Shown: one piece after another, positions 1 to 64,000 of the stretch
How the letters are laid out: the number at the start of each line of letters is the position of its first letter
Numbering within the stretch: position 1 is the stretch's first letter
NCBI GenBank assembly: GCA_017470485.1
Contig: JAFUYQ010000015.1
Coordinates: 1-64,000 of the forward strand
Direction: 5' to 3'
DNA from: Synergistaceae bacterium
GTDB lineage: Bacteria; Synergistota; Synergistia; Synergistales; Aminobacteriaceae
DNA: 64,000 nt
The notes under the pieces: model-generated
Database searches by the model: none
The model's input: the letters and a program-made list of their open reading frames with translations, nothing else
Told to the model about the DNA's origin: nothing
Position numbers and translations under genes: made by a program

Positions 1-138
1 AACATCAAAACGTGGTGCTACTTCTTTTGCCGCTTGCCCACTTTGTAATGCCTTCAATACTTTTTCTCTTAAATCATCACTATATGCTTTCATAATTTTT
101 TATTATATCTCATTATTCATATTTTAGAAAAATGCTAT
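1..138 (-). mobile_element. IS630-type insertion element, end fragment with transposase N-terminus
   Basis: A minus-strand reading frame starts at ATG 93 and runs off the left edge of the window. Its first 31 residues (MKAYSDDLREKVLKAL then QSGQAAKEVAPRFDV) have the helix-turn-helix opening typical of IS630-family transposases. The element end lies at about 136-139, where the neighbouring Rpn-type nuclease frame breaks off after the codons for NP. A TATA stretch sits at the junction, which suits the TA target duplication known for IS630/mariner-like elements. Only one end is visible, so the terminal repeat cannot be checked. A TATAAT-like sequence (102-107, minus strand) lies just upstream of the transposase start. 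Confidence 0.72.
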
Positions 139-372
139 AGGGTTGAACGTGCTCTGATGTTCCCAGAGATTCATATCATCAACAATTATGAACGACACGT
201 CATTCTTCATTCCGAGGTACACAGCGTCTTCTATCGTGTTGAATTGAATATCGTCAGGATTCGTATAGCTCGAACCGTTCACAGCATTGTAAAGGCTTAA
301 TGTCCATTCCTTTTTCTCTGGATTGCCGAATATAAACTTGAATACCCTGTCTTTATGTTCTTCATTAACCAA
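139..372 (-). pseudogene. Rpn/PD-(D/E)XK-family transposase-like nuclease, 5' fragment cut by IS630
   Basis: The 78 or so native residues (MVNEEHKDRVFKFIFGNPEK ... DDMNLWEHQSTFNP) match the N-terminus of the Rpn family (PD-(D/E)XK nuclease family transposase, recombination-promoting nuclease). In this family the phrase NLWEHQS is normally followed by NMPLR and a catalytic core of about 200 residues. Here the frame changes to IAFF and stops at once, at the IS630 junction. The rest of the gene, if it survives, lies beyond the other end of the element outside the window. The fragment is presumably inactive because the catalytic core is lost. Confidence 0.75.
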
Positions 373-617
373 TTTTATTCATCACCACGCTTTTACTAAA
401 TTTAAGTTTATCACAGGCAGTTCACTTTTTATCTTCTTGAAAATTTAGAGGCCAACTGCATTTTTGTATTCCCAAAATCAAACTCCTCAAAATCGAGCCG
501 CCCTTCACGATTCCAGAATCATAAATTTTGAACTGCCCTTTATCATTTACGCACTTTCACGAGTGTGTCATAATAACTCTAAAAATTATTTCAGTTGTTA
601 AAAGGTGTGAACTCATC
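373..617. other. Intergenic region upstream of tolC
   Basis: The 245 bp between the divergent Rpn fragment and tolC hold no convincing gene. A CACT-6nt-AGTG hairpin (about 553-566) and CATAAT at about 570-575 could belong to the tolC promoter. The upstream half is A/T-rich. Confidence 0.35.
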
Positions 618-2009
618 ATGAAGATTCATAAACATCAATCTCTACTCGTCATGGCTGTTCTTGCGGCATTGCTCATGATACCTTCCTCTTCGTCCGCTTC
701 AGTCTCTATGACGCTCCCTCAATATGTTAATGAAATCCTGCTCAATAACCACTCATTAAGGGCAGGTGTCAAAAATGTTGAGGCAGGTTACTACTCGGTC
801 TTAGCCGCAGTTGGCTATCAGCGTCCTGTTGCAAGCGGAACTTTCACAGGCTCTTACGTTACGAAGCAGGCAACCGAAGAAAACGTCTTCGCCGGTAATA
901 TCGGAATCCGTCTTTCTCAGCGTATCGACATCAACGGCAGTTACAAGCTCGATGAACGCCAGAACATTCTCGGCTATGAAGTCTCCCGCGCTAACTTCGA
1001 CAACTCTGTTAATACCCTCGTTGCCGCCGCCGAAGAAACATGGTGGTCGGCAGTCCTCGCACGCGAAAATATGAAGCTCCAGCATGAGATTCTTCTCCAG
1101 CGTTCCGAAAATCACCGCGTTACTATGGAAAAGTATAATCAGGAATTAGTCCCCAGACTCGACATCGTCCGCAGTGAAGCCCAAGTCGTTGAGGCCGAAA
1201 CTCTCGAAAAAAATGCCCAGACTACCTACATGAATTTAATCGCTGAATTGTCCCTCATGGCAGGCGGTCTTGACGTTGAACCCATTGACGAGGAACTTAA
1301 GGTGCCGGAATTTGATGTTGCACTGAACTTTGAGGACGCTTTACAGTTCCGCCCCGACATTCGCGCCGCACGTCTCAATGTCGAACGCGCAAAGCTCGTA
1401 AAAAAACTCACCGCTAAAGGAATGTCGCCGACTCTCGATTACGCATTCCAGTTCACCCCGTGGTCAGACCCCGAAGCCTATGCCACTCCCAACAATCAGC
1501 AGATAGGAGGCTCATTGATACTCAACGTCCCCATCTATGACGGAAAGGAAACCAAGTATAAAGTCTTCAACGCCGACAGACTTATACAGGCCGCAGAAGC
1601 TAATCTCTTAGCCCTCCGCGAACAGACAAGGCGCGACATCACCGTAGCAATGAACAACTGGCGCAACGCTTCAGCCGCTGAGCAGGACAGAAAAAGGCAG
1701 GTTGAACGTTCAGAGGAAGAACTGAGAATCACTGAGCTTATGTACGGCGAGGGAATGGGCGCACAAATCGACCTCATTAACGCCCAGACAGCTTACCAGT
1801 CTGTGAGAACTGAATACCTCAACGCCGTCAAGAATATGTATGTTGCACTCGTCGCCATGAGAAAGGCAATCGGCGATTACTCACCAAATGAGGACGGTAC
1901 TTGGGGCGAAGCACGTTCGCTCTACGGGAAGGGCAATGACATTCTCGGCGAACCCGGAACTAAAACTCTCCGCAATAACATTAGGAACAGGATAAATAAA
2001 AAGAAATGA
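618..2009 (+). CDS. tolC: TolC-family outer membrane efflux protein
   Basis: A 463-residue protein of the outer membrane efflux (OEP/TolC) family, which forms the trimeric outer-membrane channel for type I secretion or RND/ABC efflux. It opens with a signal peptide (MKIHKHQSLLVMAVLAALLM ... SSSASVS), followed by two long helical repeats rich in Ala/Glu/Arg (for example RPDIRAARLNVERAKL and the matching C-terminal repeat with AQIDLINAQTAYQSVRTEYL). I chose ATG 618 over an in-frame ATG 30 codons upstream because the signal peptide begins there and AAAGGTG lies about 10 nt before it. It overlaps the next gene by ATGA. No inner-membrane pump is adjacent, so its partner is unknown. Confidence 0.9.
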   Translation: MKIHKHQSLLVMAVLAALLMIPSSSSASVSMTLPQYVNEILLNNHSLRAGVKNVEAGYYSVLAAVGYQRPVASGTFTGSYVTKQATEENVFAGNIGIRLSQRIDINGSYKLDERQNILGYEVSRANFDNSVNTLVAAAEETWWSAVLARENMKLQHEILLQRSENHRVTMEKYNQELVPRLDIVRSEAQVVEAETLEKNAQTTYMNLIAELSLMAGGLDVEPIDEELKVPEFDVALNFEDALQFRPDIRAARLNVERAKLVKKLTAKGMSPTLDYAFQFTPWSDPEAYATPNNQQIGGSLILNVPIYDGKETKYKVFNADRLIQAAEANLLALREQTRRDITVAMNNWRNASAAEQDRKRQVERSEEELRITELMYGEGMGAQIDLINAQTAYQSVRTEYLNAVKNMYVALVAMRKAIGDYSPNEDGTWGEARSLYGKGNDILGEPGTKTLRNNIRNRINKKK

Positions 2010-2581
2010 AAAGACATAAATTATTATTACGCGCTTTCCTCCTTGCTGCTTTAATCTCTCTGGCGGTGTGCGCCGCAAAAAAAACAGAGCCGAAACTCGA
2101 TGACCGTTCGCGGATAATCTATGCGTTATTCACGGAGGTGAACCCGAATTTAGATCCCTCAGACGCTAAGAAGTACGCCGAAATCATCATCGAGGCTTCG
2201 GAGAAATTCAAGCAGAATCCCTACGTCATAGCCGCTATAATCGTTCACGAGTCGACCGTCAACAGCAAAGCCCTATCGAAGGGCGGCGACTACGGACTTA
2301 TGCAGGTGCGCTGGAAGATTCACGAGAAAGCTATAAAGCAGAGATTCCCGAAGGTTAAACGCGGAAAAGATATATTTGACGCGAGGGTTAATGTATTCTT
2401 CGGGACTGAAATCTTCAGAGACTGCATGAGAAAATCAAACAATGATGTCGGGAAAGCATTGCTCCGTTACAGCGCAGGCAATACTAAAATGAGGGATAAA
2501 GTTCTGTCCACCCTCAGCGACTTAGAGGCAAGAGACAGAAATTCAATGATAAAAACGCGGAACAGAAAGGGGAAATTCTAA
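2006..2581 (+). CDS. Lytic transglycosylase-like (SLT domain) exported protein
   Basis: A 191-residue protein with an N-terminal signal or lipoprotein-like segment (LLLRAFLLAALISLAVCAAK) and a soluble lytic transglycosylase fold. The catalytic-glutamate region is visible as AAIIVHESTVNSKALSKGG followed by DYGLMQVRW, which carries the ES and GLMQ motifs of family 1 SLTs; the later ALLRYSAGN resembles the family's third motif. Family members cleave peptidoglycan glycan strands to 1,6-anhydro products. It starts inside the tolC stop codon (ATGA) and ends one base before the next gene, so the three genes form one operon. A local role in opening peptidoglycan for the exported neighbours is inference. 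Confidence 0.82.
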   Translation: MKRHKLLLRAFLLAALISLAVCAAKKTEPKLDDRSRIIYALFTEVNPNLDPSDAKKYAEIIIEASEKFKQNPYVIAAIIVHESTVNSKALSKGGDYGLMQVRWKIHEKAIKQRFPKVKRGKDIFDARVNVFFGTEIFRDCMRKSNNDVGKALLRYSAGNTKMRDKVLSTLSDLEARDRNSMIKTRNRKGKF

Positions 2582-3694
2582 ATGTTAAAGAAAATTTTAC
2601 CGGCATTGCTCATCGTTGTCTCATTATGCGGAGCCTCATGGGCTGATATAGTCTATGCGACTTCGGACGGAAAACTCGGAATCATAACGGTCAGTACATC
2701 ATCGGACATCTTAGAGCCGTTTGTCGAATACGAGAGCGGAATCACAGATCCTTACCTTCTCTCTTACTGGAACGGTACGGCCTCGTCAGTAATGTTAATC
2801 CAGAACAATGCTACGGCTTCGGGCGACAGGGCATACACCTTCAGTGCTTCGGATTTATCGGTACTCAGGAGCAGCAGGGACATTAACGGGGTTTTCGGAG
2901 GGACTAACGCGGATTACTCCGACAACGGAAGAAGTATATATCTTTCGTCAGGCGCAAATATTTTCGAGGTAAGCACATCGGATTTCAGTATTGTGCATTC
3001 ATATGACTGCAATAGGATTCTCAGCAGGGACGGCGAGGTTACGGAAGTTGAGAGCCTCGCGCTGGATTACAGCACTGTTAATGTAATCATCTCGGCAGGG
3101 GACGCGAGGAGATACGCACGTTTCGACGGCCAGCTTAAAGAGGGAGTTACTTACTTCATGAGCAGGGATATTGAGGCAGGATCTTCATATATTGACATCG
3201 TGAACGACGTTGTTTTGATTTCGCATTCATCGGGGGTATCGGGGCGTAACTTCCGAAACGAGTTCGCAAAAATCCTCAGCACTGACAATCCTGTCGTTGC
3301 TACCTGCGGCGATGATGAAAGGGGCTTCTACTATGCTGAGCGGACTTCAGCCGACAATGAATACATCTTCACGCTCTCAAATTCTGCGAACTCCTCAACA
3401 ACTACCAAGTTCGATCCCGTTGACATTCCGAGCGCGGAGCCTTACATCTCGTTAATGCGTGAGGAAACCAAAAACCTTTTAGCAGTAATGACCGCTGAAG
3501 GAATACGTATCTATGACATCGAGACAGGAATCCTCCTTCAGAATTTCGGAACATCAATACTCGGCGGAAAACCTGTAGGCATTGGAACAGCATCGGCGAA
3601 AGGCTCATCATCAAGCAGTTCGAGCGGCTGTAATTCTCTGGGTGCCTCAATGATTATGCTAATGTTAATCGGAGCATTGATGAAGCGGAAATAG
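2582..3694 (+). CDS. Exported protein with Synergist-CTERM sorting tail
   Basis: A 370-residue protein with a signal peptide (MLKKILPALLIVVSLCGASWA). The body is repetitive in style, rich in Asp/Gly/Ser and beta-strand-like (VYATSDGKLGIITVSTSS and similar), suggestive of a beta-propeller of WD/YVTN type, though I cannot assign a family. The end is a Ser run, then GCNSLG, a hydrophobic stretch (MIMLMLIGAL) and a basic KRK terminus. This is the layout of the Synergist-CTERM domain (TIGR04564 from memory), a putative sorting/anchoring signal restricted to Synergistota. It is the last gene of the tolC operon and is followed by a terminator. Function unknown. Confidence 0.8.
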   Translation: MLKKILPALLIVVSLCGASWADIVYATSDGKLGIITVSTSSDILEPFVEYESGITDPYLLSYWNGTASSVMLIQNNATASGDRAYTFSASDLSVLRSSRDINGVFGGTNADYSDNGRSIYLSSGANIFEVSTSDFSIVHSYDCNRILSRDGEVTEVESLALDYSTVNVIISAGDARRYARFDGQLKEGVTYFMSRDIEAGSSYIDIVNDVVLISHSSGVSGRNFRNEFAKILSTDNPVVATCGDDERGFYYAERTSADNEYIFTLSNSANSSTTTKFDPVDIPSAEPYISLMREETKNLLAVMTAEGIRIYDIETGILLQNFGTSILGGKPVGIGTASAKGSSSSSSSGCNSLGASMIMLMLIGALMKRK

Positions 3695-3712
3695 AACAGC
3701 TGACGTGAAATT

Positions 3713-3748
3713 AATCCCTCTGTTCACGAAAGGACAGGGGGATTTTTT
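3713..3748 (+). terminator. Rho-independent terminator after the tolC operon
   Basis: ATCCCTCTGT and ACAGGGGGAT form a 10-bp stem with one G-U pair, followed by six T residues. It separates the Synergist-CTERM gene from cysS. Confidence 0.8.
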
Positions 3749-3800
3749 ACGTAGTGTACAATATTCAGAAAGATTAACTCCCGAAAGGATATGAAACATT

Positions 3801-5228
3801 TTGAGTCTCGTACTATTCAACGACCTCACCCGTAAAAAAGAACCGTTTACTCCGTTAAAGGAAGGCCATGTAAGTTTTTATTCATGCGGCCCGACAGTAT
3901 ACGGCTACATTCACATCGGAAACGCAAGACCGTTTGTAGTGTTTGACGTTCTGAGGAGATGGCTTGAACATGAGGGCTACAAGGTAACGTTCGTTCAGAA
4001 TTTCACGGACATTGACGACAAGATGATACACCGCGCCCACAAAGAGAATACTACAGTGAGGGAGCTTGCCGACAAATTCATCGGCGAATACTTCCATGAC
4101 GCTGACGCTCTCGGAATAAGAAGGGCTGATGTTCACCCCAGAGCGACCGACCACATTCCCGAAATAATCAGCACAATCGAGAAGATAATCGCCAACGGAC
4201 ATGCTTATGTTTCGGACGGTGATGTCTACTTCGACATAAAGAGCTGGCCGAAATACGGCTCACTCTGCAAACAGAATCTCGAAGACCTCGAAGCAGGCGC
4301 AAGAGTCGAACCCGGCGAAAAAAAGAAAGATCCCCTCGATTTCGCCCTCTGGAAAGCCGAGAAGCCCGGCGAACCTTCATGGGAAAGTCCTTGGGGCAAG
4401 GGAAGACCCGGCTGGCACATTGAATGCTCTGCGATGTCATCAAAGTATTTAGGCGAGAACATCGACATACATTCGGGCGGAGTGGATTTGATGTTCCCCC
4501 ACCACGAGAACGAAGTCGCCCAGAGCGAGGCCGCCTCAAATTCAGGAAAACCATTCGTGAATTACTGGCTTCATAACGGCTTCCTCCTCATCGAAAAAGA
4601 AAAAATGTCCCGTTCACTCGGAAACGTCTTAACCGCTCATGAGGCAATCGAACGATACAACCCGTTAGCAGTAAGGTTCTTCCTGCTCAGCGCGCACTAC
4701 AGGAGTCCGATAAACTTTGCCCCCGAAAATCTTGAACAGGCCGCCGCCGGTGTCGAACGTCTAAGGAACTGCCGGAGCGATTTGGATTTTGCCGCTAAAA
4801 CTCGAAGCGGTCAGTCGGAATTTGACGTTAAGAAATTTGAGGGTGAACTTGAGGACTTAAAGGGAAAATTCCGCGAGGCCATGAACGATGATTTCAACAC
4901 AGCCGCCGCAATGGGTATCCTGTTCGATGTCGTCTACCTTATAAATACATGTCTCAAAGAGAATGAGACATTACCGCCTGAGTTCTTCACGCTCGCAAAG
5001 AACGCTCTCAATGAATACGATGAAATTCTCGGAGTAATCGGCAAGGACGACGCTGAAACTGAAAATGATGAGGAGTCAGCCGAGATTGAGAGATTGATTC
5101 AGGAGAGGGCAGAAGCGAGAAAGGCTAAGAATTTCGCGAGGTCTGACGAGATTCGGGATTCGCTCAAGGCAAGGGGAATAGTTCTTGAGGACACTCCGCA
5201 GGGTACGAAATGGAAGCGTGAACTGTAA
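3801..5228 (+). CDS. cysS: Cysteinyl-tRNA synthetase
   Basis: A 475-residue class I aminoacyl-tRNA synthetase that charges tRNA-Cys. The zinc-site start of the fold (FYSCGPTVYGYIHIGNARPF) includes the HIGH-type motif HIGN, and the KMSKS-type motif appears as KMSRS. The WHIECSAMS and FPHHENEVAQSE segments, which supply further zinc ligands and define the cysteine pocket, are intact. Length is typical. The start is TTG at 3801; the nearby ATG at 3791 is out of frame. GAAAGG lies about 12 nt upstream. The stop codon overlaps the next start by one base, so the transporter is co-translated. Confidence 0.96.
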   Translation: MSLVLFNDLTRKKEPFTPLKEGHVSFYSCGPTVYGYIHIGNARPFVVFDVLRRWLEHEGYKVTFVQNFTDIDDKMIHRAHKENTTVRELADKFIGEYFHDADALGIRRADVHPRATDHIPEIISTIEKIIANGHAYVSDGDVYFDIKSWPKYGSLCKQNLEDLEAGARVEPGEKKKDPLDFALWKAEKPGEPSWESPWGKGRPGWHIECSAMSSKYLGENIDIHSGGVDLMFPHHENEVAQSEAASNSGKPFVNYWLHNGFLLIEKEKMSRSLGNVLTAHEAIERYNPLAVRFFLLSAHYRSPINFAPENLEQAAAGVERLRNCRSDLDFAAKTRSGQSEFDVKKFEGELEDLKGKFREAMNDDFNTAAAMGILFDVVYLINTCLKENETLPPEFFTLAKNALNEYDEILGVIGKDDAETENDEESAEIERLIQERAEARKAKNFARSDEIRDSLKARGIVLEDTPQGTKWKREL

Positions 5229-6487
5229 TGATTAAACTGTTATTTGTTAGAAGGTTTATGCCGCTGTTTCTGACGCAGTTTTTGGGGGCGTTCAACGATA
5301 ACTTCTTCAAGAGCGCGTTAATGATGTTAATCACTTACCGTCTCGGTGATGCCGCCGGTGTTGATTCGAGAATACTGGTCAACGCCGCCGCAGGAGTATT
5401 CATTCTTCCGTTCTTTGTTTTTGCGCCGACAGCAAGCGACTTGGCCGACAAATACGACCGTTCCGACTTGATGAGATGGGTGAAGTTCGCCGAAATTGTA
5501 GTGATGTCGGGAGCGGCACTGGGGTTCTGGCTCGGCAACGTTTGGCTTTTGATGGCTGTGCTATTTCTGATGGGGGCGCAGTCAGCGTTCTTCAGTCCGG
5601 CGAAATACAGCATACTTCCTCAGCATTTGCGCGAGGACGAATTAATCGCAGGAAACGGATTGATTCAAATGGGAACGTACTTGGCGATTTTGACGGGGAC
5701 GATAGCCGGAGGATTAATGATTTTGAGGGACAACGGTATATATTGGGTAGGCGGTCTTGCGGTAACGATAGCCGCGCTTGGCTGGCTCTTCTCAATGTTC
5801 ATACCCCCAACGAAACCCATTGCCCCGAATCGAACAGTGTCATTCAGAATCGTCAAGAGAACCGCTGAGATGTTCAGGGAAGTTTACCCGATGAGGCGTG
5901 TATTCAGCTCAATGCTGGCAATATCATGGTTCTGGCTTGTGGGGTCAGTGTTCCTCGCTCAGTTCCCGACGTATTCAAGAATGATTCTGGGAGCTGACGA
6001 GAGCGTAGCAACTAGCTTCCTTGCGATATTCTCATGCGGTATCGGGATAGGCTCAATGTTCTGCGACTCGCTACTCAAAGGCAAGGTGTCATCAAAATAT
6101 GTTCCTGCCGCTGCCTACGGAATAGCGATAGCGAGCGTCCTGCTGTGGTACGTCAGCAACCGTCCGCCCGTCCCAGAAGGTACACCGATAGTGGGGGCTT
6201 GGGAATTTTTCACGAGGCCTGAGAACTTTATGATAACGGCGTGTCTTTTTGTGATAGCGTTCTGCGGAGGATTGTATATAGTTCCGCTTTACGCCGTAAT
6301 GCAGACTGAGGCCGGCGATAAAGTCTCAGGGGTCATAGCCTGCTCAAACATAACCGACTCGCTTTTCATGGCCGCCGCTGCTGTCGGAGCGAGTATTCTG
6401 ATTTCAATGGGCATTAGTATTCCTCAGTTGTTCCTGACTATGGGGCCGACTACGTTTATTGTGGGACTGCTGGTCGGACTGCTTTAG
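5228..6487 (+). CDS. MFS transporter, LplT (lysophospholipid transporter)-like
   Basis: A 419-residue polytopic membrane protein of the major facilitator superfamily with about 12 hydrophobic segments. The opening FLTQFLGAFNDNFFKSALMM and the later QSAFFSPAKYSILPQ are hallmarks of the LplT / Aas-N-terminal group, which flips lysophospholipids inward for re-acylation. The acyltransferase domain often fused to this module is absent here, so the partner enzyme must be elsewhere if the assignment holds. The start overlaps the cysS stop (TAATG). MFS assignment is firm; the substrate is inferred from the family. Confidence 0.85.
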   Translation: MIKLLFVRRFMPLFLTQFLGAFNDNFFKSALMMLITYRLGDAAGVDSRILVNAAAGVFILPFFVFAPTASDLADKYDRSDLMRWVKFAEIVVMSGAALGFWLGNVWLLMAVLFLMGAQSAFFSPAKYSILPQHLREDELIAGNGLIQMGTYLAILTGTIAGGLMILRDNGIYWVGGLAVTIAALGWLFSMFIPPTKPIAPNRTVSFRIVKRTAEMFREVYPMRRVFSSMLAISWFWLVGSVFLAQFPTYSRMILGADESVATSFLAIFSCGIGIGSMFCDSLLKGKVSSKYVPAAAYGIAIASVLLWYVSNRPPVPEGTPIVGAWEFFTRPENFMITACLFVIAFCGGLYIVPLYAVMQTEAGDKVSGVIACSNITDSLFMAAAAVGASILISMGISIPQLFLTMGPTTFIVGLLVGLL

Positions 6488-6499
6488 AGGGCGTGAATT

Positions 6500-7616
6500 A
6501 TGCCTGAGAGAAAACCTGCATTCACAATTAACGATGTAATTAAGGAAATAGAAGAAGCCACGCTGATGGACGATTATTTCATGCGTGCTTTCTTTGAGGA
6601 TAATATTTCAGGAACTCAAATAGTACTCCGAATAATTATGGACAAGCCTGACTTGATAGTTATGTCAGTGAGTGTTCAGGAAGATTTCAGGGGATTTGAC
6701 GATTCGCACGGAGTAAGGTTTGATGTTTACGCTGTTGACTCTGAAAACCGCCAGTACGATATAGAGTTTCAGAACAAGCCTGAAGGTGCCAGCCCTCAAC
6801 GAGCTGATTTTAACAGTGCAATGCTGACAGTAAGGACGCTGAAGAAATCGGAGAATTATTCTGTTCTGTCTGAGCGCGAACGTGTTGTAATCTTCATCAC
6901 AAAGACAGATGTGCTTAAAGGCGGACTTCCCATTTACAGGGTTGAGCGCGTAATCAGGGAGACAGGAAACCCGTTTAATGACGGTACACGGATAATTTAT
7001 GTCAACACCTCGCACAAAGATACCGGTACTGCACTAGGGAAACTGGTTCATGATTTCAGGTGCGGCAATCTTCGGAAATTGTATTATACTGAACTGGCTG
7101 AACAAGCAGATAACGCTAGAAAGAAAGCTGAACAACAGCTAGAAAGAAGTTATATCTTAAAGAAGGTAGGTGAAAATCGTTACAGAGAGTTAAGCAAATC
7201 AACTTGTGTTTATAATTTATATATTGGCTAAAATGTTTCCAGCTTCTGAAGCGAGAACCAAGAGGGAAGTGAATATACCCGTACGTTAGCGGGGAATTTA
7301 AGCCTTTGGAGCGTCATATCAAACGTGAGTAGCGGTTACATAGCGAAAGCGGGCGCGATGAATGAGGAAGGGAGCAGAAAAGTTAATATTAGGCGATAAG
7401 CTGTTAATTTTTTATAAGTCTTCTGTAACGGTAAATAGAGTGTCAGCTATTGAAGCAATGAAGGAATACGAGCGGGCTGAAGGAAAAGCCGAAATGCAGA
7501 AAAGTATCGCAACAGGCTTGATAAAACTCGGTCAAATAGCGTTTGAAGACATCGCAAAGGTCTGCCATCTTACATTGGAACAGGTCAAAAATCTTGCGGC
7601 AACAGTAAACGCATAA
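6500..7616 (+). pseudogene. Rpn/PD-(D/E)XK-family nuclease, interrupted by an IS605-type relic
   Basis: The first part (from ATG 6500, frame ending at 7231) is an Rpn-family nuclease: MDDYFMRAFFEDN, DVYAVDSENRQYDIEFQNK with the family's D...ExQ catalytic motif, and KLVHDFRCGN. After about residue 220 the sequence loses similarity. The usual C-terminal tail reappears in another frame near 7445-7616 (EAMKEYERAEGKAEMQKSIA ... LTLEQVKNLAATVNA). Between the two halves lies the 3' end of a tnpB gene. So this is one gene split by an insertion, not two genes. The core with the catalytic motif is still translatable, so residual activity is possible. It follows the transporter by 12 nt. Confidence 0.78.
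7170..7430 (+). mobile_element. IS605-type relic: tnpB 3' end with omega-RNA-like sequence
   Basis: Between the two halves of the Rpn gene, 7250-7399 is open in the frame LAGNLSLWSVISNVSSGYIA ... KAGAMNEEGSRKVNIRR, ending at TAA 7397. This resembles the C-terminus of IS200/IS605-family TnpB proteins of a lineage different from the intact copy at 60003. Its DNA (CCTTTGGAGCG, then GATGAATGAGGAAG further on) shares the scaffold pattern of the two other IS605-type ends in this window. A short GCTTC-T-GAAGC hairpin at 7242-7252 could be left over from an element end. Outer limits are approximate because neither flank is sharp. Confidence 0.6.
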
Positions 7617-7749
7617 CCGTAAAATACGCAGAACGGCTCTCCGCTGAAATAACTTAACGGGGAGCTGTTCTTCTCATGAACGCACTGAAATAAAATTTCA
7701 CAAAGGAGGTAAAATATTTACGGACACTCACGAACTGGAGGAATAATTT

Positions 7750-8202
7750 TTGCCTTACACGATTAAAGACATCTCGGAACTCACAGGATTACCGCCCTCA
7801 ACACTGAGATATTACGATAAACAGGGATTACTCCCCAATCTCAGGCGCGATGGGAACAATATACGAATATTCACTGACGAAGATTACAGACATTTACGAT
7901 TAATCGACTGCCTCAAAAAATCAGGACTGTCGATTAAGGATATAAGAAATTTCATAGATATGGCCGGTCAGGGAGACAAAGCACTAACAGGAAGGCTCGA
8001 AATTTTCAGGAAAAGAAGGGAAATCCTGAAGCAGGAACTTTCTGACTTGCAGACCGTTCTTGATGTTATAGAGTATAAATGCTGGTACTATGAGCAGGCA
8101 TGTGATGCAGGCACTGAGTCAGCCGTAAAAAATTTACCTGACTCAGACCTCCCCGAACAATTCAGAAAGGCAAAGAAACATCTTTACTGCACTAAACGCT
8201 AA
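7750..8202 (+). CDS. MerR-family transcriptional regulator
   Basis: A 150-residue regulator with the MerR winged helix at the N-terminus (YTIKDISELTGLPPSTLRYYDKQGLLP), then RLIDCLKKSGLSIKDIRNFI and a dimerisation coiled coil (about residues 85-120). The C-terminal effector region is short and holds Cys at CWYYEQACDAG and a final Cys, without a clear metal-site pattern. MerR proteins with this Tyr-Tyr-Asp pattern often regulate stress or redox genes. The start is TTG 7750, chosen because GGAGG lies 8-9 nt upstream. It is convergent with the nitroreductase gene, whose end overlaps it by 4 nt. The target is unknown. Confidence 0.88.
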   Translation: MPYTIKDISELTGLPPSTLRYYDKQGLLPNLRRDGNNIRIFTDEDYRHLRLIDCLKKSGLSIKDIRNFIDMAGQGDKALTGRLEIFRKRREILKQELSDLQTVLDVIEYKCWYYEQACDAGTESAVKNLPDSDLPEQFRKAKKHLYCTKR

Positions 8203-8777
8203 TCAATAATCCTGAATCTTCCTTCATGAATCTTCTTGGGGGAAGGTTCAGCACCGTCAATATAACCCAGAAGGACAAAACATCTTGCCGTATACCCTTC
8301 AGGAATATGCCAGTCCTCAAGAATTTTTCTGCCCTCAGGATTATCGAATGTCTCCTCGCCCCTCGCTATTATGCACGATGAAATACCCAATGATTTCGCC
8401 GCAAGCGTCATGTTCTCGGCACAGCAGAAAGCATCAGCAATACTGTAAAGAAATTTCTCCGGCCCGAACACTGCACACACTGACGGCGCACCGTAAAAGC
8501 CGCTCTTTATCGAATGGTCATCAATAATACTCGGCTGTTCATCAGATACATACGCTCCAAGAAGTGCTGACCTGTCGAATTTAGCTATGTTGAGTTTTCC
8601 CAGTTTCTCGGCGAGTTCAGCATTGTTTACGCCGATGATGATACTTCCCTGACGGCCTCCTGCATTAGGCGCACGAAGTCCTGCCTCTATGACCGTCTCA
8701 AGGTCAGCCCGTGAAATCTGCTTGCTCTGATACTTCCTTACTGAATGTCTCGTTCTTATTGCTTCCATTACGTCCAT
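8199..8777 (-). CDS. Nitroreductase-family protein of the RiPP cassette
   Basis: A 192-residue FMN-dependent nitroreductase-family enzyme. The N-terminal phosphate/FMN motif is RTRHSVRKYQSKQIS, followed by LRAPNAGGRQ and the C-terminal ARCFVLLGYIDG. I chose ATG 8777 because AAGGAG precedes it and the family motif begins about 10 residues in; upstream in-frame codons run into the radical SAM gene. It starts two bases after the radical SAM stop, so the two are translationally coupled. In this setting it may oxidise or reduce the modified peptide, as nitroreductase relatives do in other RiPP pathways, but a general flavin reductase is possible. Confidence 0.85.
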   Translation of the reverse strand: MDVMEAIRTRHSVRKYQSKQISRADLETVIEAGLRAPNAGGRQGSIIIGVNNAELAEKLGKLNIAKFDRSALLGAYVSDEQPSIIDDHSIKSGFYGAPSVCAVFGPEKFLYSIADAFCCAENMTLAAKSLGISSCIIARGEETFDNPEGRKILEDWHIPEGYTARCFVLLGYIDGAEPSPKKIHEGRFRIID

Positions 8778-8779
8778 GA

Positions 8780-9808
8780 TTAAAACTCCTTCCAGCATTG
8801 CGGATCTTCCGCGTAAAAATTTCCGTGTACTCCTTTTGCAACGGCAGGACACCCTCTGCAATAAGGCAGCAGCTCGCACTTTGAGCATTTCGCAAAGCTA
8901 CCGTATTCCCTGTAAGCCTCCATTTCATTCAGCCATAAGTCTGAGAGTTTATCGGTTAGAGCGTTTCCGACTCTGCTGTCCTTCACGCGCCTGCAGACAT
9001 AGACATCGCCCGACGGAAGAATAGTGAGATGGCCTTTTCCGCAGTTGCAGCCGGAATATATTTTTCCTTTTTCTGCGTCATCGGGAATATTGAATCTTCC
9101 TGCCTCGTAATCGTAGAGAGTCCAGAGATGGTCTTTGCGGTCAAAATATGTCCTGCACCCTTCAGCCTCATACTTCCTGAAAATTTTATCGCAAGTTCCG
9201 AGAAATTCGCGGTATTCTGACGGGGTTACGGCTGTTTCCATTCCAGAACCAGAAGGGCAGTACCTCGCAAATGAAAACACTTCCGCTTCGTGTTCGACAA
9301 CAACATCAATAACCTCTGGTATTTCGTGAATGTTCAGGCTAGAGACTGTTGACATTATCACTGAGCATATACCTGCGTCATTAACGGGCTTGATTTTAGC
9401 GAGTGTTTCATCATACGAGCCGGGCTTCCTGAAGAAGTCATGAGTCTCTCTGAGGCCGTCGATTGAAAGCTGGTACTTCTCGCACCCTAAAGCCTTTAGC
9501 CTCCTGCATGTATCGAAGTCAATGTGAAATGGATTGCCGAGTATCGAGAAATAAATACCGCTGTTTCTGAAAGTCTCAAGAAGTTCCCAGAAATTCGGGT
9601 GAAGTATCGGGTCGCCTCCCGTAATATAGAAGTATGGAATGCGTCCGAACGTCTCGCAGAAATCAATACAGTTCCTGAAGACCGTTTGAAATTCCTCGCG
9701 GCTCATTGACTGCGGAACATGTGAATTTCCGCCTGAATATATGTAACAGTGCTTGCACCTCTGGTCGCAGATGTCAGTGATGTGCCACTGAAATGAAAAG
9801 TAACGCAT
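8780..9808 (-). CDS. Radical SAM/SPASM peptide maturase
   Basis: A 342-residue radical SAM enzyme. The 4Fe-4S/SAM motif CDQRCKHCY lies at residues 14-22, and YITGGDPILHP is the SAM-binding GGEP equivalent. The C-terminal SPASM domain has many Cys residues (GCNCG, VCRRV, CSKCELLPYCRGC, QCWKEF), which is typical of enzymes that bind auxiliary Fe-S clusters and modify ribosomal peptides. Immediately upstream lies a 37-residue Cys-repeat peptide gene and downstream a nitroreductase. From memory this resembles the NCBIfam 'ACGX system' radical SAM group; that name must be checked. The likely reaction is C-S or C-C crosslink formation on the repeats, which is inference. Confidence 0.9.
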   Translation of the reverse strand: MRYFSFQWHITDICDQRCKHCYIYSGGNSHVPQSMSREEFQTVFRNCIDFCETFGRIPYFYITGGDPILHPNFWELLETFRNSGIYFSILGNPFHIDFDTCRRLKALGCEKYQLSIDGLRETHDFFRKPGSYDETLAKIKPVNDAGICSVIMSTVSSLNIHEIPEVIDVVVEHEAEVFSFARYCPSGSGMETAVTPSEYREFLGTCDKIFRKYEAEGCRTYFDRKDHLWTLYDYEAGRFNIPDDAEKGKIYSGCNCGKGHLTILPSGDVYVCRRVKDSRVGNALTDKLSDLWLNEMEAYREYGSFAKCSKCELLPYCRGCPAVAKGVHGNFYAEDPQCWKEF

Positions 9809-9823
9809 GTTAAAACATAAACA

Positions 9824-9847
9824 TACCCCGTCAGAATCAACGGGGTA
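9824..9847 (-). terminator. Intercistronic hairpin between RiPP precursor and maturase
   Basis: TACCCCGT and ACGGGGTA form a perfect 8-bp stem with an 8-nt loop, followed in the minus-strand sense by a T-rich stretch (ATGTTTATGTTTT). It lies 20 nt downstream of the precursor stop and 15 nt before the maturase start. It could act as a partial terminator or an mRNA stabiliser, giving more precursor than enzyme. Confidence 0.6.
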
Positions 9848-9866
9848 ATATTTTTGCTAGTGTGAG

Positions 9867-9980
9867 TTATTTCTTTTCGCCGCCGCATGATGAAGGCTTA
9901 GAGCCTCCGCAGGCTGAGGGCTTGCTTCCGCCGCATGATGATGATTTACTTCCCCATTCTGCTAAATCTTTGAGTGCCAT
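9867..9980 (-). CDS. RiPP precursor peptide with three Cys-Gly-Gly repeats
   Basis: A 37-residue peptide. A short leader (MALKDLAEWGSKSS) is followed by three units of 8 residues (SCGGSKPS, ACGGSKPS, SCGGEKK), placing Cys exactly at 16, 24 and 32. A near-perfect AGGAGGT lies 9 nt before the ATG. The gene is directly upstream of a radical SAM/SPASM enzyme on the same strand, separated by a hairpin. Short repeated [AS]CGx units are the style of the predicted ACGX-repeat RiPP precursors that I recall from NCBIfam. The product, its crosslinks and its role are unknown. The repeat, the strong ribosome site and the context make chance unlikely. Confidence 0.88.
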   Translation of the reverse strand: MALKDLAEWGSKSSSCGGSKPSACGGSKPSSCGGEKK

Positions 9981-10090
9981 TATCGAATTACCTCCTATGA
10001 TAAATTATTGGCTTTAATAATACGGGGACGTTCAGTTTTCGGCAAGGACGCACTTTTTTGTAACCTGTATGTGAAATTTCAATGAGGCTG

Positions 10091-10096
10091 TATAAT
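10091..10096 (+). promoter_or_regulatory. -10 element of the HxlR regulator gene
   Basis: TATAAT lies 8 nt before the ATG of the regulator. Transcription would start at or next to the start codon, giving a leaderless or nearly leaderless mRNA. No good -35 is visible. Confidence 0.4.
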
Positions 10097-10104
10097 TTTT
10101 CATT

Positions 10105-10434
10105 ATGATTAAACGTAAAGACCTCCCCGAATGTCCGGCCTCAACAGCGATTGAATTAGTCGGCAGCAAATGGAAACTCCTAATCCTCCGAAGCCTCTTG
10201 CAGCGTCCGCACAGGTTCAATGAAATTAAGCGCGCACTTTCAGGGATAAGCCATAAAATTTTAGCCTCCTCGCTTCGTTCAATGGAGAATGACGGGATTA
10301 TTTCGCGAAGTGTTGACGACACCGTTAAGCCTCCGAAAGTCGAATACTCTTTAACCGAACTTGGACTTACTCTCAAGCCCCTGCTCTCTGCAATGGAGGA
10401 ATGGGGGAAATTCTACAAATCCCAGCTTGATTAA
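10105..10434 (+). CDS. HxlR-family transcriptional regulator
   Basis: A 109-residue winged-helix regulator of the HxlR family: ECPASTAIELVGSKWKLLIL, RPHRFNEIKRALSGISHKIL, and EYSLTELGLTLKPLLSAMEEW. The Cys near residue 9, common in redox-sensing HxlR/HypR members, is present. It is transcribed divergently from the RiPP operon (124 bp apart) and precedes an Fe-S aldo/keto reductase in the same direction, so either could be its target. No Shine-Dalgarno sequence is seen, and the gene may be leaderless. Confidence 0.88.
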   Translation: MIKRKDLPECPASTAIELVGSKWKLLILRSLLQRPHRFNEIKRALSGISHKILASSLRSMENDGIISRSVDDTVKPPKVEYSLTELGLTLKPLLSAMEEWGKFYKSQLD

Positions 10435-10491
10435 TCTGCCCTTTAACTCGCTATAATGGCCGTGAAAAATAATTGAGGGGGAAAATTTTTT

Positions 10492-11646
10492 ATGAATTAC
10501 CGCGAACTTGGCTCAACCGGCTTAAAGGTCAGCGAAATCGCATTAGGCTGCGAGGGAATGACCGAAGAAAATTACGGAATGTGCAGGAAACTCTTTGACC
10601 TAGCCGAAGAATCAGGCATTAACTATTTTGACCTTTATTCGTCCGACCCCGATTTACGATCGGCAATCGGCAATGCTCTGAAGGGACGGCGCGAAAAATT
10701 CATCATTCAGTCCCATCTCTGCTCTGTCTGGAAGGACGGCCAATACAAACGCTCAAGAGAACTCACTGAAGTTAAAGCGGCCTTTGAGGAATCACTCAGG
10801 CTTCTTCAGACTGACTTCATTGATGTCGGAATGATTCATTACTGCGACGCTCTGAGCGACTGGGACGAAATCATCAGAAACGGGGTACTCGATTACGCCC
10901 GCGAACTCAAAGCCTCCGGAAAAATTCGTCATATCGGCCTCAGCTCTCACAATCCACAAGTCGCATTGAAAGCTGTCGAATCATCATCAATCGAAGTCCT
11001 AATGTTCAGCGTCAACCCTTGCTACGATTTACAGCCGGCAAGCGAGGACGTTGAAGACTTGTGGGCAGATGAGAATTACGCCTCTGACCTCGTCAACATG
11101 AACCCTGAACGCGAAAAATTATATGAGACTTGCCAGCGTTTAGGTGTCGGCATAACCGTAATGAAGTGTTTCGGCGGAGGAGATTTGCTCAGTGCTGAGA
11201 TGTCCCCTGCCGGTGCAGCATTGACCGTCAATCAGTGCATTGCTTACGCTTTGAGCCGTCCTGCGGTTTCGTGCGTACTTGCAGGAGCGCACAGCGTTGA
11301 GCAGTTGAGGGAGGCGGCAGCTTACGAGTCCGCGCCTGAGAGCGAGAGGGATTACGCTGTAGCACTCTCGTCATTCCCTAAAATAAGCTGGAAAGGTCAT
11401 TGCATGTATTGTTCACACTGCCAGCCATGCCCCGTCAAGATTGATATTGCCTCCGTAACAAAATTCCTGAACCTCGCTAAAGCCGGAGGAAGCTCGAATA
11501 TTCCGGAAACAGTGAGGGAACATTACAGGGTTCTTGAACATCATGCAGGCGAGTGCATTCAGTGCGGAGCGTGTGAAAAACGCTGTCCCTTCGGCGTAAG
11601 TATCAGGGAAAACATGAGGGAGGCTAGTAAAGTTTTCGGCCTGTAA
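10492..11646 (+). CDS. Aldo/keto reductase with C-terminal 4Fe-4S domain
   Basis: A 384-residue protein. Residues 1 to about 280 form an aldo/keto reductase barrel (YRELGSTGLKVSEIALGC, GINYFDLYSS, DVGMIHYCD). The C-terminal part has a CMYCSHCQPCP cluster and a second CIQCGACEKRCPFG, i.e. ferredoxin-type Fe-S ligands. This architecture occurs in anaerobes, where the Fe-S domain may link NAD(P)H or ferredoxin electrons to carbonyl reduction. The usual AKR catalytic Tyr is at FDLYSS. GAGGGGG lies upstream of the ATG. The substrate is unknown. Confidence 0.9.
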   Translation: MNYRELGSTGLKVSEIALGCEGMTEENYGMCRKLFDLAEESGINYFDLYSSDPDLRSAIGNALKGRREKFIIQSHLCSVWKDGQYKRSRELTEVKAAFEESLRLLQTDFIDVGMIHYCDALSDWDEIIRNGVLDYARELKASGKIRHIGLSSHNPQVALKAVESSSIEVLMFSVNPCYDLQPASEDVEDLWADENYASDLVNMNPEREKLYETCQRLGVGITVMKCFGGGDLLSAEMSPAGAALTVNQCIAYALSRPAVSCVLAGAHSVEQLREAAAYESAPESERDYAVALSSFPKISWKGHCMYCSHCQPCPVKIDIASVTKFLNLAKAGGSSNIPETVREHYRVLEHHAGECIQCGACEKRCPFGVSIRENMREASKVFGL

Positions 11647-11713
11647 AAAAGCAGTCGAAGTAATGGTAAAATGTTCGGAAAAAAACAAAACACAATAATT
11701 TTTCCGGAGGCAT

Positions 11714-12823
11714 ATGGAAATCACACATAATCAATTCATGACCCGTGCATTATCTCTGGCTCTCAACGGTCAGCGAATGACATCGCCCAATCCGATGGTG
11801 GGCTGTGTAATCGTAAAAGACTCGAAAATTATCGGCGAGGGCTGGCACCATAAGTGCGGCAATCCCCACGCTGAAATCGAGGCACTTAATGACGCTCATT
11901 CACGGGGCGAAGACGTGAGAGGCTCAACAGTTTATGTAACTCTTGAGCCTTGCAGTCATTACGGAAAGACTCCTCCGTGTGCGGACAGGCTGGTTAAAGA
12001 GGGAGTCAATGAAGTATTTATCGCTATGAGAGATCCGAATCCTAAAGTCAACGGAAAGGGCATAGCGATTCTTCGCAAGGCAGGGATAAAAGTTACGGAG
12101 CTTTCGGAGTTTGAGGAACAGGCAAAATTCCTTAACAGGGGCTTCGTTTTCGTCCATAAATACGGGAGGCCGTTCGTTACGCTGAAGGCGGCAATGAGTC
12201 TTGACGGCCGAATGTGCCTCGATAACGGTTCAAGCAAATGGATCACCGGCATTGAGGCGCGGACTGAGGCTCACAGACTTCGCGCTGAAAATGACGCTGT
12301 ACTCGTCGGAAGCGGAACAGTCCTCAGCGATGACCCCGAACTGACCGTAAGGCATGTTGAAGGGATTAACCCCCTGCGCGTAATACTCGACTCAAATCTC
12401 AGGACTCCTTCATCATCAAAAATCATCGGCAATGACGGTAAATGCCTCATTCTCACAGCCTCAGACAAAGAATCGCAAAAGGCTGAATCACTCACTAACT
12501 CAGGCGCAGAAATAGCAGTCTTAAAATCGAATGATAGTCATGTGGATTTGAGAGCTGCTTTGAATTTTCTTGTTGAGCGCGGAGTCCTTAACCTTATGGT
12601 TGAGGGAGGCTCTGAAATTTTGAGCGCGTTTCTGCGCGAAGGGCTTGCCGATTACATGACGCTGTTCATTTCACCGCGAATACTCGGCGAGGGAAAAGGC
12701 TTTAATCTCGGAATGAACGTTCAGAACGTAAACGAAGCATTCAGGCTCACCGGCACTAAAACTAAAACGCTCGGCGCAGACATCATGACGGAAGGAAGAT
12801 TAACATGTTCACCGGACTTGTAG
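11714..12823 (+). CDS. ribD: Riboflavin biosynthesis deaminase/reductase RibD
   Basis: A 369-residue bifunctional enzyme: N-terminal zinc deaminase (NPHAEIEAL and EPCSHYGKTPPC supply the His, catalytic Glu and two Cys ligands) and a C-terminal reductase (SLDGRMCLDNGSSKWITG, LMVEGGSEIL). It converts the pyrimidinone amine from GTP cyclohydrolase II into the ribitylamino pyrimidinedione phosphate. Length is typical. CCGGAGG precedes the ATG. Its 3' end overlaps ribE by 19 nt. No FMN riboswitch is seen upstream. Confidence 0.95.
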   Translation: MEITHNQFMTRALSLALNGQRMTSPNPMVGCVIVKDSKIIGEGWHHKCGNPHAEIEALNDAHSRGEDVRGSTVYVTLEPCSHYGKTPPCADRLVKEGVNEVFIAMRDPNPKVNGKGIAILRKAGIKVTELSEFEEQAKFLNRGFVFVHKYGRPFVTLKAAMSLDGRMCLDNGSSKWITGIEARTEAHRLRAENDAVLVGSGTVLSDDPELTVRHVEGINPLRVILDSNLRTPSSSKIIGNDGKCLILTASDKESQKAESLTNSGAEIAVLKSNDSHVDLRAALNFLVERGVLNLMVEGGSEILSAFLREGLADYMTLFISPRILGEGKGFNLGMNVQNVNEAFRLTGTKTKTLGADIMTEGRLTCSPDL

Positions 12824-13437
12824 AGACTATCGGAACAATCAGGAAATTCAGCCGTAAGGGTACGTATTACACGCTGACGGTTGAGGCGGAGATTTCGGGC
12901 GAACTTTTCATCGGGCAGTCGGTCAGCGTCAGCGGTGCGTGCCTCACCGTAACCCGAAACGATTCAGGCACGTTTGATGTTGAGATGATGCAGGAGACAT
13001 TCTCGCGGACGTGGTTCGGGAAGGGCATTCGTCCCGGCGCAAGGGTCAATCTCGAACGCGCTATGAAACTCACTGACAGGCTTGACGGTCATTTAGTACT
13101 CGGCCATGTTGACGGTGTAGCAACGCTCAGAGAGGTAACTGGAACTGAGACTAAAGAGGCCGTATTTGTTCCCGAAAATCCCGAACTTCTGCGCGGAATA
13201 GTGAGTAAAGGTTCTGTAGCGATTGACGGTGTGAGCCTGACGGTTATTGACGCAGGGAACAGGAGTTTTTCGGTTGGACTTATACCATCGACGCTTGAGG
13301 CGACAACTTTAGGAAGCCTCAGAGCCGGAAGCCTCATTAACCTTGAGACTGACATTCTGGGGAAGTATGTTGCGAGATTGACGGAGTTTCAGGAGGACAC
13401 TAAAGGTTCGGAGTATTGGACATCGCTTCTATCGTAA
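12805..13437 (+). CDS. ribE: Riboflavin synthase alpha chain
   Basis: A 210-residue protein with the duplicated lumazine-binding fold: first repeat starts MFTGLVETIGTIRKF and includes GACLTV, second repeat has HLVLGHVDGVATL and GVSLTV. It dismutates two 6,7-dimethyl-8-ribityllumazine molecules into riboflavin. The start lies inside the ribD end, so the two are coupled. The usual ribBA and ribH genes do not follow, so the pathway must be completed elsewhere in the genome. Confidence 0.95.
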   Translation: MFTGLVETIGTIRKFSRKGTYYTLTVEAEISGELFIGQSVSVSGACLTVTRNDSGTFDVEMMQETFSRTWFGKGIRPGARVNLERAMKLTDRLDGHLVLGHVDGVATLREVTGTETKEAVFVPENPELLRGIVSKGSVAIDGVSLTVIDAGNRSFSVGLIPSTLEATTLGSLRAGSLINLETDILGKYVARLTEFQEDTKGSEYWTSLLS

Positions 13438-13447
13438 TAAATACTGA

Positions 13448-13479
13448 TTGACAATCCCCCCCCCCATAGTAGGTATAAT
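13448..13479 (+). promoter_or_regulatory. Sigma-70 promoter with a C10 tract in its spacer
   Basis: A consensus -35 TTGACA (13448-13453) and a consensus -10 TATAAT (13474-13479) are separated by 20 nt, of which ten (13456-13465) are consecutive C. The optimum spacer is 17 nt. Slippage in the C tract would change the spacing and so the promoter strength. It reads toward three small genes starting at 13597. Confidence 0.65.
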
Positions 13480-13596
13480 TGGCTCAAAATTTTTCGGTAC
13501 ATAAACAACAATACGTCTTAATCTTCATTTAATGCGATATAAATACAAAACGCATGGTTAAGCGTGCTATGTATCTATAATTAGGGAGCTGAGAGA

Positions 13597-13776
13597 ATGG
13601 CAAAGACTGCGGAGACTTATGGCAAGGTAGCTGAAACGTTCACGAAAAAGGGCAATACTGAGTGGGCAAAGGCTAAGAGCGGTGAGGGCGATGAGCATTA
13701 CGGGATTGCTAAGGGGTTCTATGCTACTGCTGAAAGAGCAAGGCAGAAGGAACAGGAATTGCGAGCAGAAAGTTAG
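13597..13776 (+). CDS. Small charged protein, 59 residues
   Basis: An unrecognised protein that begins MAKTAETYGKVAETFTKKGN and ends in a charged helix (ATAERARQKEQELRAES). It has no Cys, signal peptide or membrane segment and is likely mostly helical. GGGAG lies about 10 nt before the ATG. It is the first of three tightly spaced small genes, each with its own good ribosome site (TAGGAGG follows its stop codon). The poly-C promoter is 118 bp upstream. I can assign no function. Confidence 0.72.
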   Translation: MAKTAETYGKVAETFTKKGNTEWAKAKSGEGDEHYGIAKGFYATAERARQKEQELRAES

Positions 13777-13790
13777 GAGGTTATGGCGTA

Positions 13791-14057
13791 ATGGGTAAAT
13801 CAACAGCGGATACTGCCGGAGGAGCTACAGCACTTGGAATTGTAGGTGCTATGCTAGGTGGGCCGTTTGGAGCTCTTGCAGGCGCAGCGATAGGAGGACT
13901 GATTGGCGGTAAGAATATCATGAACGTTGTAGTGGGAGCTATTGAGAAAAGATCTGGTGAACTTTCAAGAAATAGCCGTATTCCCGAAGACAAGCGTGAA
14001 AAATTTGCTGAGATGCACGACCGCCTGAAGGAACAGCGTGAACGCAATAGGCATTAA
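13791..14057 (+). CDS. Small glycine-zipper membrane protein, 88 residues
   Basis: The core (residues about 9-42) is a glycine-zipper pair of hydrophobic helices: ALGIVGAMLGGPFGALAGAA then IGGLIGGKNI. The tail is hydrophilic and highly charged (EDKREKFAEMHDRLKEQRER). GxxxG membrane segments of this sort occur in small bacteriocins, holin-like proteins and in outer-membrane glycine-zipper proteins. No signal peptide cleavage site or double-glycine leader is evident. AGGAGG precedes the start. It sits between two other small genes; function unknown. Confidence 0.75.
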   Translation: MGKSTADTAGGATALGIVGAMLGGPFGALAGAAIGGLIGGKNIMNVVVGAIEKRSGELSRNSRIPEDKREKFAEMHDRLKEQRERNRH

Positions 14058-14070
14058 GGAGGTGAAAAAC

Positions 14071-14220
14071 ATGGCAGTCTTCAAAGGCTTTAGGTGCAAA
14101 TACTGCGGCCACCCCGTTAGTTGGAACAGTGATAAAGGCCCTCGTCCGCCTTCACAAGCCAACCAGTTCGACAAGTGTCCGAAATCACCTGATAAAAAGC
14201 ACCATTTCGAAGAAGTATAA
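14071..14220 (+). CDS. Small Cys/His protein with a CxxC knuckle, 49 residues
   Basis: Starts MAVFKGFRCKYCGHPVSWNS after an excellent AAGGAGGTG. CKYCGH and the later DKCPKSPDKKHHF give three Cys and several His that could bind one zinc. The end FEEV is acidic. Similar one-knuckle proteins occur as small regulators or phage-like proteins, but I cannot name the family. It is the third gene of the cassette and is followed directly by a strong terminator shared with mtnA. Confidence 0.72.
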   Translation: MAVFKGFRCKYCGHPVSWNSDKGPRPPSQANQFDKCPKSPDKKHHFEEV

Positions 14221-14231
14221 GCAAACAGCAA

Positions 14232-14265
14232 GCTCCCCTAACCGCTTCAGGGGAGCATAATTTTT
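14232..14265. terminator. Bidirectional terminator between small-gene cassette and mtnA
   Basis: GCTCCCCT and AGGGGAGC form a perfect 8-bp stem with a 9-nt loop, followed by a T run on the plus strand. The mtnA stop codon lies inside the hairpin, so it may serve both converging transcripts. Confidence 0.8.
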
Positions 14266-15314
14266 CTCAAACTCTCGGTGTAAGGCGGTCTTGCAATCCC
14301 GAACTCCGTAACAATTCCCGTAATCAATTCATGTTCCGTAACATCGAACGCAGGATTATAGACATTCACGCCGTCGGGAGCCATTCGCTTTGAGTACCAA
14401 ATCTCCGTAACTTCCTCAGGCTGTCTCTGCTCAATGACGATTTCCGCGCCCGTCTTAATGTTCATGTCTATCGTTGAAGCAGGACAGAAAACATAGAACG
14501 GTATTCCGTAATGCCGAGCGAGAATAGCGAGGCCTGAAGTGCCGATTTTGTTGCAGCAGTCGCCGTTAGCGGAAGCCCTGTCGCACCCTACGAATACAGC
14601 ATTAACCCAGCCGTTTTTCATGACCTGAGAGGCCATATTGTCGCATATTAACGTTGTGTCCACCCCGTCAGCAAGAAGTTCAAACGCTGAGAGCCTCGCC
14701 CCTTGAAGCAGGGGTCTTGTCTCATCGCAGTAGACTCTGAAATTTATTCCCCGTTCGCGCCCCAAGTGTATCGGTGCTAACGCCGTGCCGTATTTTGAGG
14801 TGGCTAACTGTCCGGCGTTGCAGTGAGTGAGTATTCCGTCGCCGTTGTGAATAAGGGTTAAGCCGTGTTCGCCTATGAGCCTGCAAGTTTCGGTGTCTTC
14901 GGATTTTATTGCGACGGCTTCAAGGCGTAAAAGCTCTTTGATTTCGGGAACGGTCTTGTCGTTATTGAGGGCTGCGATTTTTTCGAGGCGTTTCAAAGCC
15001 CATGATAGATTAACGGCTGTGGGTCTTGCGGAATTAAGATAGTCTTTAGCCTTTTTGAACTTTTCGAGGAATGAGGGGTAATCGTCCGTGTCAATCTTCA
15101 GGGCTTCGAGGTACAGTCCGAACGCTGCGGCAATTCCGATAGCCGGTGCGCCTCTGACCTGAAGGGTGTAGATTGCGTTCCAGATGTCATGAATGTCATT
15201 GAGGTGAAGAATGTTTATTGAGGCCGGTAATTTTGTCTGGTCGAGGATTAACAGCGAGCGTTCATTTTCATCAAGCGATACGGTTTCGTAAGTTAGGATT
15301 GCATTATTGTTCAT
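14247..15314 (-). CDS. mtnA: S-methyl-5-thioribose-1-phosphate isomerase
   Basis: A 355-residue enzyme of the eIF-2B-like family that converts methylthioribose-1-phosphate to methylthioribulose-1-phosphate in methionine salvage. Recognisable segments are LQVRGAPAIGIAAAFG, ILTHCNAGQLATSKYGTALA, TLICDNMASQVM and VGCDRASANGDCCNKIGTSG, which hold the catalytic Cys and Asp. I chose ATG 15314 (MNNNAILTYETVSL) because CAGGAGA precedes it; a longer frame would add 37 atypical residues. No other methionine salvage gene is adjacent, so it may serve another aldose-phosphate isomerisation. Confidence 0.92.
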   Translation of the reverse strand: MNNNAILTYETVSLDENERSLLILDQTKLPASINILHLNDIHDIWNAIYTLQVRGAPAIGIAAAFGLYLEALKIDTDDYPSFLEKFKKAKDYLNSARPTAVNLSWALKRLEKIAALNNDKTVPEIKELLRLEAVAIKSEDTETCRLIGEHGLTLIHNGDGILTHCNAGQLATSKYGTALAPIHLGRERGINFRVYCDETRPLLQGARLSAFELLADGVDTTLICDNMASQVMKNGWVNAVFVGCDRASANGDCCNKIGTSGLAILARHYGIPFYVFCPASTIDMNIKTGAEIVIEQRQPEEVTEIWYSKRMAPDGVNVYNPAFDVTEHELITGIVTEFGIARPPYTESLRKIMLP

Positions 15315-15371
15315 GGTATTCTCCTGTTGACATTGTTGGGAATGATTATAATTCCTTGAAAACAATACGGC

Positions 15372-15398
15372 TATTCTATCAGATACCGTGATAGAATA
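15372..15398. promoter_or_regulatory. Palindrome carrying two divergent extended -10 elements
   Basis: TATTCTATCA, a 7-nt spacer and TGATAGAATA form a perfect 10-bp inverted repeat. Read outward on each strand, each arm is TGATAGAAT, an extended -10 (TGN plus TAGAAT). The right arm would drive the gene at 15432 and the left arm mtnA. The symmetry also makes it a likely operator for a dimeric repressor. Confidence 0.55.
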
Positions 15399-15431
15399 AA
15401 TTTTACCGACATAACGGGGAGGCAACCAGTC

Positions 15432-16562
15432 ATGACAGACAACAGACTATCCGAAAATGAAATTCTACATATGATTAACGATACAGGCCGGCTCTCAGCC
15501 CTCAAAAATGCTGGCGACCTTTCAAGTTTCGCACTTTCCGCACAGCAAAGCAATATTCTGGCGAACGATGTCGAGTTCTGGAAGTGGATAGCAAGAAATT
15601 ATCATAACTCAGGGATTTTCAGTTCCCCTTCCTCAATGCTAGATTACATCTCACAGGGGTCATCAAACGAAGAATGGCTGAGCCGGATAATTCAGGGCAA
15701 GGGCTACGAATGGGACTACATGAGCCAGCAGAGAGGAAGCGTAAAGAATCTATTTGACGCTTTCGAGGCCGGAGATGTTGCCAACAGAATGGGAAGCGAT
15801 GTTACTCAACAAAATATCCTGACAGGAGAAAGCACAGAATACCAGATGAAAGCCTACACCAGCAGCAACACTCCAGACCTTCATAACACATCAACTGACA
15901 TCAGAGTGGTAACTAACTCAGAGAAAGCAGGAGCAGTACAGCGGAAAGGATACGAGGTTGAGACGTTTCAGGATAAAGACTCAATCATTGCTAAAAGGAA
16001 TCAACGTTTAGAAAGTATTAAGCGCGGTGAAGTTCAAACCTCATACACCCTCAAATCCACCGCCGGCCTCATGGCTAAGGCAGGACTAATCGGCTGTGCA
16101 ATCGGAATAACAGTTGAGGCTATAGCTTCATACCGAGCGTGGAAAAACAAACTGCTAACTGATGATGAGTATCTCATCGAAATTCTGAAGTCGGGCGGAA
16201 ATGCAGGTCTTACAGCCGCAGGTACAGCAGGAATTATGCTTCCTGTCTCGTCAGCGATAACCGCCGCCGGAATGTCATCGCTCATTACAATTCCTGTGGC
16301 GTTCGTTGTAGGCTCAGCGGTCAACAAAATTATTGCGCCGTGTTTCGGACGCGGAGAGTACAGAAAAATTCTGTCTCAGGCAAAGTATTATCAGAGCCTC
16401 GAAAATCTCTATGACGATATGATTTCAAGCATGGAAGTTTCTTCTGAACACTTGCTGGGGTTCATTCAGGGCGTTAAAGCTCAGCGCAGCTTCCACGAGA
16501 ACGCGAAACGAGTCAGCATGAGCCTCAATAAAGACCTTGAGGCACTGTATAATTCAATCTAG
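15432..16562 (+). CDS. Nuclease-like (D...QxK) protein with glycine-rich membrane region
   Basis: A 376-residue protein I cannot assign to a named family. Residues 1-110 are soluble and mixed. Residues 120-141 (RMGSDVTQQNILTGESTEYQ then MKAY) contain D123, Q138 and K140, a D-x(14)-QxK arrangement as in the PD-(D/E)XK nuclease fold. Residues about 208-300 are hydrophobic and Gly/Ala-rich (GLMAKAGLIGCAIGITVEAI, AGLTAAGTAGIML, ITIPVAFVVGSAV), likely two to three membrane helices. The C-terminus is helical and charged. The same order of parts occurs in the protein at 42221. GGGGAGG precedes the ATG. It is followed 11 nt later by the Sel1 gene. Confidence 0.72.
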   Translation: MTDNRLSENEILHMINDTGRLSALKNAGDLSSFALSAQQSNILANDVEFWKWIARNYHNSGIFSSPSSMLDYISQGSSNEEWLSRIIQGKGYEWDYMSQQRGSVKNLFDAFEAGDVANRMGSDVTQQNILTGESTEYQMKAYTSSNTPDLHNTSTDIRVVTNSEKAGAVQRKGYEVETFQDKDSIIAKRNQRLESIKRGEVQTSYTLKSTAGLMAKAGLIGCAIGITVEAIASYRAWKNKLLTDDEYLIEILKSGGNAGLTAAGTAGIMLPVSSAITAAGMSSLITIPVAFVVGSAVNKIIAPCFGRGEYRKILSQAKYYQSLENLYDDMISSMEVSSEHLLGFIQGVKAQRSFHENAKRVSMSLNKDLEALYNSI

Positions 16563-16573
16563 GAGGCGATACA

Positions 16574-18397
16574 ATGCAGTTAGTACCTGTTGAGGATATG
16601 GATTTCTTCGCACAGCAGTCATCGGGGAAACTCAACATGATTATTTCCGGCATGACAGCTTTAATGAATGACAATGACAGCAAAGTTGCACAGCTTGAAG
16701 GGCAGAACTGGTTTCAGCGAATGTGCAGGACGATAACGGGCAAGAACAAGGCAACTCGGGACGAAATTCAGCGCAATCACGACAAGATTAACGCTTACAT
16801 GTCTGAGGCGATTGCCGAACTCTACAACAGAAATCTGATTGACCACGAGATTATATTAAGTCTCGGAACTCAGATTAATGAGCTGTACGCGGATCACATT
16901 CAGTTGAAACAGATGTTAGGGGCGTTTGCGGCCAAACTGAACGAGAAGATTGAGAGCGTTGATAATTTTCACATGCTCATGGAGGAAATCTCGCAGGGCG
17001 TTTACAGTTCGGGCAATAAGCTGGCGGAAATCTGCAAGGTAATCTCACAGCTTGACCACAGGACGCTTAACGACAGCAGGAAACTTGACATAGTGAGGCG
17101 AGGTCTTGTCAGTCAGGGAATATTGAGCGATGAGCAGATTGGATTGAGGGAATATCTTGCGCAGGTTGTTGAGATTTCCTCTGATGATGCCGGACGTATA
17201 TACCTTGAGCTTGGCACGCTGAAGGGGAACTTCATGGCGAATATCATTTTGGCGATGATGAGCGACTATCATTTTCTGCCCGACATGGCGAGGAAGATGA
17301 AGAACAAGCCTGCGATGATTGCCGATGTGATTGAGGCCGGAAGACTTGATGAGGGCGTAACGCTTTCGTTGAGCGAGATTTACGATGACTTCATCAACAG
17401 CAAGATTGAGGCGGTGAATAGTCTTGTGCCTGTTGTGATGTTTGACGAGAACACGACAGACCCAGCTGTTATTCGTGAAGCTGCTGAGCAGGGCATTCCC
17501 GAAGCGCAGGATAAGCTGGGCAGAATGTATTACGCAGGTAAAAACGGTGTTGAGCAGGATTATGCCAAAGCCGTTGAATGGTATCGCAAGGCTGCCGAAC
17601 AGGATAATACACACGCTCAGAATGAATTAGGCTTTATGTATTATGCTGGTCGTGGTGTAGAACAGGATTATGCCCAAGCCGTTGAGTGGCTTCGTAAAGC
17701 TGCTGAACAGGGATATGCAACAGCTCAAGACAGCTTAGGTTTTATGTACGAAAATGGCTATGGTGTAGAAAAGGATTACGAAAAGGCGTTTGAATGGTAT
17801 AACAAAGCCTCTGAGCAGGATAATGCCAGTGCTCAAAAGAGCTTAGGCGATATGTATCGCTTTGGTAATGGTGTCGAAAGAAACCATGTAAAAGCTGTTG
17901 AATGGTATCGCAAAGCCGCTGAACATGGTAATGCTAGTGCTCAAAATGTCTTAGGAGTTATGTATCAAGATGGGGAAGGCGTTGAGAGAGATTATGAGCA
18001 GGCAGTGTATTGGTATCGCAAGGCCGCTGAACAAGGAAACGTATTTGCCCAAGATAACTTGGCTGAGATGTACTATGACGGTAAGGGTATTGCTCAAGAT
18101 TACTCTAAAGCTGCCGAATGGTATCGTAGAGCAGCTGAACAGGGGAACTCCCATGCTCAGAATCGTTTGGGGCTTATGTATGATACGGGAAAAGGTGTCG
18201 AAGAAGATGATGCCAAAGCGGTTGAATGGTATCGTAAAGCTGCCGAACAAGGGTACAAAGTAGCTCAATACAATTTGGGACTTATGTACAAAAACGGTGA
18301 GGGCGTGAGCGTAAATTACGATGAGGCTCGCAAATGGCTAAGTAAAGCTGCTGAGCAGGGTTATGAGGACGCTAAGAAAGCCCTAAGCAATCTGTAA
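16574..18397 (+). CDS. Sel1-repeat protein with novel helical N-terminal domain
   Basis: A 607-residue protein. The N-terminal half (to about residue 295) is helical and soluble, with no family I recognise (MQLVPVEDMDFFAQQSSGKL ... IELYNR-like helices). From about 297 onward there are eight 36-residue Sel1-like repeats (consensus AAEQGxxxAQxxLGxMYxxG then GVxxDYxKAVEWYRK) and a short cap. Sel1 arrays are protein-interaction scaffolds. No signal peptide is present, so it is cytoplasmic. AGGAGG precedes the ATG and the gene is co-transcribed with the membrane/nuclease-like partner at 15432, suggesting that they act together. Confidence 0.85.
   Translation: MQLVPVEDMDFFAQQSSGKLNMIISGMTALMNDNDSKVAQLEGQNWFQRMCRTITGKNKATRDEIQRNHDKINAYMSEAIAELYNRNLIDHEIILSLGTQINELYADHIQLKQMLGAFAAKLNEKIESVDNFHMLMEEISQGVYSSGNKLAEICKVISQLDHRTLNDSRKLDIVRRGLVSQGILSDEQIGLREYLAQVVEISSDDAGRIYLELGTLKGNFMANIILAMMSDYHFLPDMARKMKNKPAMIADVIEAGRLDEGVTLSLSEIYDDFINSKIEAVNSLVPVVMFDENTTDPAVIREAAEQGIPEAQDKLGRMYYAGKNGVEQDYAKAVEWYRKAAEQDNTHAQNELGFMYYAGRGVEQDYAQAVEWLRKAAEQGYATAQDSLGFMYENGYGVEKDYEKAFEWYNKASEQDNASAQKSLGDMYRFGNGVERNHVKAVEWYRKAAEHGNASAQNVLGVMYQDGEGVERDYEQAVYWYRKAAEQGNVFAQDNLAEMYYDGKGIAQDYSKAAEWYRRAAEQGNSHAQNRLGLMYDTGKGVEEDDAKAVEWYRKAAEQGYKVAQYNLGLMYKNGEGVSVNYDEARKWLSKAAEQGYEDAKKALSNL
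17462..18370 (+). repeat. Tandem 108-nt repeats encoding Sel1 units
   Basis: Eight head-to-tail units of about 108 nt (one with an extra codon) encode the Sel1 array. Phrases such as GAATGGTATCG and GCTGAACAG recur in each unit, so recombination between units could alter copy number. Confidence 0.8.
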
Positions 18398-18424
18398 GCA
18401 GGTATCACGACAACAATGTAACGC

Positions 18425-18462
18425 AAATCTCCCCCTGTCTAACGCAAGGCAGGGGGATTTTT
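18425..18462 (+). terminator. Rho-independent terminator after the Sel1 gene
   Basis: CCCCCTGTCT and AGGCAGGGGG form a 10-bp stem with one wobble pair and a 6-nt loop, followed by ATTTTT. Confidence 0.82.
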
Positions 18463-18472
18463 AACAGCTTTA

Positions 18473-18652
18473 CGCAAGAAGTCTCCCGCCTCTATAGGCG
18501 GTGAGATGAATTGCGTGGTATAATGCAAATCTACCGTAGGGACTACGGGAAGTAACGCCTTTGGAGAGGGTGTAAGACGGCCAGTGATATAAACTGTAGC
18601 GCAGTCCTCGATGAATTAGGAAGCTCCTGCCTCTATAGGCGGAGTAGTTCAC
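18473..18652 (+). mobile_element. IS605-derived MITE (about 180 bp) with omega-RNA-like scaffold
   Basis: The left end (CGCAAGAAGTCTCC then the hairpin CCGCCTCTATAGGCGG) and the right end (hairpin, then GTAGTTCAC) match the ends of the tnpB element at 59969-61354. Almost the whole tnpB gene is missing; only the last codons (TVGTTGSNAFGEGVRRPVI and stop) remain. The block CCGTAGGGACTACGG ... GTAACGCC ... GGAGAGGGTGTAAGACG is nearly identical to the intact copy. The following loop differs in sequence but still forms a stem (CAGT/ACTG versus TTCAG/CTGAA in the full copy). A TATAAT (18519-18524) lies inside. The right end abuts the rnpB promoter. Confidence 0.82.
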
Positions 18653-18656
18653 TTCG

Positions 18657-18665
18657 TGATACAAT
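18657..18665 (+). promoter_or_regulatory. Extended -10 promoter of rnpB
   Basis: TGATACAAT (TGN plus TACAAT) ends 8 nt before the mature rnpB 5' end. No -35 consensus exists at the proper distance because the MITE right end occupies that position. An extended -10 can work without a -35. Confidence 0.55.
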
Positions 18666-18672
18666 AAATCTC

Positions 18673-19008
18673 ACAGGCAGTCCAGACGGCCGCCGACTCA
18701 TTCGGAGGAAAGTCCGGGCTTCACAGGGCAAGATGCCGGATAACGTCCGGCCGGAGCAATTCGAGGGAAAGCGCAGCAGAAAATACACAGCCGGTTCACA
18801 ACCGGCAACGGTGAAAAGGTGAAGGGTAAAAGCCCACCAGTCATGGAGTAATTCATGAGCTATGCAAGCCCCATCTGAAGCAAGATCTAATAGCGAAGGT
18901 TAAAAGCGGCCCGCTTACTTCAGGGTACGATCGCTTGAGGTTTTCCGCAAGGAATATCCCAGATAAATGGCCGTTAATCACACAGAACCCGGCTTACGGA
19001 CTGCCTGT
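18673..19008 (+). ncRNA. rnpB: RNase P RNA, bacterial class A
   Basis: The catalytic RNA that trims tRNA 5' leaders. Universal signatures are in order: GAGGAAAGTCCGGGC near the 5' end (P4 left side), GGTGAAAAGGTGAAGGGTAA in the specificity domain, GCAAGCCCCATCTGAAGC, and ACAGAACCCGGCTTACGG near the 3' end (P4 right side and the tRNA CCA-contact region). The 5' ACAGGCAGTCC pairs exactly with the 3' GGACTGCCTGT as helix P1, which fixes both ends. Length of about 336 nt is a little short for class A. Confidence 0.95.
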
Positions 19009-19037
19009 TATTTCACGAAGGGACAATCATTCACACA

Positions 19038-20630
19038 TTGGGAACAAAATTTTACGACTGGCAGCTTCGCGCATTCAATCACATTAAAGACAGCAACGCG
19101 GTTTTATCAGCTCCCACAGGTTCAGGGAAAACACTTGTCGCTTACTTATGGGCAGGAATTATTAACCTCAACGGCGAAATTAACGCTGACCCCGAAGCCA
19201 GAAGAATAATTTTCACGGCACCCATTAAGGCTTTGAGCAACGAAAGATATTTAGACCTCAGAAGAATGGGGCTTGATGTAGGACTTGAGACAGGCGACTT
19301 CAAACGCAACGAGGGCGCGAATATCATCTGCTGTACTCAGGAAATCTACACGATGAAATACGCCCGCGTTCCGAACCAGAAATTAATCGTTGACGAGTTC
19401 CATTACATCTTTACGGATTCGAGCAGGGCTAGGAATTACATTGACGGCATAAAAAACACTGACCCCGATACTCAAATACTCGTCATGTCGGCGACATTAG
19501 GCGGTGTGAAGAACGTCGGCAAATATTTATCTGAGATATGCCAGAGGGATTTTGTGATTCACGCCGGACGCAAAAGAATCACCGAGTTAATCTACCAGCC
19601 TAATGACCCAGTGAAAATTCATGAGATACATGACGCACTTGTGTTTCTTTTCTCGCAGAGGGGAGTCGTTTACTTGGCCGACATGATTTCGAGAACAAGA
19701 AAGCGAATCCCTCCCGAAAACGTCAAACGCCTCGATGAACTCGCCAAAATCCTCGAAGTAAAAAGAACTCTCCCATTCCTCTACAAGGGCGTAGGCATTT
19801 ATCACGGAAGTATGCTCCCGAAAGAAAAATTACTCGTTGAGTCGGCGTTCAGGGAAAGACTGCTTGATGTTGTCTGCGGAACTAATGCTCTTGCGCTCGG
19901 TGTAAATCTTCCGGCGCAGTACGTGATTTTCGCTCAGCTGGTGAACTACTATAACTATATGCCGATAACTCGCAACGAATTTTTACAGATGGCAGGACGC
20001 GCAGGGCGTAAAGGATTATTTGATCCGGGATATGTTACGTTCCTGAAGGATTCGGAATTTGAATGCGGTCATTTCAGGACAGGGGTAATCTTCCGTCAGC
20101 TCATGGCTAAGGAGTCCGAACACGCTGTTATAAGGCTCTCGCCGTCATACGGAAGACTTCTCCGAAAACAGGTGCTTATTGAGGACGAGGCCGAATATAT
20201 TGCTGAGTATTCGCTGCCGTCAAGGACGGTTGATGACGTTCTGAGGGAGATGAACGCCGGCATGAAAAAAATTCATGTCCTCGCTAAAAGAATCGTCCGT
20301 AAGGGAAGCAGAGAAAAATTCCTGAAGATACTCGCTGAAATCTGGTATGACGAAATGGAGATTGAAGAAAATCTCGAAATGGCCAGACTGTTCCTTGACG
20401 AGGGCAATCCAAGCGCATTAATGGCCGCGAAACTAATCGTACAGTACGAGAGGAATTACCTTCAGGCTCTCCTGAAGATTAAGAGATTCGCCAACAGGCT
20501 TCCGAGCAACAGGCGTTTCAGACTGATGGACGAGCTGAACAACACAGTGAATAACATTGACCCGACGATTTACGGGTTCGAGGAAAAATTAGGAGAGATT
20601 GAGGCAGGACAAGTCTTCGTCAGACAGTAA
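19038..20630 (+). CDS. DExH-box helicase, Ski2/Lhr-like
   Basis: A 530-residue superfamily 2 helicase. Motif I is SAPTGSGKT, motif Ia TAPIKALSNERY, motif II VDEFHYIF (DEFH), motif III MSATL, motif V near GTNALALGVNLPAQ and motif VI QMAGRAGRKG. QMAGRAGR and the C-terminal helical part place it with Ski2-like RNA helicases. The start is TTG 19038, only 29 nt after rnpB, with no terminator in between, so it may be read from the same transcript. A role in RNA turnover or processing is plausible from the family and context. Confidence 0.85.
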   Translation: MGTKFYDWQLRAFNHIKDSNAVLSAPTGSGKTLVAYLWAGIINLNGEINADPEARRIIFTAPIKALSNERYLDLRRMGLDVGLETGDFKRNEGANIICCTQEIYTMKYARVPNQKLIVDEFHYIFTDSSRARNYIDGIKNTDPDTQILVMSATLGGVKNVGKYLSEICQRDFVIHAGRKRITELIYQPNDPVKIHEIHDALVFLFSQRGVVYLADMISRTRKRIPPENVKRLDELAKILEVKRTLPFLYKGVGIYHGSMLPKEKLLVESAFRERLLDVVCGTNALALGVNLPAQYVIFAQLVNYYNYMPITRNEFLQMAGRAGRKGLFDPGYVTFLKDSEFECGHFRTGVIFRQLMAKESEHAVIRLSPSYGRLLRKQVLIEDEAEYIAEYSLPSRTVDDVLREMNAGMKKIHVLAKRIVRKGSREKFLKILAEIWYDEMEIEENLEMARLFLDEGNPSALMAAKLIVQYERNYLQALLKIKRFANRLPSNRRFRLMDELNNTVNNIDPTIYGFEEKLGEIEAGQVFVRQ

Positions 20631-20634
20631 GAAA

Positions 20635-20668
20635 GAGACTGCAAAAACATTCCGCAGTCTCACGATTT
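20635..20668. terminator. Terminator between helicase and histidine kinase genes
   Basis: GAGACTGC and GCAGTCTC form a perfect 8-bp stem with an 11-nt loop, with a short T-rich run after it. It lies between convergent genes. Confidence 0.65.
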
Positions 20669-20677
20669 TAATTAACA

Positions 20678-22066
20678 CTATACCTTCAATGATGCCTTAA
20701 TCTCCGTACCCTCGCCGACTTTCGAGGTAATCCTCAGAGTTCCGCCCATGAGCGACATTCTTTCGGTCATGCTCGCAAGCCCTCTGTGTCCCTCAACCCT
20801 CAAAGTCTCGTGATTAATATTTGACGAGTCGAAGCCCTTTCCGTTGTCCGAAATATCAAGCACTAGCATATCGTCCTCGCGCCTGAGTTCTATATTAACT
20901 TCAGTGGCGTAGCCGTGCCGCACAGCATTTGAAACGGCCTCCTGAATTATTCTGAGGAGCGATAAAATTTTGTCGTTCTCGATTTCAGCGTCATCAGTAC
21001 CCTCGTCATAATCAGTCATTATCACTATGTCATAAGCCTGCGAGAGTCTTTCGGCTAACTCCGTGATCGCCTCGTTCACCCCCAAGTCCATCCACGGCGG
21101 CGCAAGCTCATCGCAGAATGCCCGAAGCTCTTTCACGACCGCTTTGGCAATAATCTCCGAACGCTTGAGCCTTGTAGTTTTGTTCTCGTCGTCAGCTATC
21201 ATGTGTATCTGCTGTAGAAGTGCAGTAACGTCCTGCAATGCTCCGTCATGAATCTCTCTGGCCATGTCCATTCGCTCCTGTTCCTGAGCCTGAACTACAT
21301 CGCGGACGTACCTGTTGCGAAGATTATCGCGTTCAACGGCGGCCTGTGCGTAACGCTGAAGGGCATTATGAACGCTGTATATCTCCTGTATCGAACCTTC
21401 GGGCAATTTTTCGGGAACGTCTTTGCCCAGTGTCATGCTGTCAATCTCTGACGCTAAGTTCCTCAACGGCGCGATTACCCTGCTCCATAACAGCCTTATC
21501 GCAAAGAAGCTCAGAAGTGCCATCGCCACAATCAGGAGCGGCCATATCCTCACTATGCTGACCAGTCCGCCGAGTAACTGCGTCCATGAGACAGCGGCAA
21601 CTACATAGCCTCCGCTTGGGCGTTTGACAGGGTAGACCGCAAGTGTGTACTGCGCGCCCTGCCTGTCCTCGACACGAACCGCCTGACCGATTGGGAGGTC
21701 ATTGCGCCAGATTGAGACGATTTTGTTCATTGAGCCGGGCGAGGAGATTATCACTCTTCCGTCCTGACCGATTAGAGCGACCCAGCCCGGTATCGAAGGC
21801 CCCCACGAGAAGAACGGAAAACGCGTGAAATCACTCAGCATTGAGAACGTCCAGACATCTGAGTCGCTGCTCAAGTGGTAGCTCAGACTTTCGGCCAAGT
21901 CCTGAACGTATGAACTTACGGCACCTTCCATAGCCTGTTCCTGACTGACCATTCCGGTAACGGCCACAAGAACTACGGCGGCTGACGGCAGTATCAGAGC
22001 GCAAAGCAAAAAGGCCAGGAAATGCGACCCTGACCCTGCAAATTTCTTCCGTAAAAATGAGAGCAT
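20678..22066 (-). CDS. NarL-type (HisKA_3) sensor histidine kinase
   Basis: A 462-residue membrane kinase. TM1 is at about residues 16-37 and TM2 at about 171-193, flanking a periplasmic sensor domain that contains WVALIGQDGRVIISSPGSM, a PAS/Cache-like stretch. A HAMP-like region follows, then QEQERMDMAREIHDGALQD with phospho-acceptor H273, and the ATPase (IIQEAVSNAVRHGYA, ISDNGKGFD, GHRGLASMTERM). It is the second gene of an operon with the response regulator just upstream (7 nt gap). The stimulus is unknown. Confidence 0.93.
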   Translation of the reverse strand: MLSFLRKKFAGSGSHFLAFLLCALILPSAAVVLVAVTGMVSQEQAMEGAVSSYVQDLAESLSYHLSSDSDVWTFSMLSDFTRFPFFSWGPSIPGWVALIGQDGRVIISSPGSMNKIVSIWRNDLPIGQAVRVEDRQGAQYTLAVYPVKRPSGGYVVAAVSWTQLLGGLVSIVRIWPLLIVAMALLSFFAIRLLWSRVIAPLRNLASEIDSMTLGKDVPEKLPEGSIQEIYSVHNALQRYAQAAVERDNLRNRYVRDVVQAQEQERMDMAREIHDGALQDVTALLQQIHMIADDENKTTRLKRSEIIAKAVVKELRAFCDELAPPWMDLGVNEAITELAERLSQAYDIVIMTDYDEGTDDAEIENDKILSLLRIIQEAVSNAVRHGYATEVNIELRREDDMLVLDISDNGKGFDSSNINHETLRVEGHRGLASMTERMSLMGGTLRITSKVGEGTEIKASLKV

Positions 22067-22073
22067 TGAGTGA

Positions 22074-22715
22074 TTAATCGTCCTCTAATAATTCCTCAAG
22101 GGTAACAACTCCGTATTTGAGGGCGAGGAGCAATGCTTCAGTTTTGTTTCTCGAACCGAGTTTGTCATAGATTGAGGCAAGATGAGTCTGAACTGTGCGC
22201 TCGCTTATGAACAAATGCTTGGCCACTTCCTTGCTTGAAAGACCTTTGGCGGCAAGAAGAAGAACTTCACGCTCTCTTACCGATAGCTGTTCGGGAATGA
22301 AATCCTGTTCGCCCATGACTGACGCTACTTCGGGGTCGAGATACAATCCTCCTTTAGCGACAGTGTTAATCGCAGTAGTAAGTTCCTTTGGGCTTACGGT
22401 CTTTAGGACGAAACCTCTTGCACCGGCTCTCAGGGAGGCGATAACGTACTGCTGAGCGTCATATGAAGTTAGCATGACGATGGCAGTATTCATTCCCTCG
22501 TTCTTGACTTTCTGGGCAACAGTAACGCCGTCATAACCGGGCATACGTATATCGAGCAGTGCTACATCAGGACGAAGCTCCTTAATTTTCTCCCATGCTT
22601 CAGCACCGTCTTCGGCCTCAGCTACAAGTTCAAATGATTCCTCGCGCCTCACAAATTCAGCTATCCCCGAACGTGTAAGAGGGTGGTCATCTGCAAGTAA
22701 AATTCTTACAGTCAT
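22074..22715 (-). CDS. NarL/LuxR-family response regulator
   Basis: A 213-residue regulator with a CheY-like receiver (ADDHPLTRSG, phospho-acceptor D55 in VALLDIRMPG, ALKTVSPKE-like Lys near 105) and a C-terminal LuxR helix-turn-helix (LSVREREVLLLAAKGLSSKE ... ISERTVQTHLASIY). It is transcribed before its cognate kinase at 20678-22066. Target genes cannot be read from the sequence. Confidence 0.94.
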   Translation of the reverse strand: MTVRILLADDHPLTRSGIAEFVRREESFELVAEAEDGAEAWEKIKELRPDVALLDIRMPGYDGVTVAQKVKNEGMNTAIVMLTSYDAQQYVIASLRAGARGFVLKTVSPKELTTAINTVAKGGLYLDPEVASVMGEQDFIPEQLSVREREVLLLAAKGLSSKEVAKHLFISERTVQTHLASIYDKLGSRNKTEALLLALKYGVVTLEELLEDD

Positions 22716-22742
22716 AAATTAAATCATCTCCAGATAAAATTT

Positions 22743-23309
22743 TTACATTCCGATTGATTTTTCAACCGGCCTCAATGCCAATATTGTCTCACTTATTACA
22801 TCATCGAGCGGCATATTCATTTTTTCCGCGCCCTGCTTAATGATGTCTCTGTTCACGCCCCTTGCGAATGCTTTATCCTTCCATTTCTTTTTGACGGACT
22901 TGAGTTCGAGGTCAGCGAGTGATTTAGATGGCCTTACAAGTCCGGCAGTGATTATAAGGCCGGTAAGCTCGTCAATCGTGAAGAGAGTGCGTTCAAGATT
23001 ATTTGACGGTTCAACGTCAGTGCATATTCCGAACCCGTGAGACTGGACAGCGTGAATAATACTCTCATCGACACCGGCATTTCTGAGAATGTCAGGGGCA
23101 ACATGGCAGTGTGTTTCGGGCTTTGATGAAGTTTCCTCCCAGTCAATGTCGTGAAGTATCCCGACGACTCCCCAGAGTTCAGGGTCTTCGCCGTAGAGAT
23201 TTGCGAAGTGCCTCATTGCTGCCTCGACAGCGGCGGCGTGATGAATATGGGATTCTTCATTGTTGTGCTGCCTGAGAAGTTCATAGGCTTGTTCTCTTGT
23301 AGGTATCAT
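22743..23309 (-). CDS. HD-domain (HDIG-type) phosphohydrolase
   Basis: A 188-residue single-domain HD protein. Metal ligands are visible in HIHHAAAVEAAMRHFA, ILHDIDWEE, THCHVAPDIL and HAVQSH. Such small HDIG proteins are metal-dependent phosphohydrolases of unknown substrate, widespread in anaerobes. It lies 28 nt upstream of the response regulator on the same strand and could belong to that operon. Confidence 0.83.
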   Translation of the reverse strand: MIPTREQAYELLRQHNNEESHIHHAAAVEAAMRHFANLYGEDPELWGVVGILHDIDWEETSSKPETHCHVAPDILRNAGVDESIIHAVQSHGFGICTDVEPSNNLERTLFTIDELTGLIITAGLVRPSKSLADLELKSVKKKWKDKAFARGVNRDIIKQGAEKMNMPLDDVISETILALRPVEKSIGM

Positions 23310-23402
23310 AAAAAATTCTCCCCCTGAAAAAGTTTCCGTGTAATTATATCTTGACGGGGCGATATTTTCGTATCGTATAAGGCTGAATTTTCGCGGCTGT
23401 GC

Positions 23403-23439
23403 AAAAAAAATCCTTCCCGTAAAATTTCAGAGAAGGATT
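23403..23439 (-). terminator. Terminator of the rny-ymdB operon
   Basis: In the minus-strand sense AATCCTTC and GAAGGATT form an 8-bp stem followed by eight T residues, about 35 nt after the ymdB stop. Confidence 0.82.
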
Positions 23440-23471
23440 CATATTCTGCCTTAATGCACCCCTAAAGGAGT

Positions 23472-24272
23472 TTACGTTAAACCTTCAGCCGGAAGCTGAA
23501 CCCTCGTAATTCCTGAGGCAAGCCCCGACTTGTCGTCAATCTCAACTATCACGCCGTTGAACGCCGCACCGTCTTCGCTCGCTTCAAACTTGCACGGAAG
23601 ACCGTCAATGAATTTCGGCATTACGGATTCGTAGCTCACTCCTAAAATTCCGTCATGGCCGCCCGTCATTCCTGCGTCAGAAATGTATGCCGTACCCTTC
23701 GGGAAAATTCTCTCGTCCGCCGTCTGAACATGCGTATGAGTCCCTACAACTGCGCTGACCCTGCCGTCAAGGTAATAAGCCATTGCCTGTTTCTCGCTCG
23801 TGGCCTCCGCGTGGAAATCAACGAATATCGGAAGGTTATCGCCGCCCTCAGCTTTAAGCTCGTCAATCAGTCTGTCGGCGCACCAAAACGGAGAATCTAT
23901 CGGAGGCATGAACACCTGACCTTCAAGGTTAATGATTCCGAGTTTCTTCCCTTTGCGTTCGATTATCCCATGACCTCTGCCGGGACATGACGGAGGATAA
24001 TTGGCCGGTCTGAAAACTCTCGTTTCAGCGTCAAGAACCGTGAAAAATAAAGGCTTATCCCAGATGTGATTGCCCGAAGTCATAGCGTCAACGCCGAGTT
24101 CAATGAAGCTGTCGAAAATTCTGTCGGTCATTCCTTTTCCGTGAGCGGCATTCTCGCAGTTGATGAGAACGAAATCAAAACTTCCGTATTCGCGCTTCAA
24201 TATGGGAAGTGAATACTCAAGAGTCTTTCTTCCCGTATTCCATGCGACATCGCCCGAAAATAATATTCTCAT
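23472..24272 (-). CDS. ymdB: YmdB-family metallophosphoesterase (2',3'-cAMP/cGMP phosphodiesterase)
   Basis: A 266-residue calcineurin-like phosphoesterase of the TIGR00282/YmdB family. Metal-site motifs are RILFSGDVAWNTGR, NCENAAHG, TSGNHIWD, FVDFHAEATSEK and VVGTHTHVQTADERI. In Bacillus YmdB hydrolyses 2',3'-cyclic nucleotides and is linked with RNase Y. Here it starts inside the rny stop codon (ATGA), the conserved rny-ymdB pair. Confidence 0.93.
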   Translation of the reverse strand: MRILFSGDVAWNTGRKTLEYSLPILKREYGSFDFVLINCENAAHGKGMTDRIFDSFIELGVDAMTSGNHIWDKPLFFTVLDAETRVFRPANYPPSCPGRGHGIIERKGKKLGIINLEGQVFMPPIDSPFWCADRLIDELKAEGGDNLPIFVDFHAEATSEKQAMAYYLDGRVSAVVGTHTHVQTADERIFPKGTAYISDAGMTGGHDGILGVSYESVMPKFIDGLPCKFEASEDGAAFNGVIVEIDDKSGLASGITRVQLPAEGLT

Positions 24273-25801
24273 TTCGCGAACTCCGATGCCTTAGTCTCGC
24301 GCGAAACGCTGACTTTTATCTGCCCGGGATATTTCAGTTCGGCCTCGACTCTTCTTGCGATGTCGAACGCGAGTTTATGAACAGTTCCGTCATCGGTCTT
24401 GTCGGAGCTGAGAACTACGCGGACTTCACGGCCTGCCTGCATAGCGTAAGCCTTAGTAACTCCGCTGAAGCTCTGAGCGATTTCCTCAAGTTTTTCGAGC
24501 CTCTTTATGTAAGCGTCAAGGCTCTCGCGTCTTGCGCCCGGTCTTGAGGCACTTATAGCGTCGGCAACGGAAACGATGACTTCATAGACTGAACTGACTT
24601 CGAGATTGTCATGATGTGAGGCGATACAGCTTACGATTTCGGGGCGTTCGCCGAGTCTCCGCGCGAGGTCTGCGCCGATTTCGGCGTGAGGGCCTTCGGT
24701 CTGGCGGTCGATAGCTTTTCCGATGTCGTGAAGGAGGCCTGCTCTTCTCGCGAGTTCCTCATCAAGTCCGAGTTCGGCGGCAATGATTCCGGCGATCTGA
24801 GCGACTTCCATGCTGTGAGCAAGAACGTTCTGGCCGTAGCTGAATCTGAATTTGAGCTGTCCGATTGTGCGGACAAGTTCATTGCTCATGTTCTTGATTC
24901 CGAGTTCGAGTATTACGTTCTCGCCCTCGCTAATCATTTCCTCGTCAATATCCCTTGCGGCTTTCTCGATTAGCTCCTCGATTCTCGCCGGGTGAATGCG
25001 TCCGTCAACGACAAGGCGTTCCATAGCGCGTCTGGCAATCTCGCGTCTTATCGGGTCAAAACTTGAGAGGGTTACGGCTTCGGGGGTGTCGTCAATGATT
25101 AAGTCAACGCCTGTGAGGCTCTCGAACGTTCTGATGTTACGTCCTTCGCGCCCGATTATGCGTCCTTTCATTTCTTCTGAGGGGAGCGGAACGACACTTA
25201 TGCTTGATTCTCCTGCGCTTTCTGAGGCACACCGCTGCATTGCGCCGATGATGATGTCGCGGGCTTTTCTTTCTGCTTCACGGACGTATTGTTCTTCAAG
25301 CTCTTTGAGACGAAGACCTAAGAAGTGTTTAGCGTCGTCCTCAGTTCTTCTGATGAGGACTTCCTGAGCTTCTTCCTTAGTCATGGAGGCGATTTCCTGA
25401 AGTTTAACTTCCTGCTGCTGAATAGCATTTTCGAGGTCGGAGCGTCTTTTTTCGAGTTCTTCGTGCTTTGATTTCAGCTCGTCTTCTCTGCGCGTAACGC
25501 GGTCTAATTTCTTGTCGATATTTTCTTCCTTCTGCTCCAGCTTCCGTTCAGTGCGCTGAATTTCGATTCTGCGTTCCTTGATGTCCTTCTGAGCTTCCTG
25601 ACGAAGACGGTTTACTTCTTCGCGTGTCTCGGAGATTTTGGCCTGTTTAATGCGTTCGGAACTGTCTTCAGCTTCTTTGAGCATATCGGAGATCTGAGTT
25701 TTCACGCCGTTGACTCTGGAATTGTCCCATGCTCTCAGAACCGCGAAACTTAATCCGGAGCCGGCAATGAATGAGAATAATGCCAACACAACAAACTGCA
25801 T
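24269..25801 (-). CDS. rny: Ribonuclease Y
   Basis: A 510-residue endoribonuclease that starts mRNA decay at the membrane. An N-terminal membrane helix (MQFVVLALFSFIAGSGLSFA) is followed by a long coiled coil (to about residue 180), a KH domain (GRIIGREGRNIRTFESLTGV) and an HD domain (GLLHDIGKAIDRQ). ATG 25801 was chosen because the membrane helix starts at once and AAAGGA lies upstream. Length and order match the family. Confidence 0.95.
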   Translation of the reverse strand: MQFVVLALFSFIAGSGLSFAVLRAWDNSRVNGVKTQISDMLKEAEDSSERIKQAKISETREEVNRLRQEAQKDIKERRIEIQRTERKLEQKEENIDKKLDRVTRREDELKSKHEELEKRRSDLENAIQQQEVKLQEIASMTKEEAQEVLIRRTEDDAKHFLGLRLKELEEQYVREAERKARDIIIGAMQRCASESAGESSISVVPLPSEEMKGRIIGREGRNIRTFESLTGVDLIIDDTPEAVTLSSFDPIRREIARRAMERLVVDGRIHPARIEELIEKAARDIDEEMISEGENVILELGIKNMSNELVRTIGQLKFRFSYGQNVLAHSMEVAQIAGIIAAELGLDEELARRAGLLHDIGKAIDRQTEGPHAEIGADLARRLGERPEIVSCIASHHDNLEVSSVYEVIVSVADAISASRPGARRESLDAYIKRLEKLEEIAQSFSGVTKAYAMQAGREVRVVLSSDKTDDGTVHKLAFDIARRVEAELKYPGQIKVSVSRETKASEFAK

Positions 25802-25951
25802 AATATTTCTTTTATCCTTTCTATAAACATCAATAATGAAATTTATTCCCAAAATAAGAAGGGGTGCTGATTTCAATCTCGTTATTGGGCAGATATAAAG
25901 AAATTCTACATTTTTACGGGGCGTTTAACAAGCCGGAAAGTTAAAATTTAT

Positions 25952-27049
25952 TCATGAGCGTCTGTAAATTTCAGTGAACATGTCAACAGCTGTCTCCAGA
26001 ATATTATCATTGAAGTCGTAATTACCCGTGTGAATCGCAGGATAGTCCCCGCCGTTCCCGATGTAGAAAATCGCTCCGTGTATCTGCTTCGTGTAACGTC
26101 CGAAATCCTCTGAGGCTCTTATCGGTTCGGCCATGTCAATGACATCTAAGCCGAGTGATTTTGCAGAAGCCCTTACGGTTTCGACGCACTGGGAATCGCT
26201 TGAGGTATCGGGGAAATAATCGCTTGCATTCTTCGTAAGTGTCATTGAACGCGAGGCGGCTAACTCCTCAGCTCTAGTTATAATTCCGTTGAAGGCTTTC
26301 CGCATTTCGGACTCTGTTTCGGCACGGACAGTCAATGAGATTTCACCCTCGCCCGGCGAAATTCCGAAGTTCTTTCCGCCGACGTTAATATTTACGATTG
26401 TGCAGAAGATTCCGTCCTTCATGGCCTCGATTTCTCTCACTAGTTCCGCGATTGCATAGGCCGGATTGATACCTTTTTCGGGTTCGCTTGCGTGAGAAGT
26501 TCTGCCGGTGAATCTCAAAGTTATACCGGCTGAAGCGAACTGACAGACTCCATTTTTGACAACTATGCTTTTCTCAGGCCAGCCGCTCCAGTTGTGGAAT
26601 GCGTAAATCTCGCTGATGCTGCGTTCGCGGAGGAGGCTTGAACATTCACGCGCACCGGCACCGGTTTCTTCGGCGTGCTGAAAGATGAGGTAGACCGAGC
26701 GGTTCACGGGCATTGATTCGAGTTCGAGGGCGAGTCCGCATAATGCTGAACTGTGTCCGTCATGGCCGCACTTGTGGGAGACGTTGGGATTCTTAGAGGC
26801 GTAAGGCAGCGAGATTGCCTCGTCCATCGGCAGAGCGTCCATGTCTGCGCGGAATGCTATTGCCTTTGTCCCCTCAACGTAGCGCGAGGCGTAGAACCAT
26901 TTTCCGCAGTCGATAACGGCAAGTCTCGTGTTGGCCTCGATGAAGTTCATGAGTTTACGTTTTGTTGAGGCTTCACAGCCTGAGAGTTCAGGATATTCGT
27001 GAAGCTCATGGCGCAGTTCGATAATCTTCTGTAAATTTTCTTTATTCAT
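25952..27049 (-). CDS. M20-family metallo-amidohydrolase
   Basis: A 365-residue zinc-dependent peptidase/amidohydrolase of the M20 (hippurate hydrolase-like) family. Zinc-site motifs are FRADMDALPMDE, SHKCGHDGHSSAL, HAEETGAGA and, in the C-terminus, IHTGNYDFND. It likely removes acyl groups from N-acyl amino acids. The start overlaps the stop of the chromate-transporter gene by 4 nt, so it is part of that operon. Confidence 0.9.
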   Translation of the reverse strand: MNKENLQKIIELRHELHEYPELSGCEASTKRKLMNFIEANTRLAVIDCGKWFYASRYVEGTKAIAFRADMDALPMDEAISLPYASKNPNVSHKCGHDGHSSALCGLALELESMPVNRSVYLIFQHAEETGAGARECSSLLRERSISEIYAFHNWSGWPEKSIVVKNGVCQFASAGITLRFTGRTSHASEPEKGINPAYAIAELVREIEAMKDGIFCTIVNINVGGKNFGISPGEGEISLTVRAETESEMRKAFNGIITRAEELAASRSMTLTKNASDYFPDTSSDSQCVETVRASAKSLGLDVIDMAEPIRASEDFGRYTKQIHGAIFYIGNGGDYPAIHTGNYDFNDNILETAVDMFTEIYRRS

Positions 27050-27591
27050 AGTCCCATCACCCCAAATAAAATTATTCCGGCAGCAGCACTCAGCATTAAC
27101 ACTTTAGGAATCGACATCTTGAATTTCAGAAGCAGAACCAAATCCGCAATTCCCAATAACGCCGAAGGTATATTAATTCTTCCTGCCTCAGCGTAATTCA
27201 CAAGCACTAAGTCAACAACTACTCCGGCCACCATTCCGACACACGCAGGACGAACGCCCGTCATAATTTCGCCGAGCCTCTTGTTTTCCCTAAAGTGGTC
27301 AAAGAATACCGCCGCCACCGCACACAGTGTATATGTCGGACTTAATGCCCCCATGTTAGCAATGAATGCTCCGGCGAGTCCTGCCGCCCTCATTCCTGCG
27401 AATGTCGCGCAGTTCAACCCAAGAGGGCCGGGAGTCATCTCGGCAATCGCTACAATGTCCGAAACTTCATGAGCAGTCATCCAGCCGTGAGAGATCATTT
27501 CACCTGAAATCAACGGAATCATTGAAAGCCCTCCGAAACTCGTGAAGCCTATCTTTACGAAGCTCCAGAATAATTCAAGCAGTAATATCAT
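27046..27591 (-). CDS. Chromate transporter half-protein (CHR family), second subunit
   Basis: A 181-residue membrane protein, one half of a two-gene short-chain CHR transporter. The family motif appears as FVKIGFTSFGGLSMIPLI and EMTPGPLGLNCATFAG. I chose ATG 27591 (MILLLELFWSF) since upstream in-frame sequence belongs to the neighbouring gene. It overlaps the preceding half by 4 nt and the M20 gene by 4 nt. Substrate may be chromate or another anion. Confidence 0.88.
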   Translation of the reverse strand: MILLLELFWSFVKIGFTSFGGLSMIPLISGEMISHGWMTAHEVSDIVAIAEMTPGPLGLNCATFAGMRAAGLAGAFIANMGALSPTYTLCAVAAVFFDHFRENKRLGEIMTGVRPACVGMVAGVVVDLVLVNYAEAGRINIPSALLGIADLVLLLKFKMSIPKVLMLSAAAGIILFGVMGL

Positions 27592-28145
27592 TTTGCCTCC
27601 CCTCCCTTTCTCTCGTAATACTCGCAGATAATCAATCCCAGCACAGCCCCTATCACTACGAGCCATACGGGACTCATTCTCAGGAAGAAATAAAATCCGA
27701 ACATCGCCGCCGCTATCACGTAACATGGAGGCAGCTTGAAAGCACTCTTAATCATTCCCATCAATGCGCTGAGTATTACGGGGGCTACGGCAGTTCTAAT
27801 ACCTCTCATTGCAGAAGCTACCCAGATGTTATCCTGAAAGGCCGTGTAAAAACTCGTTATCATTATCAGAATTATCATCGGTACTGTTATCATTCCGAAC
27901 ATACACGCTATACCGCCCCAGAATCCTGCCATTCTATGTCCGAAAAACATCGCTATATTTCCTATCATCGTTCCGGGAAGCGAACGGCCTATGCTTGTTA
28001 TGTCGAGCAGTTCTTCATCAGTGATGATTTTTTCGCGCTTAACATATAATTCCCTCATCTGCGCTACAATGCTCCAGCCCCCTCCGAAAGTAAACGCACC
28101 GAATTTCAGAAATTCCATGTAAAGTTTCAACAGCATTAATTTCAC
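27588..28145 (-). CDS. Chromate transporter half-protein (CHR family), first subunit
   Basis: A 185-residue membrane protein, homologous to the adjoining half: FLKFGAFTFGGGWSIVAQM and ITSIGRSLPGTMIGNIAMFFG carry the GxxTFGGG and PG motifs. Paired, oppositely oriented halves form one transporter in this family. It starts 6 nt after the mutS2 stop, so it is in the same operon. Confidence 0.88.
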   Translation of the reverse strand: MKLMLLKLYMEFLKFGAFTFGGGWSIVAQMRELYVKREKIITDEELLDITSIGRSLPGTMIGNIAMFFGHRMAGFWGGIACMFGMITVPMIILIMITSFYTAFQDNIWVASAMRGIRTAVAPVILSALMGMIKSAFKLPPCYVIAAAMFGFYFFLRMSPVWLVVIGAVLGLIICEYYERKGGEAK

Positions 28146-28151
28146 ACTTCC

Positions 28152-30506
28152 TCACTTGAACTCAACTATCGTAACTCCGTAACCGCCCTCGCCCTCAACG
28201 CCGAGACGATAGCTTTTCACATAGTTCAGCCTCGATAACAGCGCATGAACTTCGCGCCTCAAAATTCCCTCGCCCCTTCCGTGAATTACAGTAACAACTG
28301 AGTGATTAGACCTGTAAGCCTTATCGAGGTAGTTAGCGACTAACGGCATTGCCTCAGCAACAAGCATTCCGCGAACCATGATTGATGACGGGACACTCTC
28401 AGGCTTGGGCAGTTTCGTTGTGTCAGTCGGAGGAGCGGCGACCTGAGCTTTTTTGTCTGTGGCAATCAGCTGGCTTAACGGCACATCAACGCTCATAGGG
28501 CCAGCGGTCATGTAGGCGCGTCCGTTTCGGATTTCGTTTATGATTCCGACTATACCGCTTCCGGCCACCATAGCTGTTACGCCGGGAGCAGGGACAAAGG
28601 GTTTAGGGCTGTTCTCAATTTCACGCTCGGTTCGTTTCTGATGGCGTTTGTCGATTACCCCTCTTAATGTTTTGAGTTCTCTACGTTTCACGTTGTAACC
28701 TTTACGCGCAATATCACGCGCAGATTCTTCAATGCTCCTTATGATTTCTTTTGAAGTTTCTTCGGCCTGCGAGATGAATTTCTCAGCTTTTCTGTCAGCG
28801 GCCTGCATGATTTTGTCGCGCTGAATGTCTATCTCCTTGACTCTGCTCTGGTATGCCTGCTTTAGAGTCTCAGCCTCCTTCATGGCCGAATGTACCTGAC
28901 GTTCGGCAGTGTCTAAAGCTGCTTTGCGCTCGTTGAGTTCGCTCATTATGTCTTCAGCCGTAACCTCGCGCGAATCTAATTCACCCTGTGCAAGCCTCAA
29001 TACTTCCTCCGGCATTCCGTAGCGTCTTGCGATTAACAGTGCGCTGCTCCTTCCGGGTATACCCATCAAGAGTCTGTAAGTCGGCTGGAGCTTCTCGATG
29101 TCGAACTCCATGCTTGCAGTCTCTACTCCGTCAGTCATGAGAGCGTACTGCTTTATTGGATTGTGATGGGTAGTGGCGAGGGTGATACAGCCTTTCTCTT
29201 TGAGCGTCCGAAGAATCGCTACGCCTAACGCCGCGCCCTCATGAGGGTCAGTCCCTGCTCCGAGTTCGTCAAGCAGTACGAAAGATGAGTCAGTCGAGTT
29301 CTTGAGAATGTTAATGATTTTCTGCAAGTGCGCGCTGAATGTCGATAAATTCTGCTCTATGCTCTGTTCGTCGCCTATATCCTCGTAAATTTCATCGAAC
29401 GTCCCGATGACAGTACCGTCCCTCGCAGGCAAAGGAAGCCCAAGCCATGCCATAGCGATAAGAACTCCTGCGGTCTTGAGGGTAACGGTTTTACCGCCTG
29501 TGTTAGAGCCTGTGATAACGAGGGTGCTGAAATTTTCGCCGCATGACACCGAAACAGGTACGGCCTTATCCTTTAACATCGGGTGTCTTGCGTCAACGAG
29601 GCGGAAGAATTTTTTTGCGGTCAATTCTGGAATGACCCAGTGCTTGTTACGGATTAAATCATCGCAGACGCACAGCAAATCCAAAGTACCTATGACTCTC
29701 TCGGCGTTAATGACAGCGTTCTCACGGGACAAAATACTTTTTGTGAGGGCAAGAAGAATCAATCTTTCCTCGTCCTGCTCGTCCTTAGTCTTGATGATGA
29801 GTTCGTTGTTGACGCGCGAGAGGGCTTTAGGCTCCATGTAGACTGAATTTCCTGATGCTGAACGTTCAACGGCCAGTCCCGGAAAACGGTTGATGTATTC
29901 CTGACGAACCAGCATAAGGAATCTTCCTTCGCGCCATGAAAGCGAGCGTTCCTGTAACATGTTGGTGATGTCCGAGTCCTCAAAGAGTTTCTGAGCGATT
30001 CTTCTGCCGTTGCGTTTAAGGTTCTCAAGTTCCTCGCGTATGACTGCGAGTTTAGGCGAGGCGTTATCAGCCAGTCTTCCCGAATCCTCTATGACGTTAA
30101 GCGACTCAATCTCCGGCGAAAAATCCCCTATTCCACGTCTGAGAGCGTTAATACTCCCGTAACCCTCTGAAGATTCAGCGAGGCCGTCCCTGATTCGTTT
30201 GGCACAGTTCAGAACGGCTCTGACCTTCAAGAGTTCCTCGCCTGAGAGGATACCGCTCTTCTTGGCGTTCGGGAACATCGGCGATACTGCCTCGAGTCCT
30301 GCATTGAAGGCAAATTCGCCGTTATGGTCGGTTAAGTCAAGCCATTCGCGGAGTAATTTCTCACGTTCGCGGAGTGAGTCATAATTTTCGGCAGGAGTAA
30401 GCGAGTCCAAAATTAACTCCCCTAATCCGCCTCGTAATTTTTCACGGAAGGGGAGCAAATTTTTCTCAAGCTCTAATATTTCTGCAACGCTTTCAGCTAT
30501 CCGCAT
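28152..30506 (-). CDS. mutS2: MutS2 (recombination-suppressing/ribosome-rescue ATPase)
   Basis: A 784-residue MutS2. Walker A is ITGSNTGGKTVTLKT, Walker B lies in SFVLLDELGAGTDPHEGAA, followed by ATTHHNPIKQYA. A coiled-coil arm runs at about residues 510-610 and a Smr endonuclease domain is at the C-terminus (VTVIHGRGEGILRREVHALL). The usual LDLRG motif at the start of Smr reads IMVRG here. MutS2 splits collided ribosomes or inhibits recombination in other bacteria. The start follows cvpA without a gap. Confidence 0.95.
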   Translation of the reverse strand: MRIAESVAEILELEKNLLPFREKLRGGLGELILDSLTPAENYDSLREREKLLREWLDLTDHNGEFAFNAGLEAVSPMFPNAKKSGILSGEELLKVRAVLNCAKRIRDGLAESSEGYGSINALRRGIGDFSPEIESLNVIEDSGRLADNASPKLAVIREELENLKRNGRRIAQKLFEDSDITNMLQERSLSWREGRFLMLVRQEYINRFPGLAVERSASGNSVYMEPKALSRVNNELIIKTKDEQDEERLILLALTKSILSRENAVINAERVIGTLDLLCVCDDLIRNKHWVIPELTAKKFFRLVDARHPMLKDKAVPVSVSCGENFSTLVITGSNTGGKTVTLKTAGVLIAMAWLGLPLPARDGTVIGTFDEIYEDIGDEQSIEQNLSTFSAHLQKIINILKNSTDSSFVLLDELGAGTDPHEGAALGVAILRTLKEKGCITLATTHHNPIKQYALMTDGVETASMEFDIEKLQPTYRLLMGIPGRSSALLIARRYGMPEEVLRLAQGELDSREVTAEDIMSELNERKAALDTAERQVHSAMKEAETLKQAYQSRVKEIDIQRDKIMQAADRKAEKFISQAEETSKEIIRSIEESARDIARKGYNVKRRELKTLRGVIDKRHQKRTEREIENSPKPFVPAPGVTAMVAGSGIVGIINEIRNGRAYMTAGPMSVDVPLSQLIATDKKAQVAAPPTDTTKLPKPESVPSSIMVRGMLVAEAMPLVANYLDKAYRSNHSVVTVIHGRGEGILRREVHALLSRLNYVKSYRLGVEGEGGYGVTIVEFK

Positions 30507-31034
30507 TTACATTCCGCCCGTCAGCGCCCTGAAATCAATCAGTCCGTGTTCCTGAAGCAAATCCCTTATGAACGGCCATACCTGCGACGCACCTTTCATG
30601 AACCAGCTTTCGTCCAGCCAGTCAGTAGGAATTATTTTCGGGAACGATGAAAGTAACGCATAGACAAGTATTGTGATGAAACAAGCCTTTATGAGGCCGA
30701 CAATCATTCCGAAAATGTGGTCAGTAACCGAGAGCTTTGTAACTTTTACGACGAACGAGAGAATGAAACCGATTACGGCGAAGATGATTTGAACAATGAA
30801 GAAGATTGCGAGCGCACAGGCCAATGACAATATAGTTCTGTCAAAGGCAGGGTCATTGATGTAGCGCGAGGCAAGTTCTACCGCAGGATCCACGAATTTC
30901 CACGCGCAGAACGTACTCACGAAGAAACCTACAAGACCGATAACCTCGCCCGAAAAACCGTTGACTAATCCCCTGTAGAGAAAGAATATGAGGATTATAC
31001 CCAACACAGCATCGACAATAAATGCAGCATTCAT
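30507..31034 (-). CDS. cvpA: CvpA-family membrane protein
   Basis: A 175-residue protein with four hydrophobic segments: IVDAVLGIILIFFLYRGLVNG is the typical opening, then GEVIGLVGFFVSTFCAWKF, ILSLACALAIFFIVQIIF and IFGMIVGLIKACFITILVY. The family is linked with colicin V production and envelope homeostasis. It lies immediately before mutS2, a common gene order. Confidence 0.88.
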   Translation of the reverse strand: MNAAFIVDAVLGIILIFFLYRGLVNGFSGEVIGLVGFFVSTFCAWKFVDPAVELASRYINDPAFDRTILSLACALAIFFIVQIIFAVIGFILSFVVKVTKLSVTDHIFGMIVGLIKACFITILVYALLSSFPKIIPTDWLDESWFMKGASQVWPFIRDLLQEHGLIDFRALTGGM

Positions 31035-31056
31035 AATAAAAATTCCGCCTTTCTGA

Positions 31057-31683
31057 TTAATTCACGCCTTGAGGGGCGCGGTAATAGCATATTTTAAGCG
31101 AAGAGGGGCTTACAGAGGAATCAATTTTATTCTGAGCAATCTCACACAGCGATAATACATCAGGCTTAACCCTCGTCATTACAACGTCAAGCCCAGTGCG
31201 TTCGGGGTCGTCAGAAATCGTAACAGCGTCAGGATTTTCACGAAGCCAATCACGAACCGCCTCATGAGAATATTCACCGGCCTCCAGAAATCCATCGCAC
31301 GAGGCGTATACGAAGCCATGCCCTGCGTAAATGACCGTTAGAATTTTTTGTGATGAGTCTGAGTTTTCTTTCCTGAACGTGAACGGGAGCATTTCGAGAG
31401 TTGAAACCGGAATGATTTTAGCCCCCGAAGCGTAGGCCAAGCCTGTTACGTAAGCTGCGCCGACTCTGATTCCTGTGAAGTAGCCCGGCCCGTTAGTGAG
31501 GGCGATATAGTCGAGGTTGTCCCATTGAAGGTTTGCTGAGGCCATGAGATGTTCACAGATTTTAGGAAGCTCAGCGGTCTGAGTTCGTCCTAAATCCTCC
31601 TGAACATGGCCGCTGATTACTCCGTCAATCATCAGAGCAGCTCCAGTTAATTTCAAACAGCAGTCAACAGCTAACATGTTCAT
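31057..31683 (-). CDS. tsaB: tRNA threonylcarbamoyladenosine biosynthesis protein TsaB
   Basis: A 208-residue ASKHA-fold protein. The nucleotide-fold starts are MLAVDCCLKLTGAAL and the conserved IALTNGPGYFTGIRVGAAYV. TsaB pairs with TsaD and TsaE to make t6A at position 37 of ANN-decoding tRNAs. It overlaps tsaE by 4 nt. Confidence 0.93.
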   Translation of the reverse strand: MNMLAVDCCLKLTGAALMIDGVISGHVQEDLGRTQTAELPKICEHLMASANLQWDNLDYIALTNGPGYFTGIRVGAAYVTGLAYASGAKIIPVSTLEMLPFTFRKENSDSSQKILTVIYAGHGFVYASCDGFLEAGEYSHEAVRDWLRENPDAVTISDDPERTGLDVVMTRVKPDVLSLCEIAQNKIDSSVSPSSLKICYYRAPQGVN

Positions 31684-32117
31684 GATGAAACAGCCCTTTC
31701 AATTTTAATTTCCCGTTCATTCTCACTGAGCGCACGGAAATATATCCTTACTGCGTCAGACGGAGGATTTGCCCAGCGTTCCGGCCATTCGACAAAGACA
31801 ACAGCGTCATCGCTTCCTGCGTATTCGTCAAGGCCGATGGCGTTCACCCCTTCGGAGTCGAGACGGTATAAATCGGCGTGGACGACATAAAATCCTGACT
31901 GTGATTCGTATTCGTTGATGAGAGTGAACGATGGACTTCTTACGCCGGCAATGCCTAATGCCTCGCCGACTCCCCTCACAAAAACAGTCTTCCCTGCGCC
32001 TAAATCACCGTCAAGAAGAATGACCGTTCCGCCCTTCAGAGTCTCCGCAAATTTCCGGCCAAGTCCGCGAGTCTCGTCCTCAGAATGCGAGATATGAGTC
32101 TCTGAGTTAATCTTCAT
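31680..32117 (-). CDS. tsaE: tRNA threonylcarbamoyladenosine biosynthesis ATPase TsaE
   Basis: A 145-residue P-loop ATPase with VILLDGDLGAGKTVFVRGVG, the conserved RSPSFTLINEYES, and the DLYRLD and FVEWPERW motifs. It powers the TsaBDE complex. It overlaps tsaB by 4 nt. Confidence 0.95.
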   Translation of the reverse strand: MKINSETHISHSEDETRGLGRKFAETLKGGTVILLDGDLGAGKTVFVRGVGEALGIAGVRSPSFTLINEYESQSGFYVVHADLYRLDSEGVNAIGLDEYAGSDDAVVFVEWPERWANPPSDAVRIYFRALSENEREIKIERAVSS

Positions 32118-32373
32118 GATTCTGTGAGTGCTTTCTTTTTTCCGAACGGTGCTTCATTATCACTCGGAGTACAACGCATGAGACAGCGAATATCACCGCG
32201 AATAAAACCGTCTTCGGAATCTCAATGTCCGTCCCTGTCGAACGGCTTATACCGAAGATGAAAGCTACAGCCATTCCGAAACTGAGAACGCTCATGAAGA
32301 GTCCGCGTCTTCTGATGTCCTCAGTCTTTCGGATTTCAGCGTCCCAGTCAACGCGCTTTCGTGGAGTTCTCAT
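32107..32373 (-). CDS. Small two-helix membrane protein, 88 residues
   Basis: An unrecognised protein with a charged N-terminus (MRTPRKRVDWDAEIRKTEDI), two membrane helices (GLFMSVLSFGMAVAFIFGIS and TVLFAVIFAVSCVVLRVIM) and a basic tail (KHRSEKRKHSQN). It overlaps nnrD by 4 nt and tsaE by 11 nt, so it is a real member of the operon. Confidence 0.78.
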   Translation of the reverse strand: MRTPRKRVDWDAEIRKTEDIRRRGLFMSVLSFGMAVAFIFGISRSTGTDIEIPKTVLFAVIFAVSCVVLRVIMKHRSEKRKHSQNHED

Positions 32374-33206
32374 TTCCCTGACCTCAGAGCATGAATTACT
32401 TTCCTCAGAGTGTTTGCGATTTCGGAGGCAAGTACACCGTCAACGCCCTCGCGCGAAAGAAGTTCCCCTGCAAGACCGTGAATTGACGCTCCCAGAACAG
32501 CCGCGTCAAAAGCCTCAAGCCCTCCTGCAAGAAACGCCCCGATACACCCCGAAAGCACATCGCCCGAACCCGGCACAGAAAGTTCTGCCCCTCCGTAAGG
32601 AATCTCCTCGAATTTTCCGCCCGAAGCCACGAGCGTATGATGACCCTTCAGAACGACACAGCCCCACCGCTCGGAGAGTTCACGAACTGCTCCTGCGCGG
32701 TCTGCCCTGACATCATCGGGAGTTATTCCGAGTAACCGCCCTGCCTCGCCCTCATGAGGAGTGAGAACTGAGTCAGTACGGGGCTTGAGGTTATCCTTCG
32801 AGACAGCAAGGGCATTCAGTCCGTCCCCGTCAACGACAATTTTTTCCGGCCATTCACGCCACATTCTTGATGTGAAAATTTCAGCGGCTACACTCCTGTC
32901 GAGGCCCGGCCCTATAACGAGGGCATCAATATTCTTCTGTGAAAGAGCGAGTTCCTTCCACCTGAATGTGTCATCGTCAAAACAGTAAATCACTTCGGGA
33001 AGCCTTGCTGCACAGAACGAACATACTCCCTGCAACGACAGCATTGTTACTACCCCTGCACCGCTCCTTAAAGCCCCCAGTGCGCTGAGAGCAGGAGCAC
33101 CCGGATAACGCACCGAGCCTCCTGCGATTAACACCCTTCCCCTGTTTCCCTTGTGCATGTCTTCGGGACGCTGGGGGAGTAATTTTCTTAGTTCTTCAGC
33201 TTTCAT
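32370..33206 (-). CDS. nnrD: ADP-dependent NAD(P)H-hydrate dehydratase
   Basis: A 278-residue ribokinase-fold enzyme (YjeF C-terminal domain/CARKD) that repairs hydrated NAD(P)H. Motifs are GRVLIAGGSVRYPGAP, GPGLDRS, VVDGDGLNAL, LTPHEGEAGRLLG and the catalytic GSGDVLSGCIGAFL. The epimerase domain NnrE, usually fused at the N-terminus, is absent and not nearby. Confidence 0.94.
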   Translation of the reverse strand: MKAEELRKLLPQRPEDMHKGNRGRVLIAGGSVRYPGAPALSALGALRSGAGVVTMLSLQGVCSFCAARLPEVIYCFDDDTFRWKELALSQKNIDALVIGPGLDRSVAAEIFTSRMWREWPEKIVVDGDGLNALAVSKDNLKPRTDSVLTPHEGEAGRLLGITPDDVRADRAGAVRELSERWGCVVLKGHHTLVASGGKFEEIPYGGAELSVPGSGDVLSGCIGAFLAGGLEAFDAAVLGASIHGLAGELLSREGVDGVLASEIANTLRKVIHALRSGK

Positions 33207-34166
33207 TTACAGTCTCACCATCTGAGGGGGTTCTTTTCCGGCGAAAACAGCCTCAATGTTTCTGATAACCATCAAGCCCATCTCGCGTCTTGTTCCGAAA
33301 GTTGCCGTGCCTATGTGAGGGAGCAAGACAACATTCTTGAGGGCTTTCAATGCCGGTTCGACATCAGGCTCATTCTCGTAGACATCGAGTCCAGCTCCGG
33401 CGATAACGCCTTTAGCAAGAGCGTCAGCGAGTGCCTTTTCATCAACTACAGGGCCTCTTGAAGTGTTGATGAGTATTCCGTCAGGCTTCATTTTTGCGAG
33501 TTCTCTTGCGCCGATTAAGTGCCTTGTCGAATCGGTCAGCGGTAAGTGAAGACTCACGAAGTCCGAACGCTCCAAGAGTTCCTCAAGACCTACCCTCTGC
33601 GCTCCGACTGACTCAAGATGAAGCGAAGTTCTCCTGCTGTGGTAAAGAACTTTCATGTTGAAGCCTCTTGCAGCCTTAATTCCGAAGTTAGTACCGATTC
33701 TTCCTGCGCCTATAATGCCGACTGTGCGTCCTGTGATGTCATAACCGAGCATGTATTTCGGTGTCCACATGAATGAGCCTGTCCTGACTATGTTGTCGCA
33801 CTCAATGACTCTTCTTGCGCACGCGAACATCAATGTGAAAGCCGTATCAGCCGTAGCGTCAGTGAGAACGTCAGGCGTGTTCGTAACGTAAATTCCTTTC
33901 TCGTTTGCGGCCTTAACGTCAATGTTGTTGAAGCCCACGCCGTAATTAGCGATGAGTTTGAGGTCGGGGCCTGCCTGAGCGATTAAGTCAGCGTCAATCG
34001 GGTCATTGATCATGGTGATAACGGCGGCGTAATTCTTGAAGGCATTGACGAGTTCATCACGGGTAGCGAGTCTTTCCTCGCTGTTCACGTCATACTCGCA
34101 GATGTTTCCGAGAGTTTTCATTACGTAAGTGGGAAGTGTGCGCGTAACGTATACTTTTCTGTTCAT
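33207..34166 (-). CDS. D-isomer-specific 2-hydroxyacid dehydrogenase (glyoxylate/hydroxypyruvate reductase-like)
   Basis: A 319-residue NAD-dependent dehydrogenase. The Rossmann motif is GRTVGIIGAGRIGTNFGIKA. Catalytic residues lie in INTSRGPVVDE (Arg), GAGLDVYENEPDVEP (Glu) and VVLLPHIGTATFGTR (His). It resembles glyoxylate/D-glycerate dehydrogenases. It ends at the nnrD start and lies 6 nt after the cyclophilin gene. Confidence 0.93.
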   Translation of the reverse strand: MNRKVYVTRTLPTYVMKTLGNICEYDVNSEERLATRDELVNAFKNYAAVITMINDPIDADLIAQAGPDLKLIANYGVGFNNIDVKAANEKGIYVTNTPDVLTDATADTAFTLMFACARRVIECDNIVRTGSFMWTPKYMLGYDITGRTVGIIGAGRIGTNFGIKAARGFNMKVLYHSRRTSLHLESVGAQRVGLEELLERSDFVSLHLPLTDSTRHLIGARELAKMKPDGILINTSRGPVVDEKALADALAKGVIAGAGLDVYENEPDVEPALKALKNVVLLPHIGTATFGTRREMGLMVIRNIEAVFAGKEPPQMVRL

Positions 34167-34172
34167 GGTCAG

Positions 34173-34709
34173 TTACTCCTCGATTGTGATTGTTTTGATG
34201 ATAACGTCTTTGACTGGTCTGTCCTGCCTGTTTGTTTCAGTGTGTCCGATTTCCTCGACGACATTCATTCCCTCGATGACGTGTCCGAAGATAGCGTGAT
34301 GTCCGTCAAGCCATGGTGTCGGAACGAGAGTAATGAAGAACTGCGAGCCGCCTGTGTCAGGGCCTGCGTTAGCCATTGAGAGAATGCCGGGAGCGTCATG
34401 CTTGAGTCCTTCGCCGAACTCGTCAGGGATCATGTAGCCCGGCCCTCCTCTGCCTGTACCTGTAGGATCTCCGCCCTGAATCATGAAGTTGTCGATGACT
34501 CTGTGGAAGATAACGCCGTCATAGAAATTCTTTTTTGCGAGTGAAACGAAATTGCTGACAGTGTTGGGAGCGAGGTCGGAATACAATTCGATTTTGAAGT
34601 CGCCCATTGAAGTCTGGAATTTTGCGACGGGTCTTTTTACGGCCTCATCAGCAAAAGCCGGTGAACATGCCAGAGTGAGCGCGAGAATTTTGCAAATGAA
34701 CTTGTACAT
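34173..34709 (-). CDS. Exported cyclophilin-type peptidyl-prolyl isomerase
   Basis: A 178-residue cyclophilin with a signal peptide (MYKFICKILALTLACSPAFA). Core motifs are GDFKIELYSDLAPNTVSNFV, GVIFHRVIDNFMIQGGDPTG, GGSQFFIT and LDGHHAIFGHV. It catalyses prolyl isomerisation in the periplasm. It is the first gene of the operon that runs to 25952. Confidence 0.94.
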   Translation of the reverse strand: MYKFICKILALTLACSPAFADEAVKRPVAKFQTSMGDFKIELYSDLAPNTVSNFVSLAKKNFYDGVIFHRVIDNFMIQGGDPTGTGRGGPGYMIPDEFGEGLKHDAPGILSMANAGPDTGGSQFFITLVPTPWLDGHHAIFGHVIEGMNVVEEIGHTETNRQDRPVKDVIIKTITIEE

Positions 34710-34847
34710 TAGTAACGAAAAATCCTCCTTAATTAGAGTATTTGCTTATAATATCACTAGACACAAGATGAACTATAATCATGAGCGTTCAATCAAATTG
34801 AGGAGGGTTAATTTTTAATATGAGAAAAAACAACGGAGGTTATTATC

Positions 34848-35651
34848 ATGCCAAGCTGTAACCACGACTGCGGACACTGCGCCTCAAACTGCGGCGAGCG
34901 TACAGCCGAGTCCCTAATGTTCGAGAACAATCCTGTCAGCAGCGTCAAGAACGTCATCGGCATCGTCAGCGGCAAGGGCGGTGTCGGGAAATCACTTGTT
35001 ACCGGCCTTCTGGCCTGCGAGATGAATCGGAGGGGCTTCAAAACGGCGGTACTTGACGCGGACATCACAGGCCCTTCAATTCCAAAGATGTTCGGGATTA
35101 AAGGGGCAGTGCTTTCTGACGGTCATTACATTCAGCCCGCTGTCAGCAAAAACGGTACTAAGATTATTTCGATGAATTTGTGTCTTCCAGATGAGACTCA
35201 GCCTGTAGTATGGAGAGGGCCTGTTTTGGGCGGAGTATTAAAACAGTTCTGGGAGGAAGTCGAATGGGGACGTGTTGATTTCATGTTCGTTGACATGCCT
35301 CCCGGAACGGGCGATGTGCCTCTGACGGTGTTCCAGTCATTGCCGCTGAAGGGAATCATAATCGTAACGACACCGCAGGAACTCGTCAGCATGATTGTCC
35401 GAAAGGCTTTCAACATGGCCGACATAATGAATATTCCCGTGTTAGGAATCGCGGAGAACATGGCGTATTTTGAGTGTCCCGACTGCGGAAAGAGGCATTA
35501 TATTTTCGGGAAGAACGAGAAGGGCTATGACATAACGTCCGAGCTTCCTATCATGCCGGAACTTGCAGGGCTTTGCGACAAAGGATTGATTGAGGATTCG
35601 GACGCTGGGAAATATCTTGGCGGCCTCGCGGAAATTCTTGAGAAACTTTAA
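34848..35651 (+). CDS. Mrp/NBP35-family Fe-S cluster carrier ATPase
   Basis: A 267-residue P-loop protein. The N-terminus has CNHDCGHCASNCG, an Fe-S ligand set as in NBP35-type proteins. The deviant Walker A is IVSGKGGVGKSLVTG, with DADITGPSIPKMFG and FVDMPPGTGDVPLTVFQS. A CPDCG knuckle lies near the end. It loads or transfers Fe-S clusters to apo-proteins. AACGGAGG precedes the ATG. Divergent from the cyclophilin operon. Confidence 0.95.
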   Translation: MPSCNHDCGHCASNCGERTAESLMFENNPVSSVKNVIGIVSGKGGVGKSLVTGLLACEMNRRGFKTAVLDADITGPSIPKMFGIKGAVLSDGHYIQPAVSKNGTKIISMNLCLPDETQPVVWRGPVLGGVLKQFWEEVEWGRVDFMFVDMPPGTGDVPLTVFQSLPLKGIIIVTTPQELVSMIVRKAFNMADIMNIPVLGIAENMAYFECPDCGKRHYIFGKNEKGYDITSELPIMPELAGLCDKGLIEDSDAGKYLGGLAEILEKL

Positions 35652-35667
35652 CTACTCAAAAGAAAAA

Positions 35668-35706
35668 CGGCAGTCCCCTTTCAGTTCGGAAGACTGCCGA
35701 AACTTT
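35668..35706. terminator. Bidirectional terminator between Mrp and S9 peptidase genes
   Basis: CGGCAGTC and GACTGCCG form a perfect 8-bp stem with a 16-nt loop; T-rich on the plus strand side, A-rich on the other. It lies between convergent genes. Confidence 0.8.
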
Positions 35707-35713
35707 TTTCACA

Positions 35714-37597
35714 TTACCTTGAGCCTAAATGCTTCCTGAAAAACTCCTCCATTGTCCTGTAGAAGTCAAATCTGTTCTCCTCGTTATGGAATCCGTGTCC
35801 TTCGTTGTCCTTGACCATGTAGACGACATCTTTGCCGGCCTTTTCGACGGCCTCGACAATCTGGTCTGACTCGGCCTTATTGACTCTCGGATCGTTAGCA
35901 CCCTGAGCAATGAACAGGGGTATTCTTATGTTGTCCGCGTGGAAGACCGGCGAGACTTCCTCAAGAAGTTCTTTATCCTTAAAGGGGTCGCCTATCATTT
36001 CGTACTCCATCTCGATAAACGGCTTCCAGTACGGCGGAATGCTCTCAAGCATTGTGAAGATGTTTGAAGGCCCTACATAGCTCACCGCACAGCAGTAAAG
36101 GTACGGCGTGAACGCTGCTCCTGCGAGTGCCGCGTAACCTCCGTAGCTCCCTCCGTAAATCGCCAGCCTTTTCCTGTCAGCAATGCCCTCATTGACAGCC
36201 CATTGAACTCCGTCAGTAATATCGTCCTGCATTTTCCTGCCCCACTGCTTGAAGCCTGAGAGCCAGAATTTTTTTCCGTAGCCTGTCGAGCCTCTGTAGT
36301 TCACCTGCAAGACCGCGATTCCTCTGTTCGCCAAGAATTGAGCCTCTGAGTCGAACCCCCAGACATCTCTCGCGCTGGGGCCTCCGTGAGGAATTACGAC
36401 AAGCGGAAGATTCTTTGCCTCTACTCCAACGGGGAGCGTTAAATAGCCGTTAATGGTCAGTCCGTCTCTGGACATGTATTTTACAGGTGTCATAGAAGCC
36501 ATTTGCTCAGCCTTGAGCCAAGTTGAGAGGTCTGCGAGTTTCGATATTGAGTTGACCCTTCTATCAAAAAGGTAATAAGCACCTCTGGTTCTGTCGCTGT
36601 AAGTTCGGATTATGACTCTCTGCTCGTCATCGTCCATATCCACAACAGCCGCCTCAAGCTCAGGAAAGAAAGCGTCAATTTCCTTCTGCAAGTCCTCCCT
36701 GTCAGCGTCAAAGAAATGGTAATGTCTCTTATCTGTCGTGTAAGTTACTCCAGTAATGACCTTACGTTTTTTTGAATGGAGGATACCGCCTGCGTCAACT
36801 TCATCATGAGCGAATACAAGGTCGATGATTTTGTTTTCCTCCGGATCGAAAGTGTATACGGCCTCTTTATCGCGGCTTAAATTGGAGACTACATACATCA
36901 TGTTATTGTCGTAAGCGAACATGACCGGCGAAAATGTCTCCTTGAAGTTCGTAGTTATAAGTGTTCGGAAGTTCTGGCTCTCGTCAGTCCTGTATAAGAA
37001 GCTCGAATTTACCCCGTCAGTCTGCAATGCGCCTCTTAATTTCCCGTCATGGTCGGTTAGCCAGCCGGTAATATTGCCCGGATTCTCACCGATTAATTCA
37101 AGTTCGCCCGTCTCGATGTTGCATCTGTAAACGTCAAAGACTTCGGGGTTTCTTCTGTTCATGCTCAGTAACATGTGAAAGGGGTCGTCTTCGAGGTCGT
37201 CAATGACTCCGGCTTTAACGTTCTCGAACGGAGTCAAGTCTTTAGCTTCCGAGCCGTTAATGTCAGTGATGTAGACGTGGAAATTCTCATCTCCCCCAGA
37301 ATCCTGAGCGAAGATTATTTTACCGCTGCCCTTCCAGAAAAATCCGGCAATATCCCGTTCTGTAGCTGAAGTGATACGTTTTTCGTTGCCCGTTGAAATT
37401 TCGCGGATATAAACGTTCATTCTGTGCTGCCACGGGCGTGCGAATGCCAGCATTGAACCGTCAGGAGAAATTGAGAATGCGGCATTGCTTGGATTTCTGA
37501 AGAAGTCCTCCATAGGAAGCAGGGGCGGAACTGCGGCGAACGCAGCAGCAGCCGGCATAATGACGAACAAGGCCGTAACGGCAAATAATAATCTCAT
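35714..37597 (-). CDS. Exported S9-family prolyl oligopeptidase-like peptidase
   Basis: A 627-residue protein with a signal peptide (LFAVTALFVIMPAAAAFAAV), an N-terminal beta-propeller of WD-type blades (to about residue 370) and a C-terminal alpha/beta hydrolase. The catalytic Ser is in AIYGGSYGGYAALAG, the Asp in IAQGANDPRVNKAE and the His in DNEGHGFHNEENR. It cleaves peptides in the periplasm or outside. It stands alone, convergent with mrp. Confidence 0.94.
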   Translation of the reverse strand: MRLLFAVTALFVIMPAAAAFAAVPPLLPMEDFFRNPSNAAFSISPDGSMLAFARPWQHRMNVYIREISTGNEKRITSATERDIAGFFWKGSGKIIFAQDSGGDENFHVYITDINGSEAKDLTPFENVKAGVIDDLEDDPFHMLLSMNRRNPEVFDVYRCNIETGELELIGENPGNITGWLTDHDGKLRGALQTDGVNSSFLYRTDESQNFRTLITTNFKETFSPVMFAYDNNMMYVVSNLSRDKEAVYTFDPEENKIIDLVFAHDEVDAGGILHSKKRKVITGVTYTTDKRHYHFFDADREDLQKEIDAFFPELEAAVVDMDDDEQRVIIRTYSDRTRGAYYLFDRRVNSISKLADLSTWLKAEQMASMTPVKYMSRDGLTINGYLTLPVGVEAKNLPLVVIPHGGPSARDVWGFDSEAQFLANRGIAVLQVNYRGSTGYGKKFWLSGFKQWGRKMQDDITDGVQWAVNEGIADRKRLAIYGGSYGGYAALAGAAFTPYLYCCAVSYVGPSNIFTMLESIPPYWKPFIEMEYEMIGDPFKDKELLEEVSPVFHADNIRIPLFIAQGANDPRVNKAESDQIVEAVEKAGKDVVYMVKDNEGHGFHNEENRFDFYRTMEEFFRKHLGSR

Positions 37598-37715
37598 GGA
37601 TAAAAATCTCCCTTCACTGAATTTTATGTAATGATTGTATCATGGGACTGCTAAACAGGCTTGAAATGTATTAGAATAATTTTGTCATAATTGATTTCGA
37701 GTGGAGGGCTGTAAA

Positions 37716-38900
37716 TTGCAGAATAACATTTCAGTTTACCCCGTGAGGATTTCGGACGCTGAGGACATGATTAACGTCTGCAAAAAAATCGGAACTGATT
37801 CTCATGCGCTGTCATATTTAATTCCGAAGTCAAAAGCGTTTCACATTTACGCTGAAAGAGTCGATTACCGGGCGGCTAATTTCATTAAACAGGAAATGCT
37901 TTCACGCGGAGGAGATACGGCGGTCGCGAAACACGTCATTGACGGGAAGACCGACTACAGCGACATTCTCATAATGGGAACGGAAAAGCAGATATTGAAC
38001 CTCATCGAGAAGATGAAAGCCATGAACATCTGGGGAATTGATGGGCTGAGGGAAAAATTAGCGGAGGCAATGAGGAATATTAAGGCCGGAAATTGGGAAC
38101 TGCTTTCGCCGAACGGACACAAAATAATTCTTGGCACTAAAACTAAATTAATGGCCATTTTGAACTTAACGCCCGATTCACTTTTCCCTGAGAGCCGGAC
38201 AGATGAGAAGGGAATTATTGAGAGGGCCGGAAAATTTTTGAACGAGGGCGCGTACATTCTTGATGTCGGCGCGGAATCGACTAGACCCGGCGCGGAAAGC
38301 ATTTCAGCGGACGAGGAGGCCGGAAGGCTTATACCTGCGCTGAGAATTTTAAGGCGTGAATTTCCTGACGCTTTAATTTCGGTTGACACTTACAAGGCGG
38401 AAATAGCGAGAATTTCAGCGGAAGAGGGCGCGGATTTGATTAACGACATAAGCGGAGGCCGTTTTGATTCCGAGATGGCAGGAACGGTAAAGGCACTTCG
38501 GATTCCTTACGTCTTATCGCACATTGAGGGTACCCCGAAGGACATGGCCAAGTACGAAGCACATGAGAACATTCTCGGAGACATGAACAGATATTTTTCG
38601 GCTGAACTTGAGGAACTTGAAGAAATCCGCGAGAACATCATCATAGATCCGGGCTTGGGCTTCGGGAAATCATCGGCGGATAATTTTGAGGTTCTGAAAA
38701 ACATTGAGAGCCTTAAAATTTTCGGGAGGCCGTTAATGATTGGGCATTCGAGAAAGAGATTCACAGGTACTGACAGCATTGCAGGTACTTTGTCTGTTTC
38801 GGCGTTGATGTCGGGGAGGGTAAGCCTTCTGCGCGTTCATGAGGTCAGGGAGAATATGAGAGCATTAGAGACGGGCGAAAAATTCAATATTAGCCGTTAA
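37716..38900 (+). CDS. folP: Dihydropteroate synthase with N-terminal extension
   Basis: A 394-residue protein. The C-terminal 270 residues are a DHPS barrel: LMAILNLTPDSLFPE, YILDVGAESTRPGAESISAD, LISVDTYKAE, LINDISGG and IIIDPGLGFGKSS, GHSRKRF. The N-terminal 120 residues are a small domain found in some clostridial and archaeal DHPS proteins. I chose TTG 37716 rather than the in-frame GTG 37701 because GGAGGG (37703-37708) fits TTG as ribosome site. It joins pABA with the pterin diphosphate in folate synthesis. Confidence 0.92.
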   Translation: MQNNISVYPVRISDAEDMINVCKKIGTDSHALSYLIPKSKAFHIYAERVDYRAANFIKQEMLSRGGDTAVAKHVIDGKTDYSDILIMGTEKQILNLIEKMKAMNIWGIDGLREKLAEAMRNIKAGNWELLSPNGHKIILGTKTKLMAILNLTPDSLFPESRTDEKGIIERAGKFLNEGAYILDVGAESTRPGAESISADEEAGRLIPALRILRREFPDALISVDTYKAEIARISAEEGADLINDISGGRFDSEMAGTVKALRIPYVLSHIEGTPKDMAKYEAHENILGDMNRYFSAELEELEEIRENIIIDPGLGFGKSSADNFEVLKNIESLKIFGRPLMIGHSRKRFTGTDSIAGTLSVSALMSGRVSLLRVHEVRENMRALETGEKFNISR

Positions 38901-38949
38901 TAGTGCCTGAAATTCAACCTCAAAATACACGTAAAAAGTTTTTATTTGT

Positions 38950-38955
38950 TATAAT
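38950..38955 (+). promoter_or_regulatory. Candidate -10 of the AAA/membrane-nuclease operon
   Basis: TATAAT lies 72 nt before the first gene of the island and 50 nt after folP. The -35 region (38927-38932) is poor. A5-T-rich DNA surrounds it. Confidence 0.4.
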
Positions 38956-39026
38956 AATTTCGACCAATCATTTTCATCAACAGAATCGGTAATCGTGGTG
39001 ATGTCTACAAAGGAGGTAAAAACTAA

Positions 39027-39263
39027 TTGAACGCAATTAAAGAAAGAATTTTCGGGGCGGTTACTGTTATGAACAACTCTTCTGCCTTAAAGCTATGGGA
39101 GTTTATCATGAACGAATTTGCTCATGCGTCTGACTGGGACAGTATACCAGAAGCAGAACCTGATGAATTTGACTTGCAGATGTTGAAAGGAATCGAGCAG
39201 GATAAAGATTGCCACGAATTTGTCTCGGCTGATGAAGCTGAAAAAATTTTAGGTATTGTATAA
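39027..39263 (+). CDS. Small acidic antitoxin-like protein, 78 residues
   Basis: Starts at TTG 39027 behind AAAGGAGG. N-terminal helices (AIKERIFGAVTVMNNSSALK, LWEFIMNEF) are followed by an acidic segment (WDSIPEAEPDEFDLQMLKGI) and CHEFVSADEAEKILGI. This is the style of small antitoxin-like proteins common in Firmicutes and Synergistota, where they usually precede a RelE-like or other toxin. No canonical toxin follows; the next gene, 21 nt on, is a coiled-coil protein. It opens the operon that runs to 43660, so it may regulate that operon. Confidence 0.72.
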   Translation: MNAIKERIFGAVTVMNNSSALKLWEFIMNEFAHASDWDSIPEAEPDEFDLQMLKGIEQDKDCHEFVSADEAEKILGIV

Positions 39264-39284
39264 TTACCGAAAGGAGCTGAAATT

Positions 39285-40475
39285 ATGGCAAAAATAAAAT
39301 TCAACCTAAACTTCGGCGGCGAACAGATCAGAACTCTCGATGATCTGCGCGATAACTTTTCCATTGAGGACGTTCTTGACGTTTACAACAATGGTCTACT
39401 CGTCAAATGGCTTGATGTTCACAATCACAAGAACGAACTCGAACAAGTCAAAGCTGTTCAGGCTACTGACGCTCGCGGCATTCTGACTGAGCTAATCAAA
39501 ATTTTCGGCATTTCTGATGACCCTTCTGAAATTGAGGACAGCCTCTCTGTTCTCGACTACTTGGAGGAGCGCAAGAAGGTTCACGAAGATATGAAAGCTC
39601 ACGGCATTTCCGACCATGAGAAACTCAGAAAGGAACGCGATGAATTAGCCCGGCAGGTTGAGGAGCTGAAAGAACTTCTTGAAGCAAAAGCCCCTGAAGC
39701 TGAAATCCACGAAGAAGCCCCCAAGCCAGCAAAGAAAAGCTATGATGACCTTGTGCAGGAAATCATCGACAATCATCAGGACTTGAACCACATCTACGAC
39801 TGCCTCGACGCTATCACTACCGATTATCCCGACATTCTCAAGGAAAAATATTCGGAGTTGTTCGACAGGCTATATGCAGAAGCTGCTCACGCGCTTTATG
39901 CACTTTTCGCTCATCACGCAACAAGGCCATATTACGTGTTGAGTGACGGAGAATTATTGCTTGATAGGGAAAGACGTAGATATTTATACCCTCCTATTGA
40001 GAATTGTTTTTATGGACGAGATTTTCAAAAAGGCACTCTGAATAATGAATGGGAAGATTGGAAAATAAAGCTGGACGGATATGAACAAATTGAAGCTCAC
40101 AGACTCTTGCCATCTGTTCTCGAAAAATTACGCTTTATCAACACACTCAATAAAGTTTCGATAGGGATATTTGGAACAAGCGAGTTTCAGGTAGTAAAGC
40201 ACCCATACTTGAGAGTTTTTAGTGATGAAGCACACTACGGATGTGAAGAATTAAGTAAATGGCGCGTTATTGAGACTGCTGACAAAAAGTTTATGCTTTT
40301 TCACGCATACCCAACTATTTGGGGAAATACTGCAGGTACGTACACTCATCATCTTGTTTACGTTCTACAAGATTTTCGCATTGCATTTCCTGTGTTGAAT
40401 GGCATAGACATACAACCTACAAAATATAAAGGACACTGTTTCTACTCTGGTTTCTGTTACATGGAGGCAAGGTAA
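39285..40475 (+). CDS. Modular coiled-coil protein with variable C-terminus, 396 residues
   Basis: The N-terminal module (MAKIKFNLNFGGEQIRTLDD, LRDNFSIEDVLDVYNN, GLLVKWLDVHNH ... ILTELIKIFGIS) covers residues 1-80. From memory it resembles a short N-terminal module seen on diverse multidomain proteins of Selenomonas-like and Synergistota genomes. A coiled coil (about 95-135) and a helical segment (150-205) follow. The last 190 residues are unrecognised, contain many aromatic residues, and are encoded by distinctly more A/T-rich DNA than the first half. No membrane segment or signal peptide. AAAGGAG precedes the ATG. Confidence 0.72.
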   Translation: MAKIKFNLNFGGEQIRTLDDLRDNFSIEDVLDVYNNGLLVKWLDVHNHKNELEQVKAVQATDARGILTELIKIFGISDDPSEIEDSLSVLDYLEERKKVHEDMKAHGISDHEKLRKERDELARQVEELKELLEAKAPEAEIHEEAPKPAKKSYDDLVQEIIDNHQDLNHIYDCLDAITTDYPDILKEKYSELFDRLYAEAAHALYALFAHHATRPYYVLSDGELLLDRERRRYLYPPIENCFYGRDFQKGTLNNEWEDWKIKLDGYEQIEAHRLLPSVLEKLRFINTLNKVSIGIFGTSEFQVVKHPYLRVFSDEAHYGCEELSKWRVIETADKKFMLFHAYPTIWGNTAGTYTHHLVYVLQDFRIAFPVLNGIDIQPTKYKGHCFYSGFCYMEAR

Positions 40476-40496
40476 TAAATAATGGAGGTGAATAAA

Positions 40497-40724
40497 ATGA
40501 CAAACTTCAAAAACGATAAAGAACAGTTTGAACGAAAAGCGAAGTTTTACACCCAAAATTACAGAAAAATGAGAGCAAGATTTTATGCGCTTGCGCATAA
40601 AGTTTCTGAGATAGCGGAAAGACCTTCAATAACGCGAGAAGACCGAGTTGCCCTCAATGAAGCTATTTTGTCAGCTTCAGGTATGAAAACTAGAGAATAC
40701 CATCACCATGCGGCAAGCAACTAA
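40497..40724 (+). CDS. Small basic helical protein, 75 residues
   Basis: An unrecognised helical protein beginning MTNFKNDKEQFERKAKFYTQ. I chose ATG 40497 because GGAGGTG sits about 8 nt before it; an in-frame ATG at 40482 would place its own codons over that ribosome site. It is A/T-rich like the end of the preceding gene. Its 3' end overlaps the AAA ATPase gene by 17 nt, so the two are coupled. Confidence 0.68.
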   Translation: MTNFKNDKEQFERKAKFYTQNYRKMRARFYALAHKVSEIAERPSITREDRVALNEAILSASGMKTREYHHHAASN

Positions 40725-42234
40725 AAAACTTTTAGCGTCATATCTCGACTCGCTCTGCCCGATTCTCTACATCAACCATTCGGATTTTGCTGACGTTGAC
40801 GCGGAATTAACACGCCTTGCTGAACACGATATGCGCTTCATCGAGTTCAATAACGCTCTTGGGGCTTTGAACTTTGAGGACAAGCACCAGTTACAGCAGT
40901 GGGATCTCGCGGAATTTCTTAACGCCGTTATGGACGAGGGGTTTGACGAGGAACACGAACTTGTCATTATCCTTAAAGATGTTCACGAAAGCATGAACGA
41001 TCCGAAAGTTGTCGCCCTCCTGCGGCGTATCGCTGAAATGACGCTTGAGCGTGATGATTACCGAGCGAAAGTCATCATTATTGCTTCAAATGTTGTCATT
41101 CCGTCTGAGCTTGAAAATTTCATTACCCTTATGGACGTTCCTTTGCCTGATGATGAGGAGATAAGGGACTGTATTCACAGTTTTGCTGAAGATGTCGCTG
41201 TCGATATCGGTGAAAAAGAATTTGAAGAGCTTGTGTTTTCCCTTAAAGGTTTAAGCGCGTTCCAGATAAAACAGGTGCTTTCTCTCGCTTATCAGGGTAA
41301 CGGACGGCTTGACGCTTCTGACAGGAAATTTATTCTTAGCGAAAAAGAACAGGTCATCAAAAAATCAGGCATTCTTGAGATGATGAATTTCAAGGAAACT
41401 ATTGATGACATTGGCGGTCTTGACAGGCTGAAAAGCTGGCTGGATAGGAAAGCTAAAATTTTCTCCTCCCTCGATAAAGCTATTAAGTTCGGCGTTGACG
41501 TTCCAAGCGGCATTTTGATTCTCGGTATGCCCGGCTGCGGTAAAAGCCTCGCCGCTAAAGCTACTTCCACTCTCTTCAAAGTTCCGTTAATACGTCTTGA
41601 TGTCGGTCGTCTCATGGGTAAATATGTCGGTGAATCTGAAGGCAATATGCGCCGTGCATTGAAACTCTCGGAAACTGTAAGCCCCTGCGTTTTGTGGATT
41701 GATGAGATTGAGAAGGCTTTTGCCGGCATTGGCGGCGGTTATGGTGAAGTTGCTACTCGACTGTTCGGGCATTTCCTGACCTGGATGCAGGAAAAAGAAA
41801 GCACAGTTTTTATCGTTGCGACTGCTAATGACATCTCTAAACTTCCGCCGGAATTTTTACGCAAGGGACGCTTTGATGAATTATTCTTCGTTGACCTCCC
41901 GACTGAAAGAGAACGCAGAAAAATTCTCGAAATACATTTAAGGAAGCGCGGAAAGCTCAACAACAGAATTAACCTTGACACATTGAGCAAGAAAACTAAA
42001 GGCTTCAACGGCGCGGATCTTGAGGGAATTGTTAAGGACGCTATCGAAACAGCCTTTATTGACGGGACTGAAACTATCACAACTGAGCTTTTACTCAAGA
42101 GCTTTGAGGAGGCAAAATCAATCTCTGTAATTCAAAAGGAAAAAATAGAAGCCCTGCGTAAAGATTTGAAGAAATATGACATTAAGCCGGCAAGTTCTGA
42201 GGCAAGAGAGTCAACTGATGATGGCCGAAGCTGA
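40708..42234 (+). CDS. Ycf46-like AAA ATPase
   Basis: A 508-residue ATPase. The N-terminal 230 residues look like a degenerate P-loop domain lacking Walker A (ILYINHSDFADVDAELTRLA, LVIILKDVHE). The active AAA domain follows: IDDIGGLDRLKSWLDRK, Walker A GMPGCGKS (273-280), pore-like MGKYVGESEGNMRRAL, Walker B VLWIDEIEKAF (D332, E333), ATANDISKLPPEFLRKGRFD with the arginine finger. This layout is that of Ycf46/YjoB-type AAA proteins, possible unfoldases or chaperones. It is coupled to its neighbours by overlaps of 17 nt and about 14 nt. Confidence 0.88.
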   Translation: MRQATKKLLASYLDSLCPILYINHSDFADVDAELTRLAEHDMRFIEFNNALGALNFEDKHQLQQWDLAEFLNAVMDEGFDEEHELVIILKDVHESMNDPKVVALLRRIAEMTLERDDYRAKVIIIASNVVIPSELENFITLMDVPLPDDEEIRDCIHSFAEDVAVDIGEKEFEELVFSLKGLSAFQIKQVLSLAYQGNGRLDASDRKFILSEKEQVIKKSGILEMMNFKETIDDIGGLDRLKSWLDRKAKIFSSLDKAIKFGVDVPSGILILGMPGCGKSLAAKATSTLFKVPLIRLDVGRLMGKYVGESEGNMRRALKLSETVSPCVLWIDEIEKAFAGIGGGYGEVATRLFGHFLTWMQEKESTVFIVATANDISKLPPEFLRKGRFDELFFVDLPTERERRKILEIHLRKRGKLNNRINLDTLSKKTKGFNGADLEGIVKDAIETAFIDGTETITTELLLKSFEEAKSISVIQKEKIEALRKDLKKYDIKPASSEARESTDDGRS

Positions 42235-43660
42235 AGTCATTACGCGTGAAGAAGGTCAACAAATAGCCTCGACTATCTCAGATTTTATGAGCGGTTACGC
42301 GGAGAAATCTGAAAGCGTCTCTGACAGTGAATGGCTTTTGACGCAATTCAAGGAGTCAATGCCTGAGAAAAACGAAGCGGAAATCACACAAATACGCGAT
42401 GAAATCATTGACGGTATTCAATCTCAAGAGGCCGCTAAAGAATCATTACATTCAGCGTTATCACAATGCCGTAGTAAAGAAAGCTGGTTCGCTCAGGAAA
42501 TGAGGAAAGCTGCTTCGGGCATGAGTTCCATTGAGGCAGCGACATATCTTCAAAGCCTTGATGAGGCTGTTAATACCGCAAATCAACAGCTTATAGACAC
42601 TATCACAACTAAGAGCGGAGCTGTAAGCAAAAATCAAAATCTCGACGGTTTCATTGCGGAAGATTATCACGCTCAAACTTTTAATCTGAACGCCGCCGCG
42701 AGAGGAAGCCATTATCGTGCGCGTGTCCTCAAACCTAATGGCAAAAGCTACACAAAAAATTCTGTTGATATTGTCATTGATAACCTCGACACAGGGAGAA
42801 TTTCCCGAAGGTATCAAGCTAAATACGGCGCGACAATCGAACGTTCGCGGGCAATGTATAAAGCTGGAAATTATCGAGGACAGCGTCTATTAACCCATGA
42901 AGAGCGGATTGTCGCTCCAGACGGTACAACGAGTAATATCCTAAGCAAGCAACAGGCTAAAGAATTACAGGAAAAGGCTCAAAGCGGAGAATGGCAGAAT
43001 CTCAACTGGAATGAATATGCCATGAAAGATATTGCCGCTGGGATCGCGAAGAATGTTGGAATAGCCGGAGCGCAAGGATTGTTAATCGGAACAGGATTTG
43101 AACTCGCTAGACAAATTTACGGCGATAAGGGAATTGACAGTGAAAAACTAATTGAGACAGGTTTGGAAACTGGAGCGGATTTTGCGATGAAAGTCGCTGT
43201 CGCTGGAGGATTAAAAGTAGCTTCCGAGAAGGGATTTATAAAATTTATCCCTAAAGACACTCCCACAAATGTCTTTACAACAATAGCTTTTGTAACCGTT
43301 GAAAATGTAAAAGTTCTTAGTCATGTGGCAATTGGAGAACTTACGCCGATTGAGGGCTTTGAAAAAATCGAGCAAGTTGCTACTTCATCAGTTTGCGGTT
43401 TAGCTTCAGCAGCAAAAGGAGCCACAATAGGCTCTAAAGTCCTCTCATGTTTTGGCCCTGCAGGAGCGGCTATCGGAGGGTTCGCAGGAGGCACAATCGG
43501 TTATATGGCAGGGTCAGGAGTCGCGACAGCGGTTGTGAAAGGCTATCAAAAAGTTCGCAGTGTTATTGTTGAGCATGTCGTGAAGCCTATAGTCAATACC
43601 GCAAAAAGAGCTTGGGAAAACGCAAAATCATTCGTAAGCAATATTTTCTCATGGCTTTAG
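42221..43660 (+). CDS. Nuclease-like (D...QxK) protein with glycine-zipper membrane region
   Basis: A 479-residue protein of no named family. Residues 1-150 are helical (EEGQQIASTISDFMSGYAEK). Residues 180-205 (SVDIVIDNLDTGRISRRYQA then KYGATIERS) contain D183, Q199 and K201, like a PD-(D/E)XK active site with Q in place of E. Residues about 265-330 and 375-430 are Gly/Ala-rich hydrophobic segments (GIAGAQGLLIGTGFELA; GAAIGGFAGGTIGYMAG), probable membrane or pore helices. ATG 42221 or 42218 is chosen; both overlap the AAA gene end. Homologous layout to the protein at 15432. Confidence 0.75.
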   Translation: MAEAEVITREEGQQIASTISDFMSGYAEKSESVSDSEWLLTQFKESMPEKNEAEITQIRDEIIDGIQSQEAAKESLHSALSQCRSKESWFAQEMRKAASGMSSIEAATYLQSLDEAVNTANQQLIDTITTKSGAVSKNQNLDGFIAEDYHAQTFNLNAAARGSHYRARVLKPNGKSYTKNSVDIVIDNLDTGRISRRYQAKYGATIERSRAMYKAGNYRGQRLLTHEERIVAPDGTTSNILSKQQAKELQEKAQSGEWQNLNWNEYAMKDIAAGIAKNVGIAGAQGLLIGTGFELARQIYGDKGIDSEKLIETGLETGADFAMKVAVAGGLKVASEKGFIKFIPKDTPTNVFTTIAFVTVENVKVLSHVAIGELTPIEGFEKIEQVATSSVCGLASAAKGATIGSKVLSCFGPAGAAIGGFAGGTIGYMAGSGVATAVVKGYQKVRSVIVEHVVKPIVNTAKRAWENAKSFVSNIFSWL

Positions 43661-43771
43661 CTTTCTCTATTATTACCCTAGTAAATTCACCATATTATCA
43701 CTTAACTTCAAAAACCATGCTAAAATTACATGTTTAGTCAACACATTTTAACAGGAGGCAACAAAACTTTT

Positions 43772-46309
43772 ATGCCTGATGAAATCATAAATCCCAGCAA
43801 TCAGAATGAACAGAACGACAGCCCTAAACCTCAGTGCGATGAAAAAATCCTGAACCTTCCGCTAGTCGGCGAAATAAAAACAAGCTACCTTAATTACGCA
43901 ATGAGCGTCATCGTCGGCAGAGCTTTACCCGACGCGCGGGACGGCCTTAAACCCGTTCAGCGGCGTGTCCTCTATGCAATGTCCGAACTCGGCCTCAAGC
44001 ACAATACCGCCTACAAGAAATCCGCCCGTATCGTCGGTGAAACTATGGGTAAGTACCACCCTCACGGCGACTCGGCAATCTATGACACTATGGTCAGGCT
44101 TGCCCAGAACTGGAACTTACGGTACACACTCGTTGACGGTCAGGGTAACTTCGGTTCGGTTGACGGCGACAGCCCTGCGGCTATGCGTTACACTGAGGCG
44201 AGACTCAGCAGAGCCGGCGAGTTAATGCTCGCTAACCTTGACGAAGATACAGTCGAATGGGGACAGAACTTCGATGAATCACTGAAAGAACCTCTCACGC
44301 TCCCTTCAATCTTCCCAAATCTCCTCGTCAACGGCTCAACCGGTATCGCTGTCGGAATGGCCACTAACATTCCGCCCCATAACCTCCGCGAAATAGCTAA
44401 TCTCTTCTGCTGGCTCATCGACAACAACATCGAGCCTGAAGACGCTGCACTCGCTGACATCATGCGCATAATGCCCGGCCCAGATTTCCCGACGGGCGGT
44501 GAAATTCTCGGACGTTCGGGAATAATCGAGGCTTACAATACGGGGCGCGGAAAAATCACCGTTAGGGGCAAACTCCACGTTGAAGAGTCAAAACGCGGAC
44601 GGCAGAGCATAGTCATCACTGAGATTCCTTACGGAGTGAACAAGACCATAATGCTTGAAGCGATGGTTCAGGCTGTTCAGGACAAGGATATTGAAGGAGT
44701 CCATGAGATGAGGGACGAATCCGACAGGGACGGATTAAGAATCGTTGTCGAACTTTCACGGGACGCTGACGCGGATTTGATTACCCGTCAGCTCTACAAG
44801 CATACTTCATTGCAGACGACCTTCGGAGTGATTAACCTTGCACTTGTCGATAAGCACCCCGAAATCCTCAGTATTAAACAGCTTCTCTCAATCTTCCTGA
44901 ATTACAGGCGCGATGTCGTAAGGCGGAGAACTGAATACCGTCTCAAGCAGGCCAAAGCCCGTGAACATATCATCGAGGGCTTGAAGAAAGCACTTACTCA
45001 CATTGAGCAGGTAATCAGGACAATCCGCTCAACGAACAACGCCGCTGAAGCTAAAGCAAGCCTTCAGTCAGTGTTAGGGTTCTCGGAGGCTCAGGCTCAG
45101 GCGATACTCGACATGAGGCTTCAGAGACTCACCGGCCTTGAACGCGGAAAACTCGATGAGGAACAGACTAAATTACTCACGGACATCGCAGGTTACAACA
45201 GCATACTTGAGGACAAAAAGACTCTTGACGGAGTAATTAAGGCTGAACTCTCAGATCTTGCGGCACGTTTCGGAGATGACCGGCGCACTTCTATTACTGA
45301 GTCGGAGATTCCTGAGACTGAAGAGTCGGAGCTTATCCCCGAAGAGGACATAGTGATTACGCTCTCGAAGGACGGATTGATTAAACGCCAGCCGCTAGAG
45401 ACATACAGGCTTCAGGCGACCGGCGGAAAGGGCAAGCGCGGAGCTAACATTCATGAGGACGACAGCATAGAGATTCTTTGCGTAACGAACACTCACCGCG
45501 ATATGTATTTCTTCACCAATGCAGGAAGAATTATGTCCCTCAGAGGCTACGAGATACCCGAAACTAAATCCGGCAAGGGCAAACCTGTAGGGCGTTACCT
45601 TCCGTTAGCGGACGGCGAGAGAATCGTGAACATAGCTGGGGACGGACAGACTGATTTCAAGTATGCGTTCTTCGTAACAAGACGCGGTATCGCCAAGAAA
45701 ATATCGTTTGAAGAACTCAAGTACACCAACCGCGCAAAACGTATCATGAAACTTGATGCAGGCGATGAAATTGCTCAGGTCAGACTCACAACCGGCAGTG
45801 ATGATATTCTCATGGTAACACGCAACGGGCTTGCATTGAGGGTGTCAGAAGCAGAGTTCAGGCCGTTAGCGAGGACTGCAAGAGGTTCAATGGCGATAAG
45901 GCTGAAGAATGATGACCGTGTACTCAGCTGTGATGTAGTTGACAACAACAGGACTGTTCTTGTCATTAGCCAGATGGGAATCGGAAAGAGGGTTGAATTT
46001 TCGTCATTCATGCCTCACCACAGGGCTACGACAGGTATATGCCTCATGGAACTTACCGAGAAGACCGGAAAATTATCTGCCAGCCTCTCGGTTAAGAACA
46101 CCGACGAAATCATAGCAATCTCCTCCAAAGGCAGAATGATTCGTATGCCTGTTGAGGGAATTAACATCATGAAGCGTCATTCAGTGGGCAATATTATTCT
46201 GAGGCTTGACGAGGGCGACACGGTAGCGGACAGCAGCATAATAAGTTCCGAAGATGACAATGAAATGACGGGCGAGCTTCCGTTCGGTGAGGACGATGAG
46301 AATAGCTAG
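43772..46309 (+). CDS. gyrA: DNA gyrase subunit A
   Basis: An 845-residue type IIA topoisomerase subunit. The catalytic Tyr is Y140 in [11 protein letters not shown]. The quinolone-resistance region [20 protein letters not shown] has the wild-type Ser. [14 protein letters not shown] and the C-terminal beta-pinwheel (with GGKGKRGA as GyrA-box-like motif) are present. ATG 43772 was chosen after CAGGAGG; 14 in-frame codons upstream are not typical of the family. It is followed by psd with a small overlap. Confidence 0.95.
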
Positions 46310-46916
46310 AGACGGACTGCCGACAATAATATTTCTTGCGTTATGCGCCGGAGCATTCGCGTTTATATCGTGGATACCCTGCGCAGTGATGTGTGTTCTG
46401 CTCGGAATAGTCTTATGGTTCTTCAGAGATCCTGAGCGTAAAACAGAATATCAAGACGGCTGTTTCTACTCTCCTGCTGACGGGAAGATAGTTGAAATTT
46501 CCGAGTGCGAACACAAATTCACAGGCCGTGCCGTTAAGGTCGGTATCTTCATGAATCTTTTCAGCGTTCACGTGAACAGAACGCCCTGCACGGGACGTGT
46601 TGATTATCTCGAATACATACCCGGAAAGAAAATCGCGGCATTTTCGCCGAAAGCCTCAGAGATTAACGAGCGAAACTATGTCGGCCTCTCAACTCAATGG
46701 GGCGCGGTAATGATGACTCAGATTGCAGGTCTTGTGGCACGAAGAATAGTATGCCGTCTGAAGCGCGGAGATGTTCTTGAGGCCGGCGAACGTTACGGAA
46801 TGATAAAACTCGGCTCAAGGGTTGATTTGTATCTTCCAAGTGATACAGTAATAAGGGTGAAGAACGGCGAGAAAGTAAAAGCCGGATTAACATTAATAGG
46901 GGTGATAAGGAATTGA
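46296..46916 (+). CDS. psd: Phosphatidylserine decarboxylase
   Basis: A 206-residue short-form PSD. One or two membrane helices ([20 protein letters not shown] and following) lead to [25 protein letters not shown] and the self-cleavage motif [11 protein letters not shown] (LGS), where Ser becomes the pyruvoyl cofactor. It makes phosphatidylethanolamine. The ATG at 46296 lies inside the gyrA end; an in-frame GTG at 46287 is an alternative start. It overlaps pssA by 4 nt. Confidence 0.94.
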
Positions 46917-47674
46917 GAAGTTTTCTGAGAATACGGCGGATAATGGGGCGTAAAGGAAAAACTCCTATGGAGTTCAGGCACATACTTCCCAACATGGTAA
47001 CGAGCGGTAATTTACTGTGCGGATTGTTTTCATTGATACTTGTGCTTCACGGGAAGTATATTCCGGCGGCATGGCTTGTATTTTTCGCGGTGATATTCGA
47101 CGGTTTTGACGGAAAGGTCGCGAGAATGCTCGGAGGCGGTTCGCAGTTCGGGCTTGAGTTCGACAGCTTGGCGGATTTGGTAAGTTTCGGTGTTGCACCG
47201 TCAATACTGCTCTATCAGGTGTCTGTGAGAGGGCTTAACATTACCGGCGCAGTAACGGCATGTTTCTTTGCGCTGTGCGTTGCGCTGAGGCTGGCGCGGT
47301 TCAATGTTGTTCATGTTCCCGGCCCGTTTCAGGGACTGCCCTGCCCGGCCGGAGGATTATTCGTGTCATCGTTCGTGATTGCAGGAGTGAATCTTCCCTC
47401 ATGGGTTATGGCGGTAATACTCGGACTTACGGGACTGCTGATGATTTCGAGTATACCTTACGCGAACATGAAGAAACTCACGAAGAAGACTGCTGACGGA
47501 GGAAAATGCCTGCTGCTTTTCACGATGTTTGTATTGTCGTTTGTGTTCCTGAAGAGCGGTGCGCCTTTGTTCCTGTTCAGCCTGTACATAGTGAGCGGAC
47601 TTGTCAGGTTTGACTGGGGGCAGTGGCTTCTTAAACCTGAAGCAAGAGACGAGGCATTAAGCCACAAGAATTAA
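46913..47674 (+). CDS. pssA: CDP-diacylglycerol-serine O-phosphatidyltransferase
   Basis: A 253-residue CDP-alcohol phosphatidyltransferase. The signature D-G-x2-A-R-x8-G-x3-D-x3-D is seen as DGFDGKVARMLGG ... FGLEFDSLADLVSFG. Five to six membrane helices follow. It supplies phosphatidylserine for psd just upstream. The start is TTG 46913, inside the psd stop, with GGGGTG upstream. Confidence 0.94.
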   Translation: MRSFLRIRRIMGRKGKTPMEFRHILPNMVTSGNLLCGLFSLILVLHGKYIPAAWLVFFAVIFDGFDGKVARMLGGGSQFGLEFDSLADLVSFGVAPSILLYQVSVRGLNITGAVTACFFALCVALRLARFNVVHVPGPFQGLPCPAGGLFVSSFVIAGVNLPSWVMAVILGLTGLLMISSIPYANMKKLTKKTADGGKCLLLFTMFVLSFVFLKSGAPLFLFSLYIVSGLVRFDWGQWLLKPEARDEALSHKN

Positions 47675-47690
47675 GGGAAAAATTTTTGAG

Positions 47691-47724
47691 AGGCTCGCTG
47701 TTTTAACGGCGGGTCTTTTTTTTT
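47691..47724. terminator. Terminator between pssA and the long minus-strand operon
   Basis: AGGCTCGCTGTT and AACGGCGGGTCT form a stem with several G-U pairs and then nine T residues. It lies between convergent transcripts. Confidence 0.7.
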
Positions 47725-47971
47725 AAGGCCGGTAAATTTTCTTTGCGCTCTGAGCTTTTCTGGCTTTCTCCTGACGTTTGTACGCTGTCTCCAAAGCCCT
47801 TACTATCTCGCTCCATTTAGTATTCCATGCAGTTTCGGCCTTGCAGGGGGCATAAGGTTTTTTTGAAGGGCTGTCAGTCTCTCTGATTCCTGCCGGCCTC
47901 TTGTGAATCGTGAAGCCCTCCCCGTCAAATGATATACTTGAACCGTCATCGAACGGAATATAGACTCTCAC
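47723..47971 (-). CDS. Small hypothetical protein, 82 residues
   Basis: An unrecognised soluble protein. The first half is beta-like (MRVYIPFDDGSSISFDGEGF), the second half a basic helix (ALETAYKRQEKARKAQSAKK). It overlaps the GNAT gene by 4 nt and is the last gene of the operon, ending in the terminator region. Confidence 0.65.
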   Translation of the reverse strand: MRVYIPFDDGSSISFDGEGFTIHKRPAGIRETDSPSKKPYAPCKAETAWNTKWSEIVRALETAYKRQEKARKAQSAKKIYRP

Positions 47972-48447
47972 GCCCTTGCTCCCGTTTTGAGAGGAAGTCC
48001 GGCACTCATTACGATAGCGTCCTCCCCGTTTGAATAATATCCCCGTCTCACAGTCTCGCCGACAAATGACATCTGTGAATACAAAGATATTGCACCCGAA
48101 TTTGATTTCCTTACTTTGAGTCTTAAACGTCTGAAATGAAGGTACATTGCGCAGTCGCCCACTGCTGCCAAAAGCTGGCGGCCTATTCCCATACGTCTGT
48201 ATTTGCTGTCAACTATCAGAGCCATTAGGAGACCTTCTTTTTTCTCGCGGCCAAGAACCGCATAACCCAAAAGAGGAGCTTCCGCAGTCGTAGCGAAAGC
48301 CCCAAGATAAGTTATTTCGTTTTCCGAGTTCTTATTCAAATCGGCTCTTATTACTTCCTCAGGCCATGAACATGACGATGAAGCATTAAGTCTCAGAACT
48401 TCGGGTAAATTCTCGAATGTCAGAAAATCAATATCCGGCACGTACAA
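47968..48447 (-). CDS. GNAT N-acetyltransferase, RimI-like
   Basis: A 159-residue acetyltransferase with the acetyl-CoA loop KYRRMGIGRQLLAAV and the C-terminal NSGAISLYSQMSFVGETVRR, YYSNGEDAIVMS typical of RimI (ribosomal protein S18 N-acetylation). It sits 6 nt after purA. RimI specificity is inferred. Confidence 0.85.
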   Translation of the reverse strand: MYVPDIDFLTFENLPEVLRLNASSSCSWPEEVIRADLNKNSENEITYLGAFATTAEAPLLGYAVLGREKKEGLLMALIVDSKYRRMGIGRQLLAAVGDCAMYLHFRRLRLKVRKSNSGAISLYSQMSFVGETVRRGYYSNGEDAIVMSAGLPLKTGARA

Positions 48448-48453
48448 ATCAGA

Positions 48454-49746
48454 TTACATTCCCTTATTGATGGTCTGGTTTCTGTCAGCACCGACTCCGA
48501 TTAACCCCACTGGAACATTAAGAGCGTTCTCAATGTACTTCACGTATGCCTGAGCGTTGGCAGGAAGTTCACCGAACGTCTTGCAGTTCGTTATGTCATC
48601 GTCCCAGCCCGGCAGTGTCTCGTAAACCGGCTGAATCTCGCTGAGAGTTCCCGTATCTGTCGGCCATGATGTGAGGCGTTTACCGTCTTTCTCATATGCT
48701 GTGCAGACTTTGATACCGCCCATGCCGGTCAGAACATCAAGTTTAGTGAGGGCGATTACGTTTGCGCCGTTAAGCTCCATTGAGTACCTGAGAGCCGGAA
48801 TATCAAGCCAGCCGCAGCGTCTCGGCCTTCCTGTAGTTGCGCCGAACTCGCCGCCGTTAGTCCTGAGCTTCTCGCCCATCTCCGTGAAGTCTTCGGTCGG
48901 GAAAGGCCCTTCGCCGACTCTGGTGGTGTAAGCCTTGACTACAGCTATCACCCTCGAAAGGTCATTAGGCGCAAGCCCTGTTCCTGTGAAAGCTCCTGCG
49001 GCTGAAGTTGACGAACTCGTTACGTAAGGGTAAGTGCCGTGATCTATGTCGAGAAGTGCGGCCTGCGCGCCCTCAAGGAGAATATGTTTTCCCTCATCGG
49101 CGGCCTGTCTGAGCAATGCTCTTGTGTCGGCAACGTAAGGTGCTAAAGCCTCGCCCCATTTCCTTGCCGGTTCGTATATCTCATCGAAAGCTAACGGCCT
49201 CTGGTTATAGAGCTTCGTGAAAATCTGATTCTTCTCGTCAAGAATGTAAGTCAGTCTTTCCCTCAGAACGTCAGCGTCAATCAAGTCCTCGACTCTTAAG
49301 CCGGAACGCGAATACTTATCGACATAGCACGGGCCGATTCCGCGTCCTGTAGTGCCGATTTTGCGTCCTTTGCCTCTGGCTTCCTCCTGAAGTTTATCGA
49401 GCATCTTGTGATAGGGCATTACGACATGAGCATGAGGACTCACTGCGAGCCTTGCCCTGTCCTGCCCTTTAGCGAAGAGTTCGCCTGTCTCATTGAGGAA
49501 CTGCTCCGGATCGAGAACGAGGCCGTTTCCGAGAACGCATAATTTTCCGGGATAGAGCATTCCCGAAGGAAGAAGGTGGAAAACTACTTTCTGCCCCTCG
49601 CTTATTACCGTATGCCCTGCGTTTGCACCGCCCTGAAAACGGACGAATACATCAACGTCCGAACCGAGCATGTCAACTACTTTGCCTTTTCCCTCATCGC
49701 CCCACTGTGCGCCGACGAGTAAATCTACATTCCTGTTAGCACTCAA
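48454..49746 (-). CDS. purA: Adenylosuccinate synthase
   Basis: A 430-residue GTP-dependent enzyme that converts IMP to adenylosuccinate. Motifs: VGAQWGDEGKGKVVDMLG, RFQGGANAGHTV, GTTGRGIGPCYVDKYSR, and GEFGATTGRPRRCGWLD. Length is typical. Near the end of the long operon, 16 nt after the S41 gene. Confidence 0.96.
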   Translation of the reverse strand: MSANRNVDLLVGAQWGDEGKGKVVDMLGSDVDVFVRFQGGANAGHTVISEGQKVVFHLLPSGMLYPGKLCVLGNGLVLDPEQFLNETGELFAKGQDRARLAVSPHAHVVMPYHKMLDKLQEEARGKGRKIGTTGRGIGPCYVDKYSRSGLRVEDLIDADVLRERLTYILDEKNQIFTKLYNQRPLAFDEIYEPARKWGEALAPYVADTRALLRQAADEGKHILLEGAQAALLDIDHGTYPYVTSSSTSAAGAFTGTGLAPNDLSRVIAVVKAYTTRVGEGPFPTEDFTEMGEKLRTNGGEFGATTGRPRRCGWLDIPALRYSMELNGANVIALTKLDVLTGMGGIKVCTAYEKDGKRLTSWPTDTGTLSEIQPVYETLPGWDDDITNCKTFGELPANAQAYVKYIENALNVPVGLIGVGADRNQTINKGM

Positions 49747-49762
49747 AATTTCTTACTCCTCC

Positions 49763-50980
49763 TTAAAATTTTCTGCCCGCAACCGAACGCAATGATTTTT
49801 TAATTTCAGTGATTGCGCGCTGTAACTGTACATCTTTCGATTTGTCCTTGTCGGGTTCGCCTTTGACCTCGATGTCGGGCGATAGTCCCACATGGTCTAT
49901 AACTTTTCCCGAAGGAGTGTAATACCTCGCTATCGTTACGTAAACTCCGCTTCCGTCCGTCAACGGGAATAATGTCTGAACGCTTCCCTTTCCGAAACTT
50001 TTTTCGCCGATTAATTTTGCCCTGCCTCTGTCGTTCAAAGCACCGGCCACAATCTCGGAGGCACTCGCGCTTCCGCCGTTAATTAAAACGGTCATGGGCA
50101 TGTTGGTGAGGTAATAACTTTTATCAGCGTAGTATTTTTCGTTGGCTCTTTCCGAACGCCCTTTTGTCGAAACGATGAGGCCGTCTCTCAGGAAAATGCT
50201 CGAAATCTTAACGCTTGCGTCGAGTAATCCTCCGCCGTTGTTACGAAGGTCAAGGATTAATGCCCTCATTCCTTTCCTCATCATATCGCGGACGGCATTT
50301 TTTGATTCCTCGCTTGTGTTGTGCTTGAACTGTGTCAGCTTGAGGTAGCCTATATCATCTGACAGCATTTCGTAACGGACGCTGTGAAGTTTGATTATCT
50401 CGCGCGTAATCTCGAAGCTGAGCAATTCGTCCTCGCCCTCACGCCGTACCCAGATGGTAACTTTGGTATCAGGTTCGCCCCTGAGTTTCTGAACGACTCT
50501 GTCCGATGTCCAGCCTATGACGACTTCGTTATCGACTTTGACAATCTGGTCTTTCGGTTTCAATCCTGCGCGCTCAGCCGGTGAATCCTCCATCGGGCTT
50601 ATGACGAGAATCTGACCGTCCCTGTTGCCTATGTACATTCCTAAACCGCCGTATTTACCTTCAAGTTCAATTTCCTCGTCCTTGAGCTGCGCCGGCGAGA
50701 CGAATCTTGTGTAAGGGTCTTTCCATGCCTCGACCATTCCGCGCGCGGCACCGTGAAGCAAATCGTCATCTTTAGCCGGTTTAGTGTCAGCGTCAACCTG
50801 ATAGCTCTCGATTATGTAGCGCACCTGACGGAGTAACCATAATGACCTTACGTTGAACGGTGATATTCTGTTGAAGTCATCTTCGGAGAAATCAGCGGAC
50901 TGAGCCTTGTAGCCGTAAAGAAATCCTCCGAGCGCGAACGCTGTCAATATGAATAAAAATATTCTTTTTTTATTTGTCAT
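49763..50980 (-). CDS. C-terminal processing peptidase, S41 family
   Basis: A 405-residue exported serine peptidase. A signal anchor (FLFILTAFALGGFLYGYKA) is followed by a PDZ domain (GLGMYIGNRDGQILVISPME ... GLKPKDQIVKVDNE) and the S41 core with catalytic Ser in GGSASASEIVAGAL and Lys in GEKSFGKGSVQ. Acts on envelope proteins; next to EnvC/FtsEX genes, a role in cell-wall hydrolase control is plausible. Confidence 0.94.
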   Translation of the reverse strand: MTNKKRIFLFILTAFALGGFLYGYKAQSADFSEDDFNRISPFNVRSLWLLRQVRYIIESYQVDADTKPAKDDDLLHGAARGMVEAWKDPYTRFVSPAQLKDEEIELEGKYGGLGMYIGNRDGQILVISPMEDSPAERAGLKPKDQIVKVDNEVVIGWTSDRVVQKLRGEPDTKVTIWVRREGEDELLSFEITREIIKLHSVRYEMLSDDIGYLKLTQFKHNTSEESKNAVRDMMRKGMRALILDLRNNGGGLLDASVKISSIFLRDGLIVSTKGRSERANEKYYADKSYYLTNMPMTVLINGGSASASEIVAGALNDRGRAKLIGEKSFGKGSVQTLFPLTDGSGVYVTIARYYTPSGKVIDHVGLSPDIEVKGEPDKDKSKDVQLQRAITEIKKSLRSVAGRKF

Positions 50981-51036
50981 CTTTATTATTGGATTTACAC
51001 CTGCCTACTGAGAATAGTTGAATTATACAGCATTAA

Positions 51037-52257
51037 TCATCTTCGCAAATAGTTCATGGGATTCTGTGCAGAACCGTTTTTCCTAACCTCGAAGTGAAGC
51101 CCGTACTCTGCGTCAGTTCCAGTGTTTCCGGCGCGTCCGATTACTGTGCCTGTGTTCACGTTAGCCCCCTCGCGGACTGAAGTGCTTCCCAAGTGAGCGT
51201 AAACTGTCGTTAAATCACCGCCGTGATCTATGATAACAACCTGCCCCAGTCCCCTGAGCCAGCCTTGATAGAGAACCTCGCCCGGTGCAGCTGCCTTAAT
51301 CGGAGTACCTGCCGCAGCTTTGATGTCAATGCCGGAGTTGAATATTTTTGTCTTGAACGTCGGGTGAATGCGCGAGCCGTACTGCATGGTAACAGTACCG
51401 TTCACCGGCCATGCAAGAGTCTTCACGCTTCCTTTCGGAGATGATGACGATGTCTGAACCGGAACGGCTGATTTTGCGCCGCCTGCTTTAGCTTTTGAGA
51501 CTTTGACGGTTGAGGCGCGTTTCTTCTTCTGGTTCATGAGGTTTGTGATTTTGTTTCCTACGGCTCTCTGTGCGCTCTCTAATTCTTTAGCGGCTGACTC
51601 TGCTTTCTTCTGTTCGCTCTGAACGTTTTTCAGGAGGCTGTCAGTTTTTTTGATGGTGGTGTCAAATTCCTCGCGTTTCCGTTTAAGCTCGTCAGTCTGC
51701 TTAATAATCTGGGATTTGTCGGCCTCAAGTTTATTTTTTGCCTCAGTGAGCTGGCGTTCCCTTTCGTTAAGCTCCCTGAACATGTTTATATCCTGACGCG
51801 CAAAAATATTCAGCATATACGCCGTGTTCACAGCCTCATGAGGGCCGCCAGAACTGAATATAAGGCTTATGCTGTTCTCGTCGGGAGTGTGCTTGTAAAG
51901 TTCCGTGAGCCTCCCTTTGAGTAATGCGAGTATGCGGTTCATCGCCTCGTTCACGCGCTTAATATCCCTTCCGAGTTCGGTTACAGAGGCTTGCAGCTTT
52001 GAAGTCTCAAGCTCAAGGTCATTCATTCTCGACTCTGAATCGTTAGCGTCCTTTCTGAGGCGCGATAACTGGCTCAATAAAGTTTTAGACTCTTTCGATT
52101 TCTGACGGGCAATCTTGTTGTACTCTTCTATTTTCTTTTTCATGTCGCTCTGATTTTTCTGCTGGGTCTTAATCTGCTTGTCGATGTTCGAGGCGTTGAG
52201 CGTCATGAATGCCAGAATGAAAATCATTAAAGGCACAAAAATTTTTTTCACAGTCAA
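51037..52257 (-). CDS. EnvC-like LytM protein, degenerate (lacks zinc ligands)
   Basis: A 406-residue exported protein with signal peptide, a long coiled coil (about residues 25-250) and a C-terminal LytM/M23 fold. The HxxxD zinc motif reads NSGID (His replaced by Asn) and the HxH motif reads GLHFEVR (first His replaced by Gly). It is thus probably not an enzyme but an activator, as EnvC is in Escherichia coli. It is the tandem paralog of the next gene and follows ftsEX in one operon. Confidence 0.9.
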   Translation of the reverse strand: MTVKKIFVPLMIFILAFMTLNASNIDKQIKTQQKNQSDMKKKIEEYNKIARQKSKESKTLLSQLSRLRKDANDSESRMNDLELETSKLQASVTELGRDIKRVNEAMNRILALLKGRLTELYKHTPDENSISLIFSSGGPHEAVNTAYMLNIFARQDINMFRELNERERQLTEAKNKLEADKSQIIKQTDELKRKREEFDTTIKKTDSLLKNVQSEQKKAESAAKELESAQRAVGNKITNLMNQKKKRASTVKVSKAKAGGAKSAVPVQTSSSSPKGSVKTLAWPVNGTVTMQYGSRIHPTFKTKIFNSGIDIKAAAGTPIKAAAPGEVLYQGWLRGLGQVVIIDHGGDLTTVYAHLGSTSVREGANVNTGTVIGRAGNTGTDAEYGLHFEVRKNGSAQNPMNYLRR

Positions 52258-52266
52258 AAATCCCTC

Positions 52267-53436
52267 CTAGCGTTTGAGATATTTTATCGGGTTCACCGGC
52301 GTACCGTACTGCCTAACTTCAAAATGAAGATGATAGCCCGTAACATTGCCGGTCTTCCCTACACGGGCAATTACAGCTCCGGCCTTAACTATCTGGCCTT
52401 CGCGGACAAGGCTCGCCGACAAATGAGCGTAAAGCGTCGAAAAACCTCTTCCGTGATCCACTACAACAACACGCCCGTAGCCCCTTAACCAGCCGTTATA
52501 GATTACTTCACCGGGCGCGGCGGTTTTAACGGGCGTGCCATTCGGAGCTGCAACATCAATGCCGGAGTGAAGGATTTTCCGCTTGAGAATAGGGTGAATA
52601 CGGTTCCCGAAAGGACTCGATATTACGCCTCGTACCGGCCAGTCGAACTTTGACCCCTGACCTGTCGCAGGAATAAATGACCTCGAACGCTTCCGCTGTA
52701 ATTCCGCTATCATTGCGCCTGCTTCGCGCTGAGCCTCTTCAGCTTCTTTAGCGGCTTTCTCTGCAAGTGCTTTCTGCCTCTGAAGAGAGTTAATGAATTT
52801 ATTTGTTTCCTTTATGCTCTCGTTGTATTTGTCGCGCTGTTCCTGAACCGCCTGAGTCTTGTCCTTCAGTCTGGTCTGGTGGTCGTCCATTGTCCTGCGT
52901 GATAAGTCCATATTCTGAAGTGTTGACTGAAGCTGGGAGAGTATATCCTCATCGCGCTGATTGACGCACTTCAGGAGGTAGGCATTCTCAACCGCCTCGA
53001 AGACCGAACGCGAGGCAAATAACGTTCTCATTCTGCCGGTTTCGCCGTACTTATACATGTCGAGTATACGCTCCCTCATTTTCCCTGAAAGCTCATTAAT
53101 TTTTACCTGTTCCGCTTTCATGTAGCCGTCAAGAACGTCAATATTCTCCTGAATTTTCTGGCTCTGAAGCTCAAGAACCGTGAGTTCCTGCTCTGCAACG
53201 CTTTCATCTTGCTGAAGGGTGTTTACTTTCGTTAATAGGCCCTCGACTCTTGCGCCCATTTTTTTGACCTGATCCCTGTAAGTCTGAACCTGTTTCGCGA
53301 GGTCTGAACGTTTCTTTTCTTCTGCTGCTATCTGAGCGTCAATGCTGGGTTTAGGAGTTTTCGCTGATTTTTTTGCTGCCGAAGGAGCTATGAGAAGTAT
53401 TAACAGGAGAATGAACGCTGAAAATTTCCTTTTCAT
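52267..53436 (-). CDS. EnvC-like M23 peptidase with intact zinc site
   Basis: A 389-residue exported protein: signal peptide (MKRKFSAFILLLILLIAPSA), coiled coil (about residues 30-245) and LytM domain with LHSGIDV (His and Asp) and YHLHFEVR (HxH) intact, so a potentially active endopeptidase. I chose ATG 53436 because it overlaps the ftsX stop (ATGA) and the signal peptide starts there. It lies directly after ftsX, as expected for the FtsEX-regulated hydrolase. Confidence 0.92.
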   Translation of the reverse strand: MKRKFSAFILLLILLIAPSAAKKSAKTPKPSIDAQIAAEEKKRSDLAKQVQTYRDQVKKMGARVEGLLTKVNTLQQDESVAEQELTVLELQSQKIQENIDVLDGYMKAEQVKINELSGKMRERILDMYKYGETGRMRTLFASRSVFEAVENAYLLKCVNQRDEDILSQLQSTLQNMDLSRRTMDDHQTRLKDKTQAVQEQRDKYNESIKETNKFINSLQRQKALAEKAAKEAEEAQREAGAMIAELQRKRSRSFIPATGQGSKFDWPVRGVISSPFGNRIHPILKRKILHSGIDVAAPNGTPVKTAAPGEVIYNGWLRGYGRVVVVDHGRGFSTLYAHLSASLVREGQIVKAGAVIARVGKTGNVTGYHLHFEVRQYGTPVNPIKYLKR

Positions 53437-54329
53437 TCCGGCCTCGTTATCGAGTTTATGAAGCGCGCAACTACAAGATAGCTGCATACCCAGCCTAATG
53501 TCGCCCCGAACCCTGCAAGTAATCCGCAGAACCTCCAGATTAAAGCATGGTCGGTCAGAATAATATTCGTCAGAAGCGGCAAATTCTCGCGTATCAGCTC
53601 AATGCCGGGAAAATACGCTGTGATTATTCCTGCACCGGCGATTACTGCCCCCAAGAACGCAAGCAGTGTTCCCTCAAGAACGAACGGTGTCGCTATGTAA
53701 GCTCTTGTTGCGCCGACAAGGTACATGATACCGATTTCCTCGCGTCTTGAGTAAAGCGAGATGTGAATCGTGTTGTAGATGACCAGCGCGGTGATTATGA
53801 CCGCAAGGAGGAACATTACGAGCGCAACACGCGATGATATTCGTGAGAGCGCGGATATTCTTTTAACAACTAGGCCGGCGTAGACAACATCATCAACTTC
53901 GGGCATGGCCTTTAACGTTTCGACTAAAGGCTCAACGTCCTGCGCACTGTTCACATGAATCTCAAAGTTCCAAGGGATTGGGTTATCGCCGAGCATTTCA
54001 AGAGCGCGGGACTGCGAACCCATTTTATGCTGGAGCTTTGCGAGCGAATCTGATGGCGAGAAAGTCTTTATGCTGTAGACGTATTCGAGGCTCTGAATCC
54101 TTCTTGCTATGGCCTCAACGTCAATAGTGTTGTCCTTCACAAGGTAAGCCTGAACAGCAAGTTCGCTTTCAAGTTTTGAGAGAAGGTTCTCCATATTGAG
54201 GGCAAGAAGCGTAGTTATTCCTAGAATCCAGAGCATTACCCCTGCGGTTATGAGCGTGAGAAGTCCCAGAACCCAATGATGAAAAATAAGCCTCCAAGTG
54301 TCCCTGATTATGTATCGAAGTGTCGTCAT
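53433..54329 (-). CDS. ftsX: Cell division protein FtsX
   Basis: A 298-residue permease subunit with four membrane helices: TM1 (VLGLLTLITAGVMLWILGIT), an extracellular domain (about residues 45-170), then three helices (ALVMFLLAVIITALVIYNTI and following) with the FtsX motif RREEIGIMYLVGATR. With FtsE it passes ATP hydrolysis to EnvC-type activators across the membrane. Confidence 0.95.
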   Translation of the reverse strand: MTTLRYIIRDTWRLIFHHWVLGLLTLITAGVMLWILGITTLLALNMENLLSKLESELAVQAYLVKDNTIDVEAIARRIQSLEYVYSIKTFSPSDSLAKLQHKMGSQSRALEMLGDNPIPWNFEIHVNSAQDVEPLVETLKAMPEVDDVVYAGLVVKRISALSRISSRVALVMFLLAVIITALVIYNTIHISLYSRREEIGIMYLVGATRAYIATPFVLEGTLLAFLGAVIAGAGIITAYFPGIELIRENLPLLTNIILTDHALIWRFCGLLAGFGATLGWVCSYLVVARFINSITRPE

Positions 54330-55009
54330 GATGAATATGTGCCTCCTTTCTCATCGCGGATTAATCTTCCGCCGTCAAGCTCAATAACCCGTTGTCTTGA
54401 GGCATTAACGATACCCTGATTATGAGTCGACATAACGACAGTTACACCGGCAGCGTTAATCGCAAAGAGAATTTTCATTACTTCGGCAGCCGTATGGAAG
54501 TCCAGATTTCCCGTAGGCTCATCGGCAATGAAAAGCGACGGTGAATTTGCCAATGCACGGGCAATAGCGACTCTCTGCTGTTCGCCGCCTGAAAGCTGTG
54601 CCGGCCTCATCGAACGTCTCCGCCATAATCCTACCTGATTGATTACGTCCTTAGTTCTTTCGGAGACAAGACGCTTCGGGACTGACATGGCCTCCATTAC
54701 GAAGGCGATATTCTCATAGACTGTCAGAGTTGGAATCAGCTTGAAGTCCTGAGCCACGAGGCCGACATCACGGCGGTAATACGGTATATCAGCTTTCCTC
54801 ATTCGTCTGAGGTCATAGCCTCCTACCGCGACTACTCCGCGCGAGGGCAATATTTCTCTGGTGATGAGACGGAGGAGCGTTGATTTTCCCGAACCTGTCT
54901 GGCCGATGATGTAGACAAATTCGCCCTGATCAATGTTCAAGGTTATGTCTACTAATGCGGCTATATCAGGCTCAAATATTTTGCTTACTCCTGAAAAATT
55001 TATGTTCAT
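54326..55009 (-). CDS. ftsE: Cell division ATP-binding protein FtsE
   Basis: A 227-residue ABC ATPase: Walker [13 protein letters not shown], signature [15 protein letters not shown], Walker [14 protein letters not shown]-loop STHNQ. It overlaps ftsX by 4 nt. Confidence 0.96.
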
Positions 55010-55018
55010 GACTGTAAG

Positions 55019-55921
55019 TTAGTCATCTCCTTTGTACTTTGAACGTTCTATCATGGCCTGCTGTGTTTCGTATTCGCCCCATGAAGAAAGAATAATATCA
55101 TTGATAGATAATTTTTTCCGTTCTCTGAGTTCATTCCATAATTCATGGTTATAGTACGCCCACAGGAAAAACATAGTATCCCTCTGCCTCCCGAAACGCG
55201 CCAATATAAGCCAGCCTGATGCAGGATTATAAACGACAATAGGCGAAGCGTTCTGTGCAATCATTCGTTTAAGCTCATGAACTGAAAATGATAATGCCTC
55301 AAGTTCCGAAAGAATATCATTGTCGGGCATTTCAAGAATCGAGAACCATAGATGAACTTTATTCTTAGGGTCGGAAAAAACTTCAGGGCCTGCCTTTAAC
55401 CATGCTTTGAGGCGCGTAACTGTCTCAAGTTCGCTCCTGTTCATTGCGAATCTTAAAGCCCAGTATGCTTTTCTGAGGGTAGTATCTTTCTTGAGCGTCT
55501 CGGAAAAAATCTTCTCGTCAAGATATTCAGCACCTTCGGACGAAAATACAGGGTAATTCCTCATGAATGTTCTAAGCATTAAGACCGCGCCAGTATGATT
55601 TCCGGGAGGTTCGGACATTGCGAATAATTCACGGCGGAGAGTATTAACAGCTCCGGCAGTCAGTATTGTAGGTTCACTGCCTTCGTTCAAAAGTGAAAGG
55701 CTCTGGCTGTCGTAAAGAAATACATTCTGAGGCGGCGACGACGGGCTTCCTCCTGCGTAAATCCATTCGCTTCCGTGCCTGCCGAGCAGATATTTATTGT
55801 GAGGAAGAAGAAGTACCACTGAGGAATCATTAGGAGGTGAGATTCCTTCGGGTATATTTTCCGGAGGTAATTCAGCCAGTGTTCCGTTGGACATTAGTTC
55901 TAACAGCAATTTTTTGTTCAC
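55019..55921 (-). CDS. Hypothetical protein upstream of ftsE, 300 residues
   Basis: An unrecognised cytoplasmic protein with no signal peptide. The first 100 residues are beta-like and Pro/Ser-rich (LLPHNKYLLGRHGSEWIYAG), the rest helical (LRRELFAMSEPPGNHTGAVL, FAMNRSELETVTRLKAW). It overlaps ppx by 4 nt and lies 9 nt before ftsE, so it is coupled to both. No function is assigned. Confidence 0.8.
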   Translation of the reverse strand: MNKKLLLELMSNGTLAELPPENIPEGISPPNDSSVVLLLPHNKYLLGRHGSEWIYAGGSPSSPPQNVFLYDSQSLSLLNEGSEPTILTAGAVNTLRRELFAMSEPPGNHTGAVLMLRTFMRNYPVFSSEGAEYLDEKIFSETLKKDTTLRKAYWALRFAMNRSELETVTRLKAWLKAGPEVFSDPKNKVHLWFSILEMPDNDILSELEALSFSVHELKRMIAQNASPIVVYNPASGWLILARFGRQRDTMFFLWAYYNHELWNELRERKKLSINDIILSSWGEYETQQAMIERSKYKGDD

Positions 55922-56865
55922 CTCTCTGAATTTTGGACGTTATTAATACATAATATATCACACAGCAGAAGACCGTGCCTCAATCCGTTAATGCTCACCG
56001 TGCATGACTGGGCGTTAAGAGTTCTCAATGCGGCCAGAACTATACAGGCACTTCCCAAAATTACATCAGCCCTCGATTTCGGAAGACCTATAATGTTTTC
56101 GCGCTCGCTCAGCGTCAATGATGAGTAAAGTCTAATCTGCCTCATAGTATCCTTCTGAGTCAAAATGCTTCCGTGAAGCCTCGAAGGTATGAAGTTATCG
56201 CAGGCATTCTTAACGCCGGACATTGCCGCTACCCCTCCGCCGACTGCTATGACCTTGAAATTATTACTTCTGAAACTCTCTATACTGTTCTCGGCGAAAA
56301 GACCCTCTACAAATTTCACGGCCTCTCCGCAGACTGACTGCTTAACGGGCGAATCATCTGAACCAGAAAAAAAACGCTCCGATAAATTCACTGCACCAAT
56401 CGGAACGCTGACTAACTTCCTTACCTTACCGCCCGAACCGGCTACAAATTCAGTGCTTCCTCCGCCGGTGTCGAACATTACCGCATCACCTTCAATATTG
56501 AAACCGTCAACCGCTCCGAGCCATGAATACTGCGCTTCCTCCTCGCCGGTCAATACGTGAACGTCAAGGCCGGTTTTCTTTTTGACCATCTCAGTGAATG
56601 ACGATGAATTTTCCGCTGTCCTCAGTGCCATTGTTCCGGCTATGAAGATTTCAGCTCTTAAACGCCGCGCCTTAGATACCATTTTCGCAACGGTAAGGCA
56701 TGACCGCTTCATGCTTTCTTCGCTGAGGAGGCCGGTTAATGACATTCCCCGTCCGAGTTTTACTACTTCAGTTTCATCGCTTATGACTCTGACTCTTGAG
56801 AGGGTAACATCAGCAATTCTCATTTTTATCGAGTTGCTTCCAACGTCAATTACTGCCCTAATCAT
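55918..56865 (-). CDS. Ppx/GppA-family phosphatase
   Basis: A 315-residue exopolyphosphatase/pppGpp phosphatase-family protein. ASKHA motifs: AVIDVGSNSIKMRIADV, AGTMALRTAENS, TGEEEAQYSWLGA and VMFDTGGGSTEFV. It is short, matching the N-terminal two-domain form without the HD part. It overlaps neighbours on both sides. Confidence 0.93.
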   Translation of the reverse strand: MIRAVIDVGSNSIKMRIADVTLSRVRVISDETEVVKLGRGMSLTGLLSEESMKRSCLTVAKMVSKARRLRAEIFIAGTMALRTAENSSSFTEMVKKKTGLDVHVLTGEEEAQYSWLGAVDGFNIEGDAVMFDTGGGSTEFVAGSGGKVRKLVSVPIGAVNLSERFFSGSDDSPVKQSVCGEAVKFVEGLFAENSIESFRSNNFKVIAVGGGVAAMSGVKNACDNFIPSRLHGSILTQKDTMRQIRLYSSLTLSERENIIGLPKSRADVILGSACIVLAALRTLNAQSCTVSINGLRHGLLLCDILCINNVQNSER

Positions 56866-57979
56866 TGCCGCGCCTCATAGACTCCGCCATGACGAATGCG
56901 AATGCCGTTGCCGGTATCGTAAAGAGAAGTCCTAATGTCCCGGCAAGACTCTGAACTATCTCCTGCGCTATGTATGGATCATTAAGAAGTCCTGAAAGTT
57001 CCACCCCTGCGCTGCAAATCAGTACGGCCATCGGCAAGCTGCTTCCCATGTACGCAAGTATCAATGTGTTAATCATGCTCCCTAAAACTTCAGTGCCGAC
57101 GTTCAGACCGGCAAGCAGTAACCTGTCTAACGGTATGTTCTCGTCATAGTCAACGAACTCGGACATTGACGCTGTTACCGAGACACCGACATCGAGCACC
57201 GCGCCTATTGAGCCGATTAAAACGCTCGCAAGAAGAAGCCCTCTCATGTTCATAAACGGCAGTGTTGACGCGAGCAGCGCGGAACCTTCACCGGCAAGCC
57301 CTGACAATTCCCAGAGGTAGACCATTAATGCACCGCAGAGGAATCCGCTCATTACACCGCCGAGACTCCCTGTTAATGCGACTATCCTGTACCTTGCATG
57401 ACGGACAACGCACAAAACTGTTACGGTCGAAATGATGAAGACTGAAGCAACTGAAAGCCATACCGAGTCCCAGCCGCGAACTGCCAGCGGTATCATCGTA
57501 AACGCTAAAACCCCGATTGACGCTCCCAGCCCCAAAAGAGCAAGGAAGCCCCGCCACCCTGTAAGAGCCGTTAAGACCGCGCAGACCAGCATTACCACTC
57601 CGGCTACTGAAGGTACTCTGAAAGCGTCAGCGATTGAATATTGAATAGTTCCGTCCTCGAATATATCCCAGACTAAAAGATACCTTCTTCCTGCCTGAGC
57701 GTCTAATCCGCTTCCTGCCAGCCTCACAGTTTTGACATTGAGCTGTTTTTCAGCGTCATTCCCTGAGAGAACCTGAAGGACTGTATCACGTTCTAACATT
57801 GCATAACTGTCCTCGTTCTCGGAATGAACAGGACGTTCCGGCCCGGCCTCAACAACTCTGACGATTAATGATTCACCGCTGTTCCATCTGCTTACGGCCA
57901 CGCGGTCAACAAGATAGTAGAAAGCCTGCGAGATTAACAGCGCAATAATTATCCTGAAAAATAAACTCCTTCTCCTCAT
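56858..57979 (-). CDS. YibE/F-family membrane protein
   Basis: A 373-residue membrane protein of the YibE/F-like family with an N-terminal helix, an extracytoplasmic beta domain (about residues 35-125) and seven or eight further helices (GWRGFLALLGLGASIGVLAF, IGSIGAVLDVGVSVTASMSE, LLAGLNVGTEVLGSMINTLI). The motif GSIGAVLDVGVSVTASM is the family hallmark. Function is unknown. Confidence 0.9.
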   Translation of the reverse strand: MRRRSLFFRIIIALLISQAFYYLVDRVAVSRWNSGESLIVRVVEAGPERPVHSENEDSYAMLERDTVLQVLSGNDAEKQLNVKTVRLAGSGLDAQAGRRYLLVWDIFEDGTIQYSIADAFRVPSVAGVVMLVCAVLTALTGWRGFLALLGLGASIGVLAFTMIPLAVRGWDSVWLSVASVFIISTVTVLCVVRHARYRIVALTGSLGGVMSGFLCGALMVYLWELSGLAGEGSALLASTLPFMNMRGLLLASVLIGSIGAVLDVGVSVTASMSEFVDYDENIPLDRLLLAGLNVGTEVLGSMINTLILAYMGSSLPMAVLICSAGVELSGLLNDPYIAQEIVQSLAGTLGLLFTIPATAFAFVMAESMRRGND

Positions 57980-58887
57980 AGTTTAAGCCCCCGTGATTCA
58001 ATAAACTCCCTCATGTCATCAGGAAGAGGCGCAGTAAAATTCTTTCCGGCAATCTCTGACAATGACTCGTGAACTTCATCGGGAAATCCAAGCTCGTAAG
58101 CGTGAAGCATAGGACGGTGAATATTCTTCAATATTCTGTTGACGCTGAAACTTCCGTATTTCCTGTCGCCGATAATCGGGTGTCCTATATGTGCTGTATG
58201 AACTCTTGCCTGATGAGTGCGTCCTGTCAGAAGTTCAATCCTTGCCAGCGAAAACTCGCCGTCAGTGTCAAGACATTGGCATTTTGTTACCGCCCTTGCA
58301 CCGTCATTGCTGACCTTCACCGTGTTATTCTCAGCGTCCTTCAGCAACGGCGCGTCAATCGTAACTTCATCGGGCATTCTTCCGGCGACTACAGCAAGAT
58401 AGATTTTCCGAACCCTTCTGGCCTTGAATAACTCTTCCAGTGCGCGAAGCGAGTCCCCGTGAAGCGCAACTGCCAAAACTCCTGTAGTATTCCTGTCGAG
58501 GCGGTGAACTGCTGCCGGTGTCTTAGTCCCAAGAACTCCCCATACTCTTGAGATTATACTGTCCCCGTCAGGCTCGTCAGGCTGAACTAAAATCCCTGAA
58601 GGCTTGTTGAGTATGAGGACGTTTGAGCCGTTGAAGATGACTTTAATTTTCCCCCAGCCTGTATTTTTAGGAGGAACTGACTCGCCCTTTTGCCACTTCA
58701 CTGTTAGTTCATCGCCTGCCAATAAATGAACGCTCCCGTCGCGGACTCTGACACCGTTTATTCTCACCTCTCCTTTTCGGATTGACTTCATTATTTCGCC
58801 GAGCGTTACGGCCTTGCAGGTGCTTCTGAGTGTTCGGTCTAATCTCCGCCCATCATCGTCCTGCGAAATTCTCAGGGTGTAGCTCAT
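57976..58887 (-). CDS. RluA-family pseudouridine synthase
   Basis: A 303-residue RNA-modifying enzyme. An S4 domain (RTLRSTCKAVTLGEIMKSIR) is followed by the catalytic domain: LNKPSGILVQP, AVHRLDRNTTGVLAVAL (catalytic Asp in HRLDR) and LLTGRTHQARVHTAHIGHPI. It resembles RluC, which modifies 23S rRNA. Overlaps with both neighbours are 4 nt. Confidence 0.94.
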   Translation of the reverse strand: MSYTLRISQDDDGRRLDRTLRSTCKAVTLGEIMKSIRKGEVRINGVRVRDGSVHLLAGDELTVKWQKGESVPPKNTGWGKIKVIFNGSNVLILNKPSGILVQPDEPDGDSIISRVWGVLGTKTPAAVHRLDRNTTGVLAVALHGDSLRALEELFKARRVRKIYLAVVAGRMPDEVTIDAPLLKDAENNTVKVSNDGARAVTKCQCLDTDGEFSLARIELLTGRTHQARVHTAHIGHPIIGDRKYGSFSVNRILKNIHRPMLHAYELGFPDEVHESLSEIAGKNFTAPLPDDMREFIESRGLKL

Positions 58888-59927
58888 GCCGGATTGATTC
58901 CTCTCCAGAGCCTTCTGTCAATCGCCGGAAGGTAATCCGTTACATCTGTATCACTGTTGAGAGCGTCCATTTGAGATTTCCAGTAATTGAGGCTGAAATC
59001 AACGTTATCGGCCGCGCTCACTATGAACGCTTCGGGGGTTATGGGCAGAACCGGCGAACCGTATTCGCGTTTTCCGTGATGGCTGACGATGATGTGGCCT
59101 AATGCTTTAGCGATGTCCTCATCGAGTCCCTCAATCTCGGCGAACCTCCTGAACATTCCGTAGCCTAACGCTATATGTTCGATTGCGCTCCCTGAGATTG
59201 TTACCTGAGGCGCAGGATTGACGGAGTATGCTTCGAGTTTCCCGATGTCATGAAGAAGCGAACCGGCGATAATGAGGTCAATATTCACAGGTATCGTGAA
59301 GGTTTCGTAATGTTCGGCCATGTCCCTTGCGCCTATGGCTACCGAGACAGAATGCTCAAGAAGTCCGCCGGTGTAAGCATGATGAAGCGTTACGGCGGCA
59401 GGCCAGATTTTGAATTTCTCCCATAGTCCGTGCTTGAAGAAAACCGCCTCTACAAAATTCCGTAAAGGCTCGTGAGAAATTTCAGCGATTAGGTGCATGA
59501 AAAGTTCTTCGAGAATTTCAGCCTTAACCGGCGAGTGCCTTGTGAACATTTTGGGGGGGTAATCATTCTGGTCAAGGTAGGAAATTTCGGTGAAGTTGTA
59601 TTGAACCTGCTCTCTGAACTCCGCGATATTGCCGTGAATTTTTACTGATGCTCCCTCGAATTTTAATCCGCAGTTGTCGGGGTCGATCGGAAAGTCATCG
59701 CCCCCCTGAGTATTCCGCCAGCCTGAAGCCTGCCAGACTTTGCCGTCAATATCTCCCGAAGAATCGCTGACAGTAATTTCCCAGAAGGGATTATCATTGC
59801 GGTCTTTCCGCCTTATGAATTTGGAGACAAGCCCCATAGTTTCAAATTCTGAATTTTTGGGGAGCTGCTTAATCTCCCTGATGTTAAGAAAATTTTTCAT
59901 GGTAAGAAGTGAAAATTTGCCTTTCAT
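58884..59927 (-). CDS. YhaM-like OB-fold/HD-domain 3'-5' exoribonuclease
   Basis: A 347-residue protein with an N-terminal OB-fold (about residues 20-110, GLVSKFIRRKDRNDNPFWEI) and an HD domain (ALHHAYTGGLLEHSVSVAI-like, GSLLHDIGKLEAYSV, HIIVSHHGKREYGSPV). This matches YhaM/CBF1-type 3'-5' exonucleases. ATG 59927 is the longest start; ATG 59900 is a possible alternative, because no good ribosome site precedes the first. TATAAT lies about 15 nt upstream. A C7 tract is in the coding strand near 59550. Confidence 0.88.
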   Translation of the reverse strand: MKGKFSLLTMKNFLNIREIKQLPKNSEFETMGLVSKFIRRKDRNDNPFWEITVSDSSGDIDGKVWQASGWRNTQGGDDFPIDPDNCGLKFEGASVKIHGNIAEFREQVQYNFTEISYLDQNDYPPKMFTRHSPVKAEILEELFMHLIAEISHEPLRNFVEAVFFKHGLWEKFKIWPAAVTLHHAYTGGLLEHSVSVAIGARDMAEHYETFTIPVNIDLIIAGSLLHDIGKLEAYSVNPAPQVTISGSAIEHIALGYGMFRRFAEIEGLDEDIAKALGHIIVSHHGKREYGSPVLPITPEAFIVSAADNVDFSLNYWKSQMDALNSDTDVTDYLPAIDRRLWRGINPA

Positions 59928-59968
59928 GTTTGAATTTATATTATTATATCAGCGTGATTAACTGAAGG

Positions 59969-61354
59969 GTGAACTACCACCACTTATAGAAGTGTAGGTT
60001 TCCTACTTCGATGAGGACTGCGTTTCAGCCAATTTTTCTGACTGAAGTCGTCTTACACCCTCTCCATAGGCGTTACTTCCCGTAGTCCCTACGGTACTTG
60101 CGGCTAATCTTTTACCTTCCTCTCGAAGGTTTATAGCCGCATTTATACCTCGGTCATGTTCTGCTCCACATTTGGGGCATTCCCATTCCCTTATGCTCAA
60201 GTCTTTTACTGCCGAATTTTTATATCCGCATACATTACATATTTGACTTGAAGGATACCATTTATCTATCTCTATCAGTTTCTTACCGCGAAAATATAAT
60301 TTGTATCTCAGCATTTCTCGCAGCTTCCCAAAACTGTTATCCGATACTGATTTACCCAACCTCAACTGTCGGCTCACCGTACGCAGATTTAGTGTCTCAA
60401 TGCACACTACATCATAATTCTCTGCCAAGTTATATGACTTCTTATGCAGATAATCTGTGCGCTGATTAGTTATCCTCTCATACTCTAGACATACTCTTAG
60501 ACGCATTCGTTCCCGATTTTTACTTCCTTGCTTGCGTCTTGAATACCACCTGCATAATCTGGCCAGTTTCTTTTCATGTCTGCGAAAAAATCTTGGATAA
60601 TCTGCTCGTTCTCCTCCTGAAGTTACGTACAAATCGTGCATTGAGAAATCCAAACCGATAAATTTTTGCAGGCTTACTTCGGGTACTTGGCTTTCGTACT
60701 CCACCAGTATGCTTACAAAATATTTATTCGCTGGTGTCTGTTCTACTGTTACACTCTTTATTACTCCCATCATTGGACGATGTTGCACTATTTTTACATA
60801 TCCTACTTTTGGCAGCTTGATTCTACCTCCTTCTATTCTTATGCTGCCGTGCTGATTATTTGTCGTGTATCTCTTTCGGCTTTTCTTCTTGCTTTTGTAT
60901 TTTGGAAATCCAGCTTTTTTATTACTGAAAAAGTTTTTATACGCTGTCTGCAAATTTAATTGCGCGTTAGCTAGAGCTAGGCTGTCTACCTCCTTAAGCC
61001 ATTCATACTGGCTTTTATATCTAGCTGGTGTTACTGACAATATTTTTCCTGTCTGCTGATAATGCTTGATTTTATCTGACAGCATCAAATTATAGACAAA
61101 ACGAACGCAACCAAATGTCTTGGCAAACATTATTCTTTGTTCCTTATTCGGATATATCCTGAACTTGTATGCCCTGTTCATTTGCTCTGCCCTTGTCTTT
61201 CTATGTATTTCATTAAGAATATTGAATGATTTATTGGTGTCTATGTTTACGTTATTACATTCCGATAGAATATTTATTGCAGAATTATAACATAATATAA
61301 AATTAGGTAAGTGCAATTCATCTCACCGCCTAGAGAGGCAGGAGACTTCTTGCG
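59969..61354 (-). mobile_element. IS200/IS605-group element carrying tnpB only
   Basis: Left end at about 61354 with CGCAAGAAGTCTCC and hairpin GCCTCTCTAGGC; right end at about 59969 with hairpin and GTAGTTCAC. There is no tnpA, as in IS1341-like members. The last part of tnpB and the right end would encode the omega RNA: CCGTAGGGACTACGG, then GTAACGCC, then a TTCAG/CTGAA stem. The guide would be read from DNA beyond the right end (from 59968 downward). The element lies in the gap between yhaM and dcd. Confidence 0.88.
60003..61181 (-). CDS. tnpB: TnpB RNA-guided endonuclease of IS605-group element
   Basis: A 392-residue TnpB. The N-terminal helix-turn-helix part begins MNRAYKFRIYPNKEQRIMFA. 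RuvC-like residues are all present: D178 in GLDFSMHD, E262 in VCIETLN and D343 in EHDRGINAA. The zinc ribbon has C315, C318, C335 and C338. So the nuclease looks intact. ATG 61181 was chosen because the family always starts with this MxRAYKxRIYP phrase; in-frame codons upstream lie in the element end. TnpB cuts DNA at the guide match and helps the element persist. Confidence 0.93.
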   Translation of the reverse strand: MNRAYKFRIYPNKEQRIMFAKTFGCVRFVYNLMLSDKIKHYQQTGKILSVTPARYKSQYEWLKEVDSLALANAQLNLQTAYKNFFSNKKAGFPKYKSKKKSRKRYTTNNQHGSIRIEGGRIKLPKVGYVKIVQHRPMMGVIKSVTVEQTPANKYFVSILVEYESQVPEVSLQKFIGLDFSMHDLYVTSGGERADYPRFFRRHEKKLARLCRWYSRRKQGSKNRERMRLRVCLEYERITNQRTDYLHKKSYNLAENYDVVCIETLNLRTVSRQLRLGKSVSDNSFGKLREMLRYKLYFRGKKLIEIDKWYPSSQICNVCGYKNSAVKDLSIREWECPKCGAEHDRGINAAINLREEGKRLAASTVGTTGSNAYGEGVRRLQSEKLAETQSSSK

Positions 61355-61384
61355 CAGTTACGTTACAAGGGAGGAAAATTAAGA

Positions 61385-61906
61385 ATGATACTTTCGGGAT
61401 TAGGTATTAAAGAACACATAGGCCGTGAAATTATTATCGAGCCGTTTGACGAGTCGCGCCTCAATCCTAACAGCTATAACCTTTCGCTTCATAATGAACT
61501 TCTCGTCTACACCCGTGAAACTCTCGACATGAAGCATAACAACCCTTCGGAAAAACTCCTCATACCCCCTCAGGGCTTAATACTCACTCCCGGAAAATTA
61601 TATCTGGGACGCACAAGCGAATACACAAAAACTGAGGGCTATATTCCGATGTTAGAGGGCAGAAGTTCAGTGGGAAGGTTAGGGATTTGCATTCATGTTA
61701 CGGCAGGATTCGGCGATGTGGGCTTCGCAGGGTACTGGACGCTTGAACTGTTCTGCGTTCAGCCGGTGAGAATTTACGCGGGCGTTCAGATTGCACAGAT
61801 ATACTATCACACGATAAGCGAGCCTTACGAGCGTTACACGTCGGGGAAATACCAGAACAATAAAGGCATTCAGGCAAGCATGTTGTTCAAAGAGTTTGCG
61901 CTATAA
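61385..61906 (+). CDS. dcd: dCTP deaminase
   Basis: A 173-residue enzyme of the Dcd/dUTPase superfamily. LNPNSYNLSLHNELLVY, MLEGRSSVGRLGI and VTAGFGDVGFAGYWTLEL hold the phosphate-binding Ser/Arg and the catalytic Glu. It deaminates dCTP to dUTP for thymidylate synthesis. AGGGAGG precedes the ATG, which lies just 31 nt past the tnpB element. Confidence 0.93.
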   Translation: MILSGLGIKEHIGREIIIEPFDESRLNPNSYNLSLHNELLVYTRETLDMKHNNPSEKLLIPPQGLILTPGKLYLGRTSEYTKTEGYIPMLEGRSSVGRLGICIHVTAGFGDVGFAGYWTLELFCVQPVRIYAGVQIAQIYYHTISEPYERYTSGKYQNNKGIQASMLFKEFAL

Positions 61907-61944
61907 TTATCACTCGTTTCAGAATGACAGGAGAGAATTTAACC

Positions 61945-62805
61945 GTGAAGAATCTCGGAATGATTGTGAATTTACGAAAGCCCGAAGCCGTAAGCATGGC
62001 CGGAAAATTACTTCAATGGGGTAAAGATAACAACTGCCCTTTCCTTCTGCCTCATCATGAAGCCAGTGCGCTGACCACCGCAGGATTAGACGATGAACAA
62101 TGGCTGAAGACCGTCAAGCTGGCAATAGTAATCGGCGGCGACGGCACATTCCTAAGAGCCGCACGGTACATAATGGGTACTGATATTATTCTTCACGGTA
62201 TTAACATGGGGCATTTAGGGTTCTTAGCGTCAAGCCGACCTGATGATTTCGAGAACGACATGAGAAGCATAATCAATGACAATTTTGAGGTTCTCGAACG
62301 CAGAGTCCTTAAATGCGTCCTCTATCATGACGATACAGCACTCCACAAAATTTATGCCCTCAATGATATTGTCCTCACTACCAACGCGATAGCCCGACTG
62401 CTTCACATCGAGATACTTTTCAACTTCAAATTCTTCTGCGAAATGCCTGCCGACGGTGCAATAGTTTCAAGTGCTACAGGCTCGACAGCTTACGCGCTCT
62501 CAGCCGGAGGCCCAGTAATCCCTCCCCAGATGAACGCAATGATACTCGCTCCGCTGTGCGCTCACACCCTCTATTCTCGTCCTATGATTGCCGCTGAGGA
62601 CGACTGCATATCGTTAATCCCCAAAGGAGCGTCAAGAGACATAATGCTCACGCAGGACGGCCAGTTAGCGTATGAGGTACTGCCGGGCGACAGGATAGAC
62701 ATTAAATTATCACGGAGCAAAAAAATCCGCACTGTTAATCTTCCGGGACGGAGTTTCCTTGACATAGTGCGCGAAAAATTAGGCTGGGGACAGGCGTTCA
62801 GATAG
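61945..62805 (+). CDS. nadK: NAD kinase
   Basis: A 286-residue kinase that makes NADP. Motifs: IVIGGDGTFLRAARY (GGDGT), NMGHLGFLA, and PADGAIVSSATGSTAYALSA. I chose GTG 61945 because AGGAGAG lies about 8 nt before it and the family starts with this strand; an ATG at 61924 covers the ribosome site. It overlaps recN by one base. Confidence 0.94.
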   Translation: MKNLGMIVNLRKPEAVSMAGKLLQWGKDNNCPFLLPHHEASALTTAGLDDEQWLKTVKLAIVIGGDGTFLRAARYIMGTDIILHGINMGHLGFLASSRPDDFENDMRSIINDNFEVLERRVLKCVLYHDDTALHKIYALNDIVLTTNAIARLLHIEILFNFKFFCEMPADGAIVSSATGSTAYALSAGGPVIPPQMNAMILAPLCAHTLYSRPMIAAEDDCISLIPKGASRDIMLTQDGQLAYEVLPGDRIDIKLSRSKKIRTVNLPGRSFLDIVREKLGWGQAFR

Positions 62806-64000
62806 TGATTGACAGACTTGTTATCAACAACATAGGCGGTATCCGCAACGCTGAACTTGAATTTACCTCCGGCCTTAACGTCATCACCGGCGAGAGCGGC
62901 GCAGGTAAATCAAGCGTTGTCCGTTCGCTGGAACTATTGACGGGGAGCAGGGGAGGAGTCAAATTCATCAGGGCAGGAGAGACTCGCGGTAACGTTGAGG
63001 CTGATTTCACGGACTGCACGATCTCGCGCGAGGTTCTTAACACTGGGCGTTCACGGGCAAAAATTGACGGCGAGGCCGCAGGATTGAACGAATGCGCCGA
63101 AAGGGTTAATTCACTTGTGAGGATACAGAGTCAGTTTGCACAGATGGAACTTCTTGAACCAGAAAGGCAGTTAGCGATGATTGACTCGTGCCTGCCGTTA
63201 GGAATAAGGACAGAGGTATTTGATTCTTTCCGTGAAATTTTTGCGAAAGCCAGTGCGAGTTCAAGAGAGCTTCGGGAAATTAAGAAGCGGCGTTCGGAAA
63301 TAGAGCGTAAATATTCAAATGCCCGTGAAATTTTTGACCTCGTTAAAACCGCAAAGCCTGAGTCAGGATTAGAGATAAGACTTGAGAATGAACTCTCCGA
63401 CATCACGCACCGAATCGCTACCCGTGAACGTGCGCGTGAAAGCCTTGACCTCCTTACGGGCGGATTATCCGAGAACGGTTTAATCGGGAACACTGAGGCA
63501 TGTTTCGAGTCGCTTTATGATTTCATGAGTGATGATGATTCTGAAGAAGTCAGACGTTCAATGGAGACTTTGTATGACACAGTGAAGAAGCTGGCCGGTA
63601 ATTTCGGGAATGAGGCTGACGACTCGGCATTGCGCGAGGAAATTGAAACGAGGCTTGGAGCGTTGAGAAGGTTAAAACGTCTCTGCAACATTCCAGATGA
63701 GGGCGAACTCCTGAAATACTGCGGTGAAATTTACACAAATCTTGAGTGGCTCGAAAAAAGTTATCATGAACTTGAGGAATTATCAGCGCGGTCGCTTGAG
63801 GAGAAAAAAAAGGCTAATGCCCTCGCAATGGAGATAAGACGCGCACGCCATGAGGCTTCGGAAATTCTTTCGGCGAGAGTCAACAATGTACTTTCCGAAC
63901 TGGCCATGTCAGGAATAACCTTCAGCATAAATTTAACGGGCTTGCAGAAGCTCAGAAGGGACGGTGCCGACGATGTTGAGTTCATACTTACTGACGGTAC
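62805..64000 (+). CDS. recN: DNA repair protein RecN, 5' part
   Basis: The first 398 residues of an SMC-like repair ATPase; the gene runs off the window. It starts at GTG 62805, overlapping the nadK stop. The N-terminal part reads VIDRLVINNIGGIRNAELEF, then Walker A VITGESGAGKSSVVRSLELL, and later VRIQSQFAQMELLEPERQL. A long charged coiled coil follows to the end of the window. The nadK-recN order is common in bacteria. Confidence 0.92.
   Translation, partial: MIDRLVINNIGGIRNAELEFTSGLNVITGESGAGKSSVVRSLELLTGSRGGVKFIRAGETRGNVEADFTDCTISREVLNTGRSRAKIDGEAAGLNECAERVNSLVRIQSQFAQMELLEPERQLAMIDSCLPLGIRTEVFDSFREIFAKASASSRELREIKKRRSEIERKYSNAREIFDLVKTAKPESGLEIRLENELSDITHRIATRERARESLDLLTGGLSENGLIGNTEACFESLYDFMSDDDSEEVRRSMETLYDTVKKLAGNFGNEADDSALREEIETRLGALRRLKRLCNIPDEGELLKYCGEIYTNLEWLEKSYHELEELSARSLEEKKKANALAMEIRRARHEASEILSARVNNVLSELAMSGITFSINLTGLQKLRRDGADDVEFILTDG

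Follow-up and report, generated by a model that had tools for sequence, protein, structure and literature searches.

A putative genus-specific class of C-tract promoters with spacers near 20 nt in gut Synergistaceae

Spacer length is among the firmest rules of bacterial promoters. In the 64,000-nt stretch of DNA analysed here (the window, which is contig C8 of a 1.95 Mb assembly of 35 contigs that is 86% complete), one site has the TTGACA and TATAAT hexamers of a sigma-70 promoter but a spacer of 20 nt instead of 16–18 nt. A homopolymer lies between the −35 and −10 hexamers, as it does in phase-variable promoters of the Neisseria type. Is this promoter detuned by its own C run, or is 20 nt the length at which it works? 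An earlier note had read the site as perfect TTGACA and TATAAT hexamers with ten C in a 20-nt spacer, and our direct reading agreed exactly. The promoter and the genes behind it are laid out as follows.

13448–13453, + strand: −35 hexamer TTGACA, read from the sequence; TTGACA or TTGACT in all five orthologous promoters
13454–13473, + strand: 20-nt spacer, read from the sequence
13456–13465, + strand: C10 tract within the spacer, preceded by AT and followed by ATAGTAGG, read from the sequence
13473, + strand: G directly 5′ of the −10 hexamer, a position compared across promoter sets
13474–13479, + strand: −10 hexamer TATAAT, read from the sequence
13480–13596, + strand: 5′ region of 117 nt that separates the −10 hexamer from the first ATG and shows partial conservation across species
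13597–13776, + strand: ORF 1, a protein of 59 aa with no assigned family, found in 4 of the 43 genomes of the genus
13791–14057, + strand: ORF 2, an 88-aa small protein with a glycine-rich hydrophobic stretch (by eye)
14071–14220, + strand: ORF 3, a small protein of 49 aa whose CxxC...C pattern resembles a zinc ribbon (by eye)
14232–14260, + strand: terminator-like hairpin at the end of the small-gene operon, which mtnA could use from the opposite side

The 32-mer, with up to three mismatches allowed, occurred once in the window and in none of 100 shuffles, and the promoter tract was the only C tract of at least eight in the window. The source assembly held 25 places matching a pattern of C8 or longer, the window tract among them; homopolymer lengths in metagenome assemblies may be off by one. 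The promoter starts 10 nt past ribE (riboflavin synthase), and mtnA faces the small-gene operon. Relatives identified through the riboflavin synthase belong to the Synergistaceae. Judging by position and conservation, the window promoter would drive the three small genes on the same strand. The 59-aa ORF is likely to be a real gene, since it is conserved and its differences across species fall mostly at third codon positions. All 4 genomes that carry it, out of 43 searched, have a C-rich promoter with a 20-nt spacer ahead of it. The 88-aa protein gave one weak, sub-threshold NCBIfam match and nothing stronger, and the 49-aa protein matched RNA polymerase subunit P below threshold. An RNA structure in the 5′ region was considered and set aside, as the alignment fold was weak and comparison with Rfam returned no family. 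A defence system at the locus was also dismissed, with just two PADLOC matches, both weak.

The 43 Synergistaceae genomes of the genus were searched with a broad pattern that left the spacer free (TTGA, 1–10 nt, C7 or longer, 0–20 nt, TANAAT). This gave 51 matches in 21 of the 43 genomes, corresponding to 49 tracts with two tracts matched twice, compared to 3 matches for a backwards control pattern. In a search of 180 genomes of the order, matches were found in 19 of the 43 genomes of the genus versus 2 of the 137 outside it. The spacers of the 51 matches were 11 nt (1 match), 14 (1), 15 (1), 16 (1), 17 (1), 18 (0), 19 (9), 20 (25), 21 (7), 22 (2), 23 (1), 29 (1) and 31 nt (1), which places 41 of them at 19–21 nt and 2 at 16–18 nt. 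Ordinary TTGACA/TATAAT pairs had spacers of 18 nt in 59 cases, 16 nt in 25, 17 nt in 16 and other lengths in 45 among the 145 matches listed, which came from six of the 43 genomes, the last perhaps in part, after removal of 5 tract-bearing rows from 150. Thus, 100 of the 145 matches listed lay at 16–18 nt and 13 at 19–21 nt. The earlier note had taken 20 nt to be a detuned length from which the loss of two or three C would restore 17–18 nt; the C-tract promoters spoke against this, with a single member at 17 nt, another at 16 nt and none between 17 and 19 nt. A G just before the −10 hexamer was found in 27 of 28 C-tract promoters compared to 39 of 96 ordinary promoters among the matches listed (96 of the 100 pairs at 16–18 nt were used).

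Most of the tracts were long and unbroken, C9–C14. Clustering of 48 downstream proteins, with one site entered double (L029) and with computer-chosen start codons of which some are probably wrong, gave 31 families, and the median spacer was 19–21 nt in 28 of these. Among them were an IIGP-type GTPase, an LRAT-domain family and DUF1232; other families had no Pfam match or had signal-peptide-like starts (by eye), and no common function was evident among the genes behind C-tract promoters. The comparison shows a genus-specific class of C-tract promoters ahead of many unrelated genes.

The window promoter recurs near rib genes in four further species, giving five spacers of 20, 20, 20, 20 and 21 nt. 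The four orthologues read as follows.

G030: AAG-C10-GTTGAAG, spacer 20 nt
G065: AAG-C11-TAATAG, spacer 20 nt
G061: TAGTG-C7-TCCTGACG, tract C7TCC, spacer 20 nt
G010: AAG-C11-ATTGAAG, spacer 21 nt

With one genome for each of the five species, the tracts were C10, C10, C11, C11 and C7TCC, and the flanks differed too. The 59-aa gene lies behind the promoter in 4 of the 5 species; in G010 it is absent, and the promoter and the 5′ region are retained. Which small genes follow this promoter (window 13791–14220; G030, G061, G065 and G010) varies by species, so that the site near the rib genes resembles a variable cassette site.

Across 48 sites with spacers of 14–26 nt, tract length and flank length were negatively correlated (r = −0.64), and when C lengths were shuffled against flank lengths 20,000 times, every shuffle gave a higher variance of the total spacer than that observed. 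In a smaller set of 28 sites that have both TTGAC and TATAAT, among them the outlier of 11 nt, 184 of 20,000 shuffles were equally low. Comparison thus shows that tract and flanks offset each other to maintain a total of 20 nt, which is kept in orthologues and paralogues, although such sites are mutually non-independent. When C runs with one foreign base were searched for, there were 8 matches. In four of them an A or T interrupted a C-rich tract, and the spacers were 20, 20, 19 and 20 nt; the other four contained CCCGCCC, had spacers of 26–30 nt and look like chance. The broken tracts, hardly able to slip, still keep the spacing, and this argues that 20 nt is the working length. A promoter that is OFF at 20 nt and ON at 17–18 nt is unlikely because 20 nt is held by compensation, in the orthologues and in the broken tracts. 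Conservation would put the working spacer about 2 nt above the 18 nt that ordinary promoters have in these genomes. This suggests that the C run is a functional part of the promoter and not an off-state spacer, and that the promoter is probably switchable.

The same length was seen among paralogues. One genome (G033) has four near-identical copies of such a promoter, each with a spacer of 20 nt, and two of the copies (L259 and L260) share an identical 48-nt block ahead of unrelated genes. The block starts two bases 5′ of TTGAC and ends at GTCAA, and may be a promoter cassette that moves or is copied. GTCAA was found 3′ of the −10 hexamer in 12 of 28 perfect sites, and the window copy lacks it. 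The four paralogues at exactly 20 nt could mean that the tract is not very labile.

How might a promoter work at 20 nt? The reading that we prefer, to which we give about an even chance, is that these are sigma-70-type promoters that work at 20 ± 1 nt, tuned or switched by slippage, with the C tract itself enabling the 20-nt spacing. Under this reading, 20 ± 1 nt would be the active spacer length, and the C tract would let RNA polymerase accept it, for example as an A-like G/C tract that is shorter per base pair. A 20-nt spacer with such a tract would then span about the length of 18 nt. Gain or loss of C by slippage would shift the promoter off its optimum, acting as a switch or a rheostat around 20 nt, and this switching would be set in a genus already rich in C/G tracts in surface-structure genes. 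The rise per base pair is 2.8 Å in A-like DNA and 3.4 Å in B-DNA. For 10–12 C, an A-like rise predicts a slope of 0.18 nt per C on a base of 18 nt, as worked out before the fit. The total spacer rose weakly with tract length, with a slope of 0.15 ± 0.07 and an intercept of 18.4, in a regression that left out 6 of the 51 matches (an identical duplicate and those with spacers of 11, 14, 15, 29 and 31 nt) and took in 5 interrupted tracts. Incomplete compensation of slippage would also give such a slope. By arithmetic, an A-like tract would compensate twist less well than length, since a 20-nt spacer containing one would still have roughly the turn of 19.5 nt of B-DNA. The geometry idea for a 20-nt optimum is plausible and unproven. 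A more speculative form of it, which we hold tentatively and consider doubtful, is that a mutable C tract doubles as a structural element and that a TTGAC...C tract...TATAAT...GTCAA module, some 48 nt long, spreads to new genes within one gut genus. The A-like tract would here shorten the spacer by about 2 bp, the optimum would be set jointly by tract and total length, and every slippage step would retune the promoter around that joint optimum.

Two places in the genus bear on how labile the tracts are. Contig C24 of the source assembly is identical to contig C23 over 7298 of 7298 nt compared, from the C tract on (L284 12703–20000, and L285); the tract at this shared locus is C15 in contig C24, which ends at the tract, and C8 in contig C23. 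The pair may reflect a population in which both lengths truly occur, or else the assembly went wrong at the tract. LRAT-domain genes of two species (L256 and L264) have C-tract promoters with spacers of 23 and 15 nt, and these are possible OFF states. A G-tract version of the search gave 38 matches in 22 of the 43 genomes with broadly distributed spacers, 14 of the 38 at 19–21 nt. One genome (G026, L286–L292) has seven intergenic promoters of the form TTGACA-N7/8-G8 to G13-TAAAAT, each of them preceding an ORF. Their flanks are nearly constant, and their spacers measure 15, 15, 16, 16, 18, 19 and 21 nt; several of these ORFs have secreted-like starts (by eye). This family looks like ordinary, uncompensated phase-variable promoters, which the C-tract class does not appear to resemble.

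The G-tract family is also what a Neisseria-type switch would look like, in which 20 nt is OFF or weak and the loss of two or three C gives the 17–18 nt optimum and turns the genes ON. The layout of the window site, the peak of ordinary promoters of the genus at 16–18 nt (among the matches listed), the many C/G tracts, and the spread from 15 to 21 nt with nearly constant flanks in G026 all fit such a switch. However, the C-tract spacers cluster symmetrically at 20 nt and do not drift among OFF lengths, and both flank compensation and broken tracts at 19–20 nt are hard to explain if 20 nt is OFF; we therefore consider this switch unlikely. The likeness that the earlier note had drawn to phase-variable promoters of Neisseria stands in part, for the homopolymer between perfect hexamers and the C/G tracts of the genus, but not for the preferred spacer of 17–18 nt, with 41 of 51 at 19–21 nt. 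A constant 20-nt spacer would also be expected if a regulator were involved. MerR-family promoters have spacers of 19–20 nt, where MerR-family activators realign the hexamers. A MerR-like protein could bind the overlong spacer or its flanks, with the inverted repeat TTGAC...GTCAA as its site. The spacer length lies within the 19–20 nt of such promoters, positions beyond the hexamers are conserved (the G before −10 in 27 of 28), and GTCAA follows −10 in 12 of 28 sites and bounds the 48-nt block of two unrelated genes. Against this, the C run has no dyad symmetry as MerR operators need, and the GTCAA arm is missing in 16 of the 28 sites and in the window site, which makes such a regulator quite unlikely. 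No inverted repeat was seen by eye in the window spacer, and in the members that have TTGAC/GTCAA arms, these are located beyond the spacer.

The broken tracts that hold their spacing and the four paralogues at exactly 20 nt would equally suit a fixed structural variant, a C-rich spacer needed for geometry or strength without switching. Most tracts, however, are unbroken C9–C14, the form most prone to slippage; the LRAT-domain family has 23 versus 15 nt in two species, and tract lengths of C8 and C15 differ elsewhere in the source assembly, so that a fixed variant seems rather improbable. Chance or an assembly artefact is the least credible explanation and highly improbable, even though the genomes are metagenome-assembled and homopolymers are error-prone in them. 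A chance origin was rejected on the 0 of 100 shuffles, the contrast between 51 matches (21 genomes) and 3 for the control, and the distribution limited to the genus, and orthologues keep the promoter.

Returning to the preferred reading of C-tract promoters that work at 20 ± 1 nt, several known systems share some of the features. The preferred spacer of porA is 17–18 nt. The C-tract class resembles porA, opc and fetA of Neisseria in having a homopolymer in the −35/−10 region; at these genes, poly-G or poly-C lies between or at the −35 and −10 elements and its length sets transcription (PMC5320596, PMC3899988, PMC3447861). There the tract varies between isolates, whereas in the C-tract class a total of 20 nt is held across species and genes. 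Unlike these Neisseria promoters, the C-tract class has a spacer about 2 nt above the ordinary optimum of its genus. For FetA, a strong spacer of 17 nt was reported for an engineered promoter (PMC4577077), and this counts against a C-tract optimum of 20 nt. In Bordetella pertussis, the length of a C stretch in the fim promoters affects transcription (PMC1891110). The C tract in the promoter is a shared feature, but the fim stretch is there described as lying between the activator region and −10 and as activator-dependent, whereas the C-tract class mostly has TTGAC before the tract. In Helicobacter pylori, a T tract at sabA alters local DNA structure and tunes the promoter output in steps (PMC4081817). 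This rheostat is similar in that a tract acts on DNA structure and tunes output; the T tract is described there as adjoining −35 and aligning UP-like elements, in contrast to a tract of C within the spacer. MerR-family promoters share the overlong spacer between good hexamers but carry a dyad operator in it, which the C-tract class lacks. Among the titles listed by a search of mostly open-access literature, none described phase variation in Synergistetes, Fretibacterium or rumen Synergistaceae. Dozens of natural C-tract promoters at 20 nt beside ordinary ones at 16–18 nt would amount to a natural experiment on the shape of spacer DNA, in which a mutable repeat may belong to the geometry of the promoter beyond a role as a ruler. 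They also indicate that uncultured gut Synergistaceae vary on a large scale by means of such tracts.

Tracts were also found within genes. Of the 25 pattern places in the source assembly, several are G tracts in coding sequence. Coding tracts in this genome, G032 and G062 lie in genes for an amino-acid permease, a DegT aminotransferase, acyltransferase 3 and glycosyltransferases, and further in genes for a SIS-domain protein, an AlgX-like protein and lipoprotein-like products (by eye). The coding G tracts (L163, L166, L180, L181, L186, L187, L196, L205, L207 and L222) are often near the end of the ORF. Loci of this kind, with ORFs that end near the tract as if frame-shifted, are candidates for coding phase variation. 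A dispersed repeat carrying the tract was considered and rejected as an explanation; many C tracts of the genus are followed by a GTAATTTTACG-like sequence, and in G032 and G062 many of these are coding G tracts, placed within ORFs or at their ends. These GTAATTTTACG-flanked tracts seem to form a second, coding class. On the C strand, the GTAATTTTACG-like sequence after the coding tracts (G032, G017, G062 and G061) resembles the GTATAATTACG of the promoter.

What the first reader, a model, noticed from the sequence alone, without database searches (positions are those of the whole stretch)
15432..18397. Second, paralogous locus: same nuclease-like/membrane layout paired with a Sel1 protein
The 376-residue protein here and the 479-residue one at 42221 align in the order D...(T)G...YQxK, then a Gly/Ala membrane block with IG...E followed by K...LIE/YLIE. 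D to Q spacing is 15 and 16 residues. Yet one locus carries an AAA ATPase and the other a Sel1-repeat partner with a novel N-terminal domain. Two copies with different partners suggest a family of exchangeable effector modules.
Basis: partly seen in the sequence, partly recalled or inferred. Interest (0 to 1): 0.75.

Follow-up and report, generated by a model that had tools for sequence, protein, structure and literature searches.

The report
Membrane-anchored nuclease with coiled-coil sensor partner
Two neighbouring genes encode a DNA-cutting-type enzyme predicted to sit in the cell membrane and a dedicated partner protein with interchangeable sensor tails; the pair travels together across distant bacteria and is probably an undescribed, rare cell-defence system, although no activity has been tested.

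Summary
The 376-aa protein (family A) and the 479-aa protein (family B) share, in the same register, an E...D...QxK active-site pattern (D to Q 15 and 16 residues) followed by a membrane segment. The membrane similarity is real: hhalign score 46.5 against at most 28.8 in 150 local column shuffles. The nuclease parts align only as a motif, not significantly.

A is not one of two recent paralogues with swapped partners. It has its own scattered family (Synergistota, Firmicutes, Planctomycetota). In all 14 testable loci A sits beside a protein with the same ~285-aa coiled-coil/helical N-terminal domain, once fused to it. Sel1 is only one of several tails on that partner. B goes with a CDC48-like AAA ATPase in 9 of 9 loci, an arrangement already described in extended CoCoNuT Type III-A operons. 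None of ten other A genomes has B.

AlphaFold2 gives A a PD-(D/E)XK-type core; E93, D123, Q138 and K140 are invariant in 14 sequences. My best reading is a membrane-anchored PD-QXK nuclease controlled by a dedicated sensor/regulator, probably for defence. The anti-phage role is inference. No curated family covers A or the partner domain.

The parts
15432..16562 (+). family A gene, 376 aa: N-terminal helical part, PD-QXK nuclease-like domain, membrane segment, C-terminal helix
   Evidence: ORF; homologues at 79, 49, 45% in Synergistota and 41-57% in Firmicutes, 26% in a planctomycete; no Pfam, PADLOC, PHROGs or curated NCBIfam family
15660..16031 (+). [quoted passage not shown]
   Evidence: AlphaFold2 with 14 sequences, pLDDT mostly 66-90 in this part
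15696..15716 (+). GKGYEWD motif with E93 (putative active-site acid on the first helix)
   Evidence: invariant in the 14-sequence alignment A3; E93 and D95 also in L064, where the motif reads GKGAEWD
15798..15800 (+). D123, putative metal ligand
   Evidence: invariant
15843..15851 (+). Q138-M-K140, the QxK motif on a beta strand
   Evidence: Q and K invariant; strand 134-139 in the model
16050..16346 (+). membrane segment, residues 207-305, three long hydrophobic helices; first part (192-272) similar to family B
   Evidence: model helices 207-238, 244-279, 283-305, hydropathy, hhalign and shuffles
16574..18397 (+). partner gene, 607 aa
   Evidence: ORF 11 bases downstream; partner conserved in 14 of 14 testable loci
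16574..17440 (+). constant N-terminal domain of the partner (residues 1-289): long coiled coil (about 17-140), then an eight-helix domain (about 149-284)
   Evidence: AlphaFold2 with 11 sequences, mean pLDDT 76; alignment A5
17471..18394 (+). Sel1 repeats, the variable tail of the partner
   Evidence: Pfam Sel1 E 1e-96, 8 stretches; other tails in relatives
18430..18457 (+). terminator-like hairpin that closes the two-gene unit
   Evidence: 11 pairs, 7 G-C, then TTTTT; 4 terminator-like sites found where shuffles give 3.0, so only suggestive
42221..43660 (+). comparator, family B protein (479 aa); not part of this two-gene unit
40708..42234 (+). comparator's partner, CDC48/IetA-like AAA ATPase; not part of this two-gene unit
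   Evidence: Pfam AAA 3.7e-29, PADLOC IetA 8e-29

Best explanation
The two genes form one functional unit. Gene 1 is a membrane-anchored nuclease of the PD-(D/E)XK superfamily with the Mrr-type QxK variant of the active site (E93, D123, Q138, K140); its C-terminal half inserts in the membrane. Gene 2 is its dedicated partner. A constant coiled-coil plus helical N-terminal domain binds and controls the nuclease, and a variable repeat tail (Sel1 here) senses a trigger or docks another protein. On the trigger, probably phage infection, the nuclease cuts DNA close to the membrane, either incoming phage DNA or the cell's own. Shown: the two genes occur together and co-diverge, one fusion exists, the residues are conserved, the predicted core is of nuclease type. 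Inferred: catalysis, DNA as substrate, control by the partner, sensing by the tail, the anti-phage role.
For: Partner present in 14 of 14 testable loci across three phyla, fused in Ruminococcus YE71. Co-divergence 0.72, 0 of 2000 permutations. E, D, QxK invariant in 14 sequences down to 22% identity. AlphaFold2 order alpha 77-101, beta 109-113, 124-128, 134-139, 158-161, alpha 166-171, beta 176-178, alpha 182-197. In VIA, the rows whose match starts and ends inside the nuclease part (about 43-201) are all PD-(D/E)XK nucleases: AvaII, HinP1I, BstEII, EndoMS, PA, and the MmcB-like 3dnx; LmuA also overlaps it. Among the named viral models in the Foldseek list, restriction endonucleases, nucleases and VRR-NUC proteins recur. 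[quoted passage not shown] Defence hints: a SIR2 gene beside the pair in L064 (PADLOC Aga_SIR2 3e-13; Pfam SIR2_2), a weak HEC-07 match beside the fused form in L017, Cro/CI-type regulators next to L017, L018, L021, patchy presence (4 of 185 genomes of the phylum) at a site whose content differs in relatives.
Against: Structure matches are weak: Foldseek has nothing at E <= 0.001 and VIA nuclease rows are Z 4.6-5.0, below the level the tool calls reliable. The membrane half of the model is of low confidence. The best-matched known context of the similar family B was judged an inactivated nuclease by others (PMC11090510). Only one of the A loci has a clear known defence gene beside the pair; no A homologue was found in phages, plasmids or viral contigs.
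Confidence: 0.5

Rival explanations
1. The nuclease fold is degenerate and only binds nucleic acid; the working part is the membrane segment (pore or anchor), controlled by the partner.
For: Lopez-style reading of family B by the CoCoNuT authors: a C-terminal glycine zipper and an inactivated PD-(D/E)xK fold (PMC11090510). Some B proteins have lost the whole nuclease part and the first membrane helix yet keep the adapter, the glycine zipper and the AAA gene, so in B the nuclease is dispensable.
Against: E, D, Q and K are the residues that never change in A (14 of 14) and in B (5 of 5), while the rest of the domain diverges to 22% identity; binding alone would not need exactly this set. No nuclease-less A was found.
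Confidence: 0.2
2. A toxin and its immunity or carrier protein used against neighbouring bacteria: a nuclease with its own membrane-crossing segment, neutralised by the Sel1 protein.
For: Nuclease toxins with membrane-entry segments and Sel1 or TPR repeats in polymorphic toxin systems are known (PMC3482391); a toxin next to a small operon partner is their usual layout.
Against: The nuclease is N-terminal and the membrane segment C-terminal; no export domain (LXG, WXG, PAAR, RHS) in the proteins or beside them in the loci read. The partner is longer than the effector, is constant over three phyla and is fused to the nuclease in one species, which an immunity protein is not expected to be.
Confidence: 0.12
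3. A house-keeping membrane protein pair (for example envelope stress or DNA segregation) whose nuclease-like core is a remnant.
For: G+C content of the stretch is like its surroundings; no phage, plasmid or integrase genes next to it in the window.
Against: Present in only 4 of 185 genomes of the phylum and 2 of 397 of the family of Mediterraneibacter, in distant phyla, at a variable site: an accessory, horizontally moving pattern.
Confidence: 0.1

Closest known systems
Family B: 'bacteriocin-like glycine zipper' protein next to a SpoVK/CDC48-like AAA ATPase in extended CoCoNuT Type III-A operons (PMC11090510, section 10)
   Same: PD-(D/E)XK-type core with E, D, QxK; membrane segment after it, with real profile similarity over ~80 residues; accessory, partner-dependent
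   Different: A has no N-terminal adapter of B and no C-terminal glycine zipper match; different partner (coiled coil plus Sel1 instead of AAA); no VWA, CARF, PP2C or kinase genes nearby; the nuclease parts do not align significantly
SNIPE (membrane-bound DUF4041-GIY-YIG nuclease; PMC13190303)
   Same: A nuclease held at the membrane, with a variable region thought to set the target; a model for how A could act
   Different: GIY-YIG nuclease, not PD-(D/E)XK; single protein; N-terminal membrane anchor; no coiled-coil/Sel1 partner
Mrr and BisI families (PD-QXK subgroup of PD-(D/E)XK; PMC11347163)
   Different: soluble restriction enzymes with DNA-recognition domains; no membrane segment; no such partner
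Zorya and Kiwa (membrane-associated defence systems named in PMC13190303)
   Same: defence acting at the membrane; multi-gene unit with an effector
   Different: no shared domain found here with ZorA/ZorB (motor) or KwaA/KwaB; the VIA rows for ZorA have rmsd near 30 and are not evidence
Sel1/SLR repeat proteins
   Same: partner tail is a standard Sel1 array
   Different: Sel1 is only the variable tail; the constant part is a coiled-coil/helical N-domain without a known family

Membership tests
[quoted passage not shown]
   secondary-structure order in the AlphaFold2 model, pLDDT about 66-90 there
PD-(D/E)XK nuclease superfamily (A) | D ... (D/E/Q)xK active site on the strands | tested here: met
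   D123, Q138, K140 and E93 invariant in 14 sequences; the QxK variant as in Mrr/BisI
PD-(D/E)XK nuclease superfamily (A) | significant fold match to a solved member | tested here: inconclusive
   Foldseek no E <= 0.001; VIA Z 4.6-5.0 to AvaII, HinP1I, BstEII, EndoMS, LmuA, PA
PD-(D/E)XK nuclease superfamily (A) | metal-dependent nuclease activity | not testable with these tools
   needs a biochemical assay
Family B (glycine zipper/AAA effectors) | significant sequence-profile similarity over the whole protein | tested here: not met
   only the 192-272 segment aligns; nuclease part Prob 0.4%
Family B (glycine zipper/AAA effectors) | adjacent CDC48/IetA-like AAA gene | tested here: not met
   no AAA gene next to A in the window or the other loci read; partner is the coiled-coil protein
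CoCoNuT Type III-A extension | McrB-type GTPase, VWA, CARF, PP2C and kinase genes around | tested here: not met
   no such neighbours in the window around 15.4 kb; they do surround plasmid-borne B
SNIPE | DUF4041 and GIY-YIG domains | tested here: not met
   no Pfam match of A; different fold
Septu (PtuA) | PtuA ATPase and PtuB HNH nuclease | tested here: not met
   the only PADLOC hit of the partner is PtuA1 at 9.4e-7 through its repeats (483-524), a chance repeat match; no ATPase domain
TerB domain (partner, residues 149-284) | Pfam TerB match or TerB fold | tested here: inconclusive
   only the distant L023 partner scores, below the cut-off (E 0.0039); hhalign to a true TerB (L052) finds nothing; no TerB in the fold lists
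Polymorphic toxin/immunity pair | export domain plus C-terminal toxin plus immunity gene | tested here: not met
   no export domain found by Pfam in A or its neighbours checked; nuclease N-terminal
Sel1 repeat family (partner tail) | Sel1 repeats above Pfam cut-off | tested here: met
   314 bits against a cut-off of 30.7

The most novel reading that the evidence does not exclude
A new two-gene anti-phage system in which a membrane-inserted PD-QXK nuclease is held and released by a dedicated coiled-coil partner whose exchangeable tail (Sel1, TPR, beta-propeller-like) sets the trigger, and which shares a nuclease-plus-membrane-helix module with the AAA-linked glycine-zipper effectors of CoCoNuT operons.
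Probability: 0.3. Interest if true: 0.7.

Novelty: new variant of a known kind. Interest (0 to 1): 0.55.

Why it matters
It defines a two-gene family that no curated library used here covers, and links it, through a shared nuclease-plus-membrane-helix module, to effectors known only as 'glycine zipper' proteins in complex restriction operons. Membrane-held nucleases that act as phage DNA enters were established only recently (SNIPE, PMC13190303). If A works like that, it would be a second, unrelated nuclease fold used for the same trick, with a partner whose tail can be swapped. The invariant E-D-QxK set also questions the published view that the related B proteins are inactive, which one pair of point mutants can settle.

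Tried and rejected
Recent paralogy in one genome: rejected, each family is old, separate and has its own partner. Partner's N-domain as TerB: tempting because L023 has a weak TerB match and L052 carries a real TerB gene near a distant B relative, but not supported for the window protein. PtuA/Septu: repeat artefact. PHROG 8741 and MerG/MotX/AlgK hits of the partner: the best stretches lie in the Sel1 part. Foldseek and VIA top rows for A (MgtE, FtsX, complex I subunit, Tim22): helical membrane bundles, not used as evidence. VIA for the partner: only generic helical matches, best Z 6.1. Viral-contig scans with A and with the partner: no relatives; plasmids and phages: none for A. Two comparisons printed (Af against Bw, Bw against L023) were stale output of a failed hhalign run; I repeated them, where they failed again, and they are not used. 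No sign of foreign base composition and no tRNA in the window.
Full report
What is there. The finding covers two genes on the + strand, 15432-16562 (376 aa, family A) and 16574-18397 (607 aa), 11 bases apart, with a terminator-like hairpin at 18430-18457. They lie between mtnA (14247-15425, opposite strand) and a DEAD-type helicase-like ORF (19038). The window belongs to a genome in a phylum of about 185 held genomes; the closest relatives found by sequence are Synergistaceae and Pyramidobacter. Neither A nor the first 290 residues of the second protein has a convincing match in Pfam, PADLOC, PHROGs or NCBIfam; the second protein ends in Sel1 repeats.

The pairwise BLASTP is not significant (E 0.47). 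Because Gly/Ala-rich helices can align by composition, I reversed B and shuffled B columns within blocks of 20: real score 46.5, reversed 21.9, best of 150 shuffles 28.8. The similarity of the membrane segment is therefore not composition. Common descent of that segment is the simplest reading; convergence on a common membrane hairpin cannot be excluded. The nuclease parts alone give Prob 0.4%; what they share is the pattern E, D, QxK with D to Q spacing 15 and 16, invariant in each family.

What is A? AlphaFold2 with 14 sequences gives a helix 77-101, strands 109-113, 124-128, 134-139, 158-161, helix 166-171, strand 176-178 and helix 182-197, with block pLDDT about 66-90, followed by three long hydrophobic helices 207-238, 244-279, 283-305 at lower confidence. 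E93 lies on the first helix, D123 at the start of the second strand, Q138 and K140 on or just after the third: the PD-(D/E)XK arrangement with the QxK variant described for Mrr and BisI (PMC11347163). Fold comparison is supportive but weak: Foldseek has no significant hit; in the VIA list, the rows whose match starts and ends inside the nuclease part (about 43-201) are all nucleases of this superfamily (AvaII, HinP1I, BstEII, EndoMS, PA, and the MmcB-like 3dnx), with LmuA overlapping it, at Z 4.6-5.0; among the named models of the viral library, restriction endonucleases, nucleases and VRR-NUC proteins recur.

Relatives and partner tally. One scan of 84,980 species genomes with the A profile found 13 loci, of which three are the Synergistota loci already found; two further loci came from a phylum search around the planctomycete, one of them a fragment. 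Leaving out the contig-cut copy (L010) and the fragment (L065), 14 distinct loci including the window can be judged: window, L008, L009, L011, L012, L014, L015, L017, L018, L019, L020, L021, L023, L064. In all 14 the neighbouring gene carries the same N-terminal domain; in L017 it is fused to A in one 920-aa ORF, and in L064 it lies upstream instead of downstream. For L023 the evidence is an HMM match of 1.8e-5 and for L064 one of 4.7e-14 with hhalign Prob 97%. Distances of A and of the partner domain correlate (0.90 over 14 loci, 0.72 over the 12 closer ones; 0 of 2000 permutations reach this).

The tails. Sel1 repeats end the partner in the window, L008, L009, L011, L012, L017, L020 and L021; L023 has TPRs; L064 has a sub-threshold beta-propeller match and L018 looks similar by eye; L014 stops after the constant domain; L015 and L019 have tails without a match. 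L018 and L021 carry an extra small Sel1 gene downstream. AlphaFold2 of the constant domain gives a long coiled coil (59-140) and an eight-helix domain (149-284), without a convincing known fold.

Family B. Close B proteins lie next to the CDC48/IetA-like AAA gene in the window, L003, L004, L040, L041, L048 and L049; the shorter, nuclease-less forms L042, L043, L044 do too. L003 and L004 are the same plasmid-borne cassette and count once, giving 9 loci. On enterobacterial plasmids the cassette is VWA, B, AAA, CARF (DUF1887), VWA, PP2C, kinase, which is the second Type III-A CoCoNuT extension described in PMC11090510. Its authors call the B protein a glycine-zipper protein with an inactivated PD-(D/E)xK fold. 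My alignment shows E147, D183, Q199 and K201 invariant in five B proteins from 37 to 69% identity, which speaks for an active QxK site; this is inference until assayed. The nuclease-less B forms keep the N-terminal adapter and the glycine zipper and lack the nuclease and the first hydrophobic stretch; A matches B but not these forms. The shared unit of A and B is thus the nuclease together with the membrane segment just after it.

Are they paralogues with exchanged partners? No genome among the ten other A genomes tested has B. A was found in 4 of 185 genomes of the phylum and B (with fragments) in 9 of 183. Both are patchy. The window genome holding one of each is most simply two separate acquisitions. 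In close relatives the gene next to mtnA on this side is a different small pair (L067-L069), so the site is variable.

How it probably works. Shown: a conserved two-gene unit, invariant active-site residues, a predicted nuclease core followed by predicted membrane helices. Inferred: the partner's constant domain binds A (suggested by adjacency, co-divergence and the fusion); its tail senses or docks; the nuclease cuts DNA near the membrane on a trigger. Defence is favoured by the patchy spread over three phyla, by a SIR2 gene beside the pair in L064, by Cro/CI-type regulators next to three loci and by the working model of SNIPE, a membrane-held nuclease that cuts phage DNA as it enters (PMC13190303). 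One SIR2 neighbour is a single case and I did not run a neighbourhood control, so I put the anti-phage role near even odds or below.

Limits. E-values from one-to-one profile comparisons are not database E-values. Profiles are shallow (Neff 2-3). The genome scan used two short peptide patterns, so distant A members are missed and the tally favours close ones. The papers searched are open-licence only; absence of a description there does not prove novelty.

Noticed in passing
L064:5698-10477: Planctomycete locus with partner, A and a SIR2-like gene in a row on one strand; the gene order of A and partner is inverted relative to all others.
   Followed up: partly
L009:1637-3910 and 6350-8650: Two GTPase genes (MMR_HSR1; the first with a DUF697-type tail) upstream of A, and a weak DUF697-like tail (E 0.0017) on the Sel1 partner of the same locus: possible membrane-GTPase link.
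   Followed up: partly
L042:4458-5492, L043:5415-6473, L044:3725-4771: Shorter family B proteins that lack the nuclease part but keep both ends and the AAA neighbour: the nuclease is a removable module in B.
   Followed up: partly
window 42221-43660: Family B, published as carrying an inactivated nuclease fold, has an invariant E-D-QxK set in five proteins; the published inactivity deserves a test.
   Followed up: partly
window 39285-40475 and 40482-40724: A 396-aa protein with N-terminal motif AKIKFNLNFGGEQIRTLDDLRDNF and an 80-aa ORF precede the AAA gene; shorter relatives with the same N-terminus stand near the AAA gene in L041, L042 and L043. No known family.
   Followed up: no
L052:188-2826: A TerB gene (Pfam 3.8e-9) two genes upstream of a distant relative of family B.
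   Followed up: partly
L017:12688-14118: Gene after the fused A-partner protein has a weak PADLOC HEC-07 match (E 4e-7).
   Followed up: no
window 13791-14057: Small 88-aa glycine-zipper-like protein between ribE and mtnA; ribE and mtnA are adjacent without it in the relatives L067-L069.
   Followed up: no

Follow-up and report, generated by a model that had tools for sequence, protein, structure and literature searches.

The window analyzed here is a stretch of 64,000 nucleotides from a Synergistaceae bacterium (contig JAFUYQ010000015.1). Re-reading the window confirmed the five open reading frames of the preliminary description (Table 1). Their position between two housekeeping genes was also verified by profile matches to folP upstream (PF00809, 1.5e-59) and gyrA at the other flank (PF00521, 3.8e-159). 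The overlaps of 14-17 nt reported for the last three genes were recovered as 17 nt between g3 and the AAA gene and 14 nt between the AAA and effector genes. These results indicated that the genes are real and that coupling is strong for three of them. An alternative ATG for the effector lies upstream at 42176 and would give a protein of 494 aa. The spacing between folP and gyrA is ~70-150 bp in several relatives of the same genus; the comparison of sequences indicated that the block is an accessory insertion gained by the host.

Table 1. Features at the locus, with positions in the window.
Feature	Coordinates	Strand	Remarks
RelE/ParE-like toxin C-terminal remnant (IFINRIGNRGDVYKGGKN*)	38970..39026	+	outside the system
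g1, orphan antitoxin, 78 aa, TTG start	39027..39263	+	bystander
g2, adaptor/sensor, 396 aa	39285..40475	+	g2N domain, coiled coil, variable C-terminal part
g3, small basic protein, 80 aa	40482..40724	+	lineage-specific add-on
Ycf46/CDC48-like AAA ATPase, 508 aa	40708..42234	+	PF00004, AAA_lid_3
Effector, 479 aa	42221..43660	+	N-terminal helical domain, optional QxK domain, glycine-zipper region
QxK (PD-(D/E)xK-like) domain core inside the effector	42638..42892	+	E147, D183, Q199, K201, Y218, Q221

The preliminary description treated the five genes as one unit and g1 as a part of it. A g1 paralog with 78% identity was found in the same genome (G000:C1:23090), directly after an intact toxin. In the window, the toxin beside g1 is reduced to its last ~18 codons, which match, as DNA and as peptide, the end of the intact toxin L128 4842-5090 of the same genome (PF05016, 1.6e-4, slightly below the family cut-off). 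The toxin gene expected beside g1 in a Type II toxin-antitoxin (RelE/ParE) pair was thus not found in the window, and no g1 homolog was detected at the other examined loci carrying g2, the AAA gene and the effector gene (hereafter, the triad). These results indicated that g1 is an orphan antitoxin left from a decayed RelE/ParE pair and is a bystander. The sole g3 homolog found follows g2 in the related genome G018 (L159 1786-2007; phmmer 5.6e-23), and g3 was not present at the remaining triads read, suggesting that it is a lineage-specific add-on. The five-gene unit was rejected because g1 belongs to the RelE/ParE remnant and g3 is restricted to the window and G018.

The triad was found at 20 loci in Synergistota, Bacillota and Cyanobacteria, each with a g2N domain beside the AAA and the effector. 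This domain spans about residues 1-90 of g2 and is followed by a coiled coil and a C-terminal part that differs among loci (ankyrin, Sel1, CobW, DUF6273 or unknown); that is, the first ~90 residues are conserved and the C-terminal part is swapped. The adaptor domain and the AAA can also be one protein, as seen once (L146). Tandem arrays of g2 genes were frequent, with up to nine in some genomes. A g2N gene was present in 10 of 188 Synergistota genomes and, with a narrow model, in 4 of 398 Bacillota genomes. Adaptors without partners were observed in G054, in G073 and at roughly half of the loci retrieved from the class to which G180 belongs, and a plasmid search with the L143 adaptor as query gave no match. 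Co-occurrence of the effector with an AAA gene, which the preliminary description had named beforehand as a check, was found repeatedly: the two genes were together in 5 of 151 related genomes and each was present in 8 (hypergeometric p = 5e-6). These results demonstrated that the three genes travel together as a module, of which the Anoxybacillus vitaminiphilus triad (L024 7522-11479) is a minimal operon of three genes in about 4 kb. G018 carries a decayed copy with an AAA remnant, which is typical of dispensable genes.

The assignment of the fourth gene as a Ycf46-type AAA ATPase was supported by matches to PF00004 (3.7e-29) and AAA_lid_3 (6.3e-9). Its C-terminal module contains a Walker A (GMPGCGKS), a Walker B (VLWIDEIEKA), an arginine finger (RKGRFDE) and the AAA lid, and its N-terminal part has no P-loop. 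Ycf46 consists of a degenerate N-terminal AAA-like part and an active C-terminal AAA, an arrangement that the window protein appears to share with the plastid and cyanobacterial Ycf46-type AAAs. Unlike these, it is operonic with an adaptor and an effector and lies outside a photosynthesis context. The window AAA also resembles IetA, the defence AAA of IetAS (PADLOC, 8.4e-29), but it scored 90.9 against an NCBIfam IetA cut-off of 510 bits, the subtilisin-like IetS was absent, and no protease was found among its partners. None of the PADLOC and NCBIfam models of a complete known system fits the locus.

The preliminary description knew of no such combination of genes. However, the AAA together with a glycine-zipper/REase-fold protein forms a cassette of the extended Type III-A CoCoNuTs (Bell et al. 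2024, eLife, PMC11090510), and the AAA plus effector combination itself is therefore already known; besides that study, no paper linking SpoVK with a glycine zipper was found in the literature collection searched. In this SpoVK subtype, as in the window, a SpoVK/CDC48-like AAA adjoins a homologous glycine-zipper protein. The AAAs are 38% identical, and the effectors are 37% identical overall and 55% in the QxK domain. The window differs from CoCoNuTs in having the g2 adaptor and in lacking a VWA pair, a CARF nuclease, TerY-P, CnuH/CnuE, a helicase and McrB-/McrC-like genes nearby; a DUF2357 search of its own genome gave no match, but no positive control responded either. The CoCoNuT AAA carries C-terminal leucine-rich-repeat and biotin-carrier-like domains that the window AAA lacks: a Klebsiella AAA of 715 aa matched Biotin_lipoyl at 637-705, whereas the 508-aa window AAA has no such match. 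In the tree, triad and CoCoNuT AAAs formed a single clade (support 100/99). Within it, the CoCoNuT AAAs, whose branch is long (2.2 changes per column), were placed next to the window's subclade (91/83). No earlier description seems to exist of the triad as a stand-alone system, including its family of adaptors, which frequently form tandem arrays.

The phage and tail AAAs put in the tree formed a separate clade, together with a tail-linked Treponema AAA. Neither an effector nor a g2N gene was found near 49 AAA relatives on viral contigs with narrow profiles and E up to 10, and a phage or tail function of the AAA was rejected on these two grounds. Viral-contig scans for the effector gave no match. 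In Treponema, a related AAA adjoins a baseplate gene.

The effector comprises a helical domain (1-135), an optional QxK domain (about 136-255) and a glycine-zipper region (about 260-479), and residues D183, Q199 and K201 are present as described earlier. A comparison across triads revealed that the ends are constant and that the QxK domain, an insertion relative to ~350-aa effectors, comes and goes in the middle: it was found in 9 of the 20 triads and was missing from 11, including G022, the nearest relative of the window AAA. A nuclease as the constant core was thus rejected, and the glycine-zipper part is therefore the constant effector. E147, D183, Q199 and K201 were identical in all 13 sequences compared, which come from several phyla and include one unverified phage-labelled contig, and the chance that all four are invariant, given 20 of 90 invariant positions, was 0.002. 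The E, D and (E/Q)xK residues that are conserved in the active site of PD-(D/E)xK / REase-fold nucleases are all present in the domain. PD-QXK is usual in Type ISP enzymes; D-[EQ]xK is a classical signature among Tox-REases (PMC3482391). The predicted secondary structure has an alpha-beta-beta-beta-alpha order (model pLDDT 46). AlphaFold2 gave pLDDT values of 37 and 46 in two runs with two-row alignments, and Foldseek with these low-pLDDT models returned nothing significant (the best hit, an ERI2 exonuclease at E 0.07, is not meaningful). No match for the QxK domain was obtained in Pfam and PDB profile searches, and hhalign against 26 Mrr_cat domains was negative. Bell et al. (2024, PMC11090510) modelled the CoCoNuT homolog with a REase fold and called it inactivated. 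Based on the invariance of the four residues, this label is worth testing.

Regarding the glycine-zipper membrane segments of the preliminary description, the motif excess was clear: the effector has 11 small-xxxG-xxx-small motifs, where 3.6 were expected from shuffling, and none of the 500 shuffled sequences reached 11. However, no 19-residue stretch of the window protein reached a Kyte-Doolittle value of 1.4, so that no classical transmembrane helix is evident, and the hydropathy of the zipper region was modest. A match to Gly-zipper_Omp was found at L024. The glycine-rich effector is probably membrane-inserting.

The proximity to defence islands that had been suggested as a check was observed at relatives but not at the window locus, which is surrounded by housekeeping genes and lies outside any defence island. 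In E. coli ZF34, BREX-1 is followed by VWA, effector, AAA, CARF nuclease, TerY-P and CoCoNuT, and the AAA plus effector form was recovered on Klebsiella plasmids. McrBC lies near the relative in Exiguobacterium, and a BglII-type R-M pair (BglII REase and DNA methylase) lies nearby in G018. In addition, WYL regulators, reported as defence regulators (PMC4012209), were found at four triads (L024, L143, L238 and L246).

The last two parts of the triad also occur in a compound system against phages, so that the triad most likely represents a free-standing form related to this immune module. We consider it, with a probability of roughly 0.6, to be a mobile three-component conflict module that probably protects against phages by abortive infection and that is related, as a stand-alone form, to the CoCoNuT AAA/glycine-zipper cassette. 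The earlier list of defence-system parts thus stood for the sensor-like gene, the AAA and the putative nuclease/membrane effector, which are kept as a unit, but not for g1 or the five-gene unit. In the proposed mechanism, g2N would be the part of g2 that docks on the AAA, and its exchangeable C-terminal part would sense a cue of infection or damage. The AAA hexamer, presumably built like Ycf46 with one active ATPase ring stacked on a degenerate AAA-like domain, would hold the effector in a soluble, inactive state and would remodel or release it once a signal arrives. The glycine-zipper tail would then enter the inner membrane, and in effectors with a QxK domain, like that of the window, the nuclease domain would additionally cut nucleic acid, so that the infected cell would die or cease to grow.

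An alternative is an interbacterial toxin system, in which the effector would be a polymorphic or bacteriocin-like toxin that the AAA helps to export or assemble, with g2 proteins as immunity or delivery factors. This would also account for the glycine-zipper tail, the swapped domains, the tandem g2 arrays, which look like immunity arrays, and the baseplate neighbor of the Treponema AAA. The window effector shares the set GxxxE ... D ... QxK ... Q with Tox-REase-7/-8 polymorphic toxins, whose motifs are GxxxE/Q, D, E/QxK and Q (Zhang et al. 2012, PMC3482391). However, its QxK domain, which had no significant Pfam match, is internal and is accompanied by a glycine-zipper tail and an AAA partner; swapping occurs at the adaptor C-terminus and in mid-effector rather than at a toxin C-terminus; and neither a secretion domain nor an export gene nor a dedicated immunity gene was recognised at the loci read. 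With phage and tail AAAs in a separate clade and WYL, BREX and CoCoNuT contexts favouring intracellular defence, such an interbacterial toxin system is unlikely.

Ycf46/CDC48-type AAAs are usually remodellers, and the variety of adaptors (ankyrin, Sel1/TPR, CobW) recalls substrate receptors. Both would agree with a protein quality-control or stress machine without a role in immunity as such, in which the AAA would pull out membrane proteins or refold them, anchored by the glycine-zipper protein and with the g2 proteins as substrate adaptors. The patchy presence of g2N, the decay, plasmid carriage and defence contexts, and the conserved nuclease-type residues argue against it, and we regard it as similarly improbable. 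A toxin-antitoxin-like system of all five genes, with g1 as the antitoxin of the effector, fits the antitoxin-like nature and shared orientation of g1; it is already contradicted by the g1 paralog behind an intact RelE/ParE-like toxin, by the last toxin codons that still precede g1 and by the other examined triads, which lack g1, and is very improbable.

Within the conflict-module interpretation, a broader proposal is tentative: the triad may be an undescribed, widespread immune system with interchangeable g2N receptors, one CDC48-like motor and a common membrane-inserting effector, from which CoCoNuTs borrowed motor and effector. If so, bacterial cell death would be switched on by a CDC48-like motor, in a system whose receptor domain is exchanged and multiplied around a fixed motor and effector. 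The puzzling gene pair inside CoCoNuTs would be explained as a borrowed stand-alone cassette, many 'hypothetical proteins' with a g2N domain would gain a family, and the activity of the 'inactivated' CoCoNuT REase domain would again be a question. The minimal Anoxybacillus operon and the E. coli form make this directly testable in laboratory strains.

The five open reading frames that the preliminary description had placed between folP and gyrA were all present, with overlaps of 17 nt (g3/AAA) and 14 nt (AAA/effector). The AAA ATPase assignment was borne out, as the 508-aa protein matched PF00004 (3.7e-29) and AAA_lid_3 (6.3e-9). On sequence reading, its N-terminal half had no P-loop, and its C-terminal half carried GMPGCGKS, VLWIDEIEKA and RKGRFDE. 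D183 and the QxK motif at residues 199-201 of the 479-aa effector were also found as described. Regarding the membrane segments claimed for the effector, a glycine-zipper motif excess was observed (11 small-xxxG-xxx-small motifs vs 3.6 expected; 0/500 shuffles), but a hydropathy scan of the protein found no 19-residue stretch above Kyte-Doolittle 1.4; membrane insertion is thus plausible rather than demonstrated.

Only part of the proposed five-gene unit was retained: the module is the g2 adaptor, the AAA and the effector. The g1 gene is excluded and, judging by its surroundings and its paralog, is the orphan antitoxin of a decayed RelE/ParE-like pair. A toxin remnant abuts it, and the genome also holds a paralog of 78% identity, directly 3' of an intact RelE/ParE-like toxin of 82 aa (PF05016, 1.6e-4, slightly short of the family cut-off). 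For g3, one homolog was detected (5.6e-23), located after g2 in genome G018, and this locus is a decayed copy with most of the AAA deleted. Past the pair formed by the intact toxin and the g1 paralog lie genes for a 649-aa protein and for a 699-aa protein with a putative N-terminal TIR domain; this region of the window's genome is possibly a defence island.

Coordinates of the five window genes and of related features (Gnnn, genome; Cn, contig; Lnnn, fetched locus; g2N, conserved N-terminal domain of g2)
Feature	Location	Strand	Remark
g1	39027-39263	+	window
g2 (adaptor)	39285-40475	+	window
g3	40482-40724	+	window
AAA	40708-42234	+	window
Effector	42221-43660	+	window
RelE/ParE-like toxin remnant, last codons (IFINRIGNRGDVYKGGKN*)	38970-39026		abuts g1 in window
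Decayed window-type locus	L159 1786-2060 (G018:C187)		g2 and g3 kept; AAA down to first and few internal codons
352-aa protein of different build	L144 7065-8120 (G295:C4)	-	beside g2N gene and HNH-like gene; no AAA
Tandem g2N array	G816:C245:9401-18732 (L231 5378-15453)
BREX-1 genes, then extended Type III-A CoCoNuT	L167, E. coli ZF34 NZ_CP047461 2134786-2166507
Intact RelE/ParE-like toxin and antitoxin pair	L128 4842-5327		region G000:C1 about 22840-27550
649-aa and 699-aa proteins	L128 5485-9551		after the pair
447-aa gene	L031 2566-3906 (G018:C397)		downstream of QxK effector
Small GTPases	L238 1271-2254; L146 7723-9015		near triads

Co-occurrence of the AAA and effector genes, the check suggested in the preliminary description, was seen on neighbourhood reading, which gave 20 loci (not a count of independent events) with adaptor, AAA and effector together: the window, L024, L143, L034, L030, L161, L025, L026, L145, L146, L233, L235, L237, L238, L240, L241, L243, L246, L248 and L250. 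Triads L025 (Exiguobacterium) and L026 (Microcystis) are plasmid-borne. Anoxybacillus vitaminiphilus has a minimal operon with the window gene order and overlapping genes (adaptor 288 aa; AAA 59% and effector 45% identical to the window) and, at another site in its genome, a second triad that has diverged (L143). Gene order and strand varied among triads, with AAA and effector convergent in genome G022; therefore, the linkage is not plain inheritance of a single operon. A frameshift divides the L034 adaptor in two. A single 830-aa protein in L146 combines the g2N domain with the AAA, and no other observation hints as strongly that the two work together. The adaptor C-termini comprised a coiled coil with an unknown domain, ankyrin repeats (L037), a CobW GTPase (L026), Sel1/TPR repeats (L145, L248, L250) and DUF6273 (L235). 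Small GTPases (MMR_HSR1, with IIGP-like or DUF697 matches) near two triads are possible additional membrane-associated partners.

The window block between folP and gyrA is accessory. The gap measured only about 70-150 bp in same-genus G006, G011, G020, G007, G009 and G002, and in G031, G004 and G030 (L130, L131, L135) it held one opposite-strand gene, read from its sequence as glycosyltransferase-like; the site thus takes different cargo in different relatives. Among 151 relatives, the effector occurred in 8, the AAA in 8 and both in 5 (expected 0.4; p = 5e-6), many compared genomes being draft assemblies. The g2N profile was positive in 4/398 Bacillota and 10/188 Synergistota genomes, and a broader profile in 36/300 genomes of the class of G180, where the 20 regions read covered part of the g2N loci.

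All effectors shared an N-terminal helical part and a C-terminal glycine-zipper part. The QxK middle domain was found in 9/20 triads and missing from 11/20, including G022, whose AAA is sister to that of the window; since the zipper occurred in all, it is the constant effector, to which the nuclease-like domain is added optionally. We aligned 13 QxK domains (window, G018, Anoxybacillus twice, Klebsiella, E. coli, a faecal phage-labelled contig, G567 and five from the class of G180). Identity had a median of 53% and a minimum of 37%, and 20/90 positions were invariant, including E147, D183, Q199 and K201 together (chance 0.002), Y218 and Q221. This motif set resembles those of Tox-REase-7 (GxxxE, IxD, ExK, Q) and Tox-REase-8 (GxxxQ, DD, QxK), two groups whose classical active-site signature is described as D-[EQ]xK (PMC3482391); in Type ISP enzymes, the Mrr-like domain usually has PD-QXK (PMC3874165). 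AlphaFold2 models built from two-row alignments reached pLDDT 37 for the whole effector and 46 for the QxK domain, and the latter, low-confidence model had an alpha-beta-beta-beta-alpha order with motif residues on the expected elements. Searches with Foldseek, Pfam and PDB profiles gave no support for the fold, nor did hhalign against Mrr_cat. A CoCoNuT effector homolog has a published model with an inactivated PD-(D/E)xK fold (Bell et al. 2024, PMC11090510); given the strict conservation of the QxK residues, the label 'inactivated' calls for test, not assumption. The 352-aa protein of L144 has GFxxE and QxK motifs (GFKGFVAE...QVKAGY) before a hydrophobic tail rich in alanine and glycine, and is possibly an independent effector that follows the same design. 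The 447-aa product in G018 weakly matched a cold-shock domain (3.2e-4) and HEPN_Swt1 (1.4e-3), below cut-off in both cases, and is possibly an RNA-targeting add-on.

The arrangement that Bell et al. describe for extended Type III-A CoCoNuTs, an AAA next to a glycine-zipper protein (PMC11090510, section 10), was recovered on Klebsiella and Enterobacter plasmids, with an effector 37% identical to that of the window overall and 55% identical over the QxK domain. It was also recovered in E. coli ZF34, downstream of BREX-1 pglX, pglZ and brxL; there, the first VWA gene is separated from the effector gene by an IS element. At the search sensitivity used, the effector-AAA pair occurred in only 3/5426 complete E. 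coli genomes. In an IQ-TREE phylogeny of 38 AAAs, 20/20 triad AAAs and two CoCoNuT AAAs formed one clade (100/99), and viral, satellite-phage and baseplate-linked AAAs fell outside it; with narrow profiles, 0/49 viral contigs with AAA relatives had an effector or g2N gene nearby. Unlike CoCoNuTs, the window locus has neither the core genes nor the AAA C-terminal extension. It is therefore not a CoCoNuT but a stand-alone variant of the AAA/effector arrangement already known from them, with an adaptor family for which the literature searched gave no description. The effector adjoins McrB/McrC in Exiguobacterium and a BglII-type endonuclease and DNA methylase in G018, and near four triads lies a WYL regulator, a type of protein linked to the control of defence genes (PMC4012209).

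Linkage, the g2N-AAA fusion, modularity, conservation and accessory distribution were observed for the triad. We propose, at a probability of roughly 60%, that it is an intracellular conflict or defence module working broadly as follows, each individual step being less certain. The g2N domain would dock on the AAA, and the variable adaptor C-terminus would sense a cue. The AAA would restrain the effector and later release or remodel it, whereupon the glycine-zipper tail would damage the membrane and the QxK domain, where present, would cut nucleic acid. An interbacterial toxin system appears unlikely, and we regard a proteostasis machine as similarly improbable.

The g2N genes also occurred without an AAA nearby, as tandem arrays whose two to nine members differ in length; G816 had nine matches in about 9 kb, and further arrays were found in G755:C2, G686:C19, G867:C5 and G761:C1. 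These arrays look like a receptor or adaptor repertoire, and in L231 the N-termini are nearly identical, which suggests that duplication was recent. Single g2N genes were found in G054 and G073.
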